A stretch of DNA of 64,000 bases. Origin: Arcobacter sp. (GTDB taxonomy: Bacteria > Acidobacteriota > Terriglobia > Bryobacterales > Bryobacteraceae). The stretch covers positions 62,001 through 126,000 of the forward strand of contig DYJN01000003.1 in NCBI GenBank assembly GCA_020723085.1, written 5' to 3'. Below the pieces are notes generated by a model, which had not been told where the DNA came from, did no database searches, and was given only the letters and a program-made list of their open reading frames with translations. Shown in pieces: positions 1 to 64,000 of the stretch. The translations under genes were made by a program, and so were the position numbers. Position 1 is the first letter of the stretch. Each line of letters starts with the position of its first letter.

Positions 1-100
1 GATGCGTAGGCCAGTGCGGCATGCCCGGACAATAGGGTTGCGCGAGATCCACGCACCGCGCGCCGCGCGCGGCTTCCAGCATCCGCTCCAGGCTCAGCAT
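1..100 (-). CDS. Cyclase-family protein, N-terminal fragment (runs off left edge)
   Basis: This is absent from the ORF track because it leaves the window. Reading the minus strand from the ATG at 100 gives 33 codons, including V-D-L-A-Q-P and C-P-G-M-P-H-W-P. That resembles the N-terminal 'DLTHPLSPGMPVWP' signature of the cyclase / kynurenine formamidase-like metal hydrolase family. The start overlaps the last 7 bases of the upstream TIM-barrel gene, so the two are probably translationally coupled. Family assignment rests on this short motif only; the metal-binding His/Asp residues would lie outside the window. Confidence 0.55.
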   Translation of the reverse strand, partial: MLSLERMLEAARGARCVDLAQPYCPGMPHWPTH

Positions 101-1002
101 GGCCCGAACGCCTCCCGCACGCGCCCCAGCAGCCGCACGAGCTTCTCGCGAGGATCGCCCGCGCCCAGCGTCTCGATGGGCAGCCAGCCCCGGTAGCCGT
201 GCGCGTCGATCAGAGCCTTGACGCGCCTCATGTCCGTAGGCTCTTCTCTGCCGCCGGGAGCGACGTTCTCCTTGAGCTGCCAGGAAACGGCGTATGGAAT
301 GAGCTGCGCGATCTCCGCGTACGGGTCGCCCTGCCGCAGGCTGCCGGCGTCGAGAATGACCCCGAACCATTCGTGATTCACCGCTTCGACCAGCCGGATC
401 GTTTGCCCGGCGGTCTTCAGGAAGTCGTCGTGATTCTGCACGCCGATCATGACGCCGTGCCGCGCGCCGTAGTCGGCGCACTCGCGCATCAGCGGCGCCA
501 TCCAGCCGAGCGCCTGCTCGAAGGAATGGCCCTCGGGCACGCCGCGCCCGCTGAAGACCCGGATCACGCCCGCGCCCAGGGCGGCGGCGACCTCGATCCA
601 GTCCTTCACCAGTTGCACGTCGCGCCGCCGCGCTTCCGCATCCGGCAACGCGAAGTCATTGCGCACGCCGGCGCCGAAGACCGCAACGCCGTGCAAGAAC
701 GCCTCGCGCTTCAGCCGCCGGACGAAGTCCCCCGGCGGCTTCGCCGGATACCCGGGGAAATAGTAGCCCGTCAGGTCGATCCCTGCGATGCGGTGTTCGG
801 CGCAGAAGCGCACGGCATCGAAGAGGGTCATCGAACCGCCGCGCAGCGGCTGGTTGAACGAGTAGACGTTGAGCCCGATCCGCACGCCCGAGCCCGCCAG
901 CCTCGCAGCACGGGGCGGCGCGCAGAGCGCGGGAAGAGCGCCGGAGGAGGCGAGCCATGCACGGCGTGTCCACCCCCGGTGCGGCGAATGTTGCCGATTC
1001 AT
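94..1002 (-). CDS. Sugar phosphate isomerase/epimerase-like TIM-barrel protein, Tat-exported
   Basis: The 302-aa protein begins with a twin-arginine signal (TRRAWLASSGALPAL). A xylose-isomerase-like/AP-endonuclease-2 TIM barrel follows, with typical pieces such as IGLNVYSFNQPL, GIDLTGYYFPGYP, IGVQNHDDF and GVILDAGSLRQGDPY. Members act on sugars or inositols using a divalent metal held by Glu/Asp/His; the substrate cannot be read from sequence. It overlaps the cyclase-family gene at its 3' end and follows the DUF5107-TPR gene by about 50 bp, so all three may form one minus-strand unit. There is no Shine-Dalgarno; a TAGACT hexamer lies 7 nt before the ATG. Confidence 0.8.
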   Translation of the reverse strand: MNRQHSPHRGWTRRAWLASSGALPALCAPPRAARLAGSGVRIGLNVYSFNQPLRGGSMTLFDAVRFCAEHRIAGIDLTGYYFPGYPAKPPGDFVRRLKREAFLHGVAVFGAGVRNDFALPDAEARRRDVQLVKDWIEVAAALGAGVIRVFSGRGVPEGHSFEQALGWMAPLMRECADYGARHGVMIGVQNHDDFLKTAGQTIRLVEAVNHEWFGVILDAGSLRQGDPYAEIAQLIPYAVSWQLKENVAPGGREEPTDMRRVKALIDAHGYRGWLPIETLGAGDPREKLVRLLGRVREAFGPC

Positions 1003-1009
1003 GACGCCG

Positions 1010-1015
1010 AGTCTA
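1010..1015 (-). promoter_or_regulatory. -10-like hexamer TAGACT, 7 nt before the TIM-barrel start
   Basis: On the minus strand TAGACT is followed by CGGCGTC and then ATG at 1002. No purine-rich ribosome-binding site is present. The spacing would place transcription initiation at or next to the start codon, i.e. a leaderless mRNA. No convincing -35 is visible. The same hexamer sits before der at 6314. Confidence 0.35.
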
Positions 1016-1053
1016 GCAGAGCGGCGGCCCGGCAGCCCGCCGCAGGCTGCGCG

Positions 1054-4000
1054 CTACCGCAATTCCTTCAGCCGGAGCCGCGCCTCGAGCAGGTACGGGT
1101 TCAGATCCAGGGCCTTTCGCAGTTCGGCGCGGGCCTGCTCGCGGCGGCCAAGCCCCAAATGCGCCAGCCCGGCAGCCAGATGCGCGTTGGCCTCCCGCAT
1201 CCACGGCGGCCGGCCTTCGCCGAACTTGGCAAAAAACTCGCTCTCGCGGCGGCCTTCGAGCGCCTTCTCCGCCGCGGCGAGGAGGGCCTGGTACAACTGC
1301 CGCACGCGGGCGCTCTGGCCCAGCTTCTCAAGCGAACGCGCTTGGTAGTAGAGCATGGACGCCCCCGCGTCCACGCTGGGGTGCGGCTCTTCATCGGCGC
1401 CGGGCAGCGCGCCGGCGGACTGCTTCCACAGCTTCTCCGCCTCGTCCCTGCGCCCGGCGGCTTCGGCGGCCAAGCCGGCATAGTAGTAGGCCTCCGGCAG
1501 CCGCGAGCCGCGGTAGCCCCGCGTCACTTCCAGGTTCTCGGGAAACTCGACGGCGGCGAGGCAGTCCTTCCAGGCGCCTTCATGGTCCTTCGCCTCCATT
1601 CGCTGATGGCCGCGCAGGAGGTGCGCATCGGTCCAGGCGTCCTGCGCGTTGAAGCGCGCGCCCCCTTCCCAAAGATGGAAATGGCGCTTCTCCATGACGC
1701 TGATGGCCTCGTCGTACCTTCCCGCCAGCGTGAGCAGCGTGACAAACCGGCTCATGGCGTCGTCGCGCTTCTCCGCTGTCGAGCGGTGCTTGTCGAACAG
1801 CGCCAGCCGCTTCTCGACGGGCGTGCGCGAGAACTCATACAGCCTGTCCAGCTCGAACAGGTACAGCGCATCCCCGCTGTTGAGCGAGACTGCTCTTTCC
1901 AGCGCTTCAATGGCGCGCCCGGCGCCGTCCGCCTGCCGCGAATACGCCACGGCGAGATTGCGGTACGCGAGCGCGAAACCGGGGTCGAGCTTCACCACCT
2001 GCTGCCAGAGCCGCACCGCTTCCTCGGGCTGCCGGTCATAGAGGAGCAGACCCAGGTAGCAGGGTGCGCGGGCGTCCTTCGGATCCGCCTGCATGGCGGC
2101 GCCCAGCACATGGATCATTTCGATCTGGAAGGGAAAGACATAGTCATGCGGCTGCGAGGAGGCCAGCCGGTAATGCGCCGCCGCCGTCTCCTTCTGTCCG
2201 AGCCGCTCCATCAGCCATCCGCGCAGGTAGCGCGCCTGCACGTTGGACTGCGGCATGCGGTCCAGAATCCAGTTCGCCTCCAGGTGCATTCCGGCGGTCA
2301 GGCACTCGACCGCCATCTCGAGCCCTTCGGCGGGCTGCTCGCGGAAGATGCGCGCGAGCTCCGCGCCGTCGCGCGAGGCGCGCGGGTCTATGGGATCGAT
2401 GTCGCGGATGCGCCGCCGCGCCTGCGACGCTTCGCCGCCCCGCCCCTGCCGCTCCAGCAGCATGGATTTCAGAAACAGCGCGGGCGTATGAGAAGCGTTG
2501 GTCTCCAGGCTGCGGTCACAGTATGACAGCGCGCCTGGCAGATCGCCGCCGGCCGCGCGGATCTGCGCGATGCGGTAATACGAGGCGGACTTCCAGGCAT
2601 GGCTCCACGCGGCGCGTTGCAGCCAGTCTTCCGCCTCCCGCGCCCTGCCCTGGTATTGCAAAGCGAGTCCCAGATAATACAGCGCATCGGCATCCCTGGG
2701 GCGCGTGTAATTGGCGGTGACGCGCGCCACGGCGCGGCGCAGCAGCCGTTCCGCTTCAGCGAACCTGCCGCGCTTGAGATACAGGATGGCCAGTGCCGTG
2801 TTGTTGCGCGCGTCGCCGGGATCCCGGCGCAGCGCCTCTGCGTAATAAGGTTCCGGCTCCAGCGCCGGATTCTGAAACTGCTCCAGGCGCAGTCCGGTGA
2901 GATACAGCTCTTCCGCCGTGGGCACGTCCTTGGGCTCTCGCGGCGGCGCTGCCGCGGGCGGCAGGGGCAGCTTTTCCGGCGGCGCCGGTTCAGGCTGCCA
3001 GGCGACCAGCTCCCGCCCGCCCATGTCGTACAGGGCGGCTCTCAGCTCCTGAGGCTTCACGCCGGCGGGCAAGGCGGCGGTTTCCTTCAGCGGGTGCGCG
3101 GGATCCAGATCCGCAGTGCGCTCCCAGAGCGGCTGTCCGCTGCGCGTGAGCACGGCGCGAGCCTTGCGGAACCGCTTCGTCACAAAGAAGCCCAGCGCAG
3201 CCTCGCCGCCGCGGATCTCCAGATTGACCGCCGCCTCGCGCGTGGCGTTCTTCACGCCGCCGATCGAGTGGAACGGATACCAGTACTGCGTAATGGCCTT
3301 CACTTCATATGGCTGGAGCCAGGAGTAGTCGGGCTGGTTGTCGCTCCAGGCGCCCACCATCAGCTCCAGATACGGCCCGTCGGTGTCGGACAGGATCCTG
3401 TCCCAAAGCCTGCCGGCAGGACCTGTGCCCCATGTGAAGAACTTCTTGCCGGGAACCTGGTGGTGGTCAGCCACATGCAGCGTGCCCGCCTGGCGGCCAT
3501 GATCGTATCCGGCCAGCCAGTCGTCTGTGTCGTTCCAGGCGAACATCGAGATCGGGCTGGGATGGTTCTTCCACCAGGAGACGTCGGCGCCGCGGGTGAA
3601 GTCGACGCCGCCGTACACGGTGTCGGCGATGGGCCAGCGCGCGAACTCCCGCTTGGCATGCTGCGTGGCGAATTTCGTCGACGGCGGAAAGATCACCTGG
3701 TAGTTCCCGTTCGTGTGAACGGCCACGTTGGCGAAGTACAGCAGTGAGTTCTGCACGGGAGTGGTGTTCAACGCCACGACGTGCGCCTCCAGCACCGAAG
3801 AGCCCGGCCTAAGAGTCAGGGTGACGGCCCAGCGCATCCGGTCACGAAGTTCCAGTTCGCCGACGCTGACGGATTTCGAGCCGTCCTTGTGCTCGTGCGT
3901 GCGGTACAGCACCGGCATGAACGAGGTGGCGCGGTGGTGGTGCGGGATGTTCCATTCGACGCCGCCGGAGATCCACGCTCCCAGCATGCCGATCAGCGCG

Positions 4001-4350
4001 GGCTTGATCACGGACTGCTTATAGAAGAAGTTGTAGCCGTTCGTCTTGTCGACGGCCTCGAAGATTCTTCCGCCGAGTTCCGGCAGCACGCAGACTTTGA
4101 GGTACTCGTTTTCGAGGCAGACCTGGCGGTAAACGACATCGCGCTTCTCGTCCGTCAGGGCGTCCAGCATGGCATACGGATAGACCATCCCCTTTGCGCC
4201 CTGGTACACCCGTCCCGTGTAGAAGATGGGGTTCCTGTCGGGCGGGCCGGTGATGTAGGTCGGAATGGTGACGGCGCCCTCGGTGAGAGTCACCTGTGCG
4301 GGAAGCGCCGGAGCAAGCAGCGCCGCGGCTGCCATCAGACGGGCGATCAT
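1054..4350 (-). CDS. DUF5107 and TPR-repeat secreted protein
   Basis: About 1098 aa from the ATG at 4350, chosen because GAGG lies at a usual distance, a hydrophobic signal peptide follows (MIARLMAAAALLAPALPAQ), and a TATACT hexamer lies about 18 nt upstream. The ORF track extends it wrongly to 4812 across typA. Roughly residues 20-520 form a DUF5107-like beta-rich region (LPELGGRIFEAVDKTNGYNFFY, GGVEWNIPHHH, SDTDGPYLELMVG) resembling galactose-mutarotase-like carbohydrate-binding folds. A proline-rich linker near 560 leads into many tetratricopeptide repeats (NNTALAILYLKRGRFAEAERLL; APCYLGLLLYDRQPEEAVRLW) to the C terminus. The likely role is carbohydrate-related and extracytoplasmic; the substrate is unknown. 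A TIM-barrel sugar-isomerase-like gene follows. Confidence 0.8.
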   Translation of the reverse strand: MIARLMAAAALLAPALPAQVTLTEGAVTIPTYITGPPDRNPIFYTGRVYQGAKGMVYPYAMLDALTDEKRDVVYRQVCLENEYLKVCVLPELGGRIFEAVDKTNGYNFFYKQSVIKPALIGMLGAWISGGVEWNIPHHHRATSFMPVLYRTHEHKDGSKSVSVGELELRDRMRWAVTLTLRPGSSVLEAHVVALNTTPVQNSLLYFANVAVHTNGNYQVIFPPSTKFATQHAKREFARWPIADTVYGGVDFTRGADVSWWKNHPSPISMFAWNDTDDWLAGYDHGRQAGTLHVADHHQVPGKKFFTWGTGPAGRLWDRILSDTDGPYLELMVGAWSDNQPDYSWLQPYEVKAITQYWYPFHSIGGVKNATREAAVNLEIRGGEAALGFFVTKRFRKARAVLTRSGQPLWERTADLDPAHPLKETAALPAGVKPQELRAALYDMGGRELVAWQPEPAPPEKLPLPPAAAPPREPKDVPTAEELYLTGLRLEQFQNPALEPEPYYAEALRRDPGDARNNTALAILYLKRGRFAEAERLLRRAVARVTANYTRPRDADALYYLGLALQYQGRAREAEDWLQRAAWSHAWKSASYYRIAQIRAAGGDLPGALSYCDRSLETNASHTPALFLKSMLLERQGRGGEASQARRRIRDIDPIDPRASRDGAELARIFREQPAEGLEMAVECLTAGMHLEANWILDRMPQSNVQARYLRGWLMERLGQKETAAAHYRLASSQPHDYVFPFQIEMIHVLGAAMQADPKDARAPCYLGLLLYDRQPEEAVRLWQQVVKLDPGFALAYRNLAVAYSRQADGAGRAIEALERAVSLNSGDALYLFELDRLYEFSRTPVEKRLALFDKHRSTAEKRDDAMSRFVTLLTLAGRYDEAISVMEKRHFHLWEGGARFNAQDAWTDAHLLRGHQRMEAKDHEGAWKDCLAAVEFPENLEVTRGYRGSRLPEAYYYAGLAAEAAGRRDEAEKLWKQSAGALPGADEEPHPSVDAGASMLYYQARSLEKLGQSARVRQLYQALLAAAEKALEGRRESEFFAKFGEGRPPWMREANAHLAAGLAHLGLGRREQARAELRKALDLNPYLLEARLRLKELR

Positions 4351-4442
4351 GGCGGAGACCTCGATGGCAGTATATCCCCCGCTGTCCGGGGGCGCGCCGG
4401 GCGCAGATGCGCGGGTGGCCGCTGGGGCCGCGCCGCCGGGCC

Positions 4443-6242
<1,800 letters not shown>

Positions 6243-6313
6243 GGAAAAAGCGGGGGGGTGAACTTTCATTGTCGCACGCCGGCGGCCGCAGCGGCAGGCG
6301 AAAAACGCTGCGC

Positions 6314-6319
6314 TAGACT
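6314..6319 (+). promoter_or_regulatory. -10-like hexamer TAGACT, 8 nt before der
   Basis: TAGACT is followed by GAGAATGC and then the ATG of der at 6328. No Shine-Dalgarno sits at normal distance and no -35 match is evident. The arrangement would give a leaderless der mRNA. Confidence 0.35.
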
Positions 6320-6327
6320 GAGAATGC

Positions 6328-7632
6328 ATGCCGCAGTCCACCGGCCTGCCCACGGTCGTCATCGTGGGACGGCCCAACGTGGGAAAGTCCACCCTGTTCA
6401 ACGCGATCCTCGGCCAGCGGAAAGCGATCACGGGCGACGAGCCCGGCATCACGCGGGACCGGATCGCCGGGGAGGCGGTGCATCGCCGCAGGCGCTTCCG
6501 CCTGATCGACACCGGCGGCATCATCCCCGACGACGACGCGTTGATCCCCTCCGAGATCCTGCGGCAGGCGCGCGTGGCGCTGGACGAAGCGGCGCATATC
6601 GTCTTCCTGATCGACGGCCGCACCGAGATCACCGCCGCCGACCGCGACCTGGCGATGCTGCTCCGCCGCCTCGGCAAGCCCGTGACGCTGGCTGTGAACA
6701 AGATCGACGCCCCGAAGCGCGAGGTGCTGGCGGCGGAGTTCTACTCGCTGGGCTTCGAGCGGGTGGTTCCGGTTTCCGCAGAGCACCGTCTGGGGATCGC
6801 CGAACTGCTGGACGAAGCCACGCGCGGCTTGCCCGAGATCGAGCCCGAAGCCGGGGAAGAAGACAAGCCGCGCGCCATCCGCGTCGCCATCATCGGCCGG
6901 CCGAACGTGGGCAAGTCCACGCTGCTGAACGCGCTGCTCGGGCAGGAACGCGCCATCGTCTCGCCCGTTGCGGGCACGACGCGCGATTCGGTGGACGAGC
7001 GCATGGTTATCGACGGGCGCGAGTACGTCTTCGTCGACACCGCCGGCATCCGCCGCAAAGGAAAGACGAAGCTGATGGCGGAGAAACTCAGCGTGGTGAT
7101 GGCGCGCCGCCACATCCGCATGGCCCACATCGCGCTGCTGGTGCTGGATGCCAGCGAAGGGCCGGTGGGCGGGGACGCCACCATCGGCGGCTATGCCCAC
7201 GAAGAGGGGCGCGCGCTCATCCTCGCCGTCAACAAGTGGGACCTCCTTCGCGGGAGTCAGCGAAAGGAATACGAGGCAGCCGTCCGGGCGCAGTTCCGGT
7301 TCCTCGACTACGCGCCCATCGTGTTCCTCTCGGCGAAGGAGAAGCGGGGAATCGACGAGCTGCTGGCCAGGATCGACCAGTGCTGGGAGTCGTTCAACCT
7401 GCGCGTGCCCACGGGAGAGCTGAACCGTCTGGCGGAACAGTTCCAACTGGAGCGCGGACGGCGAATCTACTACATCACGCAGCCTTCGGTCCGTCCGCCG
7501 GCGTTCGTGCTGTTCATGGACAGCGCCGAGCCGCTCCACTTCTCCACCGAACGGCAGATCGTCAACCGGCTGCGCCAGAGGTTCGGGTTTGAAGGGACGC
7601 CCGTGGTGCTGAAGGTCAAGGCGCGGCGCTGA
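6328..7632 (+). CDS. der: Ribosome biogenesis GTPase Der (EngA)
   Basis: A 434-aa protein with the diagnostic tandem of two Era-like GTPase domains. The first P-loop is [11 protein letters not shown] with DTGGI and NKID; the second is [15 protein letters not shown] near residue 190 with DTAGI and NKWD. A C-terminal KH-like domain follows ([31 protein letters not shown]). Der is essential for 50S subunit assembly. The gene ends one base from the convergent unknown gene at 7634, so the two transcripts run into each other. Confidence 0.97.
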
Positions 7633-7633
7633 G

Positions 7634-8221
7634 TCAGCGGGGGACGATCCAATCGATGCGGTCGATGGCGGCGGCGCGGATCTGCCGCGTCAGCGCCGGA
7701 TAGCGCAACAGCGCAGCGGCTGACAGCATGCGCGCGCGAGCCTGCGGGTCCAGATCCAGAGTGTACTGGTCGGCGCGCTCCCTGTAGGAATAGCAGGAAT
7801 ACCGGGGCGAACCGAGTCCTCCCATGAGCAGGCTCCAGAAGCTCGACCGCCGCAGGAACCGCCGGGCCGTGCCCGCCTGCCTGTCGATCTCGATCCGCGC
7901 TGACGGTCCCCGCAGGACGACCCGGACGCAGCGCTCGAACGCGCACGGGCGGTCCGGCTCCGGCTGCGGAAGCAGGCGGACGGCTTCGGCGACTTCCTCC
8001 AGAGTGCACTCAAGGCGCTCCCAGCGGAAACGCGAGGAGCCGCTGACCAGCGAGCCGTGCGTCAGCAGGTGGTGGATGCGCGCGGCATCGGCGCCGGCGG
8101 CGGAGGCTGCCAGCTCCAGCAGTTCCATGACCGCCATCTCGCTGGAGACAACGGGTGTGAAGTCGATTGCGCCGGCGGCTTCGCTGGAGATCTTCACTCG
8201 GATCGTCCGGGGCAGCGGCAT
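7634..8221 (-). CDS. Conserved hypothetical protein
   Basis: 195 aa from the ATG at 8221, preceded by an excellent AAGGAG 4 nt upstream; the longer ORF to 8560 overlaps other coding sequence. I do not recognise the family. The N-terminal half (IRVKISSEAAGAIDFTPVV, ELLELAASAAGADAARI) looks globular and helical; the middle is arginine-rich (RRFLRRSSFW). There is no signal peptide or membrane segment. It is divergent from the small gene at 8252 with only 30 bp between starts, so the two share a promoter region, and it is convergent with der. Confidence 0.6.
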   Translation of the reverse strand: MPLPRTIRVKISSEAAGAIDFTPVVSSEMAVMELLELAASAAGADAARIHHLLTHGSLVSGSSRFRWERLECTLEEVAEAVRLLPQPEPDRPCAFERCVRVVLRGPSARIEIDRQAGTARRFLRRSSFWSLLMGGLGSPRYSCYSYRERADQYTLDLDPQARARMLSAAALLRYPALTRQIRAAAIDRIDWIVPR

Positions 8222-8237
8222 GGGCTCCTTCTCATCG

Positions 8238-8243
8238 TACAAT
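8238..8243 (+). promoter_or_regulatory. -10-like hexamer TACAAT, 8 nt before gene 8252
   Basis: TACAAT matches the sigma-70 -10 consensus at five of six positions. It is followed by CGCAGGCG and then ATG at 8252. No normally spaced Shine-Dalgarno is present, so a leaderless transcript is plausible. It lies in the 30-bp divergent gap. Confidence 0.4.
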
Positions 8244-8251
8244 CGCAGGCG

Positions 8252-8542
8252 ATGACTCCCCTCAAAAAAGTGCGGCGCGAACTGGACCGCTACGAGCATC
8301 TCCTGCTCGAGTTTGGCGCCGAAGAGACACGCGCGGGCGGAGTGGAGGTTGTGATCCGCCCGCGCGCCCGCGTCGCCGGAGCGCATGAGTACCGCGCTCC
8401 CCTGCACCCGCGCGACATCGCGCACCCGCAGTTCGAGTGGACTTTCCAGCGCCACCTGTACGACTGCATGCACGATTATCTGTGCGAACTGTTCGTCCGC
8501 AACCCGCAGGAGCGCGTGCGGGCCCCGGAGCAGCAGCCGTGA
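8252..8542 (+). CDS. Conserved hypothetical small protein
   Basis: 96 aa from the ATG at 8252; the ORF track starts it too early at 8057. The product is soluble with no export signal and mixes charged helix at the N terminus (MTPLKKVRRELDRYEHLLLEF) with a C-terminal portion rich in His, Asp and Cys (FQRHLYDCMHDYLCELFV). I do not recognise the family. Its stop overlaps the GTG start of the methyltransferase gene by four bases (GTGA), so the pair is translationally coupled. Confidence 0.6.
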   Translation: MTPLKKVRRELDRYEHLLLEFGAEETRAGGVEVVIRPRARVAGAHEYRAPLHPRDIAHPQFEWTFQRHLYDCMHDYLCELFVRNPQERVRAPEQQP

Positions 8543-9534
8543 GGGTCCGGGCCAATCCACTCCAGGAGAAGCTGGCGGAGCGCATCCGCAGCCACGGGCC
8601 GCTGCGGTTTTCCGCGTTCATGGAGGCGGCGCTCTACGATCCCGATCACGGCTATTACAGCGCGGCGCGCCGCGCGCACGCCGAGCCGACCGGCGCCGCA
8701 GGCGACTTCTTCACAGCCACGCAAGTGCAGCCGGTGTTCGGCCGGATCGTCTGCGCAGCGCTGCGCCGCATCCGCGAGGAGCTTGGGCTGGCGGAAGGGT
8801 GCACGGTGGCCGACTGGGGCGCGGGCCGGGCTCTGATGGCAGAGCCGCTGGGCGGGTTCCGCTATGTGCCGGTGGAGGCGGGACAGCCCGCGCCGGCGCC
8901 GTTCGAAGGAATCGTGTTCGCCAACGAGCTGTTCGATGCGCTTCCCGTGGACGTTGCGAGATGCGGGGCGGCAGCCGCGCGGATGATGCGCGTCGGCTGG
9001 AGGGACGGCGCGTTCTGCTGGATCGAAGCCGAACCGCTGGCAGGCGAATGGAAGGAATATGCGGACCGGCTGTCGCGCCGGATGGAGGGGCCGGAAGAGT
9101 GGATCCTGGAACTGCCGGTGCGGATCGAGCCCGTGCTGCGGCAGATGGATGGCGCGCTCAGGCGCGGGGCGCTCATGGTGATCGACTACGGTTACACCGA
9201 GCGGGAGGCGGTCCGTTTCCCGCGCGGGACGCTGATGAGCTACCGGCGCCACGCAGCGCACGAGGACGTGCTGCGGGATCCGGGGATGCAGGACATCACG
9301 GCGCATGTGCCGTTCACCTTTCTCGGGGAGCGCGCATCCGCGCTCGGCTGGAGGGCGGGAGCGCTGGAAGACCTCTCGTCGTGGCTGCTGCGCGCCGGCG
9401 AACGCGACATGTTCGCTTCGGTCTTGCGGGCGGAGAGCGAAGAGGAAGAGGTCCGGCTGCGGCTTCAGCTCAAGACGCTGCTGTTCGGGATGGGGGAGGC
9501 GTTCCGCTGCCTGCGGCTGGAGAAGGGAGCATAA
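8539..9534 (+). CDS. MidA/NDUFAF7-type SAM-dependent methyltransferase (COG1565)
   Basis: 331 aa from a GTG start overlapping the preceding stop. Family landmarks: SHGPLRFSAFMEAALYDPDHGYY at the N terminus, AGDFFTATQVQPVFG, FANELFDALPVD and VIDYGYTERE. In eukaryotes the homologue methylates an arginine of complex I subunit NDUFS2; bacterial roles are unclear. It is somewhat shorter than usual: the SAM motif is DWGAGRALM rather than the common EIGPGRG, and the segment up to FANELFDA is compressed, so cofactor binding may be modified. A lysine-rich microgene lies downstream on the opposite strand. Confidence 0.8.
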   Translation: MRVRANPLQEKLAERIRSHGPLRFSAFMEAALYDPDHGYYSAARRAHAEPTGAAGDFFTATQVQPVFGRIVCAALRRIREELGLAEGCTVADWGAGRALMAEPLGGFRYVPVEAGQPAPAPFEGIVFANELFDALPVDVARCGAAAARMMRVGWRDGAFCWIEAEPLAGEWKEYADRLSRRMEGPEEWILELPVRIEPVLRQMDGALRRGALMVIDYGYTEREAVRFPRGTLMSYRRHAAHEDVLRDPGMQDITAHVPFTFLGERASALGWRAGALEDLSSWLLRAGERDMFASVLRAESEEEEVRLRLQLKTLLFGMGEAFRCLRLEKGA

Positions 9535-9565
9535 AAAGGTTGCGGCCCCGGTCGCCCGGGGCCGC
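9533..9565 (-). terminator. Intrinsic terminator of the Lys/Ala-rich microgene
   Basis: A perfect 10-bp stem (GCGGCCCCGG / CCGGGGCCGC) with loop TCGC at 9542-9565 is followed, reading minus strand, by AACCTTTTT. The T-run overlaps the stop codon of the plus-strand methyltransferase gene. A second, imperfect inverted repeat (GCGGCGCTTC / GAAGCGCGCCGC) lies between it and the microgene stop. Confidence 0.75.
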
Positions 9566-9612
9566 GCTGGTGATCCTCTGTTTGCGGCGCTTCACTGAGA
9601 AGCGCGCCGCAG

Positions 9613-9693
9613 TTACTTCTTCTTCTTGGCGGGCGCCTTCTTGGCGGCCTTCTTTGTCGCCTTCTTGGCAGCCTTCTTGGTCGCGTTCTTCAT
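9613..9693 (-). CDS. 26-aa lysine/alanine-rich histone H1-like microprotein
   Basis: Too short for the ORF track. The peptide is built from K-K-A-A and K-K-A-T units (KKAAKKATKKAAKKA) and ends in a run of four lysines, closely resembling the C-terminal tails of bacterial histone H1-like and AlgP-type proteins. It has all the parts of an independent gene: a consensus sigma-70 promoter (9753-9781), GGAGA 8 nt before the ATG, and a strong intrinsic terminator. The likely role is nucleic-acid binding (nucleoid or RNA compaction), inferred from composition only. No globular domain is present. An alternative is that the transcript, not the peptide, is functional. Confidence 0.7.
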   Translation of the reverse strand: MKNATKKAAKKATKKAAKKAPAKKKK

Positions 9694-9752
9694 CGATCTG
9701 TTCTCCGTAACATCAGATTTTGCGGTCGCAGTGCGACAGCATTGTGATCTCT

Positions 9753-9781
9753 TTATAAACTTGGTCTCCGAGTGTTGTCAA
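9753..9781 (-). promoter_or_regulatory. Sigma-70 promoter of the microgene
   Basis: Reading minus strand, TTGACA (9781-9776), 17 nt, TTATAA (9758-9753); TATAAA at 18 nt is an alternative -10. The predicted start near 9746 gives a leader of about 50 nt carrying GGAGA. This is the best consensus promoter I found in the window. Confidence 0.75.
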
Positions 9782-9846
9782 GAAAAAAGTGAAGACGGGA
9801 GTCACGAAGATGTGTTTTCGCGGACGCCGGAGGGGTTAAAACAGAG

Positions 9847-10536
9847 ATGAGGAGTTTTGTTTTGCCCTCCGGAACGCAGGTTCTCCGCTTCTCCGCCTGT
9901 GCGGCGCTGCTCGCGGCGGCGCTGGTCCTGCCGGCGGGCTGCGGGCGCAGGAAGCGCGCGCCTGCCGCGCCCGCCGCTCCTTCACCCGGATGGACCGAGA
10001 CGGGGATCGCAAGCTGGTACGGCAACCCTTACCATGGACGGCGCACCTCGAGCGGCGAAGTGTTCGACATGAACCAGATGACGGCGGCGCACCGGACCCT
10101 GCCGTTCGGTGCGATCGTCAGAGTCGCCAACCTCGACAACCGCAGGTCGGTTTCCGTGCGCATCAACGACCGCGGTCCCTTCGCCGAAGGGCGCATCATC
10201 GACCTCTCACGCGCCGCGGCGCGCGAGCTTGGGCTGATCGGTCCAGGAACCGCCAGGGTGCGCATCGAACTCACCGGGTACACAAATCCGGATTCGGCGG
10301 GACAGCCACCGCTGTTCACCATCCAGGCGGGCTCGTTCGCCGACCGCGCCAGCGCCGAGAGGTACCGCGACCAGTTGCGCCGGCGCTATGAGCCGGTCGA
10401 CATCGTGGCTTCGCTGACTCCTCCCGGCGCGTACCGGATCTTCGTGGGGAGGTTCGGCGATCTGCGGGAAGCCGAAGCGGCAGCGGGCGAGATGCGGCGG
10501 GACGTGAAAGAGGTGTACGTGGTGCGCATCCGGTAG
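9847..10536 (+). CDS. rlpA: RlpA-family septal-ring lytic transglycosylase lipoprotein with SPOR domain
   Basis: A 229-aa protein with a lipoprotein signal ending in LPAGC, so probably membrane-anchored outside the cytoplasm. Residues about 50-140 form the double-psi beta-barrel (GIASWYGNPYHGRRTSSGE, AAHRTLPFG, INDRGPF); the His and Asp used for catalysis in active RlpA enzymes appear to be present. Residues about 155-229 are a SPOR domain (FTIQAGSFADRASAERY), which binds denuded septal peptidoglycan. RlpA cleaves naked glycan strands during daughter-cell separation. The gene stands alone, with a GC-rich hairpin straight after its stop. Confidence 0.93.
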   Translation: MRSFVLPSGTQVLRFSACAALLAAALVLPAGCGRRKRAPAAPAAPSPGWTETGIASWYGNPYHGRRTSSGEVFDMNQMTAAHRTLPFGAIVRVANLDNRRSVSVRINDRGPFAEGRIIDLSRAAARELGLIGPGTARVRIELTGYTNPDSAGQPPLFTIQAGSFADRASAERYRDQLRRRYEPVDIVASLTPPGAYRIFVGRFGDLREAEAAAGEMRRDVKEVYVVRIR

Positions 10537-10567
10537 CCGGCGAGCCGGGCGCCCGGGCAACGCCGGC
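10536..10567 (+). terminator. GC-rich hairpin after rlpA
   Basis: An outer 7-bp stem (GCCGGCG / CGCCGGC) encloses the self-complementary CCGGGCGCCCGG. No T-tract follows, so it may be an mRNA-stabilising 3' structure rather than a true intrinsic terminator. Confidence 0.4.
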
Positions 10568-10648
10568 GGGAATCGGGCTTACAATGAGGCTTGGCGAAGT
10601 TTCCTGTAGAGAAATTCTCCCGCGCGAGCACTACTATGCCGAGGAGAA

Positions 10649-11686
10649 ATGTCTCTGCATCCGGTAGAGAACTTTGAGGACCGGCGCTGGATGATCCAGG
10701 AAAGCAAGGCGCGCAGCTACGAGCTGGTAGGCCAGTCGGCGCGGCTGAGAAACGTGCTGAGGTTGGCCGCCAAGCTCGGACGCGGCCACTGGCCGGTGCT
10801 GCTGCTGGGCGAAACCGGCACGGGCAAGGAGCTGGTGGCGCGCACCATCCACCGCAACGGTCCGGGCGGCCCGTTCGTGACCATCGACTGCTCGTCGATG
10901 GTGGGCACGCTGATGGAAAGCGAACTGTTCGGGCACGTCAAAGGCGCCTTCACCGGAGCCAATTCGAACAAGATCGGCCTGATCGAGCAGGCTGATGGCG
11001 GCGCCGCCTTCTTCGACGAGATCGGCGAGCTGCCGCTCGATCTCCAGGCCAAACTGCTCCGCGTTCTTCAGGAGAAAGAGTTCCGTCCCGTGGGGTCGTT
11101 GCAGGTGCGGAAGTCGAGCTTCCGCGTCATCGCCGCGACCAACCGGGATCTGGCGAAAGAAGTGGAGGCGGGGCGGTTCCGGCAGGATCTTTATTACCGG
11201 CTCAACGTCGTGACGCTGCGGCTGAGTCCGTTGCGGGACCGCAAGGAGGATCTGCCCGCGCTGATCCGCCACTTTCTGGAGATGTACGGCAACGGGCACA
11301 CGGTCAGCGGCGAACTGCTCGAACTGATGATGAGCTACGACTGGCCGGGCAACGTGCGCGAACTGGAGAACTGCGTGCAGCACATGGTGGCGGTCAACAG
11401 CGGGCCGGTGCTGCACCTGCAGGACGCTCCTTCGCAGCTGCTCCACTTCCACGAGCGGCGGCGCGCGCCGGAAGCCATGGTTCAGGCGGCGGCTGCGGCG
11501 CCCGATGGCGATGGGCCCGATGAGAGCTTCGTGACGCCGGTGCTGCCGCTGGCGGAGATGGAGCGGCGCGCCATCATCAATGCGCTGCGCTACACCAAGG
11601 GCGACCGGGTGGCGGCGGCGCATCTGCTCGGAATCGGCCGCACGACTCTGTACCGCAAACTCAAGGAATACGGGATCCGCGATTGA
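10649..11686 (+). CDS. Sigma-54-dependent transcriptional activator without receiver domain
   Basis: A 345-aa protein with a good GAGGAG before the ATG. The N terminus is only about 25 residues and has no receiver, GAF or PAS domain. The AAA+ domain (about 28-265) has Walker A GETGTGKE, the sigma-54 contact loop GAFTGA, Walker B-like AFFDEIGELP, and YDWPGNVRELEN. A Fis-type helix-turn-helix ends the protein (AAAHLLGIGRTTLYRKL). It should remodel sigma-54 RNA polymerase, probably constitutively or via a partner protein. Its TGA overlaps the TTG start of the glycosyltransferase gene. A TACAAT hexamer lies at 10580. Confidence 0.93.
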   Translation: MSLHPVENFEDRRWMIQESKARSYELVGQSARLRNVLRLAAKLGRGHWPVLLLGETGTGKELVARTIHRNGPGGPFVTIDCSSMVGTLMESELFGHVKGAFTGANSNKIGLIEQADGGAAFFDEIGELPLDLQAKLLRVLQEKEFRPVGSLQVRKSSFRVIAATNRDLAKEVEAGRFRQDLYYRLNVVTLRLSPLRDRKEDLPALIRHFLEMYGNGHTVSGELLELMMSYDWPGNVRELENCVQHMVAVNSGPVLHLQDAPSQLLHFHERRRAPEAMVQAAAAAPDGDGPDESFVTPVLPLAEMERRAIINALRYTKGDRVAAAHLLGIGRTTLYRKLKEYGIRD

Positions 11687-12723
11687 CGATCGGCCTCGAC
11701 GCCACCTACAGCGAGGGCGGGCAGCTGTCCGGCATCGGCGTCTACAGCCGCGAACTGCTGCGCGGGCTGGCCCAGGCGCATCCTGAGGCGCGTTTCGAGT
11801 GGTACTACCGTCTCCACCGGCTCCGCGCCGGATGGCGCGCGCCGAGGCCTCCCAATGTGGCCGTGCGTCCTCTGCTCGAACACGTCAGAACCGGGAGCGC
11901 GAAGTTGTTCCACGGCCTGAACCAGCGGCTCCCGGCGGCGCGGTTTCCGGTTCGCGTGGCCACGTTCCACGACCTGTTCGTGTTCACGGCGGAATACTCC
12001 ACGCCCGGCTTTCGCCAGCGGTTCCAGAAGCAGGCTCGCGAAGCGGCGGCGCGGGCGGATCTGATCCTGTGCGTGAGCCGGTTCACCGCGGGGCAGGTGG
12101 AAGAGATTCTTGCCGTGCCGGCGGCGCGGCTCCGCATCGCGCCGCACGGCGTCCGCCTGTCCGAACCGGAGGCGGGCGGACAGCGGGAGCCGCTGATCCT
12201 CCATGTCGGCGCGGTGCAGCGGCGGAAGAACCTGGTGCGGCTGGTCGCGGCGTTTGAACGCGCCGCGCCGCAGCCGTGGCGGCTGGTGCTGGCGGGCGGC
12301 GCCGGGTACGGATCGGAAGAAGTGCAGGAGCGGATCCGCCAGAGCCCGGCGGCGGAGCGCATCGCCTGGACGGGATGGCTGCCGGATGAGGAGGTGGAGC
12401 GGCTCTACCGGCGCGCCTCCGTGTTCGCATTTCCTTCCCTGGATGAGGGCTTCGGCATCCCCGTGCTGGAAGCCATGGCTCATGGCGTGCCGGTGCTGAG
12501 CTCCACGCGCGGCGCGCTGCCGGAGGTATGCGGCGATGCGGCGCTGCTCGTGGATCCTCTTCGGGACGACGAGATTGCGCAGGCGCTGGAAGCGCTGGTC
12601 CGCGACGAACCGCTGCGCGGGCGGCTGGCGCAGGCCGGACGCGCGCGGGCAGCGCAGTTTCCCTGGGAACGCACCGTGGAAGAAACCTGGAGCGTCTACG
12701 CCGAATTGGGAGCGGCCGGTTGA
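11683..12723 (+). CDS. Glycosyltransferase family 4 (GT-B)
   Basis: 346 aa from a TTG start that overlaps the preceding stop (TTGA); the N terminus TIGLDATYSEGGQLSGIGVYS fits the usual family opening, supporting this start. The GT-B acceptor half includes FHGLNQRLPA and VATFHDLFVF; the donor half has LHVGAVQRRKNL and the E-x7-E region SLDEGFGIPVLEAM, typical of retaining GT4 enzymes using nucleotide sugars. The likely role is surface glycan or exopolysaccharide synthesis. Coupling to a sigma-54 activator suggests co-production of regulator and enzyme. It ends 37 bp from the convergent thioredoxin-like gene. Confidence 0.9.
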   Translation: MTIGLDATYSEGGQLSGIGVYSRELLRGLAQAHPEARFEWYYRLHRLRAGWRAPRPPNVAVRPLLEHVRTGSAKLFHGLNQRLPAARFPVRVATFHDLFVFTAEYSTPGFRQRFQKQAREAAARADLILCVSRFTAGQVEEILAVPAARLRIAPHGVRLSEPEAGGQREPLILHVGAVQRRKNLVRLVAAFERAAPQPWRLVLAGGAGYGSEEVQERIRQSPAAERIAWTGWLPDEEVERLYRRASVFAFPSLDEGFGIPVLEAMAHGVPVLSSTRGALPEVCGDAALLVDPLRDDEIAQALEALVRDEPLRGRLAQAGRARAAQFPWERTVEETWSVYAELGAAG

Positions 12724-12760
12724 CAACGTCCCGCCAGTGCGGAGGGTGCCCGCCCGGGGG

Positions 12761-13294
12761 TTACTTCTTCCGCGGAGCGGACTCGGCCAGAATCCTGTCC
12801 AGAATGTGGAACAGACCGTCGCCTTCGAAGATGTCCTTGCGCGAGTCGTCGTAGACGAGGTCCTCGCGGATGATGCCGTCCGGCGCGACGATGAGCAGGG
12901 TGGGCAGCTTGATGGATGGGTTCCGGGGCGTGATGTGGAGCATCGCAGCCACCGCCTGTCCGAAATCGAACAGAACCGGAGTGGTGATCTTGTGCCGGGC
13001 CACATAAGCCGCGACGGTCTGCTGGTTGTCCGGCGGATTCACAATCGACAGGACATTCAGGCGGTTGCCGTAGCGGCTCTTCACCCGCTCCAGCACCCTG
13101 GAGAACATGCCGCAGTGCGGGCAGTCGGTCTTCATGATGTCGACGAGGAGGACCTTGCCGCGGTAGTCGAGCACGTCATGGTAGCGGGCCTGCGAATCCG
13201 GCAGCGTGAAGCTGGCGATCCTCTTTCCTGCCAGCGGGCCGGCGGGGAGTGCGGTTCCCAGGACCACAAAAAGGGCGGCAACGTGTTTCAGCAC
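12761..13294 (-). CDS. TlpA-like thioredoxin-fold protein, exported
   Basis: 177 aa from a GTG start one base after the mtnA stop, with GGAG upstream overlapping the mtnA end. It has a hydrophobic signal peptide (MLKHVAALFVVLGTALPAG) followed by an AhpC/TSA-redoxin fold with the active-site CPHC in TDCPHCGMF and the family elements VLLVDIMK and KLPTLLIVAPDG. The likely role is periplasmic thiol-disulfide exchange. The CPHC dipeptide is DsbA-like, so oxidase or isomerase activity is possible. It is the last gene of the minus-strand uvrA-mtnA cluster. Confidence 0.85.
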   Translation of the reverse strand: MLKHVAALFVVLGTALPAGPLAGKRIASFTLPDSQARYHDVLDYRGKVLLVDIMKTDCPHCGMFSRVLERVKSRYGNRLNVLSIVNPPDNQQTVAAYVARHKITTPVLFDFGQAVAAMLHITPRNPSIKLPTLLIVAPDGIIREDLVYDDSRKDIFEGDGLFHILDRILAESAPRKK

Positions 13295-13295
13295 T

Positions 13296-14342
13296 TCATT
13301 CTCCTCTCGCGAATGCAGCCAGGCTCTCTTCGTACGGCGGGCGGGCGACGCCCTTCTCTGTAATGATGGCCGTGACGTAGCGGCTTGGGGTCACGTCGAA
13401 GGCGGGATTGGCCACAGCGGTTCCCTCCGGCGCCACGGGCACGCCGAAGACGTGAGTGACTTCCCCGGCCGCGCGTTCTTCGATCGGAATCCGGCCGCCC
13501 GACTCCAGACTGAGATCCAGCGTCGAGACCGGGGCAGCCACATAAAACGGGACGTTGTTCTCCCGTGCGAGCACGGCCACCGAGTAAGTGCCGATCTTGT
13601 TGGCCGTGTCGCCGTTGCGGGCGATGCGGTCGGCGCCGACGATGACGCAGCCGATGCGGCCGCTCTTCAGGAAGTGCCCGGCCATGTTGTCCGTGATCAG
13701 CGTCACCGGGATGCCGTCCTGCTGGAGTTCCCACACTGTGAGACGCGCGCCCTGCAGGAACGGTCTCGTCTCGTCGGCGAACACGTGGACTTTCTTGCCT
13801 GCCTCCACAGCAGCGCGGATCACGCCGAGCGCCGTGCCGTAACCGGCGGTGGCGAGAGCGCCGGCGTTGCAGTGGGTCAGGACGGACTTGCCGTCGGGCA
13901 CCAGCGGAGCGCCGTGGCGCCCGATGGCGCGGTTGATGGCGATGTCCTCTTCATACACGCGCAGGGCTTCCTCGACGAATGCCTGACGCAGGCGCTCCGG
14001 AGGGCTCCCGTCGAGCGATGCGTACAGCCGCTTCATGCGGCTGATGGCCCAGAACAGATTGACGGCTGTCGGGCGGGTGGACGCGAGAGTCTCGCAGATG
14101 CGGGGAAACTCCGCTGCCAGCCGTTCCGGGGGGGTCTGAAGCACGCCCAGCGCGACGCCCATGGCGGCGGAAACGCCGATGGCCGGCGCTCCCCGCACCA
14201 CCATCGTCCGGATGGCATCCGCCACTTCCTGATAAGTCCTGCAGGTGACGAACTCCACCGTGCGCGGCAGCTTCGTCTGGTCGATCATGACGACGCCGTC
14301 AGGCGTCCACTTGACGGTCTCCACCATAAGGGGAACTTCCAT
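13296..14342 (-). CDS. mtnA: S-methyl-5-thioribose-1-phosphate isomerase
   Basis: 348 aa, normal length. Signatures: [15 protein letters not shown], the catalytic-Cys segment [11 protein letters not shown], and the catalytic-Asp segment [19 protein letters not shown]. It converts methylthioribose-1-phosphate to methylthioribulose-1-phosphate in methionine salvage. No other salvage gene lies in the window, so the pathway is either scattered or MtnA serves a shortened 5-deoxy-sugar salvage. It sits between the CPBP protease and thioredoxin-like genes on the same strand with tiny gaps. Confidence 0.95.
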
Positions 14343-14364
14343 TGAACCATGCGGGCGGCGCCCG

Positions 14365-15093
14365 TCACATCAGCAGTTCCCGCCGCTGCGCCAGATAGCC
14401 GACGAAGAATGTGAGGTTGTATGTGGCATGAACAATCGTCGATGCCGCGGTCGAGCCCGTGCGGTGCCGCGTGTATCCGAAGACGAACGAGGCGAGAAAC
14501 AGCAGGAACATGTGCTGCCAGTTCCAGGCGTACTGCGGCCCATGCAGCAGCGCGAACGGCATGCTGGCCAGCGCGATGCCCAGCCACTTGCCGAACGTGC
14601 GCACGGCGAGGGGCTGCACGAACCCGCGGAAGATCAGCTCTTCGGCGAGTGGACCCAGCGTCACCGCGAAGGATCCCACCAGCAGGATCGACCAGCGGTC
14701 GCGGAGCAGGCGCGCCACGGCGTTGTCGATCACAGGCGTGTGGAGCAGCTCCCCGAGTATGGCGATGACGATGACCAGCCCCGGTCCCAGGATTCCCGTC
14801 CACAGCATGTTCGGCCACGGGAAGCGCCATCCCAGCGAGTCCCAGAAAGGCGCCTGATACCGCTGCCGGAGAATCAGCCAGAGGGCGCCGAACCAGAGCG
14901 CGTAAGCCGCGAATTGCAGCGTGAGCGCGCGGGCGGCTTCGCCCGGCATCCGGGGCAGCAGGAGAAAGGCGCCGTGCGTCAGCGCGATAGCCAGCGAGAA
15001 GCAGGGGATGGACAGCACCGCCAGCAACAGGGCGTCCGTCCACGTCCAGAAGGGACCCTGGCGGAGCGGGGGAGGCGGGGCGGGTTCCGTCAT
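14365..15093 (-). CDS. CPBP-family intramembrane metalloprotease
   Basis: 242 aa, starting at the ATG that overlaps the upstream stop (ATGA). Several membrane helices are visible ([44 protein letters not shown]). The Abi/CPBP motifs are complete: EELIFRG (EExxxR), FALLHGPQ and HATYN. These integral-membrane proteases relate to type II CAAX prenyl endopeptidases; bacterial substrates are mostly unknown. The ORF track's longer version into 15498 is a frame extension. Confidence 0.9.
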
Positions 15094-16049
15094 GCGTCCG
15101 CCTCCACGAGCAGCGCCGCCAGCAGCGGCAGGAGGATTTCGTGATGGCCGGTGATCGAATAGCCCGCCCCGCCGGACCGCGCGTGCGGGCGCTCGACCAC
15201 ATTCAGCCGCGGGCGGTAGTGCTGGAGGAAGTCCAGATTCACCGTGGTGAAGTCCGCCAGCGGGTACCGCAGGTTCCGCACGGCGGAAACGGCCTTCAGA
15301 AACACTTCCGGCAACACGACCGCCGAGCCCACGTTCAGATAGACGCCGCCCGAGTCGAGCCCCCGAACCAGCGAGCAGAAAAGACGGAAGTCGCGGTGCG
15401 AGGCAGCGCCGATGGCCGCGCCGGAAGCGGCCGGGTGCGTGTGCGGCGTGTCGGTTCCGACGGCCACATGCACGGTGACCGGGATCGACCGCCGCCATGC
15501 CTGAAGCAGGAGGGAATACGGCGCGAACTGCGCCGGCGCGAGCGCGTCGAGCGCGGCGCCGAGCGCCTCTCCCAGCCCGCTGTCATCCTCCTGCGCGTGC
15601 CGGATCGCTTCATTCATGAGTCTTCCCGTCTCTTCCGCCGAGCCAAAGCGGCCGTCCGGGAGCACGGCTTCCACATCCTCGCTCGTGCAGCCGGCCAGGG
15701 CGATTTCGAAGTCGTGGATCGAGGTGGCGCCGTTCATGGCGATGCCGGTGACGAAGCCGCGGTCCATCAGGTCAATGAGCACCGGCGCCAGCCCGCACTT
15801 GACCACATGCCCGCCCAATCCCCACAGGATGGCGCGCCCGCGCCGGCGCGCTTCCGCGGCCGCGGCGGTCACGGCGCGCAGGGAATCCGCCGCCAGCAGG
15901 CGCGGCAGGCCGTCCAGCCACTGCGTGAAGGTGCCGCCCGGCCGGTGCGGGGCCGCCATGTGCTCGACGCGCACCTTGCCGCCCCGTTCGGCCAGCGGGA
16001 TGGTGGACAGGCGGGACAGATCGAGGGGTGGCTCGCGGTATTTGCTCAA
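15090..16049 (-). CDS. Deoxyhypusine-synthase-like protein
   Basis: 319 aa from a TTG start with AGGAA 6 nt upstream, 8 nt after uvrA. The sequence has a Rossmann-like core with ILWGLGGHVVKCGLAP, IAMNGATSIHDFEIAL, TSEDVEAVLPDGRFG and HVAVGTDTPHTHP. I associate this pattern with the bacterial branch of the deoxyhypusine-synthase/NAD-binding superfamily. Genuine deoxyhypusine synthase modifies eIF5A, which bacteria lack, so the true substrate is unknown. The adjacent CPBP gene is translationally coupled. Family assignment is from remembered motifs and is moderately certain. Confidence 0.6.
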   Translation of the reverse strand: MSKYREPPLDLSRLSTIPLAERGGKVRVEHMAAPHRPGGTFTQWLDGLPRLLAADSLRAVTAAAAEARRRGRAILWGLGGHVVKCGLAPVLIDLMDRGFVTGIAMNGATSIHDFEIALAGCTSEDVEAVLPDGRFGSAEETGRLMNEAIRHAQEDDSGLGEALGAALDALAPAQFAPYSLLLQAWRRSIPVTVHVAVGTDTPHTHPAASGAAIGAASHRDFRLFCSLVRGLDSGGVYLNVGSAVVLPEVFLKAVSAVRNLRYPLADFTTVNLDFLQHYRPRLNVVERPHARSGGAGYSITGHHEILLPLLAALLVEADA

Positions 16050-16057
16050 GGCGGTTC

Positions 16058-18820
16058 CTAACCAGCTTTGCCGTTTTTCAGAGCTTTTTCAAGTGCGCGC
16101 GCCGTGTGGCTGCGCCGGGACCGGACGATGTGCTCGGGAGGTCCGGCGGCGACCACCGTGCCGCCCTTCTCGCCGCCTTCCGGACCGAGGTCGATGATCC
16201 AGTCGGCGGACTTGATCACGTCAAGCTGGTGTTCGATGACGACCACTGTGTTGCCGAGGTCCACAAGCTGGTTCAGCACTTCGAGCAGCTTGCGGATGTC
16301 CTCGAAGTGCAGGCCCGTAGTGGGCTCGTCCAGGATGTAGAGTGTCTTGCCCGTCTGACGGCGCGAGAGTTCGCGGGCGAGCTTGATGCGCTGCGCCTCG
16401 CCGCCGGACAGTGTCGTGGAAGACTGCCCCAGATGCAGATAGCCGAGGCCGACGTCGGCGAGCGTCTGGAGTTTGGCCTGGATCTGCGGGATGTTCCTGA
16501 GCAGCTCGAGCGCGTCTTCGATGGTCATCTCGAGCAGGTCGGCGATGGAGACGCCGTTGAAGCGGACCGCCAGTGTCTCCGAATTGTAGCGGCGCCCGCG
16601 GCAGACGTCGCAGGGGACGTAGACGTCGGGCAGGAAGTTCATCTCGATGCGCTTGACGCCGTCGCCCTGGCAGGCTTCGCAGCGCCCGCCTTTTACGTTG
16701 AACGAGAAGCGCCCCGGCTTGTAGCCGCGCTCCCGCGCCTCCGGCAGCATGGCGTAAAGCTCCCGGATCGGCGTGAACACGCCCGTGTAGGTGGCAGGGT
16801 TGGAGCGGGGGGAGCGTCCGATGGGGGTCTGATCGATCTCGATCACCTTGTCGATGTGCTCGAGCCCTTCGATGGAGTCGAACAGCCCGGGCGGCGTCCT
16901 GGCGCCGTAAAGGTTCTGCGCCAGCGCCCGGTACAGGATGTCGTGCACCAGGGTAGACTTGCCGCTGCCGCTGACGCCGGTGACGCAAAGGAACATGCCG
17001 AGCGGGAATTCGACGCCGATGTTCTTCAGGTTGTGCTGGCGCGCCCCGCGCAGCACGAGCTTCAGCCCGTTGCCGGGGCGGCGCGCCGGCGGCACCGGGA
17101 TCGAGCGGCGTCCGGAGAGATAGGCGCCGGTGAGCGAGCGCGGGTGGGCGGCGATCTCGGCGGGTTTGCCGGCGGCGATCAACTCGCCTCCCAGCCGCCC
17201 GGCGCCGGGACCGAGGTCGATGACGTAATCGGCGCGCTCGATGGTCTCCTCGTCGTGTTCGACGACAAGCACGGTGTTGCCCATGTCGCGCAGCCGGACG
17301 AGCGTCCCCAGCAGGCGCGCGTTGTCGCGCGGATGGAGTCCGATGGAGGGCTCGTCCAGCACATAAAGAACGCCGCGCAGGCGCGAGCCGATCTGCGTGG
17401 CCAACCGGATGCGCTGCGATTCGCCGCCGGACAGCGTGGCGGCGGAGCGGTCCAGAGACAGGTAGTCGAGGCCGACTTCGCAGAGGAACGACAGCCTGTG
17501 GCGGACCTCTTCGACGATGCGCGCGGCGATCTGCTGCTCCCGCGGCGAGAGCGTCCACGAGCGGATCTCCTCGAGCGCGCGCGAAACGGGCAGGGCGGTG
17601 AAGTCGGCGATGGACATGCCTTTGAGCTTCACCGCCAGGCTGGAGGGGCGGAGCCGCCGCCCGCCGCAGGCGCTGCACTCCGACGGGGACATGAAGTCCG
17701 CCAGGTATTCGCGGTAGCCCTCGGTCGAGTCTTCAAAGGCGCGCTGGAGCAGGGCGAGGATGCCCGGCATGGCGCCGGAGCCGTGGAGGAGCGCCTGCTG
17801 CTGCTTCGGAGGCAGGTCTTCGAACGGCCGGTCCAGGCGGATGCGGAGCTGCCGCGCGAGAGCGTGCAGCGCCTGCTGCATCAACATGCTGGAGCCGCCG
17901 GGGCCGAGGCCGCCGTCCAACAGCGGGCGCGACGGATCGGCGATCACCTTCAACGGGTCGAACGACCACGTGGCGCCCAGGCCGTGGCAGGCATCGCAGG
18001 CGCCGTAGGGACTGTTGAAGGAAAACGAGCGCGGTTCGATCTCCGGCACGCTCCGGCCGCACTCCGGGCAGGCGAGCTTCAGCGAGTAAAGCCGTTCCTC
18101 CCCGCCTACGTGGGCCACCACGACCAGGCCGTTGGCGAGCCGCGTGGCGGTTTCGATGGATGCTTCCAGCCTGCGCGCGGAATCGGGCTTGAGCGGCAGC
18201 CGGTCGACGACCACTTCGATCGTGTGATTGCGGCGCCGGTCCAGCTGGATGTCCTCGTCGAGCGCGCGGAGTTCGCCGTCGATGCGGGCGCGGACGAAGC
18301 CCGCCCGGGCGAATTTCTCCAGTTCCTTCTTGTACTCGCCCTTTCGGCCGCGGACGATGGGCGCAAGGATCATCACGCGCTCGCCCGCCGGCAGCGCCGT
18401 CACCTGTTCCACAATCTGTTGCGCGGTCTGCCGCGTGATGGGGATGCCGCAGTCCGGACAATGCGGCGTGCCGATGGAGGACCACAGCAGGCGGAGGTAA
18501 TCGTAGATCTCCGTGATGGTGCCCACCGTCGAGCGCGGGCTGCGGCTGGTGGTCTTCTGCTCGATGGAGATGGCGGGCGAGAGGCCGTCGATTGCGTCCA
18601 CGTCCGGCCTCTCCATCTGGTCGAGGAACTGCCGGGCGTAGGGCGAGAGCGTCTCGACATAACGCCTCTGGCCTTCGGCGTAGATCGTGTCGAAGGCGAG
18701 CGAAGACTTCCCCGAGCCGGACAGCCCCGTGATCACCGTGAACGATCCGCGGGGGATGGAGACGGTGACGTCCTTGAGATTGTGCACCCGCGCCCCGTGC
18801 ACGGAGATGCGGTCGATCAT
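16058..18820 (-). CDS. uvrA: Excinuclease ABC subunit A
   Basis: 920 aa. Two ABC ATPase halves are present: Walker [10 protein letters not shown] near residue 32 and GVSGSGKST near 615; ABC signatures LSGGESQR and LSGGEAQR; Walker [10 protein letters not shown] and YILDEPTTG. Zinc-module cysteines are visible in CPECG...CDACHG and CEACQG...CDVCRG. UvrA with UvrB finds bulky DNA lesions in nucleotide excision repair. It follows the DAHP synthase gene by about 30 bp on the same strand and precedes the deoxyhypusine-synthase-like gene by 8 nt. The +974-aa ORF opposite it is a shadow. Confidence 0.98.
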
Positions 18821-18851
18821 GGAAATTCCATTGTCCCGCAGGGAGGCGGCG

Positions 18852-19922
18852 TCAGAGGGAGGCCGGGGAGGCGGCCATCCGGCGCACCGTGGCTTCCGCC
18901 AGCAGGTCGAAGATCTGGCGGGTCTCCTCCAGGTCGATGCAGGCGTCCGTGATCGACCGTCCGTAGGTCAGCGGCTGGCCGGGAATGAGATCCTGGCGCC
19001 CGGCGACGAGGAAGGACTCGAGCATGACGCCGAAGATGCCGGCCTGGCCGGCGGCGACCTGCGTGGCGAGATTGCGGGCGACAGCCGCCTGCAGCCGGTA
19101 GTTCTTCAGCGAGTTGGCGTGAGAGCAGTCCACCATCACGCGGTCGGGCAGCTTGGCGCCGCGCAGGCTGAGCAGGACGGTTTCGATCGACTGCTCATCG
19201 AAATTCGGCAGCTTGCCGCCGCGCAGGATGACGTGGCAGTCGCGGTTGCCCTTGGTGCAGACGATGGCGGAATGGCCGGCCTTGGTGACCGACAGGAAAT
19301 GGTGCGAGATGCGCGCGGCGCGGACGGCGTCGATGGCCACCTTGAAGTTGCCGTCCGTGCCGTTCTTGAAGCCGACGGGGCACGACAGCCCGCTGGCCAG
19401 CTCGCGGTGCACCTGGCTTTCCGTCGTGCGGGCGCCGATGGCGCCATACGAGATCAGATCGCCGATGTACTGCGGCGTGATCATGTCAAGGAACTCGGTG
19501 GCGCAGGGCATGCCCATCTGCGTGAGGCGCAGCAGCAGCCCCCGGGCGCGGCGCAGCCCCTCGTTGATCTGGAAGCTGCCGTCGAGGAAGGGATCGTTGA
19601 TGAGTCCCTTCCAGCCAACCGTGGTCCGGGGCTTTTCAAAATAGACCCGCATGACGACGAACAGCGCATCCCGGTACTGCCGGGCGAGTTCCGCCAGCCT
19701 GCCGGCGTAGTCTTCAGCGGCGGAGATGTCGTGGATGGAGCAGGGACCGGCGACGACGGCGAGGCGGTGGTCCCTGCCGTAGAGCATGTCGTGGATGGTG
19801 TGGCGCGCCTCCCAGATCAGCCTGGCGCCGTCCTCGTGCAGCGGGAACTGATCGAGCAGCGCCTGAGGCGTCACCAGTTCATAGATCTGCTGGATGCGGA
19901 CGTCGTCGGTACGGTAAGGCAT
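18852..19922 (-). CDS. 3-Deoxy-7-phosphoheptulonate (DAHP) synthase, class I
   Basis: 356 aa from ATG 19922; a GTG at 19934, overlapping the preceding stop, is an alternative that adds four residues. Class I (AroF/G/H) signatures: [35 protein letters not shown], and [11 protein letters not shown]. It condenses phosphoenolpyruvate and erythrose-4-phosphate at the entry to aromatic amino acid synthesis. Which residues confer feedback inhibition cannot be read here, so I leave the paralogue symbol open. It is embedded in the minus-strand uvrA cluster; a later shikimate step (aroDE) lies 10 kb away. Confidence 0.93.
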
Positions 19923-19926
19923 GGAA

Positions 19927-20157
19927 TCAACCACTCGGCGGCTGGTCCGTCCCGCGCCGGTTCCGGAAGCGGGCCGATTCTTCCTTTATTTTGCCGCGGG
20001 CCCAATGCAGAACCCGGCGCAACGGCGGGAAGAACTCGGACAAAATGATGAGTCCCGGGATCATGAAAGCCCACCCCGGCACGATTGGCAGCAACCAGCC
20101 GATGATACCCAAGATACACAATCCGACGCCTGCCGCCAGCCTGAGGATCTTGCTCAC
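19927..20157 (-). CDS. PGPGW-type small membrane protein
   Basis: 76 aa from a GTG start. One long hydrophobic stretch ([18 protein letters not shown]) followed by [17 protein letters not shown] matches the PGPGW transmembrane family, with VPGW in place of PGPGW. A basic tail ([22 protein letters not shown]) is probably cytoplasmic. The function is unknown. Its stop overlaps the alternative GTG start of the DAHP synthase gene, suggesting coupling. Confidence 0.75.
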
Positions 20158-20195
20158 GGGGGAATTTCCAGTCTACCAGCCGGACGGGCTCTTCG

Positions 20196-20224
20196 TTGAC
20201 CGCAACGGCGGAAGACGATAGAAT
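20196..20224 (+). promoter_or_regulatory. Sigma-70 promoter of the sugar isomerase gene
   Basis: TTGACC (20196-20201), a 17-nt spacer, and TAGAAT (20219-20224). The predicted start near 20231 gives a leader of about 28 nt with AGGAG. The ORF track's start at 20196 falls on this -35 element, which argues for ATG 20259 as the true start. Confidence 0.7.
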
Positions 20225-20258
20225 CGCAGCATTGCAATCGTTTGCAGGAGCCAATCTT

Positions 20259-21668
20259 ATGACCAAACAGACGTTCGGGTTGATTGTCGGCAACCGGGGA
20301 TTCTTTCCGGATCACCTGGCCAAATCCGGCCGGGAAGAGATGATTCAGACGCTGGAGAAGCTGGGCTACGGAGTGGTGGCTCTTTCGCCTGAGGACACGA
20401 AGTACGGAGCGGTGGAGACGCGCGCGGACGCGAAGAAGTGCGCCGAACTCTTCGACCGCCACCGCCATGAGATTGGCGGCGTGATCGTGACGCTGCCGAA
20501 CTTCGGAGACGAACGCGGCGTGGCCGAGGCGCTGAGAGGTTCCGGGCTGAAGGTGCCCGTGCTGGTGCAGGCCACTCCAGACCGCGCCTCCAGCATGACG
20601 ATCGCCGACCGCCGCGACAGCTTCTGCGGCAAGATGAGCGTCTGCAACAACCTGAAGCAGTTCGGCATCCCATACTCGCTGACGAAGCTCCACACGGTGG
20701 CGCCATCGAGCGAAGAGTTCGCGCAGGACGTGGAGTGGTTCGCCGCGGTATGCCGGGTGGTGAACGGGCTGCGCAAGTGCCGCGTCGGCGCCATCGGCGC
20801 GCGTCCGGCGGCGTTCAATACAGTGCGTTACAGCGAGAAGCTGCTTGAGGGCGCCGGGATCGATGTCGACACGATCGACCTGTCGGAGATCTTTGGGCGC
20901 ATCGGAAGGCTGAAGGACGATGACGCAGCGGTGCAGGCGAAGCTCGCCGAGATCAACAGCTATGTGAGCACAGCGGGCATCGACGCCGCCGCGCTCGTCA
21001 AGATGGCGAAGCTCGCCGTCGTGGTGGACCGCTGGATGTCGGACAACGACATCACGGTGACGGCGGTACAGTGCTGGACCTCGATGGAAGAGTACTTCGG
21101 CGTGGTCCCCTGCACGGTGATGAGCATGATGTCGAACCGCCTGCTGCCAAGCGCCTGCGAAGTGGACGTTCCGGGCGTGGTGGCGATGTATGCGCTGGCG
21201 CTTGCCTCGGGCACGCCCAGCGCGCTGCTCGACTGGAACAACAACTACGGAGACGACCCGGACAAGGCAGTGTGCTTCCACTGCTCGAACCTGCCGAAGC
21301 ACTTCTTCGAGACGGCGCGCATGGATTACCAGGAGATCATCGCCGGAACGGTGGGCAAGCTGAACACGTTCGGCACGGTCGTGGGACGCGTGAAGGCGGG
21401 ACCAATGACCTACCTGCGGCTGTCGACCTGCGACGCCGAGGGCAGGCTGAAGGCCTATGTCGGCGAGGGCGAGTTCACGCGCGATCCGCTGGAAACGTTC
21501 GGCGGCGCGGGGGTGGTGCGCATCCCCAACCTGCAGGCGCTGCTGCACTACATCTGCGAGAACGGCTTCGAGCACCACGTGGCGGCGAACTTCTCCCAGG
21601 TGGCGGCGGCGGTCTACGAGGCAGGGCGCAAGTATCTCGGCTGGGAGATGCACTGGCACAAGGGGTGA
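20259..21668 (+). CDS. L-fucose isomerase-like sugar isomerase (COG2407)
   Basis: 469 aa from ATG 20259 with AGGAG 9 nt upstream. The N-terminal domain resembles the L-fucose/L-arabinose isomerase fold (GLIVGNRGFFPDHLAKSGREE; GVIVTLPNFGDERGVAEAL). The C-terminal part carries the metal-site region (MSNRLLPSACEVDVPGVV; DWNNNYGDDPDKAVCFHCSN). It is shorter than true FucI (about 590 aa). The likely role is Mn-dependent aldose-ketose isomerisation of a deoxy- or other unusual sugar. No catabolic neighbours are present, so the substrate is unknown. Confidence 0.85.
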   Translation: MTKQTFGLIVGNRGFFPDHLAKSGREEMIQTLEKLGYGVVALSPEDTKYGAVETRADAKKCAELFDRHRHEIGGVIVTLPNFGDERGVAEALRGSGLKVPVLVQATPDRASSMTIADRRDSFCGKMSVCNNLKQFGIPYSLTKLHTVAPSSEEFAQDVEWFAAVCRVVNGLRKCRVGAIGARPAAFNTVRYSEKLLEGAGIDVDTIDLSEIFGRIGRLKDDDAAVQAKLAEINSYVSTAGIDAAALVKMAKLAVVVDRWMSDNDITVTAVQCWTSMEEYFGVVPCTVMSMMSNRLLPSACEVDVPGVVAMYALALASGTPSALLDWNNNYGDDPDKAVCFHCSNLPKHFFETARMDYQEIIAGTVGKLNTFGTVVGRVKAGPMTYLRLSTCDAEGRLKAYVGEGEFTRDPLETFGGAGVVRIPNLQALLHYICENGFEHHVAANFSQVAAAVYEAGRKYLGWEMHWHKG

Positions 21669-21676
21669 AGCCCCGC

Positions 21677-23350
21677 TCAGCCGGCCGAGAACTGCTCGAT
21701 CAGTTTTTCGGCGTGGCGCAGCGCTTCCTGCGTGAGCTTCTGCCCCGACATCATGCGGGCGATCTCGCGCACGCGGTCCTTATGGCCGAGCCATTGGACG
21801 CCGGCGGCGGTCCTGCCGCCGGCTTCGCTTTTCGAGACGAGATAGTGGTGCTCGGCGAAGGCGGCGATCTGCGGCAGGTGCGTGACGCAGAGCACCTGAT
21901 GGCGCCGCGCGAGCTCGCGCAGCCGGCGGCCGATCATCTCCCCCGCCGCGCCGCCAACGCCCGCGTCCACTTCATCGAAAACCAGCGTCCGCGCCGCGCC
22001 CTCCTGCGCGGGCGCCATGCAGGTCTTGATGGCGAGGGCGACGCGCGAGAGCTCGCCGCCGCTGGCGACGCGGTCCAGCGGACGCGGCTCCTCGCCGGCG
22101 TTGGCGGAAAACAGGAACTGCACGGCGTCCATGCCCGCCTCGCCGGGCTCGCAGGGTTCGACGAGGATTCGGAAGACGGCGCCCGGCATGGCAAGCCCCG
22201 CCAGCTCCTCCTGGACTTTGCGGGAGAGCCTGCGCGCGGCGCGCGCGCGGACTTCGCGCAGCTCCACCGCCAGTTCGCGGTAGCGCGCCTCCAGGCGCGC
22301 GACGGATTCTTCCAGAGCCGCGCGCCGCTCGCCTGCCGTCTCCAGCGCGGCAAGACGGGAAGACACGTCCTCAAGGAACGCCAGGATCTCCTCAACCGTC
22401 GTGCCGTACTTGCGCTTCAGGCGCTCAATCAGCGCCAGCCGCGCCTCCACTTCTTCAAGCCGGCGCGGATCGGCTTCGAGATTTCCGAGATAGCGGCGCA
22501 GTTCGTGCGAGGCTTCCTGAATGGCGATCAGCGCCGGGCGCAGCGTCTCCACCGCCGGCTCGAGCGTGGCGTCGATGCGGGCGGCTTCTTCCAGCCGCTT
22601 CAGGGCCTGCCCCACGCCGGCGCCCGCGCTCGTCTCCGACTCCTCCAGGAGCGCGTAAGCAGCCGACACGGCGTCGCTCAGGCGGGCGACGTTGCGCAGG
22701 ACCCGGCGCTCGTTCCCGAGCAGCGCGTCTTCGCCGGGCTTGAGCGAGGCGGATTCGATCTCTTTCCGCTGCATCGACCACAGGTCCGAGAGCCGCAGCC
22801 GCTCCTGCTCCGCGCGGTCCAGTTCCGCCAGCTCGCGCAGAGCCCCGCGCCAGCCCTGCCAGGCTTCGCGCGCCTGCTCGAGCAGCGCCTGCGCGCCGGC
22901 GGCTTCGTCCAGCATCTCGCGCTGCGCTTCCGGTGAGAAGAGCTTCTGCTGGTCGTGCTGCCCGTGGATGTCGCCGAGGAAGGGGGCGATGTCCCGCAGG
23001 AAGCTGGCCGCGACGGGGCGCGAGCCGGCCCAGGCGCGGGACTTGCCCGAGGCCGAGATCTCGCGCTCCAGCAGCAGCTCGCCGTCCTCGGCGCCGATGC
23101 CGGCCTGCTCGAGCAGCTCGTGCAGCCGCGCGTCGCCGGGGATCTCGAAGATGCCGGAAACCAGGGCGCGCTCCTCCCCCGTGCGGATCATGTCGGCCGA
23201 GGCGCGGCCGCCGAACAGGAGGCCCAGGGCGCCGGCGACGAGGCTCTTGCCGCTGCCGGTCTCGCCGGTCAGGGCGTTGAAGCCCGGATGCAGGCGGAGG
23301 CGCAGGCGCTCGACGACGGCGAGGTTCTCGACGGCGAGTTCCACCAGCAT
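21677..23350 (-). CDS. recN: DNA repair protein RecN
   Basis: 557 aa, normal length. It is SMC-like: head domain with Walker A GETGSGKSL near residue 35, a long helical coiled-coil middle (about 150-370), and C-terminal Walker B TLVFDEVDAGVGG. RecN helps hold broken DNA ends together in double-strand-break repair. It ends 8 bp from the convergent sugar isomerase. No Shine-Dalgarno precedes the ATG; TATACT lies 8 nt upstream. Confidence 0.97.
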   Translation of the reverse strand: MLVELAVENLAVVERLRLRLHPGFNALTGETGSGKSLVAGALGLLFGGRASADMIRTGEERALVSGIFEIPGDARLHELLEQAGIGAEDGELLLEREISASGKSRAWAGSRPVAASFLRDIAPFLGDIHGQHDQQKLFSPEAQREMLDEAAGAQALLEQAREAWQGWRGALRELAELDRAEQERLRLSDLWSMQRKEIESASLKPGEDALLGNERRVLRNVARLSDAVSAAYALLEESETSAGAGVGQALKRLEEAARIDATLEPAVETLRPALIAIQEASHELRRYLGNLEADPRRLEEVEARLALIERLKRKYGTTVEEILAFLEDVSSRLAALETAGERRAALEESVARLEARYRELAVELREVRARAARRLSRKVQEELAGLAMPGAVFRILVEPCEPGEAGMDAVQFLFSANAGEEPRPLDRVASGGELSRVALAIKTCMAPAQEGAARTLVFDEVDAGVGGAAGEMIGRRLRELARRHQVLCVTHLPQIAAFAEHHYLVSKSEAGGRTAAGVQWLGHKDRVREIARMMSGQKLTQEALRHAEKLIEQFSAG

Positions 23351-23358
23351 TCAGGACA

Positions 23359-23364
23359 AGTATA
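23359..23364 (-). promoter_or_regulatory. -10-like hexamer TATACT, 8 nt before recN
   Basis: Reading minus strand, TATACT is followed by TGTCCTGA and ATG at 23350. It is a near-consensus -10 with no ribosome-binding site after it, consistent with a leaderless recN mRNA. Confidence 0.4.
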
Positions 23365-23479
23365 CGGTCTTGGGGCGGAGCCCGGAGGCTGGAACAGGAA
23401 AATACGAAAATGTTTGATCCCGGCGGGCCGCGTCCCTTCGATATGATGGATGGCAGAGCCACACAAAGGAGCGTACCCG

Positions 23480-24166
23480 TTGTTCCATAGCCTGCCTCTG
23501 GCGCTCCTGCAGCAGCATTCGCTGTGGGAGCTGGCGCTGGCGGCTTCGCCGGTAGCCAAGTTCGTCCTTGTCCTTCTGCTGCTGGCCTCGCTGATGAGCT
23601 GGGCGGTGATCTTCGCCAAATGGACGCAGTTCCGCCATGGCGGCGCGGCCAATGCGGCGTTCCTGCGGGCGTTCCGCAAGGCGCCGGGCCTGGAGGCGGT
23701 GGCCGTGGCGCTGGAGCAGTTCCGCCTGTCCCCGCTCACCGGCGTGTTCGATTTCGGCTACCACGAAGTGACGCGGCAGATGAACGCCCGCGGGCGCCTT
23801 GTCAACAAGAACGCGCTCGAGCGCGCATTGCAGCTGGGCATCAGCGAGGAGGTCGCGCGGCTGGAGCGCCGCATGAGCTGGCTGGCGACGACGGCCAGCG
23901 TCTCTCCCTTCGTGGGCCTGTTCGGCACCGTGCTCGGCATCATCGACGCGTTTCAGGGGCTGGGCACGGCGGGCAGCGCGAGCCTGCGCGCGGTGGCGCC
24001 GGGCATCAGCGAGGCGCTCATCGCCACTGCGGCGGGCCTGGCGGCGGCCATCCCGGCGGCCGTCGCGTACAACGCGTTCGGCCATGCGATCAAGGAGTTC
24101 GCGGCGCGCATGGACGATTTCGCGCTCGAATTCATGAATCTCGTCGAGCGCCAATTCGAGGAGTGA
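23480..24166 (+). CDS. tolQ: TolQ-type proton channel subunit (MotA/TolQ/ExbB family)
   Basis: 228 aa from TTG 23480, preceded by AAAGGAG at an 8-nt spacing. An in-frame ATG at 23450 (238 aa) lacks a ribosome-binding site. Three membrane segments: near the N terminus (FVLVLLLLASLMSWAVIFA), and two later ones around VSPFVGLFGTVLGII and LIATAAGLAAAIPAAVAYN, carrying the conserved family motifs. With TolR it uses the proton gradient to energise Tol-Pal, which constricts and maintains the outer membrane at division. It is the first gene of a long operon. Confidence 0.95.
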   Translation: MFHSLPLALLQQHSLWELALAASPVAKFVLVLLLLASLMSWAVIFAKWTQFRHGGAANAAFLRAFRKAPGLEAVAVALEQFRLSPLTGVFDFGYHEVTRQMNARGRLVNKNALERALQLGISEEVARLERRMSWLATTASVSPFVGLFGTVLGIIDAFQGLGTAGSASLRAVAPGISEALIATAAGLAAAIPAAVAYNAFGHAIKEFAARMDDFALEFMNLVERQFEE

Positions 24167-24170
24167 CGCG

Positions 24171-24605
24171 ATGGCGTTCTCGATCAACGGCGGAGGCGGC
24201 AACGGCGGCCGCCGGCGGCGGCACGTGGGGGCGTTGTCGGAGATCAACGTCGTGCCGCTGGTGGACGTGGTGCTCGTGCTGCTGATCATCTTCATGCTGA
24301 CGGCGCATGTGATGGAGTTCGGCCTCGAAGTGCAGGTTCCCAAGGTGAAGCAGGTGCGCGACAGCGCCGAGGAGCTGCCGGTGGTGACGCTGACGCGCAA
24401 TGGCGAGCTGTATCTGAACGAGACGCCGGTCAACATTCACCGGCTGGGCGAGGAGTTCGGGCGGCGGTTTCCCGGCGCGAAGGCCGTCTATGTGCGTGCT
24501 GACAGCCAGACGATCTGGGATCCGATCGCGCAGGTGATCAGCGCCCTGGGCGAACTGGGGCTGGATGTGAGGGTCGTGACGCAGCCCGAAGATTCGCGCC
24601 GGTGA
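24171..24605 (+). CDS. tolR: TolR/ExbD-family biopolymer transport protein
   Basis: 144 aa. A glycine- and arginine-rich N terminus is followed by a single membrane helix containing the essential aspartate (EINVVPLVDVVLVLLIIFML) and a periplasmic beta-alpha domain. It lies 4 bp after tolQ and forms the proton channel with it. Confidence 0.95.
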   Translation: MAFSINGGGGNGGRRRRHVGALSEINVVPLVDVVLVLLIIFMLTAHVMEFGLEVQVPKVKQVRDSAEELPVVTLTRNGELYLNETPVNIHRLGEEFGRRFPGAKAVYVRADSQTIWDPIAQVISALGELGLDVRVVTQPEDSRR

Positions 24606-24617
24606 GAACGGGGAGCC

Positions 24618-25412
24618 ATGGAGCCGCGCCATGTCGACGTGCTGGAGGGGCGGGACGAGTTCCGGCGCCCGCTGCTGGCGTCGCTGGCGTTGCATGCGGC
24701 GGTGTTCGGGCTGACGGCTGCGGCGGCGTTGACGGGCATCGGCAGACGCGCCCCCTGGGGTGATCCCAATTCGCTGGGAGGCGGCGGCGCCTACAGCGTG
24801 AGCCCGGTGCGCAACATTCCGATTGCGGGCCGCAGCGGACCCGTCAACCGGCTGGCCTCCGACACCGAGTCCCGGATCCCCGCGCCGCCGAAGCAGGAGA
24901 CGAAGAAGGCGGCGGAGCCGCCCGAACCGGACGCGATTGCGCTGAAGAGCCGCAAATCCCCGCGCACGGACCGTGCGCAGCGCACGGAAACGGCGCGCCG
25001 CGATGCGAGGGAGTTCACCGGCAATCAGGTGTTCAGCCGCGGCGGACAGGCGGCGGCGAGTCCGATGTATGCGGCCACGCCCGGCGTGGGAGGCGTGGGC
25101 ATCGGCAGCGGCGCGCCCTTCGGCGCGCGCTGCGGCGGCTATGTGACCGTGCTGCGCGACCGCGTGGCCCAACGATGGAGGACGGAGCAGGTCGATCCCC
25201 GCATACGGGCGCTGCCGCCGGCCATTGTCGTGTTCGATCTGTACCGCGACGGCCAGGTCCGCAACGTGCGCCTGGTGCAATCGAGCGGCAATGTGGCGCT
25301 CGATTACTCGGCCCAGCGCGCTATCTTGGATGCAAGCCCGTTTGAGCCGATTCCGCCGGGCTGCGAAGGCAATCCCGCGCGAGTCGAGTTCTGGTTTGAG
25401 CTGAAACGATGA
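24618..25412 (+). CDS. TolA/TonB-like energy-transducing protein
   Basis: 264 aa. One N-terminal membrane helix (RRPLLASLALHAAVFGLTAAAAL), a Pro/Lys/Arg-rich periplasmic linker (about 60-150), and a C-terminal TonB-type domain with VVFDLYRDGQVRNVRLVQSSGN and AQRAILDASPFEPIP. Position between tolR and tolB indicates it fills the TolA role, linking TolQR to TolB/Pal, although the C-terminal domain is of TonB type. Its stop overlaps the tolB start by four bases (ATGA). Confidence 0.88.
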   Translation: MEPRHVDVLEGRDEFRRPLLASLALHAAVFGLTAAAALTGIGRRAPWGDPNSLGGGGAYSVSPVRNIPIAGRSGPVNRLASDTESRIPAPPKQETKKAAEPPEPDAIALKSRKSPRTDRAQRTETARRDAREFTGNQVFSRGGQAAASPMYAATPGVGGVGIGSGAPFGARCGGYVTVLRDRVAQRWRTEQVDPRIRALPPAIVVFDLYRDGQVRNVRLVQSSGNVALDYSAQRAILDASPFEPIPPGCEGNPARVEFWFELKR

Positions 25413-26770
25413 AGCGACACTGGATTCTACTCACTTGTGCCGTCCTGGCCGCGGCCGCGGCGGCCTACACGCAGGTGCAGAGCGATATCGTCATCCGCCT
25501 GACAGGCGGCGCGAGAAAGGTGGTCGCACTGCCGGATTTCGGCGGCGCGGGCGCCTCGGCGCAGTTCGCCGCCGTGTTCAACGCCACAGTGTTTGAAGAC
25601 GTGCAGCGCTCGGGCGTGTTCACGATGGCGCCGAAGAGTTTCTACCCGCTCAACGCTCCGCAGCAGGAACGCGACCTGCGCGCGCCGGTTTCGCCTCAGG
25701 CGCAATGCGGCGGGCTGTGCCTCTCCGACTGGGGCGGCGCGCCGGTCAACGCCGACTACCTGGGCTTTGGATATCTGGCCGAGCAGAGCGGGCGGCTGGT
25801 GGCGTCCGGCAATTTCTTCAACACCAGGATGGAGCAGGCATCCTCGGCGCGCGTGTTCACCAAGCTCTACACCGGCGAGCTGAGCGAAGCAGGCGCGCGG
25901 AAGATCGCCCACGAATACGCCGCCGACATCCTGGCCCAATTCGGAGTGCCGTCCCTGGCGGGTTCGAAGATTTACTTTGTCAGCGACCGGCAGGGCAAAA
26001 GGACGAAAGAAATCTGGGTGATGGACTTTGATGGCGGCAACCAGCGGCGGCTCACGCATTTCAACTCGATCACCACGATGCCCTCGATCTCGCCCGACGG
26101 GCGGCGGCTGGCGTTCACCACTTACGCCAAGGGGCAGCCGCAGATCATGATGTATTCGACCGAGACAGGCCGCTTCATCCCGTTCCGCAACTCCGCCGCG
26201 CCTACCAACGCGCAGGCGTCCTTCACGCCGGACGGACGCCATGTTCTGTACGCCTCGTCGGTCAGCGGGTACATGCAGATTTACATCTCCGACCTGGATG
26301 GAAGCAATCCGAGGCGGCTGACGACGACTCGGGCCATCGAGGCGGAACCGAAGGTGAATCCGAAGACCGGCGCCGAAATCGTCTTCGTCAGCGGGCGGGG
26401 CGGTCTGCAACAGGTATATAGAATGAATATGGACGGCGCGGACGTGGAACGGCTGACCAACGGGGAAGGCGAGGCGAGCAATCCGGCCTGGCATCCCGAG
26501 GGGAGGCATCTCGCGTTCGCCTGGACCCGAGGCTACGCGCCCGGCAACTGGAACCTGTTCCTGATGGATGTGGCCTCGAAGGAGACGGTGCAGCTCACTC
26601 ATGGACAGGGCAGGAACGAAAATCCGGCCTGGGCGCCCGACGGGCGCCATCTGGCATTCTGCTCCAACCGCACCGGTTCCTACCAGATCTTCACCATGCT
26701 GGCTGACGGCACGGGCGTCCGGCAGTTGACGACGGAAGGCAACAACTGGATGCCGGTATGGTCGAAGTGA
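25409..26770 (+). CDS. tolB: Tol-Pal periplasmic beta-propeller protein TolB
   Basis: 453 aa. Signal peptide (MKRHWILLTCAVLAAAAAAYTQ), an N-terminal alpha/beta domain (about 30-180), then a six-bladed propeller with repeats such as KEIWVMDFDGGNQRRLT, MQIYISDLDGSNPRRLT and YQIFTMLADGTGVRQLT. TolB binds Pal and the TolA-type protein in the periplasm. Translationally coupled to the preceding gene. Confidence 0.97.
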   Translation: MKRHWILLTCAVLAAAAAAYTQVQSDIVIRLTGGARKVVALPDFGGAGASAQFAAVFNATVFEDVQRSGVFTMAPKSFYPLNAPQQERDLRAPVSPQAQCGGLCLSDWGGAPVNADYLGFGYLAEQSGRLVASGNFFNTRMEQASSARVFTKLYTGELSEAGARKIAHEYAADILAQFGVPSLAGSKIYFVSDRQGKRTKEIWVMDFDGGNQRRLTHFNSITTMPSISPDGRRLAFTTYAKGQPQIMMYSTETGRFIPFRNSAAPTNAQASFTPDGRHVLYASSVSGYMQIYISDLDGSNPRRLTTTRAIEAEPKVNPKTGAEIVFVSGRGGLQQVYRMNMDGADVERLTNGEGEASNPAWHPEGRHLAFAWTRGYAPGNWNLFLMDVASKETVQLTHGQGRNENPAWAPDGRHLAFCSNRTGSYQIFTMLADGTGVRQLTTEGNNWMPVWSK

Positions 26771-26840
26771 AAATCCGGCTAGAGGGAAGAAGTTCGAAAA
26801 GAAGATCCTAGAGATCCAGCACAGAAAGAAGGGAGGCATT

Positions 26841-27635
26841 TTGCCCATCATGAAGCGCCTATTGAAACCACGGCTCATCGCCATCAGCATCCTGAGCGTG
26901 TTCCTGTTGCTATTCGCCGCAGGCTGCAAGAAGAAGCAGCCCGCGCCTCCTCCACCCCCGCCGCCTCCGCCGCCGAAAGAGCAGCCGAAGCCCGCGGCAG
27001 CGGTCATCCGTTCGTTCACCGCGGAGCCTTCGACGGTCACGCGCGGCCAGAGTTCGACGCTGCGCTGGACCGTGGAGAACGCCAGCGAAGTGGTGATCGA
27101 CCAGGGGATCGGCACGGTCCCGCCGCGCGGGCAGCGGGTGGTCTCGCCCAGCGGCACGACGACCTACCGGATGACGGCACGCAGCGCCGGCGGCGATGCC
27201 GTCGCCGCGGTGACGGTGACGGTGACCGCGCCGCCGCCTCCGCCGCCTCCTCCGGCCAAGCCGAAGCCGAGCCTGTCGGAGCGCATGGCGCGCGAAGTGC
27301 AGGACGTCTTCTTCGACTACGACAAGAGCGAGGTCCGCGAGGATGCGCGCGCCACGCTGCAACGCAACGTCGAGGCGCTGAAGGCGATCCTCAACGATTT
27401 CCCCTCGGCGGCTGTCCTGATCGAGGGCCACTGCGACGAGCGCGGATCGGCTGAGTACAACCTCGGCCTGGGCGACCGCCGCGCCAACTCCGCCAAGGAG
27501 TTTCTCGTGCAGTTGGGCGTGCCGGCGGACCGCCTGAAGACGATCTCTTACGGCAAGGAGCGGCCTTTCTGCACCGAGTCGAACGAGAGCTGCTGGCAGC
27601 AGAACCGCCGCGCGCACTTTGTCGGCGTTCAGTAA
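26841..27635 (+). CDS. pal: Peptidoglycan-associated lipoprotein Pal
   Basis: 264 aa from TTG 26841, close behind GGAGG; ATG 26850 is an alternative start. The lipobox is FAAGC. Two proline runs flank an Ig-like/bacterial beta-sandwich insert (FTAEPSTVTRGQSSTLRW, about 55-125) not found in E. coli Pal. The C-terminal OmpA-like domain has VFFDYDKSEV, IEGHCDERGSAEYNLGLGDRRA and QNRRAHF, the peptidoglycan-binding core. It anchors the outer membrane to the cell wall. The insert and proline linkers may lengthen its reach. Confidence 0.95.
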   Translation: MPIMKRLLKPRLIAISILSVFLLLFAAGCKKKQPAPPPPPPPPPPKEQPKPAAAVIRSFTAEPSTVTRGQSSTLRWTVENASEVVIDQGIGTVPPRGQRVVSPSGTTTYRMTARSAGGDAVAAVTVTVTAPPPPPPPPAKPKPSLSERMAREVQDVFFDYDKSEVREDARATLQRNVEALKAILNDFPSAAVLIEGHCDERGSAEYNLGLGDRRANSAKEFLVQLGVPADRLKTISYGKERPFCTESNESCWQQNRRAHFVGVQ

Positions 27636-27644
27636 TCGCTGGAG

Positions 27645-27676
27645 GGCGGGAGCGGTCCGCGGAGGCCGCTCCCGCC
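27645..27676 (+). other. Perfect 11-bp inverted repeat between pal and cpoB
   Basis: GGCGGGAGCGG and CCGCTCCCGCC flank a 10-nt loop, just after the pal stop. No T-tract follows. It could attenuate transcription or protect the upstream mRNA, adjusting Pal versus CpoB levels. Confidence 0.5.
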
Positions 27677-27702
27677 GCGCCTCCGGCGGGGAGGAAGCAA
27701 GG

Positions 27703-28557
27703 ATGCGGACACTCGCGATCGCTTTTGCCATCGCCCTGGCTTGGCCCGCTTCGGCGCCTGCGCAGCGGCGGGATCAACTGGTGGAGCTTGGGCGGGACCT
27801 CGCGCTGTTGCAGGAAGAGGTCCGGCTCATGAACAAGACGCAGACGGAGCGCCTGACGCAGATGGAAGAGACGCTGAAGGCGATGCAGGAGCAGATCGCC
27901 GCGGCAAACCGTTCGCTCGCCGTGCTGGACAGCGGCTTGAAGAAGCGGCTGGAAGACTCGATGGTGAAGCCGCTGTCGGGCGTGACCGGCAAAGTCGACA
28001 CGCTGAGCCAGGACTTCGGATACGTCCGCGAAACTCTCGTGGAAATCAACACGCGCCTGGCGAAGATGGATCAGAGGGTGGCGGATCTCGAGAACACCAT
28101 CCGGATGATGCAGGCGCCGCCGGCGCCGCCGGCGGCTCCGGCATCCGGTCCGCCTCCGGGCGTGTCGGCCAAGAGCCTGTACGACGATGCTCTCCGCGAC
28201 AAGATGGGCGGCAACTTCGATCTCGCATTGCAGCAGTTCACCAATTATCTCGCCTGGTTCGGCGACACCGAAATGGCCCCCAACGCGCAGTATTACATTG
28301 GCGAGATCCACTACAACCAGAAGCGGTTCCAGGAGGCGGCGGCGGCCTTCGACAGGGTGCTGGAGGCCTATCCGGCCAACTCCAAGACCAACGACGCGCG
28401 GCTGATGAAAGCGCGCTCGCTGGCCGAACTGGGCGACAGGGCGGGAGCCGAGCAGGAGCTGCGCGCGCTGATCAAGGCGGCGCCCAACAGCGCTGCCGCG
28501 CGGCGCGCCCGTGCCGAACTCCAGAAGCTGTCCGGCTCCCGGGGGCGGAGGCGCTGA
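27703..28557 (+). CDS. cpoB: Tol-Pal accessory protein CpoB (YbgF)
   Basis: 284 aa from ATG 27703 with GAGGAAGC upstream; the track start at 27619 crosses the hairpin. Signal peptide (MRTLAIAFAIALAWPASAPAQ), a coiled-coil trimerisation region (about 25-150), a short Pro/Ala linker, and C-terminal TPR repeats (SLYDDALRDKMGGNFDLALQ; QYYIGEIHYNQKRFQEAA). CpoB coordinates outer-membrane constriction with septal peptidoglycan synthesis. Confidence 0.95.
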   Translation: MRTLAIAFAIALAWPASAPAQRRDQLVELGRDLALLQEEVRLMNKTQTERLTQMEETLKAMQEQIAAANRSLAVLDSGLKKRLEDSMVKPLSGVTGKVDTLSQDFGYVRETLVEINTRLAKMDQRVADLENTIRMMQAPPAPPAAPASGPPPGVSAKSLYDDALRDKMGGNFDLALQQFTNYLAWFGDTEMAPNAQYYIGEIHYNQKRFQEAAAAFDRVLEAYPANSKTNDARLMKARSLAELGDRAGAEQELRALIKAAPNSAAARRARAELQKLSGSRGRRR

Positions 28558-28611
28558 GCACGGCGGCGCGGGAGACATTCCAGCCCGCGCGGAAAGCGGA
28601 GAGTGCGCCCC

Positions 28612-29349
28612 ATGGAAGAGGCATCGAATCTGCGGGAATCGCCGGCCCCTGAGGAGCTGGCTCAGGCGCTGTCGCTGTGGCTCCTGCGGCCCGGCTTGCC
28701 GGACTCCGGCGTGCTGGACGGGTGCCGCGCGGCCGCTGCGGCGGCAGGGCTGGGCTCGGTGGCGGTGTTCGCCTCGGACGCCGAACGCGCCCTGCGGGCG
28801 CTCGAAGGCAGCCGCACACAGGTGGCCGCATTCGCGGGATATCCGTACGGCGCGTCCACCACTGCGGCGAAGCTTTACGAAGCGCGCGACCTGCTGCGGC
28901 GCGGCGTCCGCGAGGTCGGGTTCGTGCTCAATGCCGCGCAGCTCATTTCGCGCGAGTTCCAGCAGGTGGAGACGGAACTGATGCAGATCGGCCGCTCCTG
29001 CGCCGAGGCAGGGGCGCGCCTGGTGGCCGTAGTGGAAGCGGGCCTGCTGGCCGCCGACTTGCGCGTCATCGTCACCAAGATCTGCAAGCGGTGCGAGGTT
29101 TCCACCCTGAGCATTTCCGCCGGGCAGCAGCCTTTGCAGGATGCCGGCGGCACTCTGGATGAGTTCCGCCGCTTCGCGCGGGACGAGCTGGAGCTGGGGC
29201 TCATGGCGCCGGAACTGGAGCTGGACAAGGCGCTGGAAGCCTGGCGCCACGGGGCTGCGCGGCTATGCTGCGGAAACGCCGTGGAGCTGGCTGGCGAGTG
29301 GAGGGCGCGCCTGCAGGCGCAGGCGGAAAGCGGGCAGGGCGCCGGGTAG
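28612..29349 (+). CDS. DeoC-like protein lacking the aldolase catalytic residues
   Basis: 245 aa from ATG 28612 with GGAGAG 8 nt upstream. The deoxyribose-phosphate aldolase scaffold is recognisable: VAAFAGYPYGASTTAAKLYEA (family: IGFPLGANTT...EA), then EVGFVLNAAQL, LVAVVEAGLL, and a C-terminal GAARLCCGNA. The catalytic sites appear lost: the DxVDxV aspartate position reads V-G-F, the Schiff-base lysine of KTSTG is replaced in VSTLSISAG, and no GFKP-type lysine is visible. It is probably a non-aldolase binding or regulatory protein. It sits between cpoB and aroDE on the same strand. Confidence 0.65.
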   Translation: MEEASNLRESPAPEELAQALSLWLLRPGLPDSGVLDGCRAAAAAAGLGSVAVFASDAERALRALEGSRTQVAAFAGYPYGASTTAAKLYEARDLLRRGVREVGFVLNAAQLISREFQQVETELMQIGRSCAEAGARLVAVVEAGLLAADLRVIVTKICKRCEVSTLSISAGQQPLQDAGGTLDEFRRFARDELELGLMAPELELDKALEAWRHGAARLCCGNAVELAGEWRARLQAQAESGQGAG

Positions 29350-29409
29350 GCCGCGGTGCGTCTGTGAGATGATATCCTCTTCCGCGACCGCCTGAACATT
29401 GAGGAGGAT

Positions 29410-30960
29410 ATGACCTTACGCGCGCCACTGCCGAAAATCTGCATCGCACTCGGCCTGCCCGATGCATCGCGGCTTCTGGAGCACGCCCGGCGTGAAGCGG
29501 ACAACGGGGAGCGGTTCCTGGAGTTCCGGCTGGATTATCTGCCGCGTCCGGAGGACGGATTGCCGGTGATCCGCAAGTTTCTCGAGCTTCACCCCGGCGC
29601 GACGCTGCTGGCCACGTGCCGCCGCCATCAGAACCATGGACGCTTCAACGGCAGCGTTGAAGAGCAGTTCCGGATTCTGGGAGCGGCGGTGGACGCGGGC
29701 GCGCGAGCCGTGGATGTGGAGATCGAAAGCGCGGAAATGCCGCTGGCGCCGATGCACCTGCTCGAGGGCAAGGCGCATATCATTCTCAGCTACCACAACT
29801 ACGAAGGCACGCCGGCGCTGGATCCTCTGATGAAGCGCATGCTCCGCGTCCCGGCGTCCGCGTACAAGATCGTAACCACGGCGCGCAAGCCCTCCGACAA
29901 CCTCCGCGTGCTGTCGCTGGCGCGGAGCTATCCGAAAACGCCGCTCATCCTGCTGGCGATGACAGAAATGGGGTTCCCCACGCGGGTGCTGTGCACGGTG
30001 TTCGGGGGCGTGTACACCTACGCCGCTCCTTCCCTCACCGAAGGCACGGCTTCCGGGCAGGTGATGGCGCGCGTGCTGCGCAACCTCTACCGCGTGGACC
30101 GTGCGTGGAAGTCACCCCGGCTTTATGGGGTGATCGCGGATCCCGTGCGGCACAGCATTTCGCCGGCGGTGCATAACCGGGCGCTCCAGGCGCGGCGCGT
30201 GGAGGGACTCTACCTCCCATTTCTTGTTTCTCCGCTGCAGCTGAAGGATTTCTTTGTACTGGCCGAGAAGCTCCCGCTGGCGGGCTTCAGCGTCACCATC
30301 CCGCACAAGCACCGCATCATGCGGTATCTGGACTCGAGCGATCCGCTGACGAAGCGGATCGGCGCCGTCAACACCGTCTACCGCAAGGCGGGGCGCTGGC
30401 GGGGCACGAACACGGACGCCGACGGCATCCTGATTCCGCTGCGGAAGCGGATCCGGCTGGCGAAGGCGAGCGTGCTGATCGCAGGCAACGGCGGCACGGC
30501 GCGATCCGCGGCTTTCACCCTGAAGGACGCCGGCGCGAAGCTGGCGATCACGGGGCGCAACATCGACCGCGTCCGCGCGCTGGCCAAGCTGGTGGACGCC
30601 GAGGCTCTGACAATGGAGCAGGCCGAGGCGCGCTTGTTCGACGTGCTGATCCACGCCACTCCCGTCGGCATGTGGCCGCACACGGAGAACTGCCTGTTCC
30701 GCGGCGCAATTCCCGCATCGGTTGTGTTCGATCTTGTGTACACTCCCCAGGAGACGCTGCTGCTGAAGCGGGCGGCGGCCGAAGGGCGCCAGGTAATCTG
30801 CGGGCTGGAGATGTTCCTGGAACAGGCGGCGAGGCAGTTCGAGATCTTCACCGGAGAAACCGCTCCGCGGGCGGCGATGGAACGCGCGGCGTGCGAAGCG
30901 CTGCGGGAGCAGGAGGAGCAGCTCCGCCTGCATGGCGGCAAACACGGGGGGACGCTATGA
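29410..30960 (+). CDS. aroDE: Bifunctional 3-dehydroquinate dehydratase / shikimate dehydrogenase
   Basis: 516 aa. Residues about 1-230 are type I dehydroquinase: catalytic His in ILSYHNYEGTP and Schiff-base Lys in AYKIVTTAR. Residues about 238-500 are shikimate dehydrogenase: HSISPAVHNRAL, VTIPHKHRIM (catalytic Lys), NTDADG, NADP site AGNGGTARSA and GLEMFLEQAARQFE. It catalyses consecutive shikimate-pathway steps in one chain, an arrangement common in plants and some bacterial groups. Good GGAGGA before the ATG. The stop overlaps the next small gene by four bases. Confidence 0.96.
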   Translation: MTLRAPLPKICIALGLPDASRLLEHARREADNGERFLEFRLDYLPRPEDGLPVIRKFLELHPGATLLATCRRHQNHGRFNGSVEEQFRILGAAVDAGARAVDVEIESAEMPLAPMHLLEGKAHIILSYHNYEGTPALDPLMKRMLRVPASAYKIVTTARKPSDNLRVLSLARSYPKTPLILLAMTEMGFPTRVLCTVFGGVYTYAAPSLTEGTASGQVMARVLRNLYRVDRAWKSPRLYGVIADPVRHSISPAVHNRALQARRVEGLYLPFLVSPLQLKDFFVLAEKLPLAGFSVTIPHKHRIMRYLDSSDPLTKRIGAVNTVYRKAGRWRGTNTDADGILIPLRKRIRLAKASVLIAGNGGTARSAAFTLKDAGAKLAITGRNIDRVRALAKLVDAEALTMEQAEARLFDVLIHATPVGMWPHTENCLFRGAIPASVVFDLVYTPQETLLLKRAAAEGRQVICGLEMFLEQAARQFEIFTGETAPRAAMERAACEALREQEEQLRLHGGKHGGTL

Positions 30961-31154
30961 AGACGCCCGTCCGCCTCACCCGGCGCCGCCTGGCAGCGGC
31001 GCTGGCCGCGCCGTTCGCCGCCGCTCCGGCAACAAACGCGCAGCCGCAGCAGGACGGGGCGCGGCGCCCCGGCAGGATCCGGGAAGCCGCGGCGAAGCTG
31101 ATGGCGGCGCGGCCCGGCAAGAACATTTCTCCTGCGTTCCGTTTTATACCGTGA
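30957..31154 (+). CDS. Small Tat-signal protein, unknown
   Basis: 65 aa, starting in the ATGA overlap with aroDE. It begins with a twin-arginine-type leader (RLTRRRLAAALAAPFAAAPA) and ends with a short basic mature part (REAAAKLMAARPGKN, FRFIP). No domain is recognisable. It is followed 6 bp later by the amidase-like gene, so it may be that protein's exported partner, or the decayed N-terminal remnant of a Tat-exported amidase. Confidence 0.5.
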   Translation: MKTPVRLTRRRLAAALAAPFAAAPATNAQPQQDGARRPGRIREAAAKLMAARPGKNISPAFRFIP

Positions 31155-31160
31155 GGGCAT

Positions 31161-32408
31161 ATGGCCCAGGCTTATGCCAGCCTGCTGGAGCTGAACGGCC
31201 TGCTGCGGTCGGGCGCGGTCAAGGCCCGCGACATCGTCCGCGAAGCGGCCAGGCTGCTGGAAGCCGAAGCGGGTCCGGACGGCGCGGTGCGCCGCATCCT
31301 GCTCGACGAAGCGATGGAGGCGGCGCGCGGCGTGGAAAGGGAGTTGAAGCGGGGCAGAACGCGCGGAGTTCTGCAAGGCGCGCCGTTCGGCGTCAGCGAA
31401 CTGCTTCAGACCGCGCGGCGGCCGCCGGCATGGGATCCGCAGACGCCGCCCCGGGAGGCGGAGGACGCCGCCGCTGTCAGCCGTTTGCGGGGCGCGCGGG
31501 CGGCGCCGCTGGCGCTGCTGGCCTCGCCTGCGTTCGGCGGAATTGCGGAAGGCTTCGGCGCCAGGGAAGACGCCTGCGCCCGGGTGGTCTCGCGCGGCCT
31601 TCTGCCCTTCGCTGTCAGCCTGGACTTCAATGGCAACGTGTTGCGGGCCGCGCTCCGGCGCGGCTGCTGGGCCCTCCGGCCCACATTTGGAACCGTGAGC
31701 GGATTCGGATCGGCGCCGTTGTCCTGGACGCTGGGGGCTGTCTCCGTTCTGGCGCGGACGCCGGAAGACTGCGGCCATGTCTTGGCGGCCATGAGCGGCG
31801 GCGACAGCCGCTGTCCCCACTCGCCGGGAAGAACTTTTCGGTTCGTTCCGCAATATGCCAGGCCGGTGCGCGGGCTGCGTGTCGCGGACGCGGGAGCGGA
31901 AGCCGGGCTCCGCGCATGGCTTGAGCGCCAAGGCGCGGTTCTCGCGGCGGCGCAAAAGCCGCAGGCGCTGCCGCTGGAAATTCTCCATGCCGTTACCGCC
32001 GCGGAAGCGGGAGAGGCGCTGGAGCAGGAACTGGCCCGGTGCGGGCAGTGCCAGCACTTCCTGGCTCAGGCGCGCGAACTGGCCGCGTTCGAATACCTGC
32101 GCGCCATGCGCCTGAGGCGCTCCCTGCTGGACTGGTACAACCTGGCGCTTGCCGAGGCTGATGTCCTGGTCTTGCCCGCCGAGCCATGGGCGATGGCGGA
32201 ACCCGAGAAGGGCGAAAACGGCGCCCCGCAGCAGTGGGTTGCCACCGCCCTGCTGGCTGGAGCGCCGATCCTGGTCTGGGGCGGAGGCGGCCCACGCGGC
32301 CTGCCTGCATTCGGCCTGACCGGCAGAGCCGGCGCGGAGAATACGCTCCTGCGGCTGGCGGGCGCCCTGGCACAGGGGCCCTGGCATCGGAAAAATCCTG
32401 AAGACTAG
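31161..32408 (+). CDS. Amidase-signature (GatA-like) homologue lacking the catalytic triad
   Basis: 415 aa. The AS-family backbone is visible: GAPFGVSELL (family GxPxxVKD), LDFNGNVLRAALRRGCWALRPTFG (family TGGSIRxPAxxxGxxGxKPT) and VLARTPEDCGHVLAAMSG. The Lys of VKD is Ser here, the GGSSGG motif reads GAREDACA, and the nucleophilic Ser of TGGS is Asn (FNGN). No amidase chemistry is therefore expected. No export signal is present on this ORF itself, but a Tat-leader peptide gene lies immediately upstream. Last gene of the tol-pal/aroDE unit. Confidence 0.65.
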   Translation: MAQAYASLLELNGLLRSGAVKARDIVREAARLLEAEAGPDGAVRRILLDEAMEAARGVERELKRGRTRGVLQGAPFGVSELLQTARRPPAWDPQTPPREAEDAAAVSRLRGARAAPLALLASPAFGGIAEGFGAREDACARVVSRGLLPFAVSLDFNGNVLRAALRRGCWALRPTFGTVSGFGSAPLSWTLGAVSVLARTPEDCGHVLAAMSGGDSRCPHSPGRTFRFVPQYARPVRGLRVADAGAEAGLRAWLERQGAVLAAAQKPQALPLEILHAVTAAEAGEALEQELARCGQCQHFLAQARELAAFEYLRAMRLRRSLLDWYNLALAEADVLVLPAEPWAMAEPEKGENGAPQQWVATALLAGAPILVWGGGGPRGLPAFGLTGRAGAENTLLRLAGALAQGPWHRKNPED

Positions 32409-32495
32409 CGGTTCTAGGCCAAGGAGGCGCGATTTTCCTTGGAGAAAAAGCGGTTCATCAAGGGACAATACGATATAGCGCACGATTAAGACCTT

Positions 32496-33854
32496 ATGAC
32501 AAACCCTGCTCCCCCCTCCCGTGGGCCGAGGAGCCGGTTCGCGGCTGTCCGGCCCGAACCCAGGCTGGTGGATGGCGGAAAATTCGAAGCGATCCTCGAT
32601 CAGCGCGTCGCTGCCGGACCCAGGAAGAAATTCGCGGTTTGCGTGGCTGGGCTGAACCGTTTCCGGCGAATCAACCACCTGCTGGGCTACCGGGGAGGCG
32701 ATCTGGCGATCCAGGAGCTGTCCCGGCGCATCATGTGCTTTCCCCATGCATCGGCGCCCGCATGTCATCTGGGGGGCGACGAGTTCGCGATACTGCTGGA
32801 ATGCAGGACGCGGCGGGGCGCCACGGAGATTGCCGGGAAGCTGATCGAATGGCTCGGACGGCCGCTCACGGTGCACGGACACGAGTTCTACATGACTGCG
32901 AGCGTCGGCTTGGCGATGTATCCCGCCAGCGGATCGGACGGAGTGTCGCTCCTGCGCCGGGCATCAGCCGCCATGCTTCAGGCCAAGGCGAGGAGCGGCA
33001 ACTCGGTGGAATGGAGCCGGTCCGTGGATCCATCTCCCCACGAGGAAGTGTTCCGGCTGGAGAGCGCGTTGCACCGCGCGATCGAGCGGCAGGAGCTGTC
33101 CCTCCGGTTCCAGCCGGAGGTGGACCGCGACGGACAGGCGCGGGCGGTGGAGGCTCTCCTCGTCTGGAACTCGGCTGAGCTGGGCCACGTGGACACGGAG
33201 ACATTCATACGGCTGGCGGAAGAGACCGGCATCATCACGCCCATCGGTGAATGGGTGTTGCGGGAGGCATGCCGGCAGGTGGCCCTGTGGACTTCCGGCA
33301 GCGGGAAAGATCTGTCCGTCGCGGTGAATGTTTCGCCGCAGCAGTTCGCCTCCCCGGATTTCGTGGCTGCCGTCAAGCGGATCCTGGAAGAGTCCGGCAT
33401 CCGGGGCGAGAGCCTGGAACTCGAGGTCACCGAAAGCTGCATTCTGGCTGACATCGAGCAGTCGGCTCACCGGATGGCGGAACTCCGGAAGCTTGGCGTG
33501 AGAATTGCCATCGATGACTTCGGCGTCGGTTACTCGCCGCTGGCGTATCTGCACCGCCTGCCACTGGACAAGATCAAAGTGGACCGGTCCTTCGTCCGAC
33601 AGATTGCTCAGCCCGGCGGCACGCTCCCCGTCGTGCACACCATCACCGTGCTGGCGCACCACCGGGGGCTGCAGGTCGTGGCCGAGGGCGTGGAGACGGA
33701 GGAGGAATTCGAGCTCGTCCATGCGGCGCGGTGCGATCTGGTGCAGGGCTACTACGTAGGACTTCCCCTTTCCGCCAAGGAGATCTCGGCCCTGCTTTCG
33801 GACCGCGGATCCTTCGCCCGGTACGCAGTCGCGGCATCCAACTGGCATTACTGA
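32496..33854 (+). CDS. GGDEF-EAL cyclic-di-GMP protein
   Basis: 452 aa, cytosolic, with no sensor or membrane domain. GGDEF domain (about 40-185): HLGGDEFAILL is intact but no RxxD inhibitory site precedes it. EAL domain (about 195-435) keeps the residues needed for hydrolysis: AVEALLVW, NVSPQQF, LEVTES, DDFGVGY, DKIKVDRSF, AEGVETEEE and QGYYVG. Phosphodiesterase activity is therefore likely; the GGDEF part may act as GTP sensor or cyclase. Upstream there is a TACGAT hexamer but no clear promoter. Confidence 0.93.
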   Translation: MTNPAPPSRGPRSRFAAVRPEPRLVDGGKFEAILDQRVAAGPRKKFAVCVAGLNRFRRINHLLGYRGGDLAIQELSRRIMCFPHASAPACHLGGDEFAILLECRTRRGATEIAGKLIEWLGRPLTVHGHEFYMTASVGLAMYPASGSDGVSLLRRASAAMLQAKARSGNSVEWSRSVDPSPHEEVFRLESALHRAIERQELSLRFQPEVDRDGQARAVEALLVWNSAELGHVDTETFIRLAEETGIITPIGEWVLREACRQVALWTSGSGKDLSVAVNVSPQQFASPDFVAAVKRILEESGIRGESLELEVTESCILADIEQSAHRMAELRKLGVRIAIDDFGVGYSPLAYLHRLPLDKIKVDRSFVRQIAQPGGTLPVVHTITVLAHHRGLQVVAEGVETEEEFELVHAARCDLVQGYYVGLPLSAKEISALLSDRGSFARYAVAASNWHY

Positions 33855-33904
33855 GGCGCGCCGGCGGGCGGAGGAGCGGACGGGGCGGAAATCGGCTACA
33901 TTTG

Positions 33905-35197
33905 ATGAAGCGGCGCGGTCTGCCGCGCGCGCATCGTATGGGCATGGACATTCCGAGGCAGGGGGTTGCGCGGAGAAGAATGCTCCGCGTCGGCGCGGTG
34001 CTCATCCCGCTGGCGGTTCTCATCGCCGCCGGCGTGTGGCGGCTCAGCAGCGCCAAGCCGGCTGCGCCGGCCGTGGATCGCAGCAGTCTCTGGATCGACA
34101 CGGCAAGAGTCGCGCCGCTGGTGCGGCAGGTGCGGGGGCTGGGGACGCTGATCCCCGAGGAAATCGTCTGGATTCCAGCGCCTCAGGATGGCCGCGTGGA
34201 GAAGATCCTGCTCCGGCCTGGGGCGGCTGTCAAGCCTGACACCGTGCTGGTGGTGCTATCCAACCCGGAGCTCGAACTGGCGGCGGAGGATCTGCGCTGG
34301 CAGCTGCGGGCGGCGGAGGCGAACCTGCGGGACCTCCGCGTGAAGCTGGAATCCTCGCAGCTGGACCTGCGGGCCGCCGTGGCGCGCGTGGAGAGCGAAT
34401 TCGTCCAGGCGCAGCTGAAGGCGGACAATGACGCCGCGCTCGGCAAGGAGGGGCTGGCGGCCGAGCTGAATGTAAAGCTGTCGCGCGCGGTGGCGGACGA
34501 GGCGCGCAAGAGGCTGGACATCGAAAAGAAGCGGCTCGAGATCAGCACGTCGAGCGCGGAAGCGCAACTGGCGGCGCAGCGCGTGCAGATCGAAAAGCTC
34601 CGCGCTGCATACGAGCTGAAACGCAGGCAGGTGCAGAGCCTGAGCGTGAAGGCGGGCACGGCCGGCGTCCTGCAGCAGATGCCCGTGGAAGTCGGCCAGC
34701 GGGTGGCGGCGGGCGCGACGCTGGCCAAGGTGGCGCAGCCGGAAAGGCTGAAAGCCCAGATCCGGATTCCGGAGGTGCAGGCCAAGGACGTCGCCGTAGG
34801 ACAGGCGGCCGTCGTCGACACGCGCAACGGCAGGGCGCCAGCGCGCGTAGCCCGCATCGATCCGGCTGCGGCGGCGGGCAACGTGCTCGTCGATCTTCGT
34901 CTGGAGGGCCCGCTGCCGCCCGGCGCGCGGCCGGATTTGAACGTGGAAGCCGTGATCGAAATCGAGCGGCTCGCCGAGGCGCTCCAGATTCAGCGTCCGG
35001 CGCTCGCGCAGCCCAATGCCGCTCTCACCCTGTTCCGGATCTCGCCCGGAGGACAGGAGGCGGTCCGCGTGCAAGTGCGGACGGGGAGGACGTCGGTGCA
35101 AACCATCGAAATTCTTAGCGGGCTTCGGGCGGGCGACCGGGTGATTCTCTCCGATTTATCCGCTTACGAGGGCGCCGATCGGCTCGCCATTCGTTGA
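33905..35197 (+). CDS. HlyD/MacA-type periplasmic adaptor subunit
   Basis: 430 aa from ATG 33905; ATGs at 33938 and 33944 are alternatives and none has a clear ribosome-binding site. One N-terminal membrane anchor (VGAVLIPLAVLIAAGVW), a biotinyl-lipoyl half (APQDGRVEKILLRPGAAV), a long coiled-coil hairpin (about 130-260), the second lipoyl half (GTAGVLQQMPVEVGQRV) and beta-barrel domains. It bridges an inner-membrane ABC transporter to the envelope. It is immediately upstream of the matching ATPase and permease. Confidence 0.9.
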   Translation: MKRRGLPRAHRMGMDIPRQGVARRRMLRVGAVLIPLAVLIAAGVWRLSSAKPAAPAVDRSSLWIDTARVAPLVRQVRGLGTLIPEEIVWIPAPQDGRVEKILLRPGAAVKPDTVLVVLSNPELELAAEDLRWQLRAAEANLRDLRVKLESSQLDLRAAVARVESEFVQAQLKADNDAALGKEGLAAELNVKLSRAVADEARKRLDIEKKRLEISTSSAEAQLAAQRVQIEKLRAAYELKRRQVQSLSVKAGTAGVLQQMPVEVGQRVAAGATLAKVAQPERLKAQIRIPEVQAKDVAVGQAAVVDTRNGRAPARVARIDPAAAAGNVLVDLRLEGPLPPGARPDLNVEAVIEIERLAEALQIQRPALAQPNAALTLFRISPGGQEAVRVQVRTGRTSVQTIEILSGLRAGDRVILSDLSAYEGADRLAIR

Positions 35198-35260
35198 CAA
35201 ACGATGATAATATAGCAGGCAATCCATGCGTGAGTGGACTGGATGCGGGAGGCGCCTCAA

Positions 35261-35959
35261 ATGGAAAATGGAGCATTGATACGCCTGCAGGGGATTTCGA
35301 AGGTCTTCCTGACCGACGAAGTCGAGACTCATGCGCTGGATCAAATCCAGCTCGAGATCCAGCAGGGAGAATTCGTTTGCGTATCCGGACCCTCCGGATG
35401 CGGCAAATCGACGCTGTTGTCGATCCTGGGCCTGCTCGAGGCCCCGACCATGGGGCAGTACTGGCTGAAGGGAACGCCGGTTCACGCTCTGGGGCTGGCC
35501 GAGCGCGCGCGGATCCGCAACCGGGAAATCGGTTTCATTTTTCAGGCGTTCAATCTGATCGGCGATCTGACTGTCTACGAAAATGTGGAGCTGCCTCTCT
35601 CGTACCGGGGCTTGAGCGCGGCGGAGCGGAAAAAGCTGGTGCTCGAAGCGCTGGAGCGGGTCGGCATGGCGCACCGGCTGAAGCATTATCCCGCGCAACT
35701 GTCCGGCGGGCAGCAGCAGCGCGTGGCTGTCGCCAGGGCGCTGGCGGGCAAACCATCGATCCTTCTGGCCGACGAGCCGACGGGGAATCTGGATTCGGCC
35801 AACAGCGAGTCGGTGATGGACCTGCTGAGCGAACTCCACGCAGGACGATCCACCATCTGCATGGTCACGCATGATCCGCGCTTCGCCCGGCGGGCGCAGA
35901 GGACGGTCCACCTGTTCGACGGCCGGATTGTGCCTGCTGGCCAGGCCGCCACGTTGTGA
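35261..35959 (+). CDS. MacB/LolD-type ABC transporter ATPase
   Basis: 232 aa from ATG 35261 with GGGAGG 9 nt upstream. Walker A GPSGCGKST, Q-loop FIFQAFNLIGDLTVYENV, signature LSGGQQQR, Walker B LLADEPTGNLDS and H-loop VTHDPRFA. It powers the adjacent permease. Systems of this type export lipoproteins, antimicrobial peptides or macrolides; the substrate here is not evident. Confidence 0.95.
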   Translation: MENGALIRLQGISKVFLTDEVETHALDQIQLEIQQGEFVCVSGPSGCGKSTLLSILGLLEAPTMGQYWLKGTPVHALGLAERARIRNREIGFIFQAFNLIGDLTVYENVELPLSYRGLSAAERKKLVLEALERVGMAHRLKHYPAQLSGGQQQRVAVARALAGKPSILLADEPTGNLDSANSESVMDLLSELHAGRSTICMVTHDPRFARRAQRTVHLFDGRIVPAGQAATL

Positions 35960-36078
35960 GGACGTAGATGGGCTGCAGCACACGCCGCGTCCGGGGACTT
36001 CCCGGCATGGTCTGCGGAACGGGCGGACGATGCGGTTGATGGGGAGGAATTTCATCAGGTTGAGATGACGGGGTGGGT

Positions 36079-38496
36079 ATGTTTTCCAGCCTCCTGCAAG
36101 ATCTGCGGTACGGTTTCCGGCAATTGCGCAAAGAGCCGCTGTTCGCTGCCGTTTCCGTTTTCCTGCTTGCTCTCGGTATCGGCGCGAACACGGCGATATT
36201 CAGCGTGATCGACAGCGTATTGCTGCGTCCTCTCCCGTATCCGGAGCCGGAGCGTCTGTTTTTCGTCCGCGTAAAGAACCTCGGCGGCGGACCGGCTGTT
36301 CTGCCCAATATGTTCGAGTATCTGGCGCTCGAGAAGGGCATCAGCAGCGCGGAGGCGGTGGGCGCCATTCTGGGCCAGCCATTCAATCTGAAATGGAACG
36401 GACGCTCCATGCTGGTCCGGGGCGCGTATGTCGGTCCCGGTTATTTCCGCGCGCTCGGCGTGAAGCTCCTTGCCGGACGCGAGTTCTTCCCGGAAGAGTA
36501 CGTATCGGGCAAGAATCAGGCGGTCTATTTCGACGAAGCATTCTGGCGGACCCGCCTGGGGGGAGATCTGGGGATTCTCGGCAAGACGGTGGAGATGGAG
36601 AAGGAGGTGCACGTCGTGGCCGGCGTCCTGCCGGGGCTGCCGGCGCTGCGGTCCGAGGCCGCCGGGGCGCCGGCAGCCGTGGTGCCTCTGCCGATCACCC
36701 GGGAAATGGTGGATGCTTTCGACCGCCGGTCCATGGTCGTGGCTGTGCGGCTGGGGAAAGGCGCGACGAAAGAGCAGGCGGATGAGGAGATCCGGGCCCT
36801 TTACCGGCGGCTGGCCGAGCAGGAGCCTCGCAGCAGCAGCAACCGGGAGGCCTATCTGGTCCCGGCCGACCAGTTCCTGAGAGGAACTTCCCATCAGCCA
36901 CTGATCGTGCTGGCGCTGGCCGCGGGACTGGCTCTGCTGCTGGCCTGCGCGAATCTGGCCGGAATCCTGCTGGCGAGGGCTTCATCACGCCTGCGTGAAC
37001 TCGCAATCCGATCGGCGCTGGGCGCGTCGCAGATCCGCATCTTCCGGCAGATGCTGACGGAAAGCGTCCTGCTGTCCCTGGTGGGCGGTGCGGCAGGACT
37101 GGGAGTGGCCGCCTGGGCGATCCACTTCCTGAGAAGCTGGGACCGGCTCCGGCTGCCTGGAATCGGCGCAACGCAACTGAATCTGAACACGCTGTTGTTC
37201 GCATTGGCCGTCTCCGTCGTTGCCGGCCTCGTGTTCGGCACCGCTCCTGCCTGGAGCGTGCTGCGGCTCAACCTGGCCACGGCGTTGAACGAGGAGTCGC
37301 GCGGCGCGTCGGCTGGCCGCGGCAGAAGCCTGCTTCGGAGCCTGCTCATCGGCGCTGAGGTGGCTGTCTGCGCGACTCTCCTGATCGGCTCCGGCCTGTT
37401 GTGGCGGACGTATTACCGGCTGGTGCAGACCGATATGGGCTTCCAGCCGGACAATGTCCTGCTGCTGCGCACGATGCTGCCGGAAGCCGCGTATCCCGAC
37501 GATGCGGCCCGCAGCGAGTTCTACCGGACGGTGCTCGGCCGGATGAGGGAGATGCCGGGCGTGGTGGATGCCTCCGTCACTGCCTATCCGCCGCTGGCCG
37601 GCGTCAACTGGCCGTGCATGTTCCGCATTCCTGGCCACGAGACGGCAAGCGAGCTTCAGCAGGTCTATTACAATACTGTGTCTCCGCGGTACTTCTCCGC
37701 GATTGGCGCGCGATTGACGGCAGGCAGGGATTTTCAGGACAGCGACACGCGGGAAGCGCCCCGCGTGCTGATCATTTCGGAGACCTTGCGCCGGCAATTC
37801 TTTCCGAACGAGGACCCCATAGGCCGTGAGATCGAATACGTTCTCATGGGCGAAAAGGGCGCCGGGACCATTGTGGGCGTGGTGCAGGATATCGCCTTCC
37901 ACCAGCCGGACACCACGCGCCGGCCGATGATCTATGAATCGTTCACGCAGCGGCCCTGGGCCTTCCCGTTCTTTGCCCTGAAGACTGCGGTCCCGCCGAT
38001 GGACCTGGTTCCAGCCCTGGCGAAGATGATGAGCGAAGTGGCGCCGGACGTGGCTGCCGACCAGGCGAGCGAACTGAGGGCGCAGCTCGAGCGGGCCACG
38101 GGGCAGCACACTGCGGCGCTATTTCTGTTCGGTGTGTTCGCGGGGCTGGCCGTGCTGTTGTCGGCCGTGGGGCTGTATGGCGTCCTGGATCTGGCGGTGG
38201 CGCAGCAGCGGCGCGAGATCGGCATCCGGATGGCGCTGGGCGCCACGCCCGGCATGATCCGGGCGATGACGCTGCGCACGGGCTTGCTGCTGGCGGGCGT
38301 TGGCATTCTGGCGGGACTTTTATCGGCGCCGCTGACGGGGCAGACGCTGCGGCGGATGATTTACGGGGTGGAAGCCTTCGACGTGGCCGTGTATGCGGGC
38401 GTGGGGGCGCTGCTGGCTGCGGTCAGCCTGTGCGCTGCCCTCGTACCCGCTTTGCGCGCGGCGCGCCTGGATCCCGCGGCCGCGTTGCGGGAATGA
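36079..38496 (+). CDS. MacB-like ABC permease, ADOP family
   Basis: 805 aa from ATG 36079. It opens with the ADOP leader sequence ([18 protein letters not shown], then [26 protein letters not shown]). Two FtsX-type permease modules in one chain, each with a periplasmic MacB-type domain, membrane helices near residues 20, 275-320, 370-395, 420 and 685-800, and the motifs [11 protein letters not shown] and [11 protein letters not shown]. Such duplicated permeases are typical of Acidobacteriota. Third gene of an adaptor-ATPase-permease export set. Confidence 0.93.
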
Positions 38497-38506
38497 CGGC
38501 GCGGCC

Positions 38507-39937
38507 TCAATTGCCCTGCATCCGGCGCTTCGTCTCGCGCGCCTGCTTCATGATAGGTCCGTAGACGCTCTTGTCGAACGGCGGGCAGCCGGTAGGGAAC
38601 TGCCCGAGTTCGTTGTGCTTCTGCCGCATGAGATACGTGCAGTAGGTGAGCGTCTTGCACACGCGGGACTCGTCCAGTTCGCCCTTCTCGATCACGTCGC
38701 GGGCGAAATCCGGGTAGGTGAGCGCGCCGCGGCCGATGCCCACGAAACGGATCCTGCCGTCCTCGATATTGGCCGCGCCGGCGTGGATGAAATACTTCTG
38801 CAGCCAGCTGTAACCGGTGCCCGCCATCGGCAGTTCCGGAAATTCCTGCTGAAGTTCGCCCGCGACGCGGAAGTGCCGGTCTACGCCAAGGAGGGGATGT
38901 TCCGGCTCCTCATAGTTGCCCTCGTCGGGCTTCTCAAAGGGGCGGCCGAGGTGCGGGTTGTAATAGGGGCTGCCGAGGCTGACGTTGAGCAGTTCGAGGC
39001 CCCACTCTTGGAACCACCGGATGGCCTGCTTCACTTCCGTGAGATCCGGTTCGAGCGGGTTCATGGAATTCACGCCCCAGCCCCAGGGATACGGAACCGG
39101 GTACGGCAGCGGCTTGCCAAGGCCTGTCTCGGGATCGGTGACATAGGGCACGCCGTCGAAGCAGCCCAGCCGCATGCAGAGCATCAGCCGGCGGCCGTAT
39201 TTCGCGCGGATCTTGCCGAAAACATTCCGAAAGAATCTTGTTCGATTTTCCAGCGGGCCGCCGTAACGGCCTTCCCGCGTCTTCGCGCCGAGCAGTTCGC
39301 TCAGCAGGTAGCCGTGCGTGGCTTTGATGTCGGCGGCGGCGAAACCGGCTTCCAGCGCCAGCCCGGCGGCATCGACGTAGAAGTCTTCCAGCCGCTCGAT
39401 CTCGTCATCGCTGATGACGGGGCAGTCCGGAGGCGTGCCTGTCTTCTGGTCGATCAGGGGGTTGTGATACGCGATGACGCGCACCGGGTGGGAGTACCGT
39501 CCCGAGTGCGTGAGCTGCACGGGAATGAGCAGATCGTCCGCCGTGCCCCACTCCTCGCGGTGCACGCGGCGCATCATTTCCACAAGCCGGGCGAACTCGC
39601 TCACGGTATTGCGGTCCAGCATCAACTGGCGCGTATTGGCGCGCCCGTCGGCGCGCACCGCCGTGGCTTCGAACCAGATCAGCTTTGCGCCGCCGCGGGC
39701 GAAGCGCTCATACCGCCGCCAGGTCAGCTCGTCCGGTTTGCCATCGAGCGTGCCGTCGCACCCCTCCATGGGGTGGATCGCCATCGAGTTGCCGGTGAGA
39801 AAACCGCCCACGGCCACCTTGCGTGAGAGCAGCTCCTGCACACGGGTCCTGTCGTGGACGAAACGGACGTGAACCGCGCCCACGGCGCGCGCGGCCGCTT
39901 CCAGTTCGGCCAGCGAGCGGTAGGTGAAATAACGCAT
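38507..39937 (-). CDS. Old-yellow-enzyme family NADH:flavin oxidoreductase
   Basis: 476 aa. The FMN-binding TIM barrel is recognisable from VQLTHSGRYSHP, DIKATHGYLLSELL, YGGPLENRTRFFRNV, LLNVSLGSPYYNPH and GIGRGALTYPDFA. A cysteine cluster near the C terminus (VCKTLTYCTYLM ... FPTGC) resembles the Fe-S region of 2,4-dienoyl-CoA reductase relatives but with altered spacing and one cysteine fewer. The C-terminal FAD/NAD module is absent. It probably reduces an activated C=C bond. It lies 6 bp after the MFS gene. Confidence 0.85.
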   Translation of the reverse strand: MRYFTYRSLAELEAAARAVGAVHVRFVHDRTRVQELLSRKVAVGGFLTGNSMAIHPMEGCDGTLDGKPDELTWRRYERFARGGAKLIWFEATAVRADGRANTRQLMLDRNTVSEFARLVEMMRRVHREEWGTADDLLIPVQLTHSGRYSHPVRVIAYHNPLIDQKTGTPPDCPVISDDEIERLEDFYVDAAGLALEAGFAAADIKATHGYLLSELLGAKTREGRYGGPLENRTRFFRNVFGKIRAKYGRRLMLCMRLGCFDGVPYVTDPETGLGKPLPYPVPYPWGWGVNSMNPLEPDLTEVKQAIRWFQEWGLELLNVSLGSPYYNPHLGRPFEKPDEGNYEEPEHPLLGVDRHFRVAGELQQEFPELPMAGTGYSWLQKYFIHAGAANIEDGRIRFVGIGRGALTYPDFARDVIEKGELDESRVCKTLTYCTYLMRQKHNELGQFPTGCPPFDKSVYGPIMKQARETKRRMQGN

Positions 39938-39943
39938 TCCCCG

Positions 39944-41182
39944 CTATTGTCCCTCTTCAATGAGCTTATGCCGCGGCAACAGCGCAATCGACACAGCGCC
40001 GAGCATGGCCACGCCAAGCACCACCATCATCGCACCCTGATAACCGTTCATGACTCTCTGCAAATGCGAGACGAGATAGGGGAACCAGGTCTGGCCGATG
40101 GTGTTGACCGGAAGGATAACCGCCATGGCGCGCGCCAGAGAGTTGACGCCGAACACCTCGGCGGCCATGAGTGGAATCATCATGTAGTCGGCGCCCATGC
40201 CGAAGCCGAACAGGATGGCGAAGGCGTACAGGTAGAAGGATGAGCCGGGGTGGACTTGCAGCAGCAGGGGGATGGTGGCAGCCACGATGAAGTAGGTGAA
40301 GAACATCACCCACTTCTTCGAAAACTTGTCGGCGAAGTAGCCGATGGAGAGCCGGCCCGCGATGGAAGACCAGAGGATGAGGATCGAAGCGGTTCTCCAG
40401 GCGCCGTCCACCTCCGGGCCTTTGGTGAAGCCCTGGTCCAGGAAGACGAACTTCATGTGGAAGTTGACGGCGCCGATGCTGCCGATCGAGCACAGGCTGC
40501 CGAGCAGCAACAGCCAGAAGGCGGGACTGGAGAACAGTTCGGCGAAGGTTCTGGACACGATGGCCTGCTCTTTGGCCGGCTCCGGGTCGCCGTCGGGATT
40601 CTGGCCGATATCGGAGGGCTTGTCCTTCAGCACGAAGAACACAAGGGGCCAGGCGAGGAACAGCATCAGGCCGAGGATCACGAGGGCGGCGTGGTAGCCG
40701 AACCGCTCCGTGAGCGGCTTGACGAGGAAGCTGCCGACCGATCCCATCAGGCCGACGCCGACATAAACGATAGCCATCGCTTTGCCGCGATTCCGCCGGT
40801 ACCAGTGAGACACAATGATCTGGTGCGGGGGCGGCCCGGAGAGGAAATAGCCCACCGTGTAGGCCATCCAGAAGCCGTAGTAGACCGCCAGCGAGCCAGG
40901 CATCTTGCCGAAGCCCGTCAAGGCGATGCAGGTGAGTCCCGTGCCGATGAGGATCAGCTTCCTCGGGCTGAAGCGGTGGATGAGCAACGGCCCCATCCAG
41001 ATGGTCAGAGCCGCGGCCAGAGGAAAGCCGAGCGTGATCTGCTCGCGCGACCAGCCAAAGTCCCGGGCGAAGTAATCATAGAAGAACGGGATGTTGTAGT
41101 AGGGGATGCCGGTGGACAGCCCGAAGGTGATGAAGGCGGCGAATACGATCCAGGGGCCGTGAAACTTGCGAGGGTTGCTCAT
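39944..41182 (-). CDS. MFS transporter, OFA/monocarboxylate-like
   Basis: 412 aa from ATG 41182, giving about twelve membrane helices (WIVFAAFITFGLSTGIPYY; LAVYYGFWMAYTVGYFL; LYAFAILFGFGMGADYMMIPLMAAEVFG). The layout resembles oxalate:formate or monocarboxylate carriers. Grouped with an OYE reductase and an SDR, it may import a carboxylate or enone substrate that they process; this is inference from neighbourhood. Confidence 0.88.
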   Translation of the reverse strand: MSNPRKFHGPWIVFAAFITFGLSTGIPYYNIPFFYDYFARDFGWSREQITLGFPLAAALTIWMGPLLIHRFSPRKLILIGTGLTCIALTGFGKMPGSLAVYYGFWMAYTVGYFLSGPPPHQIIVSHWYRRNRGKAMAIVYVGVGLMGSVGSFLVKPLTERFGYHAALVILGLMLFLAWPLVFFVLKDKPSDIGQNPDGDPEPAKEQAIVSRTFAELFSSPAFWLLLLGSLCSIGSIGAVNFHMKFVFLDQGFTKGPEVDGAWRTASILILWSSIAGRLSIGYFADKFSKKWVMFFTYFIVAATIPLLLQVHPGSSFYLYAFAILFGFGMGADYMMIPLMAAEVFGVNSLARAMAVILPVNTIGQTWFPYLVSHLQRVMNGYQGAMMVVLGVAMLGAVSIALLPRHKLIEEGQ

Positions 41183-41241
41183 GGTGAAAGTGTCTCCGCA
41201 GCGCAGGCTTGAGCCCGCGAGCAATTGAAATGCCAGTTATA

Positions 41242-41985
41242 TCACAACGTACGCAGATGGAACCCGCCGTCGGCATTGAGCACCGTGCCCGTGCCGTAAT
41301 CGAGCAATCCATCGGCGATGGCCCGCACCTGCCGCGCCACATCTTCCGGCTTGCCCAGCCGCCCCTGCGGCAGCAGCCCGGAGCGCGCCTTCTCCTCGTA
41401 AACTTCGCGGACCTTCGCGATCATGTCGGTCTCGATGATGCCGGGGCGGACTTCGAACACCAGCACGCCGTGGCGCGCCAGCCTCGCCGCCCACAACTGG
41501 ACGGCCATGCTGAGTCCGGCTTTGGAGATGCAGTATTCGCCCCGGTTCAGCGATGCCGTGTAGGCGGAGATCGACGTCACGAACACGATGCGCCCCGCGC
41601 CCTGCTCCGCCATCCACCGGGCGGCCAGCTGCGTGAGGAAGTAGGGGCCCTTGAGATTGGCGGCCAGCACTTCGTCGAAGATCTCTTCCGTGGCTTCCAG
41701 CAGGTCCAGCCGCTCGCGGGGCGCGATGCCCGCATTGTTGACGAGCAGGTCGAGGCGGCCGTAGTTCGAGCGCGCGTGCTCGATCAGCGCCAGCCGATCC
41801 GCCGCCGAAGCGAGATCGCATCGCACGATGTCGGCGCTGCATTCCGCCTGCAGGCTCTCGGCGGCGTCGCGGCGGCCCCGGTAGGTGCCGATGACGCGGT
41901 GCGTCTTCGCCAGTTCCAGCGCGATGCCCCGGCCGATGCCGCGCGAGGCGCCGGTGACGATGGCGACGGGCCGTGTGTCCGTCAT
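41242..41985 (-). CDS. Short-chain dehydrogenase/reductase (FabG-like)
   Basis: 247 aa from ATG 41985. Classical SDR: cofactor motif TGASRGIG, NNAG, catalytic Ser in VTSISAYTAS and YxxxK as YCISK, then RPGIIETDMIA and the C-terminal GTVLNADGG. The basic residues after the glycine motif (TYRGRRDA) suggest NADP(H). Followed by the MFS and OYE genes. Confidence 0.93.
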   Translation of the reverse strand: MTDTRPVAIVTGASRGIGRGIALELAKTHRVIGTYRGRRDAAESLQAECSADIVRCDLASAADRLALIEHARSNYGRLDLLVNNAGIAPRERLDLLEATEEIFDEVLAANLKGPYFLTQLAARWMAEQGAGRIVFVTSISAYTASLNRGEYCISKAGLSMAVQLWAARLARHGVLVFEVRPGIIETDMIAKVREVYEEKARSGLLPQGRLGKPEDVARQVRAIADGLLDYGTGTVLNADGGFHLRTL

Positions 41986-42020
41986 AGGCGCAGAAACCCT
42001 CCCTGAGATGCCATTGCTCC

Positions 42021-42896
42021 TCAGCCCGCCTTCACCATCCTGGCCAGACTGGAGGCCACCTCGCGGCCGCGCGCGTAGGCCTCTTCGTAAGCCTTCTCGC
42101 GCTCCTCGCGGCTCAGCCCGTAGCCCAGCCGGTACAGCCGGTCCAGCGCCGTGCCCACCACATATGTCCCCGCGTACGCCACCGCTGCCTTCGGGATGAT
42201 GCCTCCGCCGAAGGGGATCTTGCTCACCAGCTGCCGCGCGCCCGCGCGCCAGCCCCATGCGCCGGCCATGATCGACCCGATCTCGCGGCGCTGCTCCCGG
42301 AATCCCACTCCGCGGTCGCTGGCGGCGGCGAGCAGGAACGCCATGCGGATCTGGTTGGCCGTGAGCACCGCCGTGTCGGAGGCGAACTCGCCGATCAGCC
42401 ACGGGATCTGCGCAATGCCCGGCACGATGTTGGGCAGCGATGTCAGGATGCTGAACAACGCATTTTCGCGCGAGATCTGATGAATGGTCTGCCGCGCGTA
42501 CTCATGGCGCACCGGCTCGAGCAGGCGCGCCAGCGCGAGCGCCTCGTCCGGCCGCGCGCTGACGAACCGCGTCACGAACTGCGGCAGCCGGTTCACGTCG
42601 AACTGGAAGAAATCGACCTCCTCTTGCCAGCCCTCCGGCGCGGGCATGCCATGTTCGGCAAAGATGAAATGGAACCTGCCCTCCGCGCCGGGATCGCAGG
42701 CGCGGGTGATCGTTTCCGCGGCCTTCATCCTCTTGCTTCTGCTGGCGCCCGCCGGCGTCAGAAAGTCCTCGACAGCGGCATACGACGCCGGCGAGCCGGC
42801 GATGAGCAGGATGCGGTAGCGCCTGGCGGCGAGAGCGCGGATGTCCTCGGGATCCACCTTCCGCAGCGCCTCTCGTACCTGGGTCAGAAATTTCAT
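42021..42896 (-). CDS. DUF697/YcjF-like protein
   Basis: 291 aa. The N-terminal 120 residues (ARRYRILLIAGSP; FAEHGMPAPEGWQEEVDFFQ) look like a degraded nucleotide-binding fold. The C-terminal half (SILTSLPNIVPGIAQIPWLIG, ANQIRMAFLLAAASD, IPKAAVAYAGTYVVG) matches the DUF697 membrane-associated helical domain seen in YcjF and some GTPases. The function is unknown, possibly membrane or stress related. It follows the nuclease-like gene by 12 bp. Confidence 0.65.
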   Translation of the reverse strand: MKFLTQVREALRKVDPEDIRALAARRYRILLIAGSPASYAAVEDFLTPAGASRSKRMKAAETITRACDPGAEGRFHFIFAEHGMPAPEGWQEEVDFFQFDVNRLPQFVTRFVSARPDEALALARLLEPVRHEYARQTIHQISRENALFSILTSLPNIVPGIAQIPWLIGEFASDTAVLTANQIRMAFLLAAASDRGVGFREQRREIGSIMAGAWGWRAGARQLVSKIPFGGGIIPKAAVAYAGTYVVGTALDRLYRLGYGLSREEREKAYEEAYARGREVASSLARMVKAG

Positions 42897-42908
42897 GGCG
42901 CAAGCGCC

Positions 42909-44432
42909 TCAGTCCGGTCCGTTCCATTCGGGCCGCCCGCCTCCACGCACCCGCAGCACGACGCGCGGCCTTTGCTGCCATTCTACGCCAAGCCCCACAC
43001 GCTCCACTTCCACGTCCGGGTGGAAGAAACCGAGCAGCGTCTCCGTCGTGGGGTGGAATTCCATCGCAGGCGCGGCCAGCACCAGCCGCGGCGGGCGGGG
43101 ATCGACGGCGAGCCCTCGAAAATACCCCCGGCGGGCGAAATCTCCCTGTGCGGCGTGATGCGCCACCCTGCTCCAGTAGTTGAGCGCCTGAAGCGGCAGT
43201 TCGATGTCCGCCGTGGCTTTGATCTCGATCACCGTCAGCCGCCCGTCCCGCCGCAGGGCGAGCAGATCCATGATGCCGCGCCCGGTCCCCTGTACGGTTT
43301 CCGCTTGGCTGTAAACCGGTTCGCTCAGCAGCAGAGGATCGATCAACTCGAGTCTCTGCCGCACAATGGACTCGAGCCACGCCTCGGGCATCGCCAGGCG
43401 CCACTCATGCCGCGGCTGCGGGCTGCCGGCGCAGCGGACCCGCGCCAGTTCGCGCGCCAGGCGCCGCACCGGCGCCACGCTCTGCGCCCGCCTCCGCTGA
43501 AATACCCCGTAGAACAACGCGCCGTCGCGGCAACGGGCGAACTCCAGTCCGTGCACGCGCAGGCTCCACTCGCCGGGCGCGGCGGCTACGGCTTCGACGT
43601 TCTCCTCAAGCCGGAGCTCATGCACCCACCGCGCCGCTTCGCCGGCGCCGGCTGCGGGCGGCTCCGCCCAGAGCGGCAGTTCGCGAACCAGATTGCCGCA
43701 GTCTGACGCATCCACGGGCGTTTCCACGCCTGTCCCGTCCCAGACGAACAGGGCGGCGCCCGTCTTCAACCACCGCAGGCACAGGGCAATGGAGCTCTCG
43801 GCGCCGCGCGGCACGAACAGGGCGATCGACTGCACCTCCGCGCCGTCGCGTCTTCGCAGGTGATCCGCCCAGAGCAGCGCCTGCGTCAGCGCCTGAGCGG
43901 CGTGCTCCCGGTCCGCGGCGACAGCCGCGCACCGGCGTTGGCCCAGCGTGAGCAGCGCGCGCGGGCAGGCGCCGCTCATGGAATGCTCCAGATCCATGCC
44001 CGCGCTGATCTCGCGAAGCCGCCAGCCGGGGTATTGCCGCGCCAGCCAGCGCCGCAAAAGTTCGAGCAGTTGCGCGCGCTCGCCGCGAAGAAGAGCCGGC
44101 GCGGAGTGCGGGTCAGCGCGATCCGCCAGCGTGATCGCGCCCTGGCGGCCGCCGAAGCGCTCCACGGCGAGAGACAGCCGCCCCCGGCCGTCCGCCGCAG
44201 CCGCGGTCACGCGGCGCGCCAGCGTCCGCGTCTCGTCCCACGCTTCCAGCAGCAGGAAGGATCCGCGCTCCGTGCAGGCCCAGCCCGCGCCGCCGCCGAG
44301 CGCGAACGGGGCTTCTCCGGGTTCGATCAGGACGGGATCGCTGCACGAGGCGAGGAAACGCTCCACCTCCGCCCGCAGGCTCGCGGCCGAGCCCGCGCGG
44401 CTTGCCCTGCGGAGGCTTGCCACCGCCCCCAT
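42909..44432 (-). CDS. Unknown protein with PD-(D/E)XK-like region
   Basis: 507 aa from ATG 44432; the track extends it to 45332 through the yggS region. I do not recognise the full-length family. Residues about 405-450 show GIMDLLALRRDGRLTVIEIKA, the D...(E)xK pattern of PD-(D/E)XK nucleases (Asp, then E-I-K on the next strand). The rest is Arg/Ala-rich alpha/beta sequence without signal peptide or helices in membrane. It may be a DNA-end or repair nuclease, or a structural relative. Divergent from yggS with a 14-bp gap. Confidence 0.55.
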   Translation of the reverse strand: MGAVASLRRASRAGSAASLRAEVERFLASCSDPVLIEPGEAPFALGGGAGWACTERGSFLLLEAWDETRTLARRVTAAAADGRGRLSLAVERFGGRQGAITLADRADPHSAPALLRGERAQLLELLRRWLARQYPGWRLREISAGMDLEHSMSGACPRALLTLGQRRCAAVAADREHAAQALTQALLWADHLRRRDGAEVQSIALFVPRGAESSIALCLRWLKTGAALFVWDGTGVETPVDASDCGNLVRELPLWAEPPAAGAGEAARWVHELRLEENVEAVAAAPGEWSLRVHGLEFARCRDGALFYGVFQRRRAQSVAPVRRLARELARVRCAGSPQPRHEWRLAMPEAWLESIVRQRLELIDPLLLSEPVYSQAETVQGTGRGIMDLLALRRDGRLTVIEIKATADIELPLQALNYWSRVAHHAAQGDFARRGYFRGLAVDPRPPRLVLAAPAMEFHPTTETLLGFFHPDVEVERVGLGVEWQQRPRVVLRVRGGGRPEWNGPD

Positions 44433-44438
44433 TATAAT
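44433..44438 (+). promoter_or_regulatory. Consensus -10 TATAAT, 8 nt before the yggS-like gene
   Basis: TATAAT is followed by GGCAGACA and then GTG at 44447. No Shine-Dalgarno is present and no -35 match is visible at 16-18 nt. It lies in the 14-bp divergent gap, at the edge of the opposite gene's start codon, and suggests leaderless initiation. Confidence 0.45.
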
Positions 44439-44446
44439 GGCAGACA

Positions 44447-45118
44447 GTGGGCGCGGGTCTTTCTGAAAATCTCGCCAGTGTTGAAGAGCGCATCCTGGCG
44501 GCGTGCGCGCGCCGCGGGCGCCGCCGGGAGGAAGTGACCCTGCTGGCGGTGACGAAAACGTTCCCGGCCGAGGCGATCCTGGAGGCGTATGAGCTGGGCT
44601 TGCGCGAGTTCGGCGAGAACTACGTGCAGGAATTCGAGCAGAAAGCGCCGCTTGTGCGATCCCTGGCCGGCGCGCGGTTCCACCTGATCGGACATCTGCA
44701 ATCGAACAAGAGCCGGCGCGCCGGGGAGCTGTTCGACGTGATCCAGACGGTGGACTCGGCGAAGCTGGCGCGGCGGCTGGACGCGCTGGCGCGTCCTCTT
44801 GAAGTGATGATCGAGGTGAAGCTCTCGCCGGAGGAGGCGAAGGCCGGTTGCGCGCCCGAAGATCTGCCGGCGCTGATCGAAGCCATCCGCGCATGCCCGA
44901 ATCTGCGCCTGGCGGGCTTGATGACGATGCCGCCGTGGTCGGACGATCCGGAGCTGTCGCGCCCCTATTTCCGCCGCCTGCGCGAGCTGGGGGAGAAGCA
45001 CGGCCTGCCGGGGCTTTCCATGGGCATGTCGCATGATCTCGAGGCGGCGATTGAAGAGGGCGCGACAGTGGTGCGCGTGGGCACGGCGCTGTTCGGGCCG
45101 CGGAGGCGGCAGGAGTAG
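44447..45118 (+). CDS. YggS/PLPBP-family pyridoxal-phosphate homeostasis protein
   Basis: 223 aa from GTG 44447. Markers: VTLLAVTKTFP with the PLP-binding Lys, FGENYVQEF, FHLIGHLQSNK, MTMPPWSDDP, LSMGMSHDLEAAI and VRVGTALFG. The fold-type III barrel binds PLP and buffers vitamin B6 without known catalysis. It is followed 3 bp later by the CocE-like gene. Confidence 0.94.
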   Translation: MGAGLSENLASVEERILAACARRGRRREEVTLLAVTKTFPAEAILEAYELGLREFGENYVQEFEQKAPLVRSLAGARFHLIGHLQSNKSRRAGELFDVIQTVDSAKLARRLDALARPLEVMIEVKLSPEEAKAGCAPEDLPALIEAIRACPNLRLAGLMTMPPWSDDPELSRPYFRRLRELGEKHGLPGLSMGMSHDLEAAIEEGATVVRVGTALFGPRRRQE

Positions 45119-45121
45119 GCG

Positions 45122-46840
45122 ATGCTGCGGCGGAGCGTCGTCCTGCTGTTGGCTCTGGCCGGCGCGGCGGCTGCGCAGCGTGTGGTGCAGCTCCATGTGC
45201 GCGTCCCCATGCGGGACGGCGTGCGGCTGTGCACCAACATCTTCCGGCCTGCGTTGCAGGGGCGCTTTCCGGCGGTGCTCCACCGCACGCCTTACCGGAA
45301 GATCGGGCGGGTGACGCCGTCTGTGCAGACATTTCTCGACCGCGGCTACGCCGTGGTGTCGCAGGACGTGCGCGGCCGCTACGACAGCGAAGGCGAGTTT
45401 CAGCAGTTCGTGCAGGAAGAGCGGGACGGTGCGGACACTTTGTCCTGGATCGCGAAGCAGTCCTGGTCGGACGGAAAAGTGGCCATGTTCGGCGGCTCGT
45501 ATGTCGGCATCACGCAGTGGCGCGCCGCTCTCAGCGGCCATCCGGCGCTCAAGGCGATCGCGCCGGCTGTCAGCGGAGGCGACGAGTACTTCGACCGCTA
45601 TTACAGCCGCGGAGGCGCATTCCGGCTGGCCCACCGCCTGCGCTGGATCGCCGAGAACTTCAAGCCGCCGGACCGGCCGGTCGTGGATTTCCAGAAGATG
45701 GTCACGTTCCTGCCGCTGCGGAATGCCGACCGCTTTGTGGCGGGGCGCACGCTGGATTTCTACCAGGAGGCGATGGCGCATCCCTCTTACGACGGCTACT
45801 GGCTGGGGCTGAGCACATTGCGCCGCTCGGGCGCCGTGCGCGCGGCGGCGTTGATCGAAGGCGGCTGGTACGATCCGTTCCTGCCGTCCGACATCGCCAT
45901 GTGGCAGGCGCTCCGCGCGCAGGGGCGGCCGGCGCGGCTCATCATCGGCCCCTGGGGCCACAACCAGAACCCGCGGATGCCGGAGGCGGACTTCGGCCCG
46001 TCTGCCGTCCTGCCGTTCCGCCGCCTGGAGGCGGACTGGTTCGACGCATGGCTGCGCCGGCTGGCGCCGCCTGCCCCGAGCAGCGTGCTGTATTTCGTGA
46101 TGGGCGCCAATGAATGGCGGGAGAGCGGCGCCTGGCCGCCCGCCGGGTCTGAGCCTCTGGAACTCTATCTCGCCTCCGGCGGAAGCGCAAATTCGCTGAC
46201 CGGCGACGGGCGCCTCAGCGAGAAGCAGCCCGCAGAGGAGTTCGCGGACCGTTATGAGTACGATCCGCGGAAGGCCGTGCCGACCATAGGCGGCGCCACC
46301 TGCTGCAATTTCAAGGTGATGTCCTGGGGGCCGCTGGATCAGCGCCCCGTCGAAGGGCGCCGCGATGTGCTCGTCTACACCACCGGGCCGCTGCGAGAAC
46401 CGCTCGAGGTGGCTGGACAGATCCGCGCCGTGCTCTACGTCTCCTCGAGCGCCCCCGACACCGACTTCACGGCCAAGCTCGCCGCCGTGGCGCCGGACGG
46501 CCCGGCGCGGATCCTCACCGACGGGCTCACCCGGCTCCGGTACCGCGAAGGGGTGGAGCGGCCTGTCGCCTACAGACCCGGCACGGTGGCCGAGGTGGAG
46601 ATCGATCTCGGCCCGACTGCATACCGGTTTGCGCCCGGCGAGGCGATCCGGCTGGAAGTGTCGAGCAGCAATTTCCCCAAGTTCGAGCGGAACCTGAACA
46701 CCGGCCGCCTGCAGGCGCCGGAGACGCAGATGCGGAAGGCGCGGCAGGCGGTCTACCACGGCCCCGAACGGCCCTCGCGGCTGGTTCTGCCGGCGCTCCC
46801 GCGCGCCGGAAGGCCGCTTTGGGAGCGTCTGGTACGATAA
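45122..46840 (+). CDS. CocE/NonD-family hydrolase, exported
   Basis: 572 aa with GGAG before the ATG. Signal peptide ([18 protein letters not shown]), an X-Pro dipeptidyl-peptidase S15-type alpha/beta hydrolase domain with [13 protein letters not shown], nucleophile elbow FGGSYVG, catalytic His in GPWGH, and a C-terminal jelly-roll domain ([17 protein letters not shown]). Members hydrolyse esters or acyl peptides; the substrate is unknown. It is probably co-transcribed with the yggS-like gene. Confidence 0.9.
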
Positions 46841-48307
<1,467 letters not shown>

Positions 48308-48320
48308 TCCCATGAGCTAG

Positions 48321-48497
48321 GCGCTGCAACCAGGGACAGTGGGATGGATGGATCTCGCTGTCGAGGACGCCGCTCGGGTGCGGGTGTTCTATGAGGCCGC
48401 GGCCGGCGGGCCGCGCACGGCGGGCTCGGGACGCTTCTGCGTGCTGCGCGATCCCGCAGGCGCGCCATTCGCGCTGTACGAAAACGGCGGTGCATGA
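48321..48497 (+). pseudogene. VOC/glyoxalase-family remnant with internal deletion
   Basis: Too short for the ORF track. After an in-frame TAG at 48318, the frame reads ...PGTVGWMDLAVEDAARVR-VFYEAAAGG, which matches the first strand and helix of a VOC domain. It then jumps directly to GRFCVLRDPAGAPFALYE, the usual VOC C-terminal strand, and stops at 48495. The middle of the domain, roughly 60-80 residues, is missing. Internal GTG (48339) and ATG (48348) codons exist, so a 49-aa peptide could be made, but it could not fold as a complete VOC module. Confidence 0.6.
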
Positions 48498-48545
48498 AAG
48501 CTGCCGGTTCCTGCGGCGCGCGTTCATCCACTGAGGAAGGCCATC

Positions 48546-49709
48546 ATGTTCAATTTCGAATACTGGAATCCCACGAAAATCCTGTTCGGGAAGGGCCAGA
48601 TCCCGGCCGTTGCGCACGAGATCCCCGCGGGCACGAAGGTGTTGATGACTTATGGCGGAGGCTCGATCCGTGCGAACGGCGTCTACGATCAGGTACGAAG
48701 CGCTCTCGCCCATTGCCGGGTGATCGAGTTCGGCGGCATCCAGCCGAATCCCGAGTACCGCACGCTCATGGAAGCTGTGGAGCTCGCCCGCAAGGAGAAG
48801 GCGGAGTTCCTGCTCGCCGTGGGCGGCGGCTCCGTGCTCGACGGCACGAAGTTCATCGCCGCGGCCATTCCGTTTGAAGGCGAGCCGTGGGACATCGTGC
48901 AGAAGGGCGCCGGAGTGAAGTCCGCCATTCCGCTCGGCTCCGTGCTGACGCTGCCCGCTACTGGGTCTGAAGCGAATCCCTATGCCGTCATCAGCCGCGC
49001 GGAAACCGGCGAAAAACTCGCCTTCTCGTCGCCTCATGTCTACCCGAAATTCTCCGTGCTCGATCCGGAAACCACGTTTTCGCTGCCGCCACGGCAGGTG
49101 GCGAACGGCATCGTAGACGCCTTCGTGCACACGATGGAGCAGTATCTCACGTTCCCGGCGCACGCAGAATTGAACGACCGTTTCGCCGAATCCATCCTGC
49201 AAACGCTCATCGAAATCGGGCCGAAAACCCTGGCAAATCCCAAGGATTACGATGCGCGCGCCGCCTTCGTCTGGACGGCGACCATGGCGCTGAACGGCCT
49301 GATCGGATGCGGCGTTCCCCAGGACTGGGCCACGCACATGATCGGGCACGAACTCACGGCGCTCTACGGCATCGACCACGCGCGCACTCTCGCCGCGGTC
49401 GCTCCCCATTTGTATCGCGTTCTCCGCCACGGCAAGGCGGCCAAGCTCCTGCAATACGGCGAGCGTGTGTGGGGCATCCGCGAGGGCCCGGACGAAGAGC
49501 GGATCGAAGCCGCCATCCGCCGCACCGAGGAATTCTTCGAATCGCTCGGCGTCCCCACGCGCCTGGCGCGCTACGAAGGCGTCCGCGCGGAAACGCCGCG
49601 CGAGGTGGCTCAGCGCCTGAAGCAGCGCGGCATGGAGAAGCTCGGCGAGCGCGGCGCCGTCACGCCTCCGGTGGTCGAAGAGATCCTGCGGCGCAGCCTC
49701 GCGGCCTGA
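48546..49709 (+). CDS. Iron-containing alcohol dehydrogenase (YqhD/BDH-type)
   Basis: 387 aa with GAGGAAGG before the ATG. NADPH site GGGS (MTYGGGSIRANG), LAVGGGSVLDGTKFIA, LTLPATGSEANPYAVIS, and metal ligands in IVDAFVHTMEQY and THMIGHELTALYGIDHARTLA. It reduces a broad range of aldehydes with NADPH, useful against reactive aldehydes; notably a VOC (glyoxalase-type) remnant lies just upstream. Confidence 0.94.
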   Translation: MFNFEYWNPTKILFGKGQIPAVAHEIPAGTKVLMTYGGGSIRANGVYDQVRSALAHCRVIEFGGIQPNPEYRTLMEAVELARKEKAEFLLAVGGGSVLDGTKFIAAAIPFEGEPWDIVQKGAGVKSAIPLGSVLTLPATGSEANPYAVISRAETGEKLAFSSPHVYPKFSVLDPETTFSLPPRQVANGIVDAFVHTMEQYLTFPAHAELNDRFAESILQTLIEIGPKTLANPKDYDARAAFVWTATMALNGLIGCGVPQDWATHMIGHELTALYGIDHARTLAAVAPHLYRVLRHGKAAKLLQYGERVWGIREGPDEERIEAAIRRTEEFFESLGVPTRLARYEGVRAETPREVAQRLKQRGMEKLGERGAVTPPVVEEILRRSLAA

Positions 49710-49716
49710 TGTCCTC

Positions 49717-49738
49717 TATTTGACGATTTGTGCAAATA
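49717..49738 (+). promoter_or_regulatory. Inverted-repeat operator upstream of arsR
   Basis: Arms TATTTG and CAAATA are perfect inverted repeats separated by 10 nt, overlapping the putative -35 element. This is the position and AT-rich form expected for an ArsR-family operator with autoregulation. Confidence 0.6.
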
Positions 49739-49749
49739 GTTGCTAGGCT
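49720..49749 (+). promoter_or_regulatory. Putative arsR promoter
   Basis: TTGACG (49720-49725), 18 nt, TAGGCT (49744-49749). The ATG at 49758 begins 8 nt after the -10, so transcription would start at the start codon. No Shine-Dalgarno lies between. Confidence 0.45.
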
Positions 49750-49757
49750 GGAAGCGC

Positions 49758-50069
49758 ATGGACCGGCAGGCCAGGCGCAGGCTTGAAAAACGCGCCGCGA
49801 TCCTGAAGGCGCTCGCCCATCCGGCCCGGTTGATGCTGATCGAAGAACTCAGCCGCGGCGAACGCTGCGTCTGCGAGTTGCATGAGGCCGCAGGCGGGGA
49901 TTTCTCCACCGTGAGCCGGCGCCTGGCGCAGCTCCGCCAGGCAGGGCTGCTTCTGGCGGAAAAGCGCGGGCTTCAGGTTTTTTACCGGCTGAGGAGCCGC
50001 TGCGTACTCCGCCTGCTCCAGTGCGCCGATAACGCGGTGAAGACTGCCTCCAGGGAGGTGCGAAGGTGA
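49758..50069 (+). CDS. arsR: ArsR/SmtB-family repressor
   Basis: 103 aa from ATG 49758. Winged helix: AILKALAHPARLMLIEEL, metal-sensing GERCVCEL (the CVC arsenite/antimonite motif of ArsR), recognition helix FSTVSRRLAQLRQAGLL, wing KRGLQVFYRL. It should release its operator upon thiophilic metal binding. Its stop overlaps the GTG start of the CxxC-thioredoxin gene, so regulator, thioredoxin and permease form one operon. Confidence 0.92.
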   Translation: MDRQARRRLEKRAAILKALAHPARLMLIEELSRGERCVCELHEAAGGDFSTVSRRLAQLRQAGLLLAEKRGLQVFYRLRSRCVLRLLQCADNAVKTASREVRR

Positions 50070-50302
50070 AGATTCAGATTCTCGGTTCCGGCTGCGCCAA
50101 GTGCAATCAGTTGAAAGAAAGCGCGGAAACTGCGGTGCGCGCGCTTGGCTTCGAGTACGAAATCGAAAAGATCACCGATTTCAGGGAAATCGCCCGGATG
50201 GGCGCTCTGGTGACACCCGCGCTCGCCATCGACGGCAGATTGAAGCTGGTGGGGAGGGTGGCTTCGCCGGAGGAAATCAAGCCTTTGTTGAAGCAATCCT
50301 GA
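50066..50302 (+). CDS. Redox-active disulfide (small thioredoxin-fold) protein
   Basis: 78 aa from GTG 50066 overlapping the arsR stop. Thioredoxin fold of the 'redox-active disulfide protein 2' family: IQILGSGCAKCNQLKE with CxxC, then VTPALAIDGRLKLVGRV. Such proteins commonly accompany ArsR and ArsP/DUF318 permeases and probably hand off a metal or reduce the transporter. Eleven bases before the permease. Confidence 0.92.
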   Translation: MKIQILGSGCAKCNQLKESAETAVRALGFEYEIEKITDFREIARMGALVTPALAIDGRLKLVGRVASPEEIKPLLKQS

Positions 50303-50312
50303 AAGCCCCTCC

Positions 50313-50771
50313 ATGCCAAGCCTGTTCGCCCCCTACGAGTGGTTCGCGCGCTGGTGTGTGGAGCGCGTGTTCGGGCTGGATCACGCCACGCGGCTCGGAT
50401 CGAGCATCGAATTCTTCCTCTACGACGTGCCCAAAGTGCTGACGCTGCTTCTGGCGGTGAGCTTCCTGGTCGGCACGTTGCAGACGTGGCTTCAGCCGGA
50501 GGCCGTGCGGCGCATTCTCGGCGGCAGGAGGCTGTTCTTCGGCAATGTGGCGGCGGCGGGCATCGGCATCTTCACGCCGTTTTGCAGTTGTTCCGCCGTG
50601 CCGCTGTTCATCGGCTTCCTCAAGGGCGGCGTGCCTCTCGGCGTCACGTTCTCTTACCTGATCTCCGCGCCCATGGTGAATGAAGTGGCGGTGGCCCTGC
50701 TTTGGGGCCTTTTCGGCTGGCGGATCGCGCTCACCTATATCGGCTTCGGCGTGGCGCTCGCGATCGCCTGA
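50313..50771 (+). CDS. ArsP/YraQ-type permease (COG0701), N-terminal half, ended by in-frame TGA
   Basis: 152 aa. It carries the family hallmark FTPFCSCSAVPLFIGFLKGG and SYLISAPMVNEVAVALLWG, with about four membrane helices. It ends at TGA 50769-50771 in the middle of a helix (GVALAIA*GVAIGML). The downstream reading in the same frame is the missing C-terminal half. If read through, the protein would be 321 residues plus the TGA position, normal for the family. Whether this is a nonsense mutation, a two-subunit permease, a recoding event or a sequencing error cannot be settled here. Confidence 0.8.
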   Translation: MPSLFAPYEWFARWCVERVFGLDHATRLGSSIEFFLYDVPKVLTLLLAVSFLVGTLQTWLQPEAVRRILGGRRLFFGNVAAAGIGIFTPFCSCSAVPLFIGFLKGGVPLGVTFSYLISAPMVNEVAVALLWGLFGWRIALTYIGFGVALAIA

Positions 50772-50786
50772 GGCGTCGCGATCGGG

Positions 50787-51278
50787 ATGTTGAAGCTGGA
50801 GAAATGGGTGGAGCCGTTCGTCTGGGAGGTGCCCGTGGGAGCGGGCGATGTGGAGGCGATGCCCTTGCGGGCGCGCCTGGCGGAGGGCTGGCGCTCCACG
50901 CGCGAAATCATGGGCAAGGTCTGGCCGTACATCGTGGGAGGGATCGCCGCAGGGGCTTTCATCCACGGCTTCGTGCCCGGCGACCTGGTGATGCGATGGG
51001 CCGGACCGGGCAACCCCTTCGCCGTGCCGGTTGCCGTGCTGCTGGGCGTGCCGCTCTATGCAAACGTCGCCGGCGTGCTGCCGATCACCGAGGCGCTCGC
51101 GGGGAAAGGCATGCCGCTCGGAACCGTGCTCGCCTTCACCATGGCCGTCACGGCCCTTTCCGCCCCGGAGATGATCATCCTCCGCAACGTGCTGCGGCCG
51201 CAACTGCTGGCCGTCTTCATCGCCGTGATGACCGCCGGCATCATTGCCGTCGGCTACCTGTTCAACGTTGTCCTTTGA
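50787..51278 (+). CDS. ArsP/YraQ-type permease (COG0701), C-terminal half
   Basis: 163 aa from ATG 50787, same frame as the N-terminal half, 15 bp after the TGA. It begins MLKLEKWVEPFVWEV at the cytoplasmic loop and continues through membrane helices with VWPYIVGGIAAGAFIHGFVP, PLYANVAGVLPITEAL and TALSAPEMIILRNVL, all typical of the family's second repeat. GATCGGGATG precedes it, with only a weak ribosome-binding site. Independent translation would produce a split permease. Confidence 0.75.
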   Translation: MLKLEKWVEPFVWEVPVGAGDVEAMPLRARLAEGWRSTREIMGKVWPYIVGGIAAGAFIHGFVPGDLVMRWAGPGNPFAVPVAVLLGVPLYANVAGVLPITEALAGKGMPLGTVLAFTMAVTALSAPEMIILRNVLRPQLLAVFIAVMTAGIIAVGYLFNVVL

Positions 51279-51300
51279 TCCTGCCGCCCCGCTTCATTTG

Positions 51301-51315
51301 CGGCCGGCGCGGCCG
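51301..51315 (+). terminator. Short GC hairpin after the permease
   Basis: CGGCCG-GCG-CGGCCG shortly after the permease stop at 51278. There is no T-tract, so it is a weak terminator candidate. Confidence 0.3.
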
Positions 51316-51363
51316 GGCGCTACAGTGGCGGTGAAAGGCCTGTTCCCCTCGAGTCCTACATTG

Positions 51364-51381
51364 CCGCCGGCGTGCCGGCGG
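51364..51381 (+). promoter_or_regulatory. 18-bp near-perfect palindrome upstream of the VWFA-related gene
   Basis: CCGCCGGC-GT-GCCGGCGG, 8-bp perfect arms with a 2-bp centre, about 40 bp before the ATG. It could be a dimeric repressor site or an mRNA hairpin. No promoter is clear nearby. Confidence 0.35.
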
Positions 51382-51419
51382 GATGGGGCTGTGTGCCCTG
51401 CCGGCTGAGGAGAGCCCTC

Positions 51420-53558
51420 ATGATGACCCGCACAAAACTCCGCGTGGCCACGGCGATCTTCAGCGCCGCGGCAATCCTGGCTCCTGCGAGCCCGTCCGGC
51501 GCGCAGACGCCGCAACCGTCTCCGCCTCCGCCCGCCATCGTGGTCGATGTGGACGAAGTGGTGGTGGATCTCATTGTCCGCGACCGCCGCGGGCGCCTCG
51601 TCGAGGATCTCAAGCCGGACGAGATTGAGATCCTCGAAGACGGCGTGCCGCAGCAGATCCGGTCGCTGCGGCTGATCGAGGGCCCGGAGGCCGTGCTGGA
51701 AAACCGGCAGCGCGTGACTCTGGACCCGTTGCGGCAACTGCGTCTCGTCAGCCTCGTCTTCGAGCGCCTTGGTCCCAATGCCATGCGCCTGAGCCGCGAC
51801 GCCGCCAACCATCTCGTGTCCAAGGAGACGGATCCCAACGTCTTTTTCGCCGTTTTCCGCGTCGATCCGGCGCTGCGCGTGCTCCAGGGTTTCACCCGCG
51901 ACAAAGGTCTTCTCAAGAAAGCCATCGAGCGCGCCACCAGCGGCGTGGCCACGGACCTGCGCCAGAAACGCGACGAGGGGCGGAAAGCCTCTGAACAGAT
52001 CCGCGCCGCCGATGCCGCCCGTGCCGCGCAGCCGCCCGCGGCGGGCCAGGCGCCGGACGGCGCCAATTACGCCGAACAGGCGATGGCGCGCGCGCTGCGC
52101 AACATGGAAGTGTTCCTCGAACAGACCACCCGCGAGCAGCAGGGCTCGCTCTCGCTCACTTCGCTGCTCGCGCTGGTGAAGGGCCAGCAGGGACTCGCCG
52201 GCAGAAAGACCGCCATCTATTTCACCGAGTGGCTGGTGGTGGACGAAGCCCAGGATCAGATGTATCAGACGCTGCTCGGCGAGGCCAACCGCACCAACTT
52301 CAGTTTCTACACTGTGGACGCCAAGGGGCTCACCACGTGGTCGCAGAGCGCGCCCAGCATCGACACGCTGCAATCGGTGAATCAGCTCCCATCGGGACTG
52401 GAAAACACGGCCACCCGCACCGCCGAAACCGCCGCCGGCATGAAGCGCACCGACCGGCAGGTGGCCGCCACGCGGAACAATCCGCAGGCCTGGCTCCAGA
52501 GCCTGGCTGCCAGCACCGGCGGTTTCCTGGTCGCTGACACCAACGATTTCCGCCGCCCGATGGAACGGATTGTGGAAGACATCTACGCGTACTACGAGGC
52601 CAGCTACAAGCCCCAGAACCGGGACTTCAACGGCAAGTACCGGCAGCTTGCCGTGCGTGTGAAGCGCGAGGGGCTGGTTGCGCAGTCGCGCATCGGCTAC
52701 TTCGCCCTGCCGCCCGAGTTTCGCGACGTGCTCTTCCCGTGGGAAGTGCCGATTCTCAAGGCGCTGGCGCAGCCGAAACTGCCGCGCGACGTCGAATACC
52801 GCTCCGCCGCGTTCCGCTTCGGGCAGCAGGGCTCGTTCGTCAAGACCGTTGCGGCGGTGGAGGTCCCGCTGAAAAATCTGGAAGTGAAGAAGGACGAGCA
52901 GCGCAAGACGTTCGCCATGCACTTCTCCGTGCTCGGCCTGGTCCGCGACTCGCAGGGCCAAGTCGTCCGCAAGTTCCAGCGGGACTTCCCGCTCGTGCGC
53001 GAGCTGGACAAGCTGGAAAACTACCGTGCCGGCAACTTCACTTTCTCCGAACCGTTCGAACTTGCGCCGGGCCGCTACACGCTCGAGTCGGCGGTGATGG
53101 ACTGGACCTCCGGCCGCATGGGCGCCAAGCGGGCGGCGCTGGTTTCCGCGCCGGCGCAGGGCGCATCGCTTTCCTCGCTGGCGCTGATCCGCCGGGTCGA
53201 GCCGGTGGAAGGCCCGGACGACGGTTCGAACCCTTTCCGGTTCGAAAAGGGCCGAGTCGTTCCCGACCTCGATGCGCGTATTCCTGCCGGACCGAATGCT
53301 CAGATCTCGATCTATTGCGTGATCCAGGCGGCGCCGGGTGGAGCCAAGCCGGCCCTCGAGATGGAGTTCAGCCGCGACGGGCAGGTGCTCGGCAAGGGCG
53401 AAGCGCCGCTGCCGGATCCCGGCAAGGATGGGCGGATCCCTTACATCGCCCAGATTCCTGCCTCAGGCTGGCCGGCAGGGCAATACGAGGTGCGCGCCTT
53501 GCTGATCGGCGCCGGACGCCAGGCGGCGGAGGAACGGCTGAGTTTTGTGATTGAATAG
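51420..53558 (+). CDS. VWFA-related domain secreted protein (acidobacterial type)
   Basis: 712 aa from ATG 51420 with GAGGAG 7 nt upstream. Signal peptide (LRVATAIFSAAAILAPASPSGAQ), then the opening VVVDLIVRDRRGRLVEDLKPDEIEILEDG typical of acidobacterial VWFA-related proteins, a von Willebrand A-like region (LRLVSLVFERLGPNAMRLS ... RKTAIYFTEWLVVDEAQ ... FSFYTVDAKGL), SLAASTGGFLVADTND, and C-terminal beta-rich domains. The role is unknown; such genes are abundant and secreted in this phylum. An ECF sigma factor gene follows. Confidence 0.88.
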   Translation: MMTRTKLRVATAIFSAAAILAPASPSGAQTPQPSPPPPAIVVDVDEVVVDLIVRDRRGRLVEDLKPDEIEILEDGVPQQIRSLRLIEGPEAVLENRQRVTLDPLRQLRLVSLVFERLGPNAMRLSRDAANHLVSKETDPNVFFAVFRVDPALRVLQGFTRDKGLLKKAIERATSGVATDLRQKRDEGRKASEQIRAADAARAAQPPAAGQAPDGANYAEQAMARALRNMEVFLEQTTREQQGSLSLTSLLALVKGQQGLAGRKTAIYFTEWLVVDEAQDQMYQTLLGEANRTNFSFYTVDAKGLTTWSQSAPSIDTLQSVNQLPSGLENTATRTAETAAGMKRTDRQVAATRNNPQAWLQSLAASTGGFLVADTNDFRRPMERIVEDIYAYYEASYKPQNRDFNGKYRQLAVRVKREGLVAQSRIGYFALPPEFRDVLFPWEVPILKALAQPKLPRDVEYRSAAFRFGQQGSFVKTVAAVEVPLKNLEVKKDEQRKTFAMHFSVLGLVRDSQGQVVRKFQRDFPLVRELDKLENYRAGNFTFSEPFELAPGRYTLESAVMDWTSGRMGAKRAALVSAPAQGASLSSLALIRRVEPVEGPDDGSNPFRFEKGRVVPDLDARIPAGPNAQISIYCVIQAAPGGAKPALEMEFSRDGQVLGKGEAPLPDPGKDGRIPYIAQIPASGWPAGQYEVRALLIGAGRQAAEERLSFVIE

Positions 53559-53589
53559 AAGGCAGCAAGGTTGGAAACTGAAGATAGTA

Positions 53590-53615
53590 GGAACCAAAGT
53601 GGCTCTGCCAGTGTC
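53590..53615 (+). promoter_or_regulatory. Possible ECF-type promoter before the sigma gene
   Basis: GGAAC (53590) and GTC (53613) separated by 18 nt resemble an ECF sigma -35/-10 pair (common spacing is 16-17), suggesting autoregulation. This is a weak, short-motif match. Confidence 0.25.
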
Positions 53616-53668
53616 TGTACCAATAGAGGCGCCCAGGTCGGCGCAAGGTGAGCCGTCAGGAGGCAGCG

Positions 53669-54343
53669 ATGCCGCCGGCTGAGGACCAGTTCGGACCGCC
53701 GGAGGAAACGCCCGTGGCCGAATGGCCGGGGTTTGGCAGCGAAGAGCGGCTGCTGGAAGGTCTGCGCGCCGGTGAGGACGCGGCCTACACAGCGCTGCTG
53801 GAGCGGTTCCAGACACCCGTCTATCAGCTCGTGCATCGCCTCATCGAGGATCCGAACGAAGTTGCCGACGTCGTGCAGGATGTGTTTCTGAAGGTGTTCC
53901 GGGGAGTGACAGCATTCCGGGGCCACAGTTCCATGAAGACCTGGATCTACCGGATCGCCGTCAACGAGGCCCATAACCGCCGCCGGTGGTTCAGCCGGCA
54001 CCGCAAGGCGGAGGTCGTGCTTGGCGGCGAAGAGGAGAGTGCAGACCGGCTCGAAATGTTCAGCGACCGGGGCAGAACGCCATACGATTGGACGCTGAAC
54101 GGGGAGATGAGGACGGCGATCGAGGAGGCTCTGGAGGAGCTGAACCCGGCGTTCCGCTCCGCTGTCGTCCTGAGGGATCTCGAAGAGCTGAGCTACGAGG
54201 AGATTGCCGACGTACTCGATGTATCGATCGGTACGGTGAAATCCAGAATCCTGCGGGGGCGCGAGGCGCTGCGCAGGGCGCTGATGGAGAAGTTGGAGCC
54301 GGCGCGGGGGCTGGCGTGGTCGCCGCAGACGGCATCTGACTGA
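53669..54343 (+). CDS. ECF sigma factor (RpoE-like)
   Basis: 224 aa from ATG 53669 with AGGAGG 6 nt upstream; the GTG at 53648 is less likely. Region 2: ALLERFQTPVYQLVHRLI and EVADVVQDVFLKVFRGV, SSMKTWIYRIAVNEAHNRRRWF. Region 4: ALEELNPAFRSAVVLRDLEELSYEEIADVLDVSIGTVKSRILRGREALR. The zinc-finger anti-sigma gene follows 13 bp later, so envelope-stress type regulation is likely. Confidence 0.95.
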   Translation: MPPAEDQFGPPEETPVAEWPGFGSEERLLEGLRAGEDAAYTALLERFQTPVYQLVHRLIEDPNEVADVVQDVFLKVFRGVTAFRGHSSMKTWIYRIAVNEAHNRRRWFSRHRKAEVVLGGEEESADRLEMFSDRGRTPYDWTLNGEMRTAIEEALEELNPAFRSAVVLRDLEELSYEEIADVLDVSIGTVKSRILRGREALRRALMEKLEPARGLAWSPQTASD

Positions 54344-54356
54344 GGTCTGGATCGTG

Positions 54357-55055
54357 ATGATGGACTGCCAACAGGTAAAGTTGACGCTATCCGCGTTCCA
54401 GGACGGCCGCGTGCTGGACGAGGATCGCCGCCGGATTCAGGAGCACCTGGGGCGTTGCCCCGGCTGCGCGGAGCGGTTGGCGCAGTTGGAGATGGTCCGG
54501 CAGTCGCTGCGGACCTTGCCGGAGCGCCCGATGCCGCCGCACCTGGTGTTCGCCCTCCGCTCGCTGGCATCCCGCGAGGCGGCGCGGCGGCGGTATTACG
54601 CTGGTCTGCGCGGAGCATTGCGCGCCGTGGCTGATCGCGCTTCGCTTTGGCTGAACAACCTCATGAGACCCGTGGCGCTGCCGGCTGCGGGAGGGCTGGC
54701 GTCTGCGGTGTTCCTGTTCACCGTGGTGCTGGCGAACTTCCAGCCAATCGTCACCGAGCACCGCAACGACGTGCCGCTCGCCGTGGTGACCGCCCCCACC
54801 GTGCGCAGCGTCCTGTTCGATCTCTCCGACGACTCCGAGGTGACGCTCGACATCTTCGTCGATGAAGAAGGCCGTGTGCTCGACTTCGTTGTTCCGCAGA
54901 GCTTCGGCTCCGTGGCCACAGAAAACATGCGCCGCCGCCTGGCGGCCATGCTGTTGATGACTTCGTTCCATCCGGCCACCGCATTCGGGCAGCCCGTCAG
55001 CGGCTGGGTTCGCGTGAAGTTCCGGGGGCGCAGCGAGATCGACGTTCGGGGCTGA
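54357..55055 (+). CDS. Zinc-finger anti-sigma factor, membrane-bound, with TonB-like C terminus
   Basis: 232 aa from ATG 54357 (GTG 54354 and ATG 54360 also possible). N-terminal zf-HC2: IQEHLGRCPGCAERL (HxxxCxxC), one membrane helix (LPAAGGLASAVFLFTVVLANF, about 105-125), and a periplasmic region ending VTLDIFVDEEGRVLDFVVPQSFGS, which resembles the TonB C-terminal beta fold. It should hold the ECF sigma factor inactive until a periplasmic signal arrives. Confidence 0.88.
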   Translation: MMDCQQVKLTLSAFQDGRVLDEDRRRIQEHLGRCPGCAERLAQLEMVRQSLRTLPERPMPPHLVFALRSLASREAARRRYYAGLRGALRAVADRASLWLNNLMRPVALPAAGGLASAVFLFTVVLANFQPIVTEHRNDVPLAVVTAPTVRSVLFDLSDDSEVTLDIFVDEEGRVLDFVVPQSFGSVATENMRRRLAAMLLMTSFHPATAFGQPVSGWVRVKFRGRSEIDVRG

Positions 55056-55065
55056 GCTGCGAGGC

Positions 55066-55800
55066 GTGGGACGTCCGCTCGGACAGCACTTTCTTTTCCA
55101 TCAGGGTATTCTCGGCCGGATCGCCGCCGCTGCTTGCGGCGGCGCACCGTGCCGTGTCATCGAAATCGGCTGCGGGCCGGGCGGGCTGACCGGACGATTG
55201 CTCGAGCGCGCGCCCGAGGTGATCGGCATCGAGACCGATCCGGATCTGGCCGCGGGGCTCCGGACGCGGTTCGGAACCGACTCCCGCTTCCGTCTGATCG
55301 AGGGCGACGTGCTGGAAGTGGATTTTGCCCTGCTTGCTCCGGCCGCCGTCTGCGGCAACATTCCTTACTACATCACCGGTCCGATCCTGAGGAAGACTCT
55401 GGCGCTGGGCGCGGGCCTCGTGCGGGCCGTGTTTCTCGTTCAGCGGGAGGTGGCGCTGCGCCTTGCCGCCCGTCCCGGCAGCCGCGAGTACGGCTATCTC
55501 AGCGTTGCCGCGCAGGCCCTGTGCGGTGTGGAAGTGCTCATGACCGTCAAAGCCGGCGCCTTCCGCCCGCCGCCTAAGGTGGACAGCGCCGTAGTGCGGC
55601 TGACTCCGCTCGCTGCGCCGCGCGTGGCCGATTACCCGGCGTTTCTCGCCTTCGCCGAACGGTGTTTCCGGCACAAGCGGAAGACGCTGCGGAACAATCT
55701 CGGCCGCGGCGACTTCCCGTTCGCCTCCCGCCGAGCCGAGGAGCTCACCGTGGAACAGCTCGAACAGGTGCGCGAGGAGTGGGCGGCGAAACGGGCATGA
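55066..55800 (+). CDS. rsmA: 16S rRNA dimethyladenosine transferase RsmA (KsgA)
   Basis: 244 aa from GTG 55066. SAM site IEIGCGPGGLTGRLLE, catalytic NIPYYITGPIL, AGAFRPPPKVDSAVV. It dimethylates A1518/A1519 in 16S rRNA late in 30S assembly. The N terminus (GRPLGQHFLFHQGILGRI) is slightly short but complete. It follows the anti-sigma gene by 10 bp and precedes gltX by 15 bp. Confidence 0.96.
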   Translation: MGRPLGQHFLFHQGILGRIAAAACGGAPCRVIEIGCGPGGLTGRLLERAPEVIGIETDPDLAAGLRTRFGTDSRFRLIEGDVLEVDFALLAPAAVCGNIPYYITGPILRKTLALGAGLVRAVFLVQREVALRLAARPGSREYGYLSVAAQALCGVEVLMTVKAGAFRPPPKVDSAVVRLTPLAAPRVADYPAFLAFAERCFRHKRKTLRNNLGRGDFPFASRRAEELTVEQLEQVREEWAAKRA

Positions 55801-55806
55801 GATACT
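55801..55806 (+). promoter_or_regulatory. -10-like hexamer GATACT, 9 nt before gltX
   Basis: GATACT follows the rsmA stop directly, then GAAAGTTTC and ATG 55816. No Shine-Dalgarno is present. A weaker member of the leaderless-type arrangement seen elsewhere in the window; gltX may equally be translated from the rsmA transcript. Confidence 0.25.
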
Positions 55807-55815
55807 GAAAGTTTC

Positions 55816-57264
55816 ATGGCCAGAGTGCGCTTTGCTCCCTCGCCGACGGGCTATCTCCATATCGGCAGCGCCAGGACGTTCATCTTCAACTGGCTCTTCG
55901 CGCGCCACAACGGCGGCACGATGATCCTCCGCATCGACGACACCGACGTCGAGCGCAACACGGAAGAGTCGCTGGATTCCATCTTCGAAGGGCTTCGCTG
56001 GCTGGACCTGGGCTGGGACGAGCAATACCGGCAGAGCGAGCGTTTCCGGCTCTACCGCGATGCGGCGGAGGCGCTGCTCGAAAACGGCTTCGCCTACCGC
56101 GATTTCACTCCGCCGGACGCCAAGGCGCTGTCAGAAGAGGGCGAGGGCAAGGCGGGCTGGCTATGCCACCCCGAAATGCGGGCGCTTTCCCGCGCCGAGT
56201 CCGACAGGCGCGCCGCCGCGGGCGAGCCGTTTGTCCTCCGCTTCCGCGTCCCGCGTGAGCCTGAGCGCGCCGTGGTCTTCCGCGACCTCGTTTACGGCGA
56301 ACAGTCCAAGTCCACCGCCGACATCGAGGACTTCGCCCTTCTCCGCTCCACCGGGGCGCCCACTTACCACCATGCCTCCTGCGTGGACGACGCCGATCTG
56401 CGCATCACGCACATCATCCGCGGTCAGGACCACCTGACCAACACCTTCAAGCACATCCTGCTGTTCGAAGCCCTCGGCGCGCGGATGCCGGAGTTCGCCC
56501 ACCTGCCCCTGTTGATCGCGCCTGACGGCGCCAAGCTCAGCAAACGCCGCCACGGTCCCGTGGTCAGCGTGCTCACTTACCGCGACGCCGGCTTCCTTCC
56601 GGATGCCTATGTGAACTTCCTGTGCCTGCTTGGCTGGAATCCGAAGGACAACCGCGAGAAGATGTCGCGCGAGGAGCTGATTGAAGCCTTCACGCTTGAG
56701 GGTGTCAACCGCTCCAACGCGGTCGTCAATTTCACGGACGAGGATCCCATCGATCCCAAGGCCCTCTGGCTGAATTCGCAGCACATCTACTCGCTGCCCG
56801 CGGAGCGGCTGGCGGAGCTGCTCGAGCCGGTGTGGCGCCGGGCCGGCTACGAGGTCTCCCGCGGCAAGGCCCTGCGCGTGACGCCGCTGATTCAGGAGAG
56901 GATCAAGACGCTGAACGATGCCGTCAGCGTGGCGGACTTCTTTTTCGTGCGCGAGCTCGCGCCGTACGATCCGGCCGAGCTGGTTCCGCAGAAGGGCGAC
57001 CGCGCCATGGCGCTGCGCGCGCTGGAGAAGGCCCTGACCGTGCTTTCCGATGGCGACTTCTCCCATGCGGCCATTGAAGAGCGGCTGCGGGCGGCGGCTT
57101 CCGGGCTCGGACTGAAGGCGGGCCAGATGTTCCAGCCGATCCGCGTGGCGGTTTGCGGGCGCAAGAACGCGCCGCCGCTGTTCGAGACGCTGGAGGTGGC
57201 AGGGCGTGAAATATGCCTGGAACGGATCGCCCGCGCCATCGAAATGCTCAGACGGGAATCGTGA
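55816..57264 (+). CDS. gltX: Glutamate-tRNA ligase
   Basis: 482 aa. HIGH motif region [21 protein letters not shown] equivalent [13 protein letters not shown]-type region [20 protein letters not shown], and a C-terminal anticodon-binding helical domain. It charges tRNA-Glu. With glnS directly downstream, a discriminating enzyme is expected, but the anticodon-reading residues cannot be judged reliably here. Confidence 0.96.
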
Positions 57265-57270
57265 AAAGAC

Positions 57271-58985
<1,715 letters not shown>

Positions 58986-58989
<4 letters not shown>

Positions 58990-60563
58990 TCATCGTGGGT
59001 TTGGGCGGGCTCCAGAAGGACGCCGCCTGCGCCGTCCTGCGGGACGGAGAGCTGGTGTCCGCCGTCGAACAGCAGAAGGCGGCGCCAAGGCACATGCGCG
59101 GCGCCCTGCCGGTGGAAGCCATGCGCATGGCGCTGGAAATCGGCGGCGTTCAGGGCGGAGATGTCGAAACCGTGGCCCTGGCGCGCCCTTTGGGCGAAGG
59201 CCACCGCGCCCGCCAGATCCATCTCGAGCTGCGCAGCCTGTTCCCGAAGGCGCGCGTCGTCAGCGTGGATCACCACCGCGCGCACGCCGCGTCCGCCTAT
59301 TACGCTTCGCCGTTTGACCGGGCCACCGTGGTGGCGATGGACAATGTGGGCGACTTCCGCTGCGGGTCCCGCTGGCGCGCCGAGGGCACCGACCTGTGGC
59401 TGGAAGCCGAGATGTCCTATCCGGATTCGCTCGGCGACCTCTACAGCCGCGTCACGGAACTGCTGGGCTTCCGTCCGATGCTCGAAGAGCACAAGGTCCA
59501 GTGGCTGTCGGCTTCCGGCGAGCCGAAGTACGCCGGCGTGTTCCGCGAGATTCTGCGCCAGGACGCCTCGGGCTTCCGCGCCGACCCGGCGTGGTTCGAC
59601 ATGGACCGGCGGGAGGCGGGCGGGTTCGGCGCGCGCTTCTATGAGGCCCTGGGTTTGGCCGAAGGCGCGGAGATCCCGGAGGCGATGAAGCCCGACCTCG
59701 CGGCCAGCATTCAGTCAGCCGCCGAGGCCATCGTCATGGATTTCGCCGGCGCGGGCGGCAATCTCTGCCTGGCGGGCGGGCTGGCGCTCAACGCCCTGCT
59801 GGTGGCGGCGCTGGAGCGCAGCGGCCGCTGGGACAACGTTTTCGTGCAGCCCGCGGCGGGCAACAGCGGCACGGCCATCGGCGCGGCCTATCACGCCTGG
59901 CGGCGCACCCATGGCCGGAGCGAGCGCTGTCCGATGCGGTCCCTCTGCCTCGGCCCGGAGTTTTCGGCCGAGCAGATCAAACGGGTGCTCGAGAACTGCA
60001 AGCTCCGTTTCCGCTTCCTGCCCACCCGGGAGGAGCTGCTGGCAGCCGCGCTCGATCAGCTTTCGCAGGACAGGATCGTGGCCTGGATGCAGGGCCGCAT
60101 GGAATTCGGGCCGCGCGCCCTGGGCAACCGCTCCATCCTGGCTTCTCCCCTGGATCCCTACTCGACAGAGAACCTCAACGTCTACATCAAGCACCGCGAG
60201 TCCTTCCGCAAGTTCGCCGCGTCGGTGCCCGAAGAGGCGGCGGACGAGTATTTCGAAACCGGCCCGAATGCGCGCTTCCTCGCCACCGTGAGCCGCGTGA
60301 AACAGAAGCACCGGAAAACGTTTGAGGCGGCCGTGCTCGGCGGAGACTGGGTGCGCGTCCATGTCGTCTCGAAGAGCGAGAACCCGCTCTTTCACCGGCT
60401 GCTGGTGGAATGGGGAAAACGCACAGGCTTGCCTGTGCTCTACAACACCAGCTTCAACCTGTTCGGCGATCCTCTGGTCTGCACGCCGCGCGACGCCGTG
60501 AGGAGTTTCTACTCCTCTGGAATCGACGCCATGGTGACGGGCCAGTTCCTGCTGGAAAAGTAG
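58986..60563 (+). CDS. NodU/CmcH-family carbamoyltransferase
   Basis: 525 aa from ATG 58986 overlapping the glnS stop. N-terminal Kae1-like domain with metal-binding [21 protein letters not shown] and [14 protein letters not shown]-terminal YrdC-like domain with [30 protein letters not shown] and [14 protein letters not shown]. Relatives O-carbamoylate antibiotics or Nod factors using carbamoyl phosphate via carbamoyl-AMP. No secondary-metabolite genes surround it, so the acceptor is unknown; a modified glycan, lipid or tRNA is conceivable. Confidence 0.9.
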
Positions 60564-60777
60564 CGCATCCGCTCTTCCCTCTGTGGATCCCTCCTCGGCG
60601 GAGCCGGCGTCTGCGCTCCGCCCGCGTCACCCGCGGCTGCCGCCGGTGCAGCGGTCATCCGGCAGCCCGGCGGTGCTTGTTACCTCCAGCGGCCCGGTCA
60701 CGCCATACGGAAAAAATCCGCCGCAGGCGGTCAGCCGCCGGATTCGCTTTCGCAAGATCCAGAGGTGCATCCATCCC
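60564..60777. other. Intergenic, 214 bp, no gene seen
   Basis: I find no convincing coding sequence or promoter. It contains an imperfect hairpin at 60715-60744 (GGCGG-TCAG-CCGCC with outer AATCC/GGATT) and a possible GAGGTG ribosome-binding site for the esterase. Confidence 0.5.
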
Positions 60778-61920
60778 ATGCTTTACCGAAGTCGCCTGCT
60801 TCTCTCGTTCGCGCTTGCCTGCTCTCTTGGCCTCGCCCAGCCGCCGCAGGGTCCGCCGCAACCCCAGGTGCAATCGCCGCAACTCCTGGAGGGCGGCCGG
60901 GTGGCGTTCCGGATCCTTGCTCCCAAGGCGTCGGAAGTGCGCCTGATCGGCACCGACATCCCCGGCAACCAGAAGGGCGCTCCGCTTGCCAGGGCCGAAA
61001 ACGGCGTCTGGGAAGTGGTGCTGGGTCCGATCGAGCCCGGCTCGTACCGCTACTTCTTCCTCGTCGACGGCGTGCCGGTCATCGATCCGCGCAACCCCGT
61101 CACGAGCGAATCGAACAACAATTCCTGGAGCCTCGTGCATATGCCCGGCGCGGCTTTCATGGATACAGCCGATGTGCCGCACGGCGCGGTGGCCGAAGTG
61201 ACCTACTATTCTTCCGTGCTGAAGCGCTTCCGCCGCATGCACATCTACACGCCGCCCGGATATGAGCTTGGCAGCGGCAGGTACCCCGTGTTCTACCTGC
61301 TGCACGGCGCCGGCGATTCGGACAACTCCTGGAGCACAGTGGGCCGCGCCGGCTTCATCCTCGACAATCTCATCGCAGCGAAGAAGGCGAAGCCGATGAT
61401 CGTCGTGATGCCCGCCGGCCACACCAGCCGCGCTCCCCGCATGCCGGGCTCGCAGGCAGCCGATGAGTTCCCGCAAGAGTTCATGCAGGACATCCTGCCC
61501 TATGTCGAAAAGCACTACCGCGTGATCGCGGACCGCGCCCACCGCGCCATCGCCGGGCTCTCCATGGGCGGCGCCCACACGTTGAACATCGCCATCCCCA
61601 ATCTCAGCCGCTTTGGCTACATCGGCGTTTTCAGCTCAGGCATCTTCGGCATCGTCCCGCGCCCGAACATGCCGCCTCAGAAGGGCCCCTCCTGGGAGGA
61701 GCGCAACAAGGCGGCGCTCGAAAATGCCAAAGCCAGGCAGGGGCTGAAAGTGTTCTGGTTCGCCACCGGCAGCCAGGACTTCCTGGTGGAAACCAGCCGC
61801 GCCACCGTCGCCCTGTTCAAGAAATACGGCTTCCCGGCCGAATACAAGGAAACCGGCGGCGCCCACACCTGGATCGTCTGGCGGAATTACCTGAACGAGT
61901 TCGCGGCCAAGCTTTTCTGA
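60778..61920 (+). CDS. Exported esterase (CE1/esterase-D type) with N-terminal E-set/CBM48-like domain
   Basis: 380 aa from ATG 60778 with GAGGTG upstream. Signal peptide (RLLLSFALACSLGLAQ), a starch-binding-like E-set domain (about 35-120: VAFRILAPKASEVRLIG, GSYRYFFLVDGVPVIDP), then an alpha/beta hydrolase with FYLLHGAGDSDNSW, nucleophile AGLSMGGAHTLN, and His in GGAHTWIVWRNYL. It resembles ferulic/acetyl-xylan-type esterases that release acyl groups from plant polysaccharides. Ends at a strong bidirectional terminator. Confidence 0.92.
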   Translation: MLYRSRLLLSFALACSLGLAQPPQGPPQPQVQSPQLLEGGRVAFRILAPKASEVRLIGTDIPGNQKGAPLARAENGVWEVVLGPIEPGSYRYFFLVDGVPVIDPRNPVTSESNNNSWSLVHMPGAAFMDTADVPHGAVAEVTYYSSVLKRFRRMHIYTPPGYELGSGRYPVFYLLHGAGDSDNSWSTVGRAGFILDNLIAAKKAKPMIVVMPAGHTSRAPRMPGSQAADEFPQEFMQDILPYVEKHYRVIADRAHRAIAGLSMGGAHTLNIAIPNLSRFGYIGVFSSGIFGIVPRPNMPPQKGPSWEERNKAALENAKARQGLKVFWFATGSQDFLVETSRATVALFKKYGFPAEYKETGGAHTWIVWRNYLNEFAAKLF

Positions 61921-61930
61921 GGCAGCGGCG

Positions 61931-61967
61931 GCGAAGAGCGGCGGAGCTTGGCTCTGCCGCTCTTCGC
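61931..61967. terminator. Bidirectional hairpin between convergent genes
   Basis: Perfect 12-bp arms GCGAAGAGCGGC / GCCGCTCTTCGC, continued inward by a G-T pair and GAGC/GCTC around a TTG loop, giving about 17 paired positions. It sits between the ends of the esterase (plus) and TIM-barrel (minus) genes. No long T-tract is present on either side. Confidence 0.7.
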
Positions 61968-61982
61968 TGCGTCCCTGTTCCT

Positions 61983-62849
61983 TCAGGAGCGAAGGAAGGT
62001 GATGCTCTGCTTGAGGCTGTCGAGCGGGTTGCCGGGCCACCAGTCCTGCTCCACGATATAGTGGCGCACACCCGCCTCTTCGCACGCCTTCAGTACGCTT
62101 GGCCAGTTCAGCTCGCCGTTGCCGACTTCCTTGAATGCCTCCCGCGCCACTTTGCCCTCGTTGTACTCGACCGCCGTGCCGCGGGCGATGTCCTTCAGGT
62201 GGACCAGCGAGACGCGCCCCTTCAGCCGGCGCAGCATCGCCGCCGGATCCTCGCCGCCGATCTTCATCCAGAAGGTGTCGATCTCGAAGTGTACGAGCTT
62301 CGGATCGAACCTTTCGACGAGCTTGTCAAAGGGCCGCTTCCCGCCAGCCGGATCGAATTCGAACGAGTGGTGGTGGTAGCAGAGCTGCACGCCGAGCCTG
62401 CGGCAGGTCTCGCCGGACTTGTTCATCTGATCGGCGAACCTTTCGTAGAAGCCGGGCGCGTCGCGGTCGGGCTTGCCCACGTAAGAAATGACGGCGAACC
62501 GCACGCCCTTCGCCGGCAGGGGCGCAATCGCCTCCTCCAGGGATTGAGGCGCGTTGGCGAGCGCCGGCGCGCCCTGCGGGCGCCCGGTGACCAGCGGCAG
62601 CTCCAGTCCGACGCTCGGCGTGGAGAGCTTGAGTTCCTTCAGGTACGGCTCAAGCTGCGCGAGTTGCCCGCGGCCCGGCTCGACAAACTGATACCCCATG
62701 CCGGCGATCGCAGCCAGCGTCCCGCGCGGGTCTTTCGGCATCAGCATGCGGACCGTGTATAACTGCACGCCAAGCGGCTGAGTAAACTTCGCGGCCATCA
62801 GCGGCAGAGCGGATGAGGCCAGAACGCTTCGGCGGGTAAGGCGGATCAT
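61983..62849 (-). CDS. Sugar phosphate isomerase/epimerase-like TIM-barrel protein, Tat-exported
   Basis: 288 aa. Tat signal [17 protein letters not shown], then AP-endonuclease-2/xylose-isomerase-like barrel: [56 protein letters not shown] and HYIVEQDWW. Metal ligands (Glu, Asp, His) are recognisable. It is a second member of the family besides the gene at 94. Exported family members are frequent in Acidobacteriota and probably act on plant-derived sugars. TAGGAT lies 6 nt before the ATG with no ribosome-binding site. Confidence 0.87.
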
Positions 62850-63144
62850 GGTCCGATCCTATCACCCCGGGTGGAGGACGAAACGGCCGAAGCAGCCTGA
62901 CGTGGCGCGCTTCCGCTCGTTCCACACGAATTGGAATTTTCGCGATGGAACTTGCGCCCTCCCGTTCCGGCTTTCTCCAGACCTCCGCAATGGCAACCGT
63001 AGACGGGACTGGACCGGCCTGCCGCGTGGAAGCCTGGATGACGCCGCCCTGCCACAGGAAGGCGGGGGACAACGTTGCGCTGCCGGTTTCTCATTCTGCC
63101 TCATCTCCCGCGCCGCATCGAGCGTGGGCGAGAATGCGGAAAGG
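62850..63144. other. Intergenic, 295 bp, no gene seen
   Basis: Divergent region between the TIM-barrel gene and gluQ. The ORF-track entries here are frame shadows reaching from the neighbours. No consensus promoter, tRNA or strong hairpin is visible. Confidence 0.5.
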
Positions 63145-64000
63145 ATGTACCGCGGGCGTTTTGCTCCCTCGCCGACGGGACCGTTGCATTTTGGCTCGCT
63201 CGTGGCCGCCGTGTGCTCGTGGCTCGACGCCCGCGCCCACGAGGGCGAATGGCTGGTGCGGATCGAAGATGTGGACGAGCCGCGGTGCCGCCCGCATTGG
63301 GGCGGCGAGATCCTGCGCACTCTGGAGCGGCTGGGTCTCCACTGGGACGGCCCCGTTGTGTGGCAAAGCCGGCGGAAGGAGGCTTACCGCGCAGCCCTGG
63401 AGCGGCTGCGAAGGGCCGGACTCGCCTATCCGTGCGCGTGCACGCGGCGGGAGGCGGCGGGACGCTATTCCGGGCGGTGCCGGAATGGACTGCCGGAAGG
63501 CGCTGCCGCACGGGCATGGCGATTCCCCGTGCCGCCTGGGCGCGTGGGATTCCACGACCGGTGGCAAGGATGGTTCGAGCAGGATGTGGAAGAGGAGGCC
63601 GGGGACTTCATCCTGCTTCGCGCCGACGGCTGTTTCGCCTACCAGCTTGCCGTTGTCGTGGACGACGCCGGGCAGGGCGTCACGCACGTGGTGCGCGGCG
63701 CCGATCTGCTCGATTCCACGCCGCGGCAGATCCTGCTGCAACAGGCGCTGGGCCTTTCTCAGCCGCTCTATCTCCATCATCCGGTGGCCGTGGACGGCGC
63801 AGGGCGGAAGCTGAGCAAGCAGAACCGGGCGCCGGCGCTCGATCCTTCCCGCGACTGCGAGAACCTCCGCGCCGCGCTGGCATTGCTGGGGCTCCCGCCG
63901 CCTGCAGAGGCGGACGGAGCCGCTCTGCTTTCGTGGGCGGTGGCGCGCTGGAGGGAACGATGGACCGCCGGGGCTCAGCCCGCGGCGCCCTCTTTTTCCG
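63145..64000 (+). CDS. gluQ: Glutamyl-Q tRNA(Asp) synthetase, partial (runs off right edge)
   Basis: Missing from the ORF track because no stop occurs before the window end. 285 codons from ATG 63145. HIGH equivalent [17 protein letters not shown], zinc site CACTRRE...YSGRC (Cys, Cys, Tyr, Cys), [16 protein letters not shown], and KMSKS equivalent KLSKQN. The length fits GluQ (about 290-300 aa without an anticodon domain), so only the last few residues are lost. It attaches glutamate to queuosine in tRNA-Asp. Confidence 0.93.

Follow-up and report, generated by a model that had tools for sequence, protein, structure and literature searches.

Among proteins with the AS fold, Toc64 is an import-docking protein. 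Tse8, another protein of this fold, has GatCAB as its binding partner and does not display the amidase activity of GatA (PMC12283126). In AtzE/AtzG, which consists of the 1-carboxybiuret hydrolase and a GatC-like subunit (PDB entries 6c62 and 6c6g), AtzG has no catalytic role but is required to keep AtzE soluble (PMC6219798). Another kind of partnership is Tat hitchhiking, established for PaoABC and HybOC, where a small signal-bearing subunit carries partners that lack a signal (PMC4273604). The locus analyzed here pairs an AS-fold protein devoid of the catalytic triad with a Tat-leader microprotein. It lies in a window of 64,000 nucleotides (the whole stretch of DNA that was analyzed), which is part of G000:C86 and belongs to a source genome of 4.19 Mb. 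The features of the locus are listed in Table 1.

Table 1. Features of the pseudo-amidase locus and of the related leader fusions (window positions unless a locus is named).
Feature	Position	Strand	Basis or remark
tolB, pal, cpoB/ybgF-like genes, conserved upstream context	25409..28557	+	Pfam, synteny
DeoC/DERA-like protein with G106, S170 and G199 in place of the three catalytic residues	28603..29349	+	
aroDE (3-dehydroquinase I + shikimate dehydrogenase), well-conserved syntenic anchor	29410..30960	+	Pfam, synteny
65-aa Tat-leader microprotein, probable escort subunit	30957..31154	+	leader LTRRRLA..., C-terminal tail NISPAFRFIP
AS-fold pseudo-amidase, 415 aa	31161..32408	+	ORF, Pfam, AF2 model, orthologues in 5/5 genus members
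V78-S79-E80 in place of V-K-D, catalytic Lys lost	31392..31400	+	S79, E80 invariant in 5 species
Site of excised ~20-aa loop; GGSSGG (cis-Ser) there in intact homologues	31536..31577	+	alignment
D155-F-N-G-N159 in place of ET(S)GS, nucleophile Ser lost	31623..31637	+	DFNGN invariant in 5 species
g70 leader-amidase fusions	L079 2945-4432; L087 ~2888 to 4370		reverse-complement coordinates

The Pfam Amidase profile PF01425 matches the pseudo-amidase at 2.9e-13, exceeding the gathering score. An AF2 model, computed from nine sequences of which eight are distant AS proteins, has a pLDDT of 78.6 and a pTM of 0.87, and Foldseek relates it to AS-fold structures at 2.8e-24 (peptide amidase), with TM-scores of 0.81–0.85 on the query (0.85 for GatA). 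By profile match and fold the protein is a member of the AS superfamily by homology, in agreement with the AS-family frame that the preliminary description had recognized in the full-length ORF. The same description called it a GatA-like amidase homologue, which calls for one refinement: among curated families AtzE comes closer than GatA. Indeed, the best NCBIfam match is AtzE (1.3e-18; 67 bits against a cut-off of 461) and GatA scores 39.5 bits against a cut-off of 481, so that both remain below their equivalog cut-offs, and a sequence search of the PDB returned GatA and 6c62 (the AtzE structure, listed as biuret hydrolase) as top matches. A separate intact GatA-like protein, with 524 bits to PF01425 and a KSS triad, is encoded in the same genome. 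A search for related loci in the genome and viral collections returned no close orthologues; viral contigs and one Dehalococcoidia contig gave distant AS proteins only, which were used for structure alignment.

Catalytic positions were read from an alignment to 32 intact syntenic homologues, which shows the loss of the entire Ser-cisSer-Lys triad of a competent AS amidase: the Lys has become Ser79 (nt 31395–31397), the loop with the cis-Ser is absent, and the nucleophile Ser has become Asn159 (nt 31635–31637, within FNGN). The three changes first read from the window alone (VKD to VSE, GGSSGG gone, FNGN at the nucleophile) are thereby all recovered. Residues 126–134, where the GGSS loop is missing, are among the least confident internal stretches of the AF2 model. 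Moreover, Cys169 is a new residue, invariant in all five species of the genus, and 15 positions with a conservation of at least 95% among active homologues have another residue fixed genus-wide, including K79S, D80E, T156F and S159N. The status of the protein as a pseudoenzyme, descended from a working amidase, is well supported.

VSE, the absent loop and DFNGN are common to all five sequenced species of the genus, the proteins of the other four members being 75, 65, 53 and 54% identical to that of the window, and the five ORFs are intact (408–433 aa) at dS values of about 0.6 to above 1. The preliminary description would have been contradicted by intact orthologues in the same place that mark the decay as recent and confined to this strain; such orthologues do exist in other genera, but the restriction to one strain falls, given the five species concerned and their old divergence. 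Downstream of aroDE in the family, the K/S/S triad is intact in 32 of 42 amidases. The ten degenerate ones are the five of this genus, those of G127 and G047 (S/A/S with the loop kept) and those of G100, G155 and G145 (Asp or Glu, loop lost, nucleophile Ser kept); in the related genomes G164 and G188 no amidase was found in the ~5 kb downstream of aroDE. One syntenic gene is therefore seen as intact, with Lys and cis-Ser lost and the loop kept, with the loop lost and the nucleophile kept, with everything lost, or as absent, and since these states occur among related genomes the route from enzyme to pseudoenzyme is open to study. All degenerate forms fall into one group of the amidase tree, on long branches, and this single clade may be due to long-branch attraction. 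The species tree built from TolB, Pal, CpoB and AroDE, in which CpoB is represented for two genomes by a short fragment of the ORF, leaves the g1/g47 backbone without resolution (bootstrap 40–67). For both reasons, catalytic decay in the g1/g47 clade may have begun once or twice independently.

Codon comparisons show that the pseudo-amidase is under purifying selection. Within the genus its Nei-Gojobori pairwise dN/dS is 0.21–0.36 and its ML codon omega 0.088. By the same ML estimate AroDE has 0.030, the other conserved neighbours have 0.033–0.052, the DeoC-like gene 0.100 and the microprotein 0.289. When omega is held at 1 and kappa at 2, the fit for the pseudo-amidase loses 358 log-likelihood units. 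The identities of amidase vs. AroDE are 76.5 vs. 81.8%, 79.7 vs. 78.0% and 91.6 vs. 96.4% in active lineages, whereas they are 75.0 vs. 92.6%, 51.3 vs. 84.7% and 62.2 vs. 94.5% in degenerate ones. Since the degenerate amidases outpace AroDE and the intact ones evolve at a similar rate, the constraint is relaxed yet real. Over residues 69–80 and 154–162, which hold the former Lys and nucleophile sites, 18 of 21 positions are invariant in the five species, against an average of 7.3 in shifted windows, none of which reaches 18; the choice of these stretches followed the catalytic motifs, and conservation of short blocks inside them goes back to the active ancestor. Together with the re-fixed residues, this is the pattern to be expected of a repurposed pocket, passive decay predicting the reverse. 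With active relatives at the locus, the catalytic residues lost and purifying selection across species, the protein can be classed, on these comparisons, as a retained pseudoenzyme.

The tiny Tat-leader gene previously pointed out before the ORF proved to code for a protein of 65 aa that has a Tat-type leader (TRR); the gene overlaps the aroDE stop (ATGA) and ends 6 nt ahead of the amidase ATG. It lies directly before the amidase at 40 of 42 amidase loci, the other two having a fused Tat leader, and was found at none of 13 aroDE loci without an amidase. Judged by this co-inheritance, the microprotein is a conserved partner of the amidase. The two fusions belong to genus g70 (L079, L087), where there is no separate microprotein and the leader is joined straight to an intact AS amidase. 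In six genomes from several genera (L136–L141) the microprotein and an intact amidase are adjacent but away from aroDE, so that the pair behaves as an independent two-gene unit; a different family of the class has it too. In that family (G331) a longer homologue of the microprotein (L135 3190–3519), extending past the PAFxF motif, lies before an AS amidase with intact motifs. At L082 (2861–4646) an insertion of ~1.8 kb, with a transposase-like ORF recognized by eye, separates aroDE from the microprotein-amidase pair.

Each microprotein homologue has a twin-arginine leader and a C-terminal tail of the (E)PAFxF(K)A or SPAFRFIP type, and between them a part that is predicted, from composition only, to be helical. 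The (S/T)RRx motif and hydrophobic stretch were identified by eye, and RR is invariant in alignments of 26 and 9 members. Profiles of the genus with its sisters and of the active lineages match each other at 2.3e-15, two sister rows being common to both sets, and a profile drawn mostly from active lineages finds by itself the window gene at 9.4e-4. A profile search of the PDB gave a weak Tat-leader match and nothing else. With regard to AtzG-like PF13318/GatC, the curated cut-off is missed (the best member of the microprotein family has an E of 0.0053) and the window microprotein has no PF13318 match; hhalign against AtzG gave an E of 6e-4 with a probability of 28% over the last 28 residues. 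The resemblance of the tail is no more than suggestive of an AtzG/GatC-type subunit to which a leader was added. TatC is present in the genome of the window. From the co-occurrence, the leader fusion, the two-gene unit and TatC we infer that the pseudo-amidase is exported by Tat hitchhiking on the microprotein, as in PaoABC and HybOC, the two proteins probably forming a complex.

Stop-codon readthrough, which could join the Tat leader to the amidase in the window, where both are in frame, was considered and rejected, since the frame relation is not conserved among relatives and the stops vary between TGA, TAG and TAA. An AF2 model of the read-through chain has a pLDDT below 50 over residues 1–72 and gives no confident placement of the microprotein.

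The gene order tolB-pal-cpoB-deoC-aroDE-microprotein-amidase is common to this genus and g47, and largely to other genera, so that the set of DeoC-like, aroDE and amidase-like genes for which a check of synteny had been proposed is conserved to that extent. The preliminary description had also counted the amidase homologue as the second pseudoenzyme flanking aroDE, and the DeoC-like protein bears this out. It matches DERA at 1.2e-17, with 64 bits against the deoC equivalog cut-off of 117.3, and has G106, S170 and G199 at what we take, from the known E. coli DERA positions and the family alignment, to be the sites of the catalytic Asp, the Schiff-base Lys and the second Lys. It is degenerate in all five genus members (GSG or GAG), and Asp/Lys/Lys is kept in 9 of 31 aligned DeoC-like proteins of the family, the gene staying upstream of aroDE (L038–L091). 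In G047 the DeoC triad is intact and the amidase degenerate; in G180 and G172 it is the amidase that is intact and DeoC that is degenerate. The two losses are thus uncoupled across the family, and the two pseudoenzymes need not form one system.

Taking these data together, we lean towards the reading that a two-subunit, AtzE-like and Tat-hitchhiked amidase turned, in this genus, into a non-catalytic exported binding protein. In the ancestral intact form, the twin-arginine partner of ~65 aa would use its mature helix and PAFxF tail to bind the folded amidase in the cytoplasm, so that the amidase crosses the Tat translocase as a hitchhiker. Loss of the catalytic Lys, of the cis-Ser together with the loop and lastly of the nucleophile would have followed in this genus, and the protein, having kept its fold, operon place and partner and having re-fixed its former active site (VSE, DFNGN), would now serve as an exported protein that binds a ligand or another protein, a role that we put forward as a hypothesis. 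Counted against it are the relaxed constraint, the lack of an amidase within ~5 kb after aroDE in G164 and G188, the fused chain in which the microprotein is not confidently placed, and a homology of the microprotein to AtzG that is no more than suggestive. A wider proposal, which we make tentatively and with more doubt than belief, is that the Tat-leader microprotein family acts as an in-trans export escort and GatC/AtzG-type subunit for the amidases of the class, the cargo being here a ligand-binding pseudo-amidase with a re-fixed pocket. If the microprotein is indeed a Tat escort, its size is unusually small for one, and it would suggest a GatC-like helper subunit adapted for export.

The main rival, which we consider rather unlikely, is slow passive decay, in which the activity became dispensable and the protein, without present function, is heading for loss, its ORF persisting only through the cost of misfolded or broken Tat cargo and through translational coupling in the operon. 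The evolution several-fold faster than that of AroDE, limited to the degenerate lineages, the stepwise loss states in sister lineages and the two genomes without an amidase in ~5 kb after aroDE are all in its favour; it sits badly with five ORFs left intact despite the dS reached with an omega of 0.088, and with constraint concentrated at the former active site, where new residues are fixed and decay predicts the opposite. The fixation of DFNGN, VSE and Cys169 in all five species could also be read as changed chemistry, the refashioned site catalyzing a different reaction with non-canonical residues. We judge this improbable, as the entire Ser-cisSer-Lys machinery and the loop are gone and the rate is elevated; an AS enzyme that is active in the absence of its nucleophile Ser is not known to us. 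Gene order and the degeneracy of both flanking proteins would fit a role in the cytosol, where the pseudo-amidase and the DeoC-like pseudoenzyme would together scaffold or regulate AroDE. Export is indicated instead by the partner with its Tat leader and by the leader fusion, so that the pseudo-amidase would probably act in the periplasm, and with the pair lying away from aroDE in other genera and the two decays uncoupled, such a role seems very unlikely. A sequencing error, an assembly artefact or a recent strain pseudogene has a negligible chance of being the explanation; no observation favours it, and it is refuted by the orthologues, the changes being identical in five genomes that are independent of one another and of which two are single-contig.

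The exported binding protein that we favour can finally be set beside the known systems. As in AtzE/AtzG, a small partner is encoded directly upstream, and the C-terminal helix and (E)PAxxF tail of the microprotein resemble the tail of AtzG; on the other hand, the pseudo-amidase has no triad and scores far under the AtzE cut-off, and the microprotein adds a Tat-type leader and misses the AtzG Pfam cut-off. In three loci (L093, L094 and L095) an AtzH-like protein of ~180 aa appears to carry an AtzG domain fused to its C-terminus, and each locus also contains an AtzE-like gene. With GatA of GatCAB the pseudo-amidase shares the AS fold (TM 0.85) and the arrangement of a large and a small subunit, whereas it shows no link to GatB or tRNA and the GatA-like protein of the genome is a separate one. 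PaoABC and HybOC are redox enzymes, whereas here the putative escort is a microprotein of ~65 aa and the cargo an AS-fold protein. Toc64/OM64 and Tse8, AS-fold proteins that are non-catalytic or repurposed, belong to other lineages and contexts, are not Tat hitchhikers and are likened to the pseudo-amidase by their fold, but they offer a precedent for AS folds that act by binding.
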